From the IMG/VR virus record IMGVR_UViG_3300037584_000734, positions 1-20,354 of that record: a stretch of 20,354 nt of DNA, one strand, 5' to 3'. This DNA comes from a virus. Shown one piece after another: positions 1 to 20,354 of this stretch; position 1 is the first letter of the stretch, and each line of letters begins with the position of its first letter. The position numbers and the translations under genes are program-made. Below the pieces are notes generated by a model. The model was given only the letters and a program-made list of their open reading frames with translations, had not been told where the DNA came from and did not search any database.

Positions 1-1662
1 ACAACAGGATATAACCTTGTTAGTATAGGTACTGAATCTTTAAAAAATAATACAATAGGAAATCAAAGTGTGGCTATTGGTTACAAAGCCTCTTGTGCAA
101 ACCAAGAGGGTTTTAAAAATGTTTCTGTTGGTCAATGTGCTTTATTAAGTAATGTAACAGGAGATGAAAATGTTGCAATAGGTGTAGATTCTTTAAGGAC
201 AGGCACAGACGTAAACAGAAATGTTGCTATTGGTTGTCAGGCTTTATGTGCTAATACTGTTAATGATATTTTAGCAATAGGTGCAGAAACATTAAGAAAT
301 AATTCTACAGGTGCGTCAAATACTGCTGTTGGTAGAGCATCAATGTGTGCAAACACAACAGGACATAATAACATAGCTTTGGGTAGGTCTGCTCTAGTTA
401 AAAATACCATAGGTTGTTGTAACGTAGCAATAGGAGGTCAAAATGCACTAGCTTGTAATACAGAGGGAAATCAAAATGTAGCAATAGGACAACTTGCACT
501 TTGTGCTAACACGACAGCATCAAATAATACTGCAATAGGTCATTGTTCTCAAAAAGTTGGAACAACAGGAAGTTTAAATACATCTTTAGGTGCTTTCTCA
601 ATGTGTAATTCAACAGCTTCTTGTAATACTGCATTAGGTTATTTATCCTTAGCTTCTAGCACAGGGGTTTCAAATACAGCAGTTGGACTAAGATCGTTAG
701 TAACAAACACATCAGGAAATGAAAACACAGCAATTGGTAATTGCTCTTTAGCACTTAACGAAACAGGTACTAATAATACAGCACTCGGTTTTATTTCATT
801 GAAAGCTAATTCCTCAGGTTCAAGTAATGTAGCTGTTGGCTCTGGTGCTTTAGATTCTAATACGACAGCATCAAATAATGTTGGAGTTGGTGGAAATGCT
901 TTAGGTGTAAATACAACAGGTGGAAACAGTGTAGCAGTCGGAATTAATTCGTTAAAATCTCAAACCTCAGGAGATTCAAATATAGCAGTAGGCGAAAGAG
1001 CTGGTTGTGGTTTAACTACAGCTAATGGAAATATTTTAATTGGTCAAGGTATCGGTCAAGCAACAATAACAGGAAGTTGTAATGTTGGAGTTGCTTATCA
1101 AGGTTTTATTGCTTTAACATCTGGTGGCTGTAACGTAGCACTGGGTTACAGGTCAATGTATAACACTACAACAGGTAATAATAACAGTGGAATTGGCAGA
1201 CATTCTGGTTTTTCAATTACAACAGGTACAAATAACACTTTGCTTGGTCATGAAGCTGGTACAAGTTCATCTCCATTTACTTTAACAACAGAAGATCATA
1301 GAGTAGTTGTAGGAAACAATGATGTATCTAATGCTTATATAAAAGTTGCTTTTACAGTTACATCAGATTTAAGAGATAAAACTAATTTTGGTGAAGTTCC
1401 ACATGGATTAGATTTTGTTAATAAATTAAATCCTGTTTCTTTTAAATTTAAAAAATCAAGAGAAGATGACACTCCAACAGGAGATTTAAGATATGGATTT
1501 AAGGCACAAGATATTCTTAAACTTGAGGGAGATAATAATGTTATTATTGATACAGAAGAACCAAATCATTTAAAATATAAAGGTGAGCATTTAGTTCCTG
1601 TATTAGTAAACGCAATAAAAGAATTGACAAAAAGAGTAAAAGAATTAGAAGATAAAGAATAA
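1..1662 (+). CDS. Tail fibre with YadA-head-like repeats and C-terminal S74 intramolecular chaperone (5' truncated)
   Basis: The frame is open from base 1, so the gene starts upstream; 553 residues are visible. The GTG at 70 is internal, not a credible start. Residues 1 to about 425 are some 24 copies of a roughly 17-residue repeat of the form [TVI]-A-[IVL]-G-x-x-[AS]-L-x-x-N-T-T-G-x-x-N. This is the left-handed beta-roll repeat of YadA-type adhesin heads, often found in phage fibres. The C-terminal 100 residues match the peptidase S74 / endosialidase chaperone domain: TSDLRDKTNFG, with the conserved Ser455-Asp456 and R458/K460, then YGFKAQDI, and a final helix (HLVPVLVNAIKELTKRVKEL) suited to trimer formation. 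In this family the domain assists trimerisation and then cleaves itself off at the Ser-Asp bond. Likely role: trimeric host-recognition fibre. Oddity: about 16 cysteines in the repeats. A GT9-like gene follows 15 bp later. Confidence 0.85.
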   Translation, partial: TTGYNLVSIGTESLKNNTIGNQSVAIGYKASCANQEGFKNVSVGQCALLSNVTGDENVAIGVDSLRTGTDVNRNVAIGCQALCANTVNDILAIGAETLRNNSTGASNTAVGRASMCANTTGHNNIALGRSALVKNTIGCCNVAIGGQNALACNTEGNQNVAIGQLALCANTTASNNTAIGHCSQKVGTTGSLNTSLGAFSMCNSTASCNTALGYLSLASSTGVSNTAVGLRSLVTNTSGNENTAIGNCSLALNETGTNNTALGFISLKANSSGSSNVAVGSGALDSNTTASNNVGVGGNALGVNTTGGNSVAVGINSLKSQTSGDSNIAVGERAGCGLTTANGNILIGQGIGQATITGSCNVGVAYQGFIALTSGGCNVALGYRSMYNTTTGNNNSGIGRHSGFSITTGTNNTLLGHEAGTSSSPFTLTTEDHRVVVGNNDVSNAYIKVAFTVTSDLRDKTNFGEVPHGLDFVNKLNPVSFKFKKSREDDTPTGDLRYGFKAQDILKLEGDNNVIIDTEEPNHLKYKGEHLVPVLVNAIKELTKRVKELEDKE

Positions 1663-1677
1663 ACGAAAGGAAATATA

Positions 1678-2559
1678 ATGTTAAATACGTACATCGTAGA
1701 AGGTGGTGTTGGTAAATGTACTGCATTCACTGCTTTACTACCTAAATTAAAGAAAAAGTCAGAGGTGCAAATATATACACCTTACATAGATTGTTTTGCA
1801 GGAAACCCTGATGTTAAACTTGCATTAGAACAAACTATACCGTTACAAGATTCAAGAATTATGGCATCTGATAATATTTATTATTCAGAGCCCTACAAAT
1901 CAAATTTTCAATTTGGTAAACAACATCTTATTGAAAGTTATTGTGAACATCATGGTGTTAAATATGATAAATCAATGACACCTAAATTATATACAGAGCA
2001 ACACAAAGCATCTGTTAATAAATGGTTAGGTGATAATAATATTGGTAAATATATTATGATTCAGTTATCTGGTGGTCAAGCTAAGTGGAATTATGCAGAT
2101 GGTGTTCAATATCAAAACATAAACCCTAATAGAAATTATCAACCGTTTCTTGCTCAACAATTAGTTAATATGCTTAGAGAAGAGTATAAAGATACAACTA
2201 TTATAAATTGTGTATTACCTAACGAACCACATTTTAATGGTACAATTAGATGTGATTTACACTGGGCCGAGATTCATGAAATGTTAAAAGGATCTGAAGG
2301 GTTTATTAGTATTGATAGTTGTTTACAGCATTTTTCAGCATCGACCAAGACTCATGGTGTTGTAATATGGGGTTCAACAAGATGGACTCAGTTTGGTTAT
2401 TCTCACAATAAAAACTTACATTTTCATATGGGAAAAGAGTGGGATGAAACTAAATTTATTGATAGTGATCCAAGAAATAATATGGTAGAACCTCAATTAA
2501 TTATTGATAATTTTAAAAAATTAGATAAAACCAAAACTGTTGCATGTGCAACAAAATAA
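1678..2559 (+). CDS. GT9-like (heptosyltransferase-fold) glycosyltransferase
   Basis: This 293-aa protein resembles the ADP-heptose:LPS heptosyltransferase (GT9, GT-B fold) superfamily. The N-terminus has a strand and glycine-rich loop (TYIVEGGVGKC, residues 4-14), then a helix and an expected second strand (VQIYTPYID, 30-38). The second lobe starts at YIMIQLSGG (125-133) and carries the family's C-terminal signature-like block, EGFISIDSCLQHFSAS (207-222) followed by GVVIWGST (227-234). The N-terminal loop looks like a Walker A (GGVGK) but lacks the T/S and any other ATPase motif. In classical heptosyltransferases the loop reads GD, with a catalytic Asp; here it is GK, so activity and donor are uncertain. 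AAAGGA precedes the ATG at good spacing. It sits directly between the repeat fibre and other virion genes, suggesting late expression. Family call moderate; substrate unknown. Confidence 0.65.
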   Translation: MLNTYIVEGGVGKCTAFTALLPKLKKKSEVQIYTPYIDCFAGNPDVKLALEQTIPLQDSRIMASDNIYYSEPYKSNFQFGKQHLIESYCEHHGVKYDKSMTPKLYTEQHKASVNKWLGDNNIGKYIMIQLSGGQAKWNYADGVQYQNINPNRNYQPFLAQQLVNMLREEYKDTTIINCVLPNEPHFNGTIRCDLHWAEIHEMLKGSEGFISIDSCLQHFSASTKTHGVVIWGSTRWTQFGYSHNKNLHFHMGKEWDETKFIDSDPRNNMVEPQLIIDNFKKLDKTKTVACATK

Positions 2560-2571
2560 GGAGAAACTAAT

Positions 2572-2820
2572 ATGAGTGAAGTAAGAAACGCTGAACAATT
2601 AGCACAAGACTACACAGCTATGGGTCATTCTGTAGATTTAATCAATGGTATCATTGATGGTTCTAAAATGGCTAGTGAATCAGCTGAAGATAGACAAAAT
2701 TGTGTTGACAGAAACGTTGAGCATTTAGAGATTATGGTTGCTAAAACTGATTGGGGAAGTGAAGATATGACTGCCACTAATTCAGCTATCACTGCAGGCA
2801 AAGCATACACAGCTAGCTAG
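2572..2820 (+). CDS. Small hypothetical phage protein, 82 aa
   Basis: An acidic, mostly helical 82-residue protein with no recognised domain. The start is supported by AAGGAG about 7 nt before the ATG at 2572. It begins 12 bp after the GT9-like gene and ends 11 bp before the next gene, so it is part of the same transcription unit. It is rich in Ala, Asp, Glu and Asn and has no signal peptide or membrane segment. By position it could be a minor virion component or a chaperone for the neighbouring fibre proteins, but nothing in the sequence shows that. Confidence 0.75.
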   Translation: MSEVRNAEQLAQDYTAMGHSVDLINGIIDGSKMASESAEDRQNCVDRNVEHLEIMVAKTDWGSEDMTATNSAITAGKAYTAS

Positions 2821-2831
2821 GAGTCTAACTA

Positions 2832-3209
2832 ATGGCTTTTGGTATAAACGCTTTCGCACAAAGTGCGTTTTCATCATTAGTCAATAATAATAGTTCGCCT
2901 ATATTGACTGGTATACCTCTTGCTATGCAAGAAGGTAACACCACTGTCACTGCCAATGCTAATGTAAACGTTACTGGTATAGCTCTTGCTATGCAAGAAG
3001 GTAACGCAACTGTTATTGGAAGTGCTGTAGTTGATTTAACTGGAATTGGTTTTGCAGCAACATTAGGAACTGCAAACGTTGTTATATGGACACAAGTTCC
3101 AACAGGACCTGTACAAACATTTACACCAGTCAATACAGGACCAGTGCAAACTTATACTGAAGTTAATACAGGAAATGCTCCTACTTCAGGTTATTATCCA
3201 GTGTCTTAA
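2832..3209 (+). CDS. Repeat-built probable virion protein (22-aa repeats)
   Basis: A 125-aa protein. Residues 25-90 are three exact-length 22-residue repeats, each starting [LV]-T-G-I and containing a segment like AMQEGNxTV (units at 25-46, 47-68 and 69-90; the third is diverged, with AATLGTANVV). The tail has two 11-residue repeats (TGPVQTFTPVN and TGPVQTYTEVN, residues 91-112) ending in SGYYPVS. I recall similar LTGI...G..TV repeats in structural proteins of marine phages, where they probably form stacked beta strands; that assignment is from memory. GGAG lies at the upstream gene's stop, about 8 nt before the ATG. It lies between the two fibre genes, so a small fibre or decoration role is plausible. 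The stop codon lies inside a dyad that overlaps the next gene's promoter. Confidence 0.75.
   Translation: MAFGINAFAQSAFSSLVNNNSSPILTGIPLAMQEGNTTVTANANVNVTGIALAMQEGNATVIGSAVVDLTGIGFAATLGTANVVIWTQVPTGPVQTFTPVNTGPVQTYTEVNTGNAPTSGYYPVS
2907..3005 (+). repeat. 33-bp direct repeat pair, 66-bp period
   Basis: Bases 2907-2939 and 2973-3005 are identical apart from one position (C versus G in the tenth base). They encode TGI[PA]LAMQEGN in two successive 22-residue protein repeats. The near identity at DNA level, compared with the much more diverged third unit, suggests a recent duplication or gene-conversion event. Confidence 0.85.
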
Positions 3210-3222
3210 TAAATTGACACTG
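3199..3222. promoter_or_regulatory. Perfect 7-bp dyad overlapping a stop codon and a -35 box
   Basis: CAGTGTC at 3199-3205 and GACACTG at 3216-3222 are exact inverted repeats separated by 10 AT-rich bases. The dyad covers the end of the 125-aa gene and most of the -35 hexamer TTGACA (3214-3219) of the following promoter. No T-tract follows, so a rho-independent terminator is unlikely in the plus direction. An operator overlapping the promoter, or an mRNA 3' hairpin, would fit better. Confidence 0.45.
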
Positions 3223-3242
3223 CTAAACAAATTTAATATCAT
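3214..3242 (+). promoter_or_regulatory. Sigma70-like promoter for the second tail fibre
   Basis: TTGACA (6 of 6 match) at 3214-3219 and TATCAT (5 of 6) at 3237-3242 are separated by 17 bp, the ideal spacing. They lie in a 56-bp gap, 24 bp ahead of the fibre start at 3266. The expected transcript would begin near 3249 and have a leader of under 20 nt. It is one of only two strong-looking promoters I found in the window. Confidence 0.55.
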
Positions 3243-3265
3243 GCACTAATTTAGGAATTTAAAAT

Positions 3266-4786
3266 ATGGCTAATACTTTTTCAGACGATTTAAAACTCAC
3301 AGTTCAAGGAACAGGAGATAATGCTGGAACTTGGGGTCAAATTACTAATACCAATTTACAAATTGTAGAACAAGCAATAGGTGGATTTGAAGCAGTTGGA
3401 ATTACTTCAGGTGCAACTTTATCTTTTACTGATGGAACAAAATCTAATGGTAAAAATCAAGTATTAAAATTAACAGGAACTATATCTGGAAACGTTAATG
3501 TAATAGTTCCAGATGCTGGTTCAGGAACAGCTCCAGAAAAAACTTATATTGTAGAAAATGCAACAACAGGAGCACACACTGTAACTTTTAAAACAACTTC
3601 AGGAACAGGAGTTACTTTTAGTGCAACTGATAAAGGTAAAAAAATATTATATTCTGACGGAACTAATATTGTAGAAGGTGTAACTTCAGTAGGAAATTTA
3701 ACTACAGGTACTGTTACTGCTACTGGTAATATAACTACTACTGGTACTATAACTTCTACAGGATCAGTTTCAGGTCCTTTGAATGCAGATAATCTTACCA
3801 GCGGGACAGTGCCCGATGCTCGTATTACAGGGTCTTACACAGGTCTAACAAACTTAACTATGTCTGGAGATCTAACAGTCGACACAGATACTTTAGTTGT
3901 AGATGCTTCTGCAAACACTGTTGGTATTAACACTGCAAGTGCTGCAAGAGCTTTGCATGTAGTAAGTTCTCAAGAAATTGTTGCACGACTAGAATCTTCA
4001 GGAGCTGCTTCAAGATTAAAATTAATAGACTCAAATACAACGTCTAGTAATAATGCACCACTTCTTTCTAGTGCAGGGGATTTATTTATGATAAATACAG
4101 GAAATGCAGAACGTCTTAGAATTTTAGCTAATGGAAATGTTGGGATCGCAAACACAAATCCGTCCGAAAAATTAGAAGTAACAGGAACTGTTAAAGCTAC
4201 AGCTTTTGAAGGCGATGGTTCTGCATTAACAGGTATTAGTGCAGGTTTAGTAAATTTAGGAACAACAAGTGTTTCAGCAGCTAATGCAATTACTGTAACA
4301 CTACCTTCTACATATAAAAAATTTTTTGTTACTTTTGCTGGTCTTCAACAAAGTACAAGTTCTAATACACAACCTAATGTTCAAATTGGAGTTGGTGGCA
4401 CTATACAAACTTCTAATTTATATGTTCAACAAGGTTTTCAGTATAGAGGTCAAGGAGGTGGAAGTCCAACATTTACAGAAGAAAATATACCTGCTAATCT
4501 TTCTGGAGCAAATTTTGCTACTTTAGGTAATAGCAATGTAGGTAATGCTAATAGTTATAGAAATTTTAATGCACAATTTGAAATAGACACGGGTAATTCT
4601 TCATCATTTCCTATTATGAATTATAATCATTATGGAAATCAAGGTGGATCAACAGGTTCAAGTTTTGTTGGTAGCGGAAGAATATTTTACAGAGACTTTG
4701 TTACAATAGATAGACTTCAACTTACACTTGCTACTGGAACAAGTTGGAATGCAAATGGAACCGTAACAGTTTGGGGATTAATATAA
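3266..4786 (+). CDS. Tail fibre / receptor-binding protein
   Basis: A 506-aa modular fibre. Residues 1-45 (MANTFSDDLKLTVQGTGDNA, then GTWGQITNTNLQIVEQAIGG) match an N-terminal virion-attachment segment common in phage fibres. A Thr/Gly-rich beta region follows at 145-175 (TGTVTATGNITTTGTI). The shaft contains LTSGTVPDARI (177-187) and two copies of the VGI.T..P..LHV-type unit (VGINTASAARALHV at 219; VGIANTNPSEKLEV at 292), then GDGSALTGI (317-324). The C-terminal part (328-506) is a distinct Gly/Asn/Ser-rich domain, probably the host-binding tip; it carries no S74 domain. It probably forms a trimer at the tail tip. A strong promoter and a dyad lie just upstream. Bases 3797-3832 are unusually GC-rich for this genome. 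The stop overlaps the next start as TAATG. Confidence 0.8.
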   Translation: MANTFSDDLKLTVQGTGDNAGTWGQITNTNLQIVEQAIGGFEAVGITSGATLSFTDGTKSNGKNQVLKLTGTISGNVNVIVPDAGSGTAPEKTYIVENATTGAHTVTFKTTSGTGVTFSATDKGKKILYSDGTNIVEGVTSVGNLTTGTVTATGNITTTGTITSTGSVSGPLNADNLTSGTVPDARITGSYTGLTNLTMSGDLTVDTDTLVVDASANTVGINTASAARALHVVSSQEIVARLESSGAASRLKLIDSNTTSSNNAPLLSSAGDLFMINTGNAERLRILANGNVGIANTNPSEKLEVTGTVKATAFEGDGSALTGISAGLVNLGTTSVSAANAITVTLPSTYKKFFVTFAGLQQSTSSNTQPNVQIGVGGTIQTSNLYVQQGFQYRGQGGGSPTFTEENIPANLSGANFATLGNSNVGNANSYRNFNAQFEIDTGNSSSFPIMNYNHYGNQGGSTGSSFVGSGRIFYRDFVTIDRLQLTLATGTSWNANGTVTVWGLI

Positions 4787-4995
4787 TGAAATATAATTGT
4801 ATAGATGGAAAACTTGTTGAAATGACAGCTGAAGAAGAAGCAGCATTTGATGCTTCTATAATTCAAGCACAAGAACAAGAACAAAAAATAAAAGATGCTC
4901 AGGCGGCAAAAGAAGCTAAAAAAACGTCTGGTAAACAAAAACTATTGGATTTGGGTCTAACTGAAGAAGAAGTAAACGCTCTTATTGATAATTAA
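4786..4995 (+). CDS. Small acidic protein downstream of the tail fibre, 69 aa
   Basis: I chose the ATG at 4786, which shares bases with the fibre stop (TAATG). An in-frame ATG at 4744 would extend 42 bp back into the fibre's conserved C-terminal coding sequence, and its extra residues look like out-of-frame translation. The 69-aa product starts MKYNCIDGKLVEMTAEEEAA and has a charged, Ala/Glu/Gln/Lys-rich helix (about 13-48) and a short second helix ending EEEVNALIDN. Small helical proteins of this kind often lie just after a fibre gene and may act in fibre assembly. That role is inferred from position and coupling only. Confidence 0.7.
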   Translation: MKYNCIDGKLVEMTAEEEAAFDASIIQAQEQEQKIKDAQAAKEAKKTSGKQKLLDLGLTEEEVNALIDN

Positions 4996-5048
4996 ACAAT
5001 TCTAGTTTACACTTTATAGTTACAATAAAATGGAGTACATTGTGTAAA
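4992..5048 (+). promoter_or_regulatory. Structured leader of the tail-tube gene with inverted repeats and a weak promoter
   Basis: The 52-bp gap before the 643-aa gene holds a perfect 7-bp inverted repeat, TTTACAC at 5006-5012 and GTGTAAA at 5042-5048, whose second arm reaches the A of the start codon. A shorter inner stem, TACAAT (5021-5026) with ATTGTG (5039-5044, one G-T pair), would place the ribosome-binding GGAG (5032-5035) in its loop. The SD-to-start distance is about 12 nt, which folding would shorten. A weak promoter, TTAAAC (4992-4997), 17 bp, TATAGT (5015-5020), may also be present. Confidence 0.3.
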
Positions 5049-6979
5049 TGTTACAAAAACTTAATTTCAAACCAGGTTTTAATAAACAAGTCACAGAGTC
5101 AGGAGCTGAATCTCAATGGACAGATGGCGATTTTGTTAGATTTAGATATGGACTACCAGAAAAAATAGGTGGTTGGACACAACTTACATCAAATACTTTA
5201 CCTGGTGCAGCTAGAGCACAGCACGCTTTTGCTAGTTTAGCAGGAGAAAAATATGCAGCTATTGGAACAAACAAAGGTTTATTCTTATACTATGGAGGAA
5301 ATTTTTTTGATATTACTCCTTTAGATACAGCTATAACAGGAGCAACTTTTACAGTAACATCTGGATCAGCTACTGTTACTGTTAACAAAACAAATCATGG
5401 ATTATCTGATGGTGACTACATAACTTTTTCAAGTGTAACTAGTCCCACAAACTCTGGTTATGCTACTACTTTATTTACAGATAATTCTTTTGAAGTTTTA
5501 AATTCACAAGCAAATACTTTTCAAATTACAATGCCATCAAACTCTGCAGGTGCTAGTAGTGCTACTGGTGCTGGAACAATTGATCCATATGTAACAGTTG
5601 GTCCAGCTGTTCAAACTGCTGGTTATGGTTGGGGTACATCTACATGGGGAGCAGGCACTTGGAATACTCCTAGATCAACTAGTAATGTAGTATTGGATCC
5701 AGGTCTTTGGTCTTTAGATAATTTTGGTCAAGTTCTTATTGCAACTATACACAATGGTAAAACATTTACATGGAATGCAGGAGCAACTAATGCAAGAACA
5801 GTTAGAGCTTCAACATCAACATCTGGTTTTTCTACGTCAGCTAATCCAACGGCAAGTAGATTTACTTTAGTATCTGATAGAGATAGACACGTATTTCATT
5901 TTGGAACAGAAACAACTATTGGAAATACATCAACACAAGATCCAATGTTTATTAGATTTTCTGATCAAGAAAATTTAAATGATTATACCCCAACAGCAAC
6001 AAACACTTCAGGTACATTTAGATTAGATACAGGTAACGAGATTAGAGGAGCTATTCAAGGTAAAGATTATACTTTAGTTTTAACAGATAGCGCTGCTTAT
6101 ATAATTCAGTTTATAGGAGCACCTTTTACATTTAGTGTAAGACAAGTAGGTACTAACTGTGGACTTATTGGACAAAGTGCTTTGAGTTATTCTAATGGTA
6201 GAATTTTTTGGATGTCGGGCGAAGGTGGATTTTTTGTCTATGATGGTACAGTTAAAATGTTGCCGTGTCTTGTTGAAGATTTTGTATTTACAACAGGAGG
6301 AAATAACTTAGGTATTAATTACACTTCTGCAGGAATAACGTATGCAGAACATAATAGTCTATATAATGAAGTTAGTTGGTTTTATCCTAAAAATGGTTCT
6401 TCACAAATAGATAGATGTGTTTCATATAATTATGGTGAAAATTGTTGGACAACTAGTTCTCTTGCAAGATCTACATATATAGATCAAGGAGTATTTGATT
6501 TACCTTATGCAACTGAATTTAATAAAACAGCAACACCTGTATTTAATATACAGGGTATAACTAATACATCAGGAGCTAGTACATATTATGAACACGAAAA
6601 AGGAACTGATCAAGTAAATGCATCTGGAACTTCTTCTATAAACGCTTTTATTAGATCAGGAGATTTTGATATAACAGGCAGTAGAGATTCTGTAAGTTAC
6701 AGAGGTGATGGAGAATTTTTTATGTCTGTAAAAAGATTTATACCAGATTATCAGTTAATTAGTGGTAATTCAAAAGTTACTATATTTATAAATGATTATC
6801 CAAATAATACAGCTACAAGCTCACCACTTGGACCCTTTACAGTTAATGCTTCTACTGATAAAATAGATACGCGTGCCAGAGGACGATTAGTTTCTCTTAA
6901 AATAGAAAATGATGCTGTAGGTGAAACATGGCGTTATGGTACATTTAGACTTGATGCAAAACCAGATGGACGTAGATAA
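5048..6979 (+). CDS. Tail tube / DNA-stabilisation-like virion protein
   Basis: A 643-aa protein starting MLQKLNFKPGFNKQVTESGA, followed by WTDGDFVRFRYGLPEKIGGW (residues 24-43). This N-terminus is characteristic of a large marine-phage virion family that I associate with podovirus tail-completion proteins (P22 gp10 / T7 gp12-like nozzle). The functional link is by general similarity and not certain. Residues 99-180 look like an inserted beta domain with a KTNHGLSDGDYITF motif, a type that recurs in phage tail proteins. A Trp/Gly-rich stretch follows at 192-205 (AGYGWGTSTWGAGTW). The remainder has repeated beta-propeller-like strands (FRFSDQ-type and YIIQFIGAPFTF). No signal peptide or membrane segment is visible. 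It would form part of the tail channel. Its stop overlaps the start of the 54-aa gene (TAATG). Confidence 0.7.
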   Translation: MLQKLNFKPGFNKQVTESGAESQWTDGDFVRFRYGLPEKIGGWTQLTSNTLPGAARAQHAFASLAGEKYAAIGTNKGLFLYYGGNFFDITPLDTAITGATFTVTSGSATVTVNKTNHGLSDGDYITFSSVTSPTNSGYATTLFTDNSFEVLNSQANTFQITMPSNSAGASSATGAGTIDPYVTVGPAVQTAGYGWGTSTWGAGTWNTPRSTSNVVLDPGLWSLDNFGQVLIATIHNGKTFTWNAGATNARTVRASTSTSGFSTSANPTASRFTLVSDRDRHVFHFGTETTIGNTSTQDPMFIRFSDQENLNDYTPTATNTSGTFRLDTGNEIRGAIQGKDYTLVLTDSAAYIIQFIGAPFTFSVRQVGTNCGLIGQSALSYSNGRIFWMSGEGGFFVYDGTVKMLPCLVEDFVFTTGGNNLGINYTSAGITYAEHNSLYNEVSWFYPKNGSSQIDRCVSYNYGENCWTTSSLARSTYIDQGVFDLPYATEFNKTATPVFNIQGITNTSGASTYYEHEKGTDQVNASGTSSINAFIRSGDFDITGSRDSVSYRGDGEFFMSVKRFIPDYQLISGNSKVTIFINDYPNNTATSSPLGPFTVNASTDKIDTRARGRLVSLKIENDAVGETWRYGTFRLDAKPDGRR

Positions 6980-7143
6980 TGGCTAAAATAAGTGTATACA
7001 TACCTGAACCACAAGAAGAATATAGTTCTGAAAATCAAAGACAAATATTAGAATCTATTGATACTGTAAAAAATCAACTTAACTTTGCTTTTCAACAAGA
7101 CTTAAAACAAGAACAAGATATATTTAACTATTTCATGTCATGA
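6979..7143 (+). CDS. Small hypothetical protein, 54 aa
   Basis: A short reading frame, M-A-K-I-S-V-Y-I-P-E, then a charged Gln/Glu-rich helix ending in YFMS. It is bracketed by coupled junctions: its ATG overlaps the previous stop as TAATG, and its own stop overlaps the next ATG as ATGA (7140-7143). This exact fit to the operon's architecture and the filled gap are the main evidence that it is real. It has no membrane segment. Function unknown; probably a minor tail or assembly protein by position. Confidence 0.65.
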   Translation: MAKISVYIPEPQEEYSSENQRQILESIDTVKNQLNFAFQQDLKQEQDIFNYFMS

Positions 7144-7475
7144 CAATACAATACAAAAGCGCTACATTTGATTTAACATCTACTAACGCAACAACAGTGT
7201 TGTCTATATCAACATCAGCTATTGCAATTGTTAGAACTGTACAAGCGGTCCATGATACGGCCAGCAATGTAAACGCACATTTAATACTAAAAAAATCAGG
7301 TGCATCTGATGTTAAAATAGCTTATAAAGAAATCAATAAAGATACAGATAGCATGTTAACAGGACCATTAAACTTAGAAGCAGGTGATGCTATTAAAATG
7401 CAAGCAGGAACTGCAAATGAAATAACAGGATCTGTTAGTTATGCATTAATAGATAGATCACAGGAGAATGGATAA
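7140..7475 (+). CDS. Small beta-rich probable virion protein, 111 aa
   Basis: The 111-aa product starts MTIQYKSATFDLTSTNATTV and alternates short hydrophobic strands with turns (LSISTSAIAIVRTVQAVHDT; NAHLILKKSGASDVKIAYKE; PLNLEAGDAIKMQAG; GSVSYALIDR). This reads as a compact beta-sandwich, of the kind found in phage tail or decoration proteins. It starts within the preceding stop (ATGA) and ends in the next start (TAATG), so it is translationally coupled on both sides. Exact family not recognised. Confidence 0.7.
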   Translation: MTIQYKSATFDLTSTNATTVLSISTSAIAIVRTVQAVHDTASNVNAHLILKKSGASDVKIAYKEINKDTDSMLTGPLNLEAGDAIKMQAGTANEITGSVSYALIDRSQENG

Positions 7476-7702
7476 TGTCAGATGATCTACTTAAAATACA
7501 TTGCACAACTACAGTTACAATAAGAAATACAAGAAAGAACAAAATATATGCTGATGAAACAGAAAGAGACGCTGATATAGCTGACCCTAACACAGATACA
7601 ACAATTAATGATATTGAACAAGATGTTAGAGTAGAGATATCACCGAAAGGATTAGAAGCATTAAAAAGAGTGATGAACCAAAACAATGAATCAAACACCT
7701 AA
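7475..7702 (+). CDS. Small hypothetical protein, 75 aa
   Basis: A 75-aa acidic protein with a beta-like start (LLKIHCTTTVTIRNTRKNKI), an Asp-rich middle (ADIADPNTDTTINDIEQD) and a C-terminal helix (PKGLEALKRVMNQ). The start overlaps the previous stop (TAATG) with AGGAG 9 nt upstream (7462-7466). Its last 17 bases overlap the next gene in another frame. No domain recognised; probably a late structural or assembly protein by context. Confidence 0.65.
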   Translation: MSDDLLKIHCTTTVTIRNTRKNKIYADETERDADIADPNTDTTINDIEQDVRVEISPKGLEALKRVMNQNNESNT

Positions 7703-8618
7703 AGGTGGGACAGAGTTACAATTAGGTTTTTTAAATAAATATGTAGATAAAGATCTACTAAATAAATTTTCTATTTGTACATCGGTTCCTGAAAAAATAC
7801 CTCTTGATAAAGATAAGATAAATATCTTATGGCAAAAAAATTCATACGATCAACCGAATCTTGCACCATGGTTCACGGACCACGGCAATCATGACAAGTA
7901 TGATTGGTATGTATTTAACAGTCATTGGACATTTGAAAAATTTAGAATAGCTTTTGATTTACCAACTAGTAAATGTGTTGTTATAAAAAATGGTATAGAA
8001 AAAATAGAACCAACAATACCTTATGTAAAAGGTCAACCTATAAAAATCATACATCAAAACACACCTTGGAGAGGACTAAATGTTTTATTAGGTGCTATGC
8101 AATTAGTAAAAAACCCATTGATTACTTTAGATGTATATTCTTCTACAGAAGTTTACGGTAAAGACTTTCATGAGGCTAATCATAAATTTTATGAAACATT
8201 GTACGAGCAAGCTGAAACATTATCTAATGTAAACTACATAGGTTACAAACCTAACGAGTATATAAAAGAACATATTAAAGATTATCAAATGTATGTATAT
8301 CCTAGTATATGGGAAGAAACATCTTGTATATCATTACTAGAATGTATGGCAGGTGGTTTGTATTGTATTACAACTAATCTAGGTGCATTGTTTGAAACAG
8401 GTGCTGAGTTTCCAATATATGTTCCATATCTAACAGACCACAAGCAGTTAGCTAGAAAATTTGCAAATGCAATAGAAGCTGCAGCGTTGACTTTAGATAA
8501 TAAAATTATACAAGAACATTTACAGTTTCAATCAAAGTATACTAATCAATATTATAATTGGAATAAACAAGCGATGGCCTGGACTAATTTTTTAAAAGGA
8601 GCAATTAATGCAAAATAA
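7686..8618 (+). CDS. GT4-type glycosyltransferase
   Basis: A 310-aa GT-B enzyme. It opens with PKGGTELQLGFL (residues 5-16), the GG-[TV]-E loop of GT4 enzymes. An acceptor-side region follows with HWTFEKFR (80-87) and the lobe-linking VVIKNGIE (98-105). The donor lobe has HQNTPWRGLNVLL (123-135), VNYIGY (182-187), and the diagnostic YPSIWEETSCISLLECMAGG (205-224), containing the EX7E motif (E211, E219) that contacts the nucleotide sugar. It is somewhat shorter than typical GT4 enzymes, mainly in the N-terminal lobe. The start at 7686 overlaps the previous gene by 17 bp; no strong SD is visible, so coupling is likely. Its end overlaps the next glycosyltransferase by 11 bp. It transfers a sugar from a nucleotide donor; acceptor unknown. 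Confidence 0.85.
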   Translation: MNQTPKGGTELQLGFLNKYVDKDLLNKFSICTSVPEKIPLDKDKINILWQKNSYDQPNLAPWFTDHGNHDKYDWYVFNSHWTFEKFRIAFDLPTSKCVVIKNGIEKIEPTIPYVKGQPIKIIHQNTPWRGLNVLLGAMQLVKNPLITLDVYSSTEVYGKDFHEANHKFYETLYEQAETLSNVNYIGYKPNEYIKEHIKDYQMYVYPSIWEETSCISLLECMAGGLYCITTNLGALFETGAEFPIYVPYLTDHKQLARKFANAIEAAALTLDNKIIQEHLQFQSKYTNQYYNWNKQAMAWTNFLKGAINAK

Positions 8619-9465
8619 TGAACCCATATGGTTTGAAGAAGAATCAGAAAGTATAGAAATAAATTTTGATGGAAAACCTAAATATAAAATTATGGTTTGT
8701 ACACCATGTCATAGTGATGTTTCAATGCATTACTGTCAGTCTGTATTAATGTTTCAACAAAAATGTTTAAAGAAAAATATACTAGTTAGTTTTACAATGT
8801 TAAAATCATCATTAGTTACACAAGGAAGAAATCTATGTGTATCTGATTTCTTGAACCACGAACATAACTATGAGCATTTATTGTTTATAGACTCTGATAT
8901 AGACTTTGAATTTGATACCATAATGAAAATGATAAAAGCTGACAAAGATATTATTGCCTGTCCTTACCCTATGAAAAACTATGATGTAGATAAGGCATGG
9001 AAAAGATTAAAAGAAACAGACATGGTTAAAACTAAAGAAGACTTACTTGCCAATGGTCTTATGTATCCAATGAAAGTAAAGGACAGAAAGAACATAGAAG
9101 TCAAAAAGGGCATTATGGAAGTAACCCATGCTCCTACGGGATGTATGCTAATCAAGAGAGAAGTGTTGGAAAAAATGATTAAAAAACACCCTGAATTAGA
9201 GATATTTCAACCAACAATTATTAACGGAAAAGAAATAAAAAGGGAGAATTTTTTTAATTTATTTGATACACTACATGACGTAAAAACCAAAAGATATTTT
9301 GGTGAAGATTTCGGATTTTGTCAAAGATGGAGAGATATGGACGGTAAGATACACGCTCTTGTAACTGAATACATAACCCATGTTGGGGAGTATCAATACA
9401 AAGGTCGTTTCTTTGATGAACTATTAAGTCTTAAACATATTGACGACACAGAAAAAACCAAATAA
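8608..9465 (+). CDS. GT-A-fold (GT2-like) glycosyltransferase
   Basis: A 285-aa protein with a Rossmann-like start, YKIMVCTPCHSDVSMHYCQS (residues 26-45), a conserved SLVTQGRNLCVSDFL (68-82), and the metal-binding DxD motif in HLLFIDSDIDFEFD (90-103; D96 and D98). CPYPMKNY (118-125), THAPTGCMLIKREVL (173-187) and FGEDFGFCQRW (231-241) match the acceptor/catalytic side of GT-A enzymes of this phage-borne group. The Asp/Glu of GEDFGF is a candidate catalytic base. AAGGAG at 8596-8601 sits 6 nt from the ATG, inside the preceding GT4 gene, so the two are co-translated. It is soluble, with no membrane segment. Likely partner of the GT4 enzyme in building a short glycan; acceptor unknown. Confidence 0.8.
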   Translation: MQNNEPIWFEEESESIEINFDGKPKYKIMVCTPCHSDVSMHYCQSVLMFQQKCLKKNILVSFTMLKSSLVTQGRNLCVSDFLNHEHNYEHLLFIDSDIDFEFDTIMKMIKADKDIIACPYPMKNYDVDKAWKRLKETDMVKTKEDLLANGLMYPMKVKDRKNIEVKKGIMEVTHAPTGCMLIKREVLEKMIKKHPELEIFQPTIINGKEIKRENFFNLFDTLHDVKTKRYFGEDFGFCQRWRDMDGKIHALVTEYITHVGEYQYKGRFFDELLSLKHIDDTEKTK

Positions 9466-9474
9466 AATAACAAA

Positions 9475-11616
9475 ATGGCTATAACAAGATCACAACAAGC
9501 TAGACAACTTTATAAAAACGGTAGACGTGTAGGTTTATTTGGAGGAATGTCACCAGGTGCTTTTGGTCAAGCAACAGGAGGTGGTTTTTCTGATAGAGAA
9601 AGAGGCGGTAATAGAGACAATGAAGGTGAAGGTCCTAATAGACAACAAAAAACACCAAAGAAAAAACCTAAAAAAACTGATAAAAATACAGTAAATAAAA
9701 AAAATTTTTTAGAAGATATTTTTATAAATAGTATGTACGGAAAACTTGCAGACGCTATTAGTAATAGCGGTATTGCTTATAATTTAAATGCAAAACAAAG
9801 AGAAAATTATTTAAAAGGATTAAAAGAAAAAGATCCGGATGCTTATAATGAAGTAATGCAAGATCTTGGAAGTCTAGGTTATGCTACTAACGTTGGTCCA
9901 CTAGATTCTAGAATGGGTTTAGATATTGATTTTACAAATTTAAATACAGGAAAAAATGAATTAGGTGAACCTCAAGCAAAAGAAATTTTGGGAAAAGGTT
10001 ATCAAAGTTATTTAGATGAAATAACTAACAGATTTATTCCAGTCGATGGACCTGGTTCTTATTCTGCAGATTCTAATATTTATATACCACCAGCTATAGA
10101 AGAAGAAGAAAAAGAAGAAGAAGAAGAAGACGTTCCTATAGCTTATAGATTTATGGCCGATGGTGGTAGAGCTGCTTTTCAAGAAGGCGGAATATTTTCA
10201 AGAATAGATGAATTAGGAAACGATATATCTTCTGCTGAACAAGAATTAACTTCTATTAATCAAAGATTAGACACAGCACAATCTTCTTTAGGTCAACCTA
10301 GTGGTGGAGGAGGAATTATGGATAGTTCTATTGTTCCTGATGCACCTGCTGTAGAGGCTACACCTTTTCCTGCAGTTACACCCGATGCACCTATTGCTGA
10401 TAATATTTCTGTAAATCCTGTTGGCTCTCCTCAAAACACGTCTCCTATCAAAACTGTAAACCCTGTAGTCGGAGGAGGAAGAGTTCCTGGAGGACCTGAA
10501 AATCCAAACATTGATATAGGTACAATAAGTATCCCTGGTCCAATTTCTGGTCCAAGACCTGCAGTTGATTTACCTGGAGGAATGCCGTCAAAACCTATCA
10601 TGAGTAATCAGGTGCTGCCTATGATTAATCAAGCAACACTTCCTCCTTTACAAGGTGGTGGTCCAAGAATTCCAAGACTTCCTCCTAACGTTAACACAGG
10701 TATATCAAACCTAGGCACCTATCTTCCATTGCAAACTGCTCAACAAGCAGGTAGTCTTGTTGGTTATGGTAAACCAGCTGATCCTAGAATGGGAGGAGTA
10801 CAGGTTGCTGGAAACCCTCTTCAAGAAATGATGAGAGGTAGTTTTGCTGATGGTGGAATGCCTGAATATCAAGGTGGGATCATGGACCTTGAATCAGGAA
10901 GACAACAATATTTTTTAGGTAAGTTGGTTAAGAAAGCAACTAGAGCTGTTAAGAAAGTTGTTAAATCTCCATTTGGTAAAGCTCTTTTACTTGGTGGATT
11001 AACATTTGGAGTTCCTGGAGTAAGATCAGGTTTTTTTAATAAAGGACTTATGGGAACTAAATCTGGAATAGGTTTTAAAAATTTTTTAGCTAATAAAGTA
11101 TTAGGTGAAGGAACTAACCAAATATCAGGTGGTTTATTATCTAAATTAAAAAGTCCGCTTGGTTATATAACAGGAGCATCTTTATTAGCGGGATTGACTG
11201 CACCTAAAAGCACCTATGATGCAGAGGAAGAAGATGATTTTCGTTTAGAGATACCAGAAGAACAATATAGATTTTATGCAGAGGGTGGAGAAGTAGAACC
11301 AGTAGCTAAAAAAACTATGCCTTTATTAGACATGGATGGCAAAGAAATGGATTTTAGGGCTGAAGGTGGTTTTGTTCCTATAGGTAGAATGGAAAAAGCA
11401 GATGATGTTCCTGCAAGATTATCAAAAAATGAGTTTGTATTTACCGCAGATGCTGTTAGAAATGCAGGAGATGGAAATATAGACAAGGGCGCAGAAGTCA
11501 TGTATAACATGATGAAAAACCTTGAAGCCGGAGGTGAAGTATCTGATGAATCGCAAGGCTTAGATGGCGCTAAAAGAATGTTTCAAACATCACAAAGACT
11601 AGAGGAAGTATTATAA
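9475..11616 (+). CDS. Large modular virion-associated protein with ADGG/AEGG motifs, 713 aa
   Basis: The layout, by residue, is: a basic, Gly-rich N-terminus (1-75; KKKPKK at 62-67), a helical region (76-190), a poly-Glu run (209-219), a long Pro/Gly-rich low-complexity linker (about 275-455), a hydrophobic/basic segment (LGKLVKKATRAVKKVVKSPF 481-500, GKALLLGGLTFGVPG 501-515), and a C-terminal domain with GGFVPIGRMEKADDVPARLS (631-650), then KNEFVFTADAVRNAG and KGAEVMYNMMKNLEAGGE. I recall that C-terminal module from structural proteins of marine phages. ADGG or AEGG occurs at 228, 458, 602 and 629. No SD is obvious before the ATG at 9475. A role as an internal or ejection-associated protein fits the amphipathic segment and its neighbours but is inference. 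Confidence 0.65.
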   Translation: MAITRSQQARQLYKNGRRVGLFGGMSPGAFGQATGGGFSDRERGGNRDNEGEGPNRQQKTPKKKPKKTDKNTVNKKNFLEDIFINSMYGKLADAISNSGIAYNLNAKQRENYLKGLKEKDPDAYNEVMQDLGSLGYATNVGPLDSRMGLDIDFTNLNTGKNELGEPQAKEILGKGYQSYLDEITNRFIPVDGPGSYSADSNIYIPPAIEEEEKEEEEEDVPIAYRFMADGGRAAFQEGGIFSRIDELGNDISSAEQELTSINQRLDTAQSSLGQPSGGGGIMDSSIVPDAPAVEATPFPAVTPDAPIADNISVNPVGSPQNTSPIKTVNPVVGGGRVPGGPENPNIDIGTISIPGPISGPRPAVDLPGGMPSKPIMSNQVLPMINQATLPPLQGGGPRIPRLPPNVNTGISNLGTYLPLQTAQQAGSLVGYGKPADPRMGGVQVAGNPLQEMMRGSFADGGMPEYQGGIMDLESGRQQYFLGKLVKKATRAVKKVVKSPFGKALLLGGLTFGVPGVRSGFFNKGLMGTKSGIGFKNFLANKVLGEGTNQISGGLLSKLKSPLGYITGASLLAGLTAPKSTYDAEEEDDFRLEIPEEQYRFYAEGGEVEPVAKKTMPLLDMDGKEMDFRAEGGFVPIGRMEKADDVPARLSKNEFVFTADAVRNAGDGNIDKGAEVMYNMMKNLEAGGEVSDESQGLDGAKRMFQTSQRLEEVL
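10098..10131 (+). repeat. GAA-rich purine run encoding poly-Glu
   Basis: A nearly uninterrupted GAA/AAA trinucleotide tract encodes E-E-E-E-K-E-E-E-E-E-D in the 713-aa protein. As a trinucleotide repeat it can change length by slippage without breaking the frame. It separates a folded-looking N-terminal part from a low-complexity linker. Confidence 0.7.
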
Positions 11617-12521
11617 TGGCTACAACAACAACAGTTTCAAAACCAGCACCTTTTGTAGAAGATTTAGGTAAAAATTTAGCACAACAAGTAATAAGCCAAA
11701 CAGGTGTTCCTATTGTAGGATCTGGAGCAGGTACTCTTACACAACAAGCAGGTGAAACAAAAGAACAATTTGAAGCTAGACAAAAAGCTGCTCAACAATT
11801 TGACGTTAGAAAAGATAGTTTAGCAGGACTTGCACCAGGTGTTGCTGGTCAAGATGCATTACAACAACAAGCACAAGCTTTAGCACAACAAGGAATAGGT
11901 TCTTATCAACCTTTTTTACAATCAGCACAAGCTGCTACGGGTCCACAAGCTTTTCAACAATACATGTCACCTTATCAATCACAAGTTATTGATACTACAT
12001 TAAAAGAATTTGACAGGAACCAGCAAATGCAAGAACAAAAAATTAGAGATCAAGCAGTTGCTTCAGGAGCTTTTGGTGGAGGTAGAGAAGGTGTTCAATT
12101 AGCAGAGTTTGGTTCAGGAATGGCTAGAGAAAGAGCTGGACTACAAGCAAATTTACAACAACAAGGTTTTGAAGCTGCACAAAAAGCAGCGCAACAACAG
12201 TTTATTAATCAAAAAGGTTTAGCTTCACTAGTGCCAGGACTACAAGGACAAGATGTTTCGACATTAGGAAAACTAGGTGCAATTAATCAAGCTCAAAAAC
12301 AAGCAGAAATGGATGCTGAAAGACAAGCAACAACAATGGCAGCTTATCAACCACAAGAACAAGTTGATAGATATGCAAACATAGTAACTGGAATTATGGG
12401 TGGATACCAGGGAGGATCACAATCAACTAATGTACCTAACCCATCACCAATGCAAACCGCTTTGGGTGCAGGAGCAACTCTTGCAGGTATATATGGTGGT
12501 TTAGGTGGAAAATTATTTTAA
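11616..12521 (+). CDS. Gln/Ala-rich probable internal virion (DNA-ejection) protein, 301 aa
   Basis: A soluble, strongly helical protein, exceptionally rich in Gln and Ala. The central block (QSQVIDTTLKEFDRNQQMQE, then QKIRDQAVASGAFGGGREGV, around residues 125-165) and the following AGLQANLQQQGFEAAQKAAQ are characteristic of a family I have seen in podovirus and marine-phage structural clusters, thought to be internal or ejection proteins. The protein ends in a small Gly/Ala hydrophobic stretch (ALGAGATLAGIYGGLGGKLF, 282-301) that could insert in a membrane. Similar size and composition to T7 gp14 / P22 gp7-type ejection proteins is suggestive but not homology. It starts within the previous stop (TAATG). 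Confidence 0.6.
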   Translation: MATTTTVSKPAPFVEDLGKNLAQQVISQTGVPIVGSGAGTLTQQAGETKEQFEARQKAAQQFDVRKDSLAGLAPGVAGQDALQQQAQALAQQGIGSYQPFLQSAQAATGPQAFQQYMSPYQSQVIDTTLKEFDRNQQMQEQKIRDQAVASGAFGGGREGVQLAEFGSGMARERAGLQANLQQQGFEAAQKAAQQQFINQKGLASLVPGLQGQDVSTLGKLGAINQAQKQAEMDAERQATTMAAYQPQEQVDRYANIVTGIMGGYQGGSQSTNVPNPSPMQTALGAGATLAGIYGGLGGKLF

Positions 12522-12523
12522 TA

Positions 12524-13534
12524 ATGAATAGAACATTAAAAAGACCAATGTTTAGAATGGGTGGTTCTACAGGAACTGGTATTACATCAGGACTAGATCA
12601 ACCTAGAAAACAATATAATCAAGGATCAAATCCTTATGAAAAAGCATTAGCAACTGCTAAAAGGGGAGCTGCTGATTTAGAAAAATTTAGAGGAGAACAA
12701 GGTTTATTCAGTCCTATGGCTGGTCCAGGTTTTTTAACTTCATTTGGTTTGGATTTAATGTCTAGACCTTCAAGAGGAAGTGGATTAAGTGGCTTTTTAG
12801 CTACTGCAGCAGACTCTGCAAAAGAACCTTTCAAAACTTTTCAAGCAGCAAAGATGGCTGAAAGAAATAGAAAAGCAACTACCGCCGAAGATTTATTTAC
12901 AAGTGCATTAGCTTCTGAATATGGATTAGAAGAAGCAAGAATAGATGCAGATGCTAAAAAAACTAGTAGCACAGAATTTGAAAAAGAGAGAAGAGTTCAG
13001 ATGTTAAATTCTCTTTACGATAATAAAATTCTTAAAAAAGAAGTTGAATTAGAAAATGCTTCTCCTGAATCAAGAGAAAAAATTTTAGCTAGTATAGAAA
13101 CTTTAAAAGAGGAAAAAGAAGATTATGCAAAATCTATTCTCGCAGGAACTATGACACAAGATGATTTTGTAAAAGATATTATTATAGCTGGTGTTAGAAA
13201 TGATGTATTTGATCCTGTTAAAGTTGCAGAAAAATATCCTGAGTTAGCTGGATTACTATATGAGGGACTGGCAGATGGTGGTAGAGCTGGTTATAATATA
13301 GGTGGTCAAGCAATGATGCCTGAAGTAGCAAATGCAAAAGAAAAAGAAGTCGAAGATTTATCTTACAATGAATTAAGATCAAGACTACCACAATCTATAA
13401 GCAATGATGTAGTGCAAGTAATATCACAAAGTAAACAAGCTTTATTAGATTTTGCAAACATCAGAGATCAACAAGATGTTGAAGAGTTTAACCAAAGATA
13501 CAACGTAAGTTTGAATATAGCACAAGAGGGTTAA
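12524..13534 (+). CDS. Probable internal virion protein with ADGGRA motif, 336 aa
   Basis: The start MNRTLKRPMFRMGGSTGTGI is a recurring N-terminus of marine-phage late proteins. A Gly-rich region with FLTSFGLDLMSRPSRGSGLS (70-89) is followed by a long charged helix/coiled-coil region (about 115-215). Residues 249-261 (LADGGRAGYNIGG) closely match residues 227-239 of the 713-aa protein (MADGGRAAFQEGG), and a C-terminal helical domain follows. The ATG lies 2 bp after the previous stop and the gene abuts the 1399-aa gene with no spacer. No enzyme motif is visible. A structural or ejection role is inferred from context. Confidence 0.6.
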   Translation: MNRTLKRPMFRMGGSTGTGITSGLDQPRKQYNQGSNPYEKALATAKRGAADLEKFRGEQGLFSPMAGPGFLTSFGLDLMSRPSRGSGLSGFLATAADSAKEPFKTFQAAKMAERNRKATTAEDLFTSALASEYGLEEARIDADAKKTSSTEFEKERRVQMLNSLYDNKILKKEVELENASPESREKILASIETLKEEKEDYAKSILAGTMTQDDFVKDIIIAGVRNDVFDPVKVAEKYPELAGLLYEGLADGGRAGYNIGGQAMMPEVANAKEKEVEDLSYNELRSRLPQSISNDVVQVISQSKQALLDFANIRDQQDVEEFNQRYNVSLNIAQEG

Positions 13535-16500
13535 ATGGCTGACCCTTTTAAACAAAAAGAAAAAAGCATAGAACGTGCTGAAACCATAACAGGACTTGCA
13601 CGAGAAGTTTTAAATAAAAAGAAAAAACCTGTAAAGTTTACCTGGAAAGGTTTTGCTAATCTTACATCTAGTTTTTTAGAAACAAATCCTTTTGATAAAT
13701 TAAAATTAGATAGAATAAAAGAATTACAAGAAGGTTCTGAAGCAAAAGAAAAAGACTATATAGATTTTTTTGAAGATATAGAAAAAAGTTTATATGGTGG
13801 TGTTCAGGATTTAGGTTATGCTGTAGGTGATTTGCTAACATCGGGAATCGATGCTACAATAGGAACAGATCTTTCAGAAAAATTAGATGAAGTTTATGAA
13901 GAAAATAAAATAAAAGATCCTGAAACACTTACAGGAGAAGTCACTAAAGTTCTTACACAGTATGGTATACCAGGAGGTGCCTCATTTAAAGTATTAAACA
14001 GAGTTAAAATACTTCAACGAAATAGAAAATTAGCAGACACAGGAACTAAATTACAAAAAGCATCACAAATTGCAAAAAGAGCTGGATATATGTCTAGTGC
14101 TCTTGCTGCAACAGATTTTATTGCATCTACTCCCGACAAAGAAACTTTGTTTGTAAAGGAAGAAAAGACAGAAGGATTGACTGGTAGAGATTTAGCATTA
14201 GCTAAATTAAGAAACAGAGTAAGGTTTGGTACAGAGGGTGCATTAATTGGTGGTGGTTTTTCTTTAGTTGGTAAACCAGTAGCTCTTGGTTTTAAATATG
14301 GTATCTTTAAACCTGGTGCAAAGGTAGCGGGTATTGGATTAAAAGCAGTGGACAAAGCTGTTGTATCACCACTCACGTACCTTGGATCAAAAGCAATACC
14401 AGCTCCTGCAGGTAAAGCTATAAGAGATGCAAGTGCATTTGTAGTAAACAAAGCATTAGCACCAATTAGATTAGGTACAGGTGCAAAACAATTACCTAAG
14501 TTCCAAGAATGGAAATTATTTAGTAGAGATAGTAAAGACCCATTAGAAAGAAGATTAAAAAAACTATCTGGATTTTTAGAAAAATTTACATCGCAAGGAA
14601 AACTAACGGGACTTGGTTATCAAATATCATCAGAAGCTAGAAGAGAAATAAAAGCACAATCAAGAACTATAGAAAAATATCTAGAGTCTATTGAAAAGAA
14701 AGCATACAATCTTGCAAAAGATTTTGAAACAAAACACAATACAAAAACTACATCAGAAGCTAGTCAAGATTATTATTTAGATCAAATACTTGGTTATTTA
14801 AAAGGTAATGTTAAATTAAATAGTGTTGCACCTGATCTACAGGGAAGTGCAAAAAGTTTAAGTAAAGAATTATTACAAATAAAAGAAAAGTTTGCAGGTT
14901 TATTACCTGAAGGTGATCTTAAAAACTTTATGTTAAATAATTTAAAAACATATATGAGACAATCTTTTAGTGTTTTTACAAATCCTAACTATCAACCCGA
15001 TAAAAAAATATATGATGGTGCAGTTAATTGGGTAGCTAAAAATGTTGTTCAAGCAAATAAAGATTTAAGACAAGAAGCTTTAAAAACATTAAAGACCGGA
15101 AAGATGACAGATAAACAAGCTATTGATGAAATGGCTGAATCACTTACAGATAAAATATTAAAAGCTGGTAAACAAGACGGAGCAGATCCATTACAAGTAT
15201 TGAGAAATGTAGCAGGGAAAGATTTTTTAAGAACAGATAAAATTATACGAACAGGTGAAGAGCTACCTGATGCAATAAAAAAATTATTGGGACAAGAAGA
15301 TAATTTAAAAGCTTCTGTGTTAACTACTACATCACACGCAATAACTCACGCTGTAAATAAACAATCTTTTGATAAACTAGCTAGAATAGGTTTAGATGAA
15401 GGTTGGCTGTTTAGAAGTAAAGCAGCGGCGGAAGCTAAAAGATATTTAGATGCAGAAAAAATAGGTGATGTAAAAAGTTTAGGTTTACTTAAAAGTGAAA
15501 TGTCTAAATTATATGCAACACCAGAACTTACAGAAGTATTCAGACAAACAAGAAAAGGTTTAGATACTTGGATACAAAACGGTGTGTATAGAAACATATT
15601 ACAGTTAAAAGTAGCTGCACAGTATGGAAAAACTGTACTATCACCCGTTACACAAGTACGTAACGTTTCATCAGCAAGTTTATTTCCATTAGCTAATGGA
15701 CATATTGGAGGTCGAGCTTCCGTATCAGAGTCACTAAAAATGACAATTGATGATATATTTGGTGCAGGTAAAGTTATAGACGAAGATACATTTATTAAAA
15801 ATATTGAAAACAAAATTAGACTTGGAGTGTTAGATGAAAATATTGTAGCTTCAGAACTTAAAGCGGTGCTACAAGAAATAAAAAATACAAAAGGTCTAAC
15901 AAGTTTAGATAAAATTATAAGAGCTTTATCGGACGGTAAGTTTGCATTTGATGATACAGTTCTTAAAAAAACTGGAGAAACAATAAGTAAATTTGGTAAA
16001 GGTGCTGCTAGAGTATATGCAGGAGGAGATAACATGTGGAAATGGTATGGCCATGAATATGTTAAATCACAATTACGTGGCATGTATAGTAAAACAAGTG
16101 ATATTGCTAAATGGTATGATGAAATAGTTGGTAGAAAGTTTGATCCTAAAAATACATTTACAGGTAAATTAAAAACATTTGATGAAGCTGTAGATGAAGC
16201 AGCTGCATGGTATATTAGAAATACTTATCCAACATATAGTAAAGTTCCTGAGTTTGTTCAATCAATTAGAAAACTACCTTTTGGTAACTTTGTATCTTTC
16301 CCAGCAGAAATGATAAGAACCACATATAATATTATAGAGTTAGGTGCTAAAGAAGCAACATCAGCTAATCCTAAATTAAGACAGATGGGTCTTAGAAGAT
16401 TGTTAGGAGCTTATGTAACATTATCTGGAACAGGACTTGCTGTTGGTAAAACAGCACAAGCATTAACTGGTGTAACAATGGATGAAATAGAGGCGTATAA

Positions 16501-17734
16501 AAGAAGTTTATCTGCACCATGGGAAAAAAGAGCACAAATTATACCTATAAATAAATGGAAACAAGGTGTTGGTAAAGCAATTAACTTTTCATATTTTAGT
16601 CCATACGATGTAGTTACAAAACCAGTTGAGGCTATATTTAAACAATGGCAAGAAGGAACTGTTAAAGACCAAGATGTAGGAGACAAACTACTTGCTCAAG
16701 CTCTTGATCAAGATGGACCTTTAAGAACATTACTAGATCCTTTTATTACACAATCAATTGCACTTGAAAGATTTACTGATGTGCTACCGGCAGAAGTAGG
16801 ACTTGGTAACAGAGGTGGTTTAACTAAAACTGGTGCAAAAGTATATTCACAAACAGACTCAACTGGTGATAAAATTTCAAAAAGTTTTATACATATATTA
16901 AAAGGTATAGAACCAGGAGCAATTACTACTGGTAAAAAATTAGTTCAAGGATTACAAGGTGATGTAAAAAAAGGTGGCCAACCTGTATCGCTACAAGATG
17001 AAATACTTGCGTTATTATCAGGTATTAGAATTATCAATATAGATGCACCACGGACCATGCAATATAAAATTACAGAATATAATAACAACAAAAGATCTGT
17101 TACAGCTACAGAAAAATTTTTTAGTTTAGAAAATTTTAGACAAAGAGGACCAGAAGTTTTAGCAGAAGAATTTAAAAATATTCAGGAAGAAAATTTAAAA
17201 GTAAATAGAAATTTTTATCAAGTGTTAAAAGATGCTGAAACAATGGGAGTCCCTAGACAAAAATTAAAAAAAATAATGAAAGAAAGAGGTATCTCTACTA
17301 AAAATTCAAATAAACTTTTAAGAGGAGTAAACATACCCTATTCAGGATACGATGGTCGTATGAAAAAAAGAGTTATTGATGCTAGAAAATTATCTAAAGA
17401 ATTAAATGAAGGATCTATTAATAGAAACTATTTTTATCCTAGAAGATTATTTAAACAAATAGAAAGAGAGTATAAAAGAAAAAGTATTAAACCTATAGAA
17501 CTAGGTCCAGGTCTTATTGAAAGAGGTATAAAAGGTGCGCAAGATTTATTGGGTAACATGCCTCAAAAACAACCTGAAGCAGTTCAACAAGCTAATATAC
17601 AAACACCACCACTACCAAATACACCTATGCCTACAATAAAAACAGCACAAAATATTAATCCTCAAACAGGGTTGACACAAACAGAGAGTGCATTACTATC
17701 ACCTTCAGAACAAATTATTGCGAGGCGAACATAA
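13535..17734 (+). CDS. Giant internal virion / ejection-type protein, 1399 aa
   Basis: The longest gene here. AGAGGG just ahead of the ATG gives a good SD, immediately after the previous stop. The N-terminal 400 residues are charged helices with Gly/Ala hydrophobic stretches (GTEGALIGGGFSLVGKPVAL, about 230-250). The middle is helical (390-850). A conserved-looking block around 832-985 includes DNMWKWYGHEYVKSQL, RKLPFGNFVSFPAEMIRTTY and LGAYVTLSGTGLAVGKTAQA. The final 55 residues are Pro/Gln-rich. No lytic transglycosylase, peptidase or ATPase motif is recognised. Size, position after other internal-type proteins and location before the lysis genes match the large ejection protein of podoviruses (T7 gp16 role). 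That comparison is functional, not sequence-based. The stop overlaps an ATG (TAATG) of a tiny frame. Confidence 0.65.
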   Translation: MADPFKQKEKSIERAETITGLAREVLNKKKKPVKFTWKGFANLTSSFLETNPFDKLKLDRIKELQEGSEAKEKDYIDFFEDIEKSLYGGVQDLGYAVGDLLTSGIDATIGTDLSEKLDEVYEENKIKDPETLTGEVTKVLTQYGIPGGASFKVLNRVKILQRNRKLADTGTKLQKASQIAKRAGYMSSALAATDFIASTPDKETLFVKEEKTEGLTGRDLALAKLRNRVRFGTEGALIGGGFSLVGKPVALGFKYGIFKPGAKVAGIGLKAVDKAVVSPLTYLGSKAIPAPAGKAIRDASAFVVNKALAPIRLGTGAKQLPKFQEWKLFSRDSKDPLERRLKKLSGFLEKFTSQGKLTGLGYQISSEARREIKAQSRTIEKYLESIEKKAYNLAKDFETKHNTKTTSEASQDYYLDQILGYLKGNVKLNSVAPDLQGSAKSLSKELLQIKEKFAGLLPEGDLKNFMLNNLKTYMRQSFSVFTNPNYQPDKKIYDGAVNWVAKNVVQANKDLRQEALKTLKTGKMTDKQAIDEMAESLTDKILKAGKQDGADPLQVLRNVAGKDFLRTDKIIRTGEELPDAIKKLLGQEDNLKASVLTTTSHAITHAVNKQSFDKLARIGLDEGWLFRSKAAAEAKRYLDAEKIGDVKSLGLLKSEMSKLYATPELTEVFRQTRKGLDTWIQNGVYRNILQLKVAAQYGKTVLSPVTQVRNVSSASLFPLANGHIGGRASVSESLKMTIDDIFGAGKVIDEDTFIKNIENKIRLGVLDENIVASELKAVLQEIKNTKGLTSLDKIIRALSDGKFAFDDTVLKKTGETISKFGKGAARVYAGGDNMWKWYGHEYVKSQLRGMYSKTSDIAKWYDEIVGRKFDPKNTFTGKLKTFDEAVDEAAAWYIRNTYPTYSKVPEFVQSIRKLPFGNFVSFPAEMIRTTYNIIELGAKEATSANPKLRQMGLRRLLGAYVTLSGTGLAVGKTAQALTGVTMDEIEAYKRSLSAPWEKRAQIIPINKWKQGVGKAINFSYFSPYDVVTKPVEAIFKQWQEGTVKDQDVGDKLLAQALDQDGPLRTLLDPFITQSIALERFTDVLPAEVGLGNRGGLTKTGAKVYSQTDSTGDKISKSFIHILKGIEPGAITTGKKLVQGLQGDVKKGGQPVSLQDEILALLSGIRIINIDAPRTMQYKITEYNNNKRSVTATEKFFSLENFRQRGPEVLAEEFKNIQEENLKVNRNFYQVLKDAETMGVPRQKLKKIMKERGISTKNSNKLLRGVNIPYSGYDGRMKKRVIDARKLSKELNEGSINRNYFYPRRLFKQIEREYKRKSIKPIELGPGLIERGIKGAQDLLGNMPQKQPEAVQQANIQTPPLPNTPMPTIKTAQNINPQTGLTQTESALLSPSEQIIARRT

Positions 17735-17814
17735 TGGTAAACAAAATTAAAAGTTTGGGCGGTGTGATAGGTTTATCCTATCGGGTTTCTTTTGTAGCGG
17801 GGGTTACAAAATAA
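17734..17814 (+). other. 26-codon coupled mini-ORF (doubtful)
   Basis: ATG at 17734 overlaps the 1399-aa gene's stop (TAATG), and its stop at 17812-17814 overlaps the next gene's ATG in the same way. The peptide would be M-V-N-K-I-K-S-L-G-G-V-I-G-L-S-Y-R-V-S-F-V-A-G-V-T-K. It may only pass ribosomes on to the downstream gene. Its coding sequence contains a hairpin with T-tract, which argues that the region is a regulatory spacer rather than a gene. Confidence 0.2.
17766..17793 (+). terminator. Possible weak rho-independent terminator/attenuator before the lysis genes
   Basis: GATAGG (17766-17771) pairs with CCTATC (17777-17782) across a 5-nt loop. GGG and then TTTCTTTT (17786-17793) follow. 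The stem is short (6 bp, half A-T) and the T-run is interrupted and offset by three G, so termination would be partial at best. Its position between the structural genes and the lysis pair would let it lower lysis-gene transcription. Confidence 0.35.
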
Positions 17815-17993
17815 TGGCTAAAAGATCTGCATTACATAAAATAGAAGAACACGAAAAGTTGTGTCGTATTATGCAGAAACAAACTTTTGAGCAGATTAAA
17901 GAAATGAAAGAACGTATTAGAAGAATTGAATATATGATTGTTGCTGGAATGGGATCAATAATTTTAGCTTTAGTCATGAATTACATGAAATAA
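17814..17993 (+). CDS. Small single-span membrane protein, XhlA/holin-like, 59 aa
   Basis: A 59-aa product: a short basic N-terminus, a charged amphipathic helix (KIEEHEKLCRIMQKQTFEQI, residues 9-28, then KEMKERIRRIE), and a single hydrophobic segment near the C-terminus (YMIVAGMGSIILALVMNYM, 40-58). This helix-then-membrane-anchor layout, including the HE-x-x-C element followed by an (R/K)-rich stretch just before the membrane span, resembles XhlA-type phage membrane proteins encoded next to holins and endolysins. A GGGGG-rich SD-like stretch (17799-17803) precedes the ATG, and the endolysin starts 1 nt after its stop. Likely role: making or controlling the membrane lesion that gives the endolysin access to the wall. 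Inferred from topology and context. Confidence 0.65.
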   Translation: MAKRSALHKIEEHEKLCRIMQKQTFEQIKEMKERIRRIEYMIVAGMGSIILALVMNYMK

Positions 17994-17994
17994 A

Positions 17995-18471
17995 ATGCAA
18001 CTATCTAGAAACTTTTCTTTACAAGAATTAACAAAATCGGACACAGCGATACGTAAGGGTATCGACAATGAACCTAACGCAGATCAAATAGATAAACTAA
18101 AAGCATTGTGTGAAAATATTTTACAGCCAGTACGTGATCAGTTTGGTAGAGTAAAAGTTACCAGCGGCTATCGTAGCCCTGAGTTGTGTGTTGCCATCGG
18201 CAGCTCAATTAATTCACAACATGCAAAAGCTGAAGCGGTTGATTTCGAATGTATGGGAGTTGACAACGCTGAAGTAGCAGATTGGGTTAAAATGAACTGT
18301 GAAGTAGATCAATTAATTTTGGAGTATTACACTCCTGGTGAGCCCAACTCTGGATGGATACATGCAAGTTACATACCATTCAATCCTAGACATCAATATC
18401 TAAGAGCATATAGAGAAGATAAAAAAACTAAATACAAACCTATTATTGGTAAAGCTGTTGATCTAGTTTAG
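17995..18471 (+). CDS. Peptidase M15 endolysin (zinc D-Ala-D-Ala-type peptidase)
   Basis: A 158-aa protein of the M15 family, which cleaves peptide stems of peptidoglycan. Motifs are VTSGYRSPELCVAIG (55-69), SQHAKAEAVDF (74-84) with zinc ligands H76 and D83, and GWIHASY (120-126) with the third ligand H123. E110 (LILEYY) is the likely catalytic acid/base region. The usual SxHxxGxAxD motif has Glu (E80) next to Ala in place of the common Gly. There is no signal peptide, so export would depend on the small membrane protein encoded immediately upstream, 1 nt away. Phage M15 proteins of about this size act as endolysins. The stop codon overlaps the oppositely oriented helicase stop by 4 bp. Confidence 0.88.
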   Translation: MQLSRNFSLQELTKSDTAIRKGIDNEPNADQIDKLKALCENILQPVRDQFGRVKVTSGYRSPELCVAIGSSINSQHAKAEAVDFECMGVDNAEVADWVKMNCEVDQLILEYYTPGEPNSGWIHASYIPFNPRHQYLRAYREDKKTKYKPIIGKAVDLV

Positions 18472-19898
18472 ATCCATTCTTTTAATTCTTCACCCATAAC
18501 TTCGGATGCAATATTTATTTTTTTACGTAAAGCTTCTACTATCTTTTCATCAATTGTATCTTCTGCAATCAAATCAATATAGGTCACAGTTTTCTTTTGT
18601 CCTATTCTGTGTGCTCTATCTTCAGACTGTAATCTTTTTTCTAGGTCATAACCATTAGAATAATAGATAACAGTATTGGCCTGTGTAAGTGTAATACCAT
18701 AACCACCTGTTTGAGGTGTACCTACAATAAATCTACACTTAGGATCATTTTGAAATTTACGTATATAGTCTTGTCTGTCTTCTTGTGGTGTCAAACCATA
18801 ATAATGAACATAAGAATCTTTGCCATATACTTTAATTAGTTTCTGTATGATTTCTCCTACACTTAATTGATAGTTAGCCCATATAATCACTTTGCCTTCA
18901 GTGTCTTCTAATATGGACATTAATTCATTGAGTCTGTTGCTTTCTACAGCTTGTGTTGTACCATCATCAGCTGCTACATAACCACATGTAATTTGATGCA
19001 GTCTCATGAGTTGTGTTAACACAGTCATAGTAGTTGTAACCTTACCATTAAGTACAGCCATCGCTGCTTTCTTCATCTGTTCATAAACTTTCTTTTGATC
19101 AGGTGTTAATGTTACATGACGTTTGATAAATACTTTAGGTGGTAAATCTAAACAATCTTCTTTTAATACTCTGTATGAGAATTGTTTTACAGTATCGGAT
19201 AGCTCTGATAAATTTTGAAACTTATCTACTACTTGAATAGAACGTCCATGTACATGCATCGTTTTCATTTCAGCATACCTATTACGGAACGCGTAATAAG
19301 AACTAAAATCCAATAACCACGGATCAAGGAACTCGCACTGCGTATACAGGTCCAAAGGATTTTTTGTAATAGGAGAACCTGTCATAATTCTTTTGTATTT
19401 AGCATTTTTACCAATACTAATTATATTTTTTGTACGTCTAGCAGAGGGTGTTTTAATTGTAGTAGACTCATCAATAGCCATCATAGTTTTATGTGAATTT
19501 ATAAATTTAGTTGCAAACTTAACACCTTTGTCTGTTGATAATGCTTCTACATTCATAACTAAAATATGCAACGCACTTTCTATTTCAAACAAAGATTCTA
19601 ATTTTTCTTGTTGTGTTTTTGTAATATTTGGTTGCCACAACACAGAAACATTTTCTATATGGTCTGGTAAGTGTGTAGGTAATTCTTGTTCATACCAAGT
19701 TTTAACAACACCTTTTGGTGCAACAATTAATACACCATCAATCTTGCCTTTGTCATATAACATAGCAACATTATCTATTAATACTTTTGTTTTGCCCGTA
19801 CCCATTTCCATAAAGTAAGCAAAGTTTTCTTTGTTCCAAGATTTTTCCAACGCAGTTAATTGATGTGCGTATGGTTTAGTTTTAAATTTATAGTTCAT
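18468..19898 (-). CDS. SNF2-type DEAD/DEAH-box helicase/ATPase
   Basis: A 476-aa superfamily 2 ATPase with the full motif set: a Q-like PYAHQ (9-13), Walker A MGTGKT (32-37), motif Ia VAPKGVVKTWYEQE (59-72), motif II DEST (143-146, in AIDEST), motif III TGSPI (173-177), motif IV region GKVIIWANYQ (335-344), motif V GGYGITLTQANTVIYY (398-413) and motif VI QSEDRAHRIGQ (424-434). The RAHRIGQ form is typical of the SNF2 family. It is compact, with no extra DNA-binding domain. Phage relatives may act in replication, recombination or transcription remodelling; the exact role is unknown. It is the only minus-strand gene here and has its own promoter. The SD before the ATG is weak (AGAAGA). Its transcript runs tail to tail into the endolysin. 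Confidence 0.92.
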   Translation of the reverse strand: MNYKFKTKPYAHQLTALEKSWNKENFAYFMEMGTGKTKVLIDNVAMLYDKGKIDGVLIVAPKGVVKTWYEQELPTHLPDHIENVSVLWQPNITKTQQEKLESLFEIESALHILVMNVEALSTDKGVKFATKFINSHKTMMAIDESTTIKTPSARRTKNIISIGKNAKYKRIMTGSPITKNPLDLYTQCEFLDPWLLDFSSYYAFRNRYAEMKTMHVHGRSIQVVDKFQNLSELSDTVKQFSYRVLKEDCLDLPPKVFIKRHVTLTPDQKKVYEQMKKAAMAVLNGKVTTTMTVLTQLMRLHQITCGYVAADDGTTQAVESNRLNELMSILEDTEGKVIIWANYQLSVGEIIQKLIKVYGKDSYVHYYGLTPQEDRQDYIRKFQNDPKCRFIVGTPQTGGYGITLTQANTVIYYSNGYDLEKRLQSEDRAHRIGQKKTVTYIDLIAEDTIDEKIVEALRKKINIASEVMGEELKEWI

Positions 19899-19926
19899 AA
19901 TTTATTTTCTTCTTTCTATTGACTTC

Positions 19927-19955
19927 CATATAATAGATGTTATATCGTTTGTCAA
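19927..19955 (-). promoter_or_regulatory. Sigma70-like promoter for the helicase
   Basis: On the minus strand, TTGACA (plus-strand TGTCAA, 19950-19955) is followed after exactly 17 bp by TATATG (plus-strand CATATA, 19927-19932). The -35 is a perfect match and the -10 matches 4 of 6. The helicase ATG lies about 30 bp downstream of the -10. The -35 overlaps the start codon of the divergent plus-strand gene. A plus-strand TATAAT (19929-19934) shares the same bases, but no convincing -35 accompanies it. Confidence 0.5.
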
Positions 19956-20323
19956 TGTCAGAAAGAAAAGTTTACGTAATACAAGAGATACCAGGAAGTA
20001 AAGCAGGTAGTCCTAAAATAAATATTATAGGTGCAGCTGATTATTCTACTTCAGGTAAATTTAATTTTTTATTACCAGAGTTTTCACAAATGATATTTTC
20101 TCCTGGTCCACTAATTTATAAATTAAGAAAAGGTTTAAAAAATTATACACCAGATGATTATTTATTATTAACAGGTGATCCTGCAATCATTGGTGTTGCA
20201 TGTTCTATTGTATCTGATATTACAAACGGTAAATACAATGTATTGAAGTGGGATAAACAAGAAAGAAAATATTATCCTATTGAGATTAATCTATACGAGA
20301 AAGGAGAAATAGATGACAATTGA
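19955..20323 (+). CDS. Conserved phage hypothetical protein, 122 aa
   Basis: The start at 19955 (MSERKVYVIQEIPG) is preferred over an in-frame ATG at 19937, which would add only MLYRLS and lies inside the TATAAT-rich promoter region. Neither start has a clear SD. The protein has a beta-strand start (KVYVIQEI), KINIIGAADYSTSGKFNFLL (28-46 region), then FSPGPLIYKLRKGLKNYTPD and DYLLLTGDPAIIGVACSIVS, ending with YYPIEINL. I recall closely similar small proteins in many marine phage genomes, at the front of the replication or early module, but know of no function. It is divergent from the helicase; the 56-bp gap is mostly promoter sequence. Confidence 0.75.
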   Translation: MSERKVYVIQEIPGSKAGSPKINIIGAADYSTSGKFNFLLPEFSQMIFSPGPLIYKLRKGLKNYTPDDYLLLTGDPAIIGVACSIVSDITNGKYNVLKWDKQERKYYPIEINLYEKGEIDDN

Positions 20324-20354
20324 TTTTGAAAAGGATCAACAAGATGCAATGAGT
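20313..20354 (+). CDS. Start of a downstream gene, truncated by the window end
   Basis: A strong SD, AAGGAG (20301-20306), lies 6 nt before ATG at 20313, which overlaps the preceding gene's end by 11 bp. Only 14 codons are visible (M-T-I-D-F-E-K-D-Q-Q-D-A-M-S), open to the window edge. Too little to identify; the acidic helical start and the coupling suggest co-expression with the 122-aa gene. Confidence 0.6.
   Translation, partial: MTIDFEKDQQDAMS

Follow-up and report, generated by a model that had tools for sequence, protein, structure and literature searches.

A 13-residue stretch shared by two proteins of this virus is one copy of a larger, lineage-specific short linear motif, and the phenomenon is bigger than first noted. 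The motif has the consensus [LKAYM]-A-[DE]-G-G-R-[IAV]-G-[YFL]-x-x-G; it is restricted to one lineage of phages and to two loci of their genomes, is conserved at the protein level, and lies in linkers and at module edges. The reading that we favour, with somewhat less than even confidence, is that the motif may be a tag by which proteins are docked or packaged for loading into the virion and subsequent ejection.

The window, i.e., the whole 20,354-nucleotide stretch that was analysed (positions 1 to 20,354 of IMG/VR record IMGVR_UViG_3300037584_000734), contains the following features, all on the plus strand:

9475..11616, plus strand: 713-aa protein in the gp82 slot of HTVC027P, mostly disordered, C-terminal region tape-measure-like
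9514..9546, plus strand: degenerate N-terminal motif copy KNGRRVGLFGG, residues 14-24 of the 713-aa protein
10153-10191, plus strand: MADGGRAAFQEGG, a copy of the motif at residues 227-239 in the 713-aa ORF
10843..10878, plus strand: half-motif FADGGMPEYQGG, residues 457-468 of the 713-aa protein, opening the conserved island GGIMDLESGRQxYxLGKLVKK
11275..11295, plus strand: half-motif YAEGGEV, residues 601-607 of the 713-aa protein, opening a conserved island
11356..11544, plus strand: RAEGGFVPIG...DDVPARLSKNEFVFTADAV, residues 628-690 of the 713-aa protein, a tape-measure-like C-terminal element
11616..12521, plus strand: 301-aa homologue of a DNA ejection protein in the gp83 slot (PHROG 4287), without the motif
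12524..13534, plus strand: 336-aa protein in the gp84 slot
12542..12595, plus strand: conserved N-terminal peptide RPMFRMGGSTGTGITSGL, residues 7-24 of the 336-aa protein, predicted disordered
13268-13306, plus strand: LADGGRAGYNIGG, a copy of the motif at residues 249-261 in the 336-aa ORF, in a linker with pLDDT <50
13328..13531, plus strand: C-terminal helical domain, residues 269-336 of the 336-aa protein, with the motif always ahead of it in homologues
13535..17734, plus strand: 1399-aa protein without the motif, in the gp85 slot, for which the HTVC027P annotation reads 'putative structural protein'

Phages of the HTVC023P type are widespread and very common in the ocean, and the majority of their genes are unannotated. 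Judged by its genes, the window comes from a pelagiphage of the HTVC023P/HTVC027P type: its gene order is that of gp75-gp87 of HTVC027P (tail accessory protein, glycosyltransferases, gp82 of 713 aa, gp83 of 301 aa, gp84 of 336 aa, gp85 of 1399 aa, helicase), and gene families are shared around the ejection operon. Such phages have been described as podoviruses (PMC9599517). The gp82-gp85 operon is predicted to encode the ejection proteins, and from gene position the 713-aa and 336-aa products would be virion components that leave the particle together with the DNA.

The preliminary description had reported the 13-residue match between these two proteins. We confirmed it, with its outer coordinates corrected by 3 bases. 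The 16-base identity at 10159-10174 and 13274-13289 (GATGGTGGTAGAGCTG) was likewise found as described, as were the FADGG (457), YAEGG (601), and RAEGG (628) sites of the 713-aa protein. The AxGG part of the proposed pattern, hydrophobic-x-A-[DE]-G-G, does belong to the motif; the pattern as a whole proved too short, since the Arg, the following Gly, the Tyr/Phe, and the final Gly are also part of the motif, and its hydrophobic position is weak. Enumeration of the motif across proteins, suggested at the same time, revealed strong enrichment. It covered 257 sequences, i.e., the window and 256 loci, whose translations were thinned to open frames that do not overlap, with frames called by a simple longest-frame rule. 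GGR.G[FYL] occurred 364 times compared to 4.8 in within-protein shuffles and A[DE]GGR.G[FYL] 238 times compared to 0.2, both counts being inflated by motif-seeded loci. Among 6-mers common to gene clusters, EGGRIG, AEGGRI, and GGRIGY ranked first, with seeded loci contributing, and single proteins carried up to six copies.

Leave-one-out frequencies from loci that were not motif-seeded define which positions matter. Both Gly residues and the Arg were present in 61/61 copies each, the final Gly in 97%, the Ala in 86%, an aromatic residue or Leu in 85%, the Gly ahead of the aromatic in 76%, and Asp or Glu in 65%. On this basis, the core reads A-x-G-G-R-[IAV]-G-[YFL]-x-x-G, with a preference for an acidic residue at the first x. 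A sibling pattern, G[KRSTN]RPGY, was observed in 34 proteins from five clusters, all of them motif-bearing and including the 713-aa family. A tblastn search with the consensus peptide, a query too short for the purpose, gave no match. Among 5.4 million open papers, none on phages was found to print the hexapeptide in any of six forms.

We then compared the gene families that carry the full motif. In the 101 loci not seeded by the motif, two of the 18 window families contained it: the 713-aa family in 55/101 members and the 336-aa family in 39/76. The remaining 16 window families had no copy in these loci; the 301-aa family contained it in 6/179 members once motif-seeded loci were included. HTVC027P and 023Pt_psg01 contain four further motif-bearing clusters. 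A 60-kb relative carries the motif in 4/93 genes, namely the gp82/gp84 pair and two genes between terminase and portal. This second locus was recovered in a separate, portal-seeded sample, where the motif was present in 22/40 complete genes directly before the portal (portal-1), 5/30 genes one position further upstream (portal-2), and 0/374 other genes. The terminase-portal genes are hypervariable, encode up to 1355 aa, and form many clusters without detected similarity. Clustering was single-linkage with the motif masked, and proteins counted as unrelated if BLAST did not connect them at E 1e-8 across 40% of the shorter sequence; remote homology could join some clusters, and counts from related contigs are not independent. 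Pfam and NCBIfam scans of large terminase-portal proteins (eight per library) returned no significant domain and no recognised effector domain, and a PDB sequence search with a 1220-aa member returned no match.

Terminal peptides were also observed at the same locus. Nearly all genes immediately downstream of the large terminase encode proteins ending in A-x-G-G-[LI]-x-x-[IM]-L-[GE]-x (e.g., L134:23368-23403; L271-L347), and a terminus of the A-x-G-G-[LI] type was present in 25/30 complete terminase+1 genes of the portal-seeded set. The terminal L-G-[VE] was rejected as part of a protein tag because these last three residues overlie the ribosome-binding site of the next gene, and only A-x-G-G-[LI] was therefore counted. 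The variable proteins encoded before the portal (L269-L347) fall into classes by their C-terminal peptide: GKYNDQIKNIKLP, DETEEFVP, or LEDMKKYTYDE.

The motif is restricted to phages of the HTVC023P type. DNA patterns for ADGGRAG[YF] and A[DE]GGRIG[YF] matched 34 and at least 120 viral loci, respectively, and among the matches listed 153/154 loci have non-motif gene families in common with the window, HTVC027P, or 023Pt_psg01. Four copies each were found in HTVC027P and in 40 kb of 023Pt_psg01; the motif is absent from the Pelagibacter phages HTVC008M (134 of 147 kb covered), HTVC010P, HTVC019P, and HTVC026P. The same patterns gave zero and two matches in the bacterial and archaeal genome set, neither of them convincingly cellular. 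One, in a 'Dictyoglomus' MAG (L258, CALHTV010000083.1), encodes a gp84 end and a gp85 homologue of the HTVC023P type and is probably a mis-binned phage fragment; the other, in Methylobacterium, lies in an open frame of 164 aa read from the minus strand of its locus and was put down to chance. No viral contig matched a version of the motif written in GC-rich codons.

A mobile coding micro-repeat that spreads at the DNA level had also been proposed, and both the 16 identical bases and the differing positions of the motif in related proteins would suit such a repeat. Codon identity at shared residues is, however, no higher within one genome than between genomes (0.504 vs 0.553), and flanking DNA identity is at background (0.311 vs 0.308). 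Of cross-genome, cross-family pairs, 3.5% share an identical run of at least 16 bases, and among residue-matched pairs the share is 20.8%; such identity is expected from the shared peptide and codon bias. We thus reject DNA copying between motif copies, a micro-repeat being extremely improbable, and the conservation is at the protein level. As a separate observation, the codon of the first motif Gly (10159-10164 and other copies) is GGT in 110/129 unseeded copies, compared to ~53% in these genes.

Structural predictions and homologue comparisons place the motif in predicted disordered linkers, often between modules. AlphaFold modelled the motif of the 336-aa protein within a stretch of pLDDT <50 that separates helical domains, and the 713-aa protein as mostly low-confidence and mostly disordered. 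A Foldseek search of the 336-aa model, a weak one (pTM 0.26), against PDB and BFVD yielded nothing at E <= 0.001, and tblastn of this protein against named phages gave no match. Within the gp84 family, the motif lies 19-49 residues before the C-terminal helical domain in 41/41 distinct complete members having that domain; the 48 members without the domain never carry it at that place, and six have it near the N-terminus. Most copies in the gp82 family are internal, with an N-terminal copy, degenerate ones included, in 35/125 proteins; many 713-aa homologues have ...QLLAKGGRIGLKGG in place of KNGRRVGLFGG. Local-homology ends in the mosaic terminase-portal proteins fall within 15 residues of the motif in 18.6% of cases vs 6.2% at random, a comparison in which pairs are not independent and motif masking may itself end some alignments. 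The most conserved part of the 336-aa family is not the motif but the N-terminal peptide RPMFRMGG...GITSGL (12542-12595), which is nevertheless predicted to be disordered; HTVC027P gp84 lacks the motif and still has a version of this peptide. A Tat-like [RK]RxF[LIMV][KGA] followed by a hydrophobic stretch was also observed within 36 residues after 9/347 motif copies, compared to 0.34 expected (L162:5666-9325, L219:4020-5339, and seven more, some of which may be homologous).

Such a setting would suit a structural joint, i.e., a flexible hinge or unfolding-tolerant linker for threading through the tail, kept for its mechanics and with no dedicated partner: the motif is Gly-rich, disordered, and located between helical domains, and its flanks are slightly more disorder-prone than the rest of the same proteins. 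We consider this unlikely, given that a plain hinge would not keep an exact R-x-G-[YF]-x-x-G across unrelated families, with the Arg and the final Gly as constant in unseeded copies as described above, and that the 301-aa and 1399-aa predicted ejection proteins of the same phage lack the motif. The invariant Arg and the aromatic residue in a Gly context, with several copies per protein, could alternatively act as a 'sticker' that contacts packaged DNA or condenses internal proteins. That role appears quite improbable: Leu is accepted at the aromatic position (18% of unseeded copies) and an acidic residue commonly precedes, a poor arrangement for DNA contact.

The position between modules would also fit a processing site. 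In this case, an unrecognised protease of the phage or the host would cleave the GG, either in maturation or once the proteins have been ejected, and free the modules. A-D/E-G-G superficially resembles T4-type and double-glycine sites, and cleavage at the nine copies directly before a Tat-like RRxFLK and hydrophobic helix would expose that helix near an N-terminus. Processing is also undergone by tape measure proteins of the lambda type, and these have the C-terminal element of the 713-aa protein in common with it. Against processing, the acidic residue at the would-be P1 position is variable, the invariant residues (GGR..G) lie on the primed side, and the motif is missing from the capsid protein and from other probable substrates. 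No Peptidase S77, S78, ClpP, or C39 was detected in full-length HTVC027P, 023Pt_psg01, or the 60-kb relative, and the same search found S77 in the control phage HTVC008M. We regard processing as rather improbable overall. The T4-type site raised in the preliminary description is likewise unlikely on the sequence evidence: T4-type substrates have Glu at P1, whereas the residue in unseeded copies is D in 52%, E in 13%, and N in 10%. By way of comparison, the SPN3US protease cleaves after A-X-E (PMC10052503). Nor do the copies fit double-glycine leaders, as they are mostly internal and no C39 was detected in the three relatives.

Of the three options first proposed, a docking tag is the best-fitting inference. 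It is favoured because the present set of proteins shares the logic of T4 internal proteins, in which dissimilar, fast-changing proteins, here from two virion gene neighbourhoods, share one short conserved signal. The motif would be a short linear recognition signal of HTVC023P-type pelagiphages, placed in disordered linkers of predicted ejected cargo, with the cargo comprising the gp82/gp84 pair encoded next to the ejection protein, as well as the products of the hypervariable terminase-portal genes. GGRxG[YF]xxG would most likely be bound by a shared virion component, e.g., the scaffold, the portal, the capsid interior, or the 1399-aa protein; virion presence, ejection, binding, and the binding partner are what we infer here. 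One conserved address could then recruit unrelated, fast-changing cargo, as the T4 capsid-targeting sequence (CTS) recruits diverse internal proteins. Several points count against a tag. The full motif is missing from around half of the portal-1 genes and from many members of the gp84 family, so that it is not obligatory for each protein, and its role would have to be filled by partial motifs or different tags. In addition, targeting tags are usually terminal and single, whereas GGRxG[YF]xxG is internal and repeated, and the terminase-portal proteins have no effector domain recognised in Pfam or NCBIfam.

Comparison with known systems shows partial likenesses. The T4 CTS is N-terminal and is removed by the prohead protease. 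T4 internal proteins are diverse and share only this conserved sequence (PMC3012670). The pelagiphage motif is similarly a short conserved signal on highly diverse proteins, with packaging predicted from gene position, but is mostly internal rather than N-terminal and occurs in up to six copies, and no such protease was found. Encapsulin cargo-loading or targeting peptides are likewise short, Gly-rich, and recruit cargo inside an HK97-fold shell (PMC8346489), and the A-x-G-G-[LI] ends of the terminase+1 genes recall them; no sequence match to SDGSLGIGSLKRS was established, and the internal pelagiphage motif has an invariant Arg. Polyvalent proteins are also large, mosaic, encoded in a virion gene context, and predicted to be injected (PMC5512222), whereas no known polyvalent domain, and none of the disparate activities combined in such proteins, was recognised in the large terminase-portal proteins scanned; the words 'linear motif' are absent from that paper (PMC5512222). 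The operon resembles T7/P22-type ejection modules in its composition, with one small ejection protein, proteins of medium size, and one of ~1400 aa, but no homology of the 713-aa or 336-aa protein was detected. Finally, AEGGFVP...DDVPARLSxNEFVFTADAV weakly matches PHROG 5448/4197 and the tape measure of phage DSL-LC04, a likeness to siphophage tape measures that is limited to the last ~70 residues of the 713-aa protein; the phage is of the HTVC023P type, described as podoviral.

A more elaborate form of the tag is possible, if doubtful: an address code in which the repeatable, position-independent GGRxG[YF]xxG and slot-specific terminal peptides, such as the A-x-G-G-[LI] ends after the terminase and the RPMFRxGG starts in gp84, together load hypervariable proteins and deliver them to SAR11 cells. 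With one and the same small set of genes marked in every genome, the motif would allow a prediction of which uncharacterised proteins enter the particle and are injected. The targets of such injection would be the most abundant marine bacteria, and the motif would offer a handle for steering cargo into phage particles.
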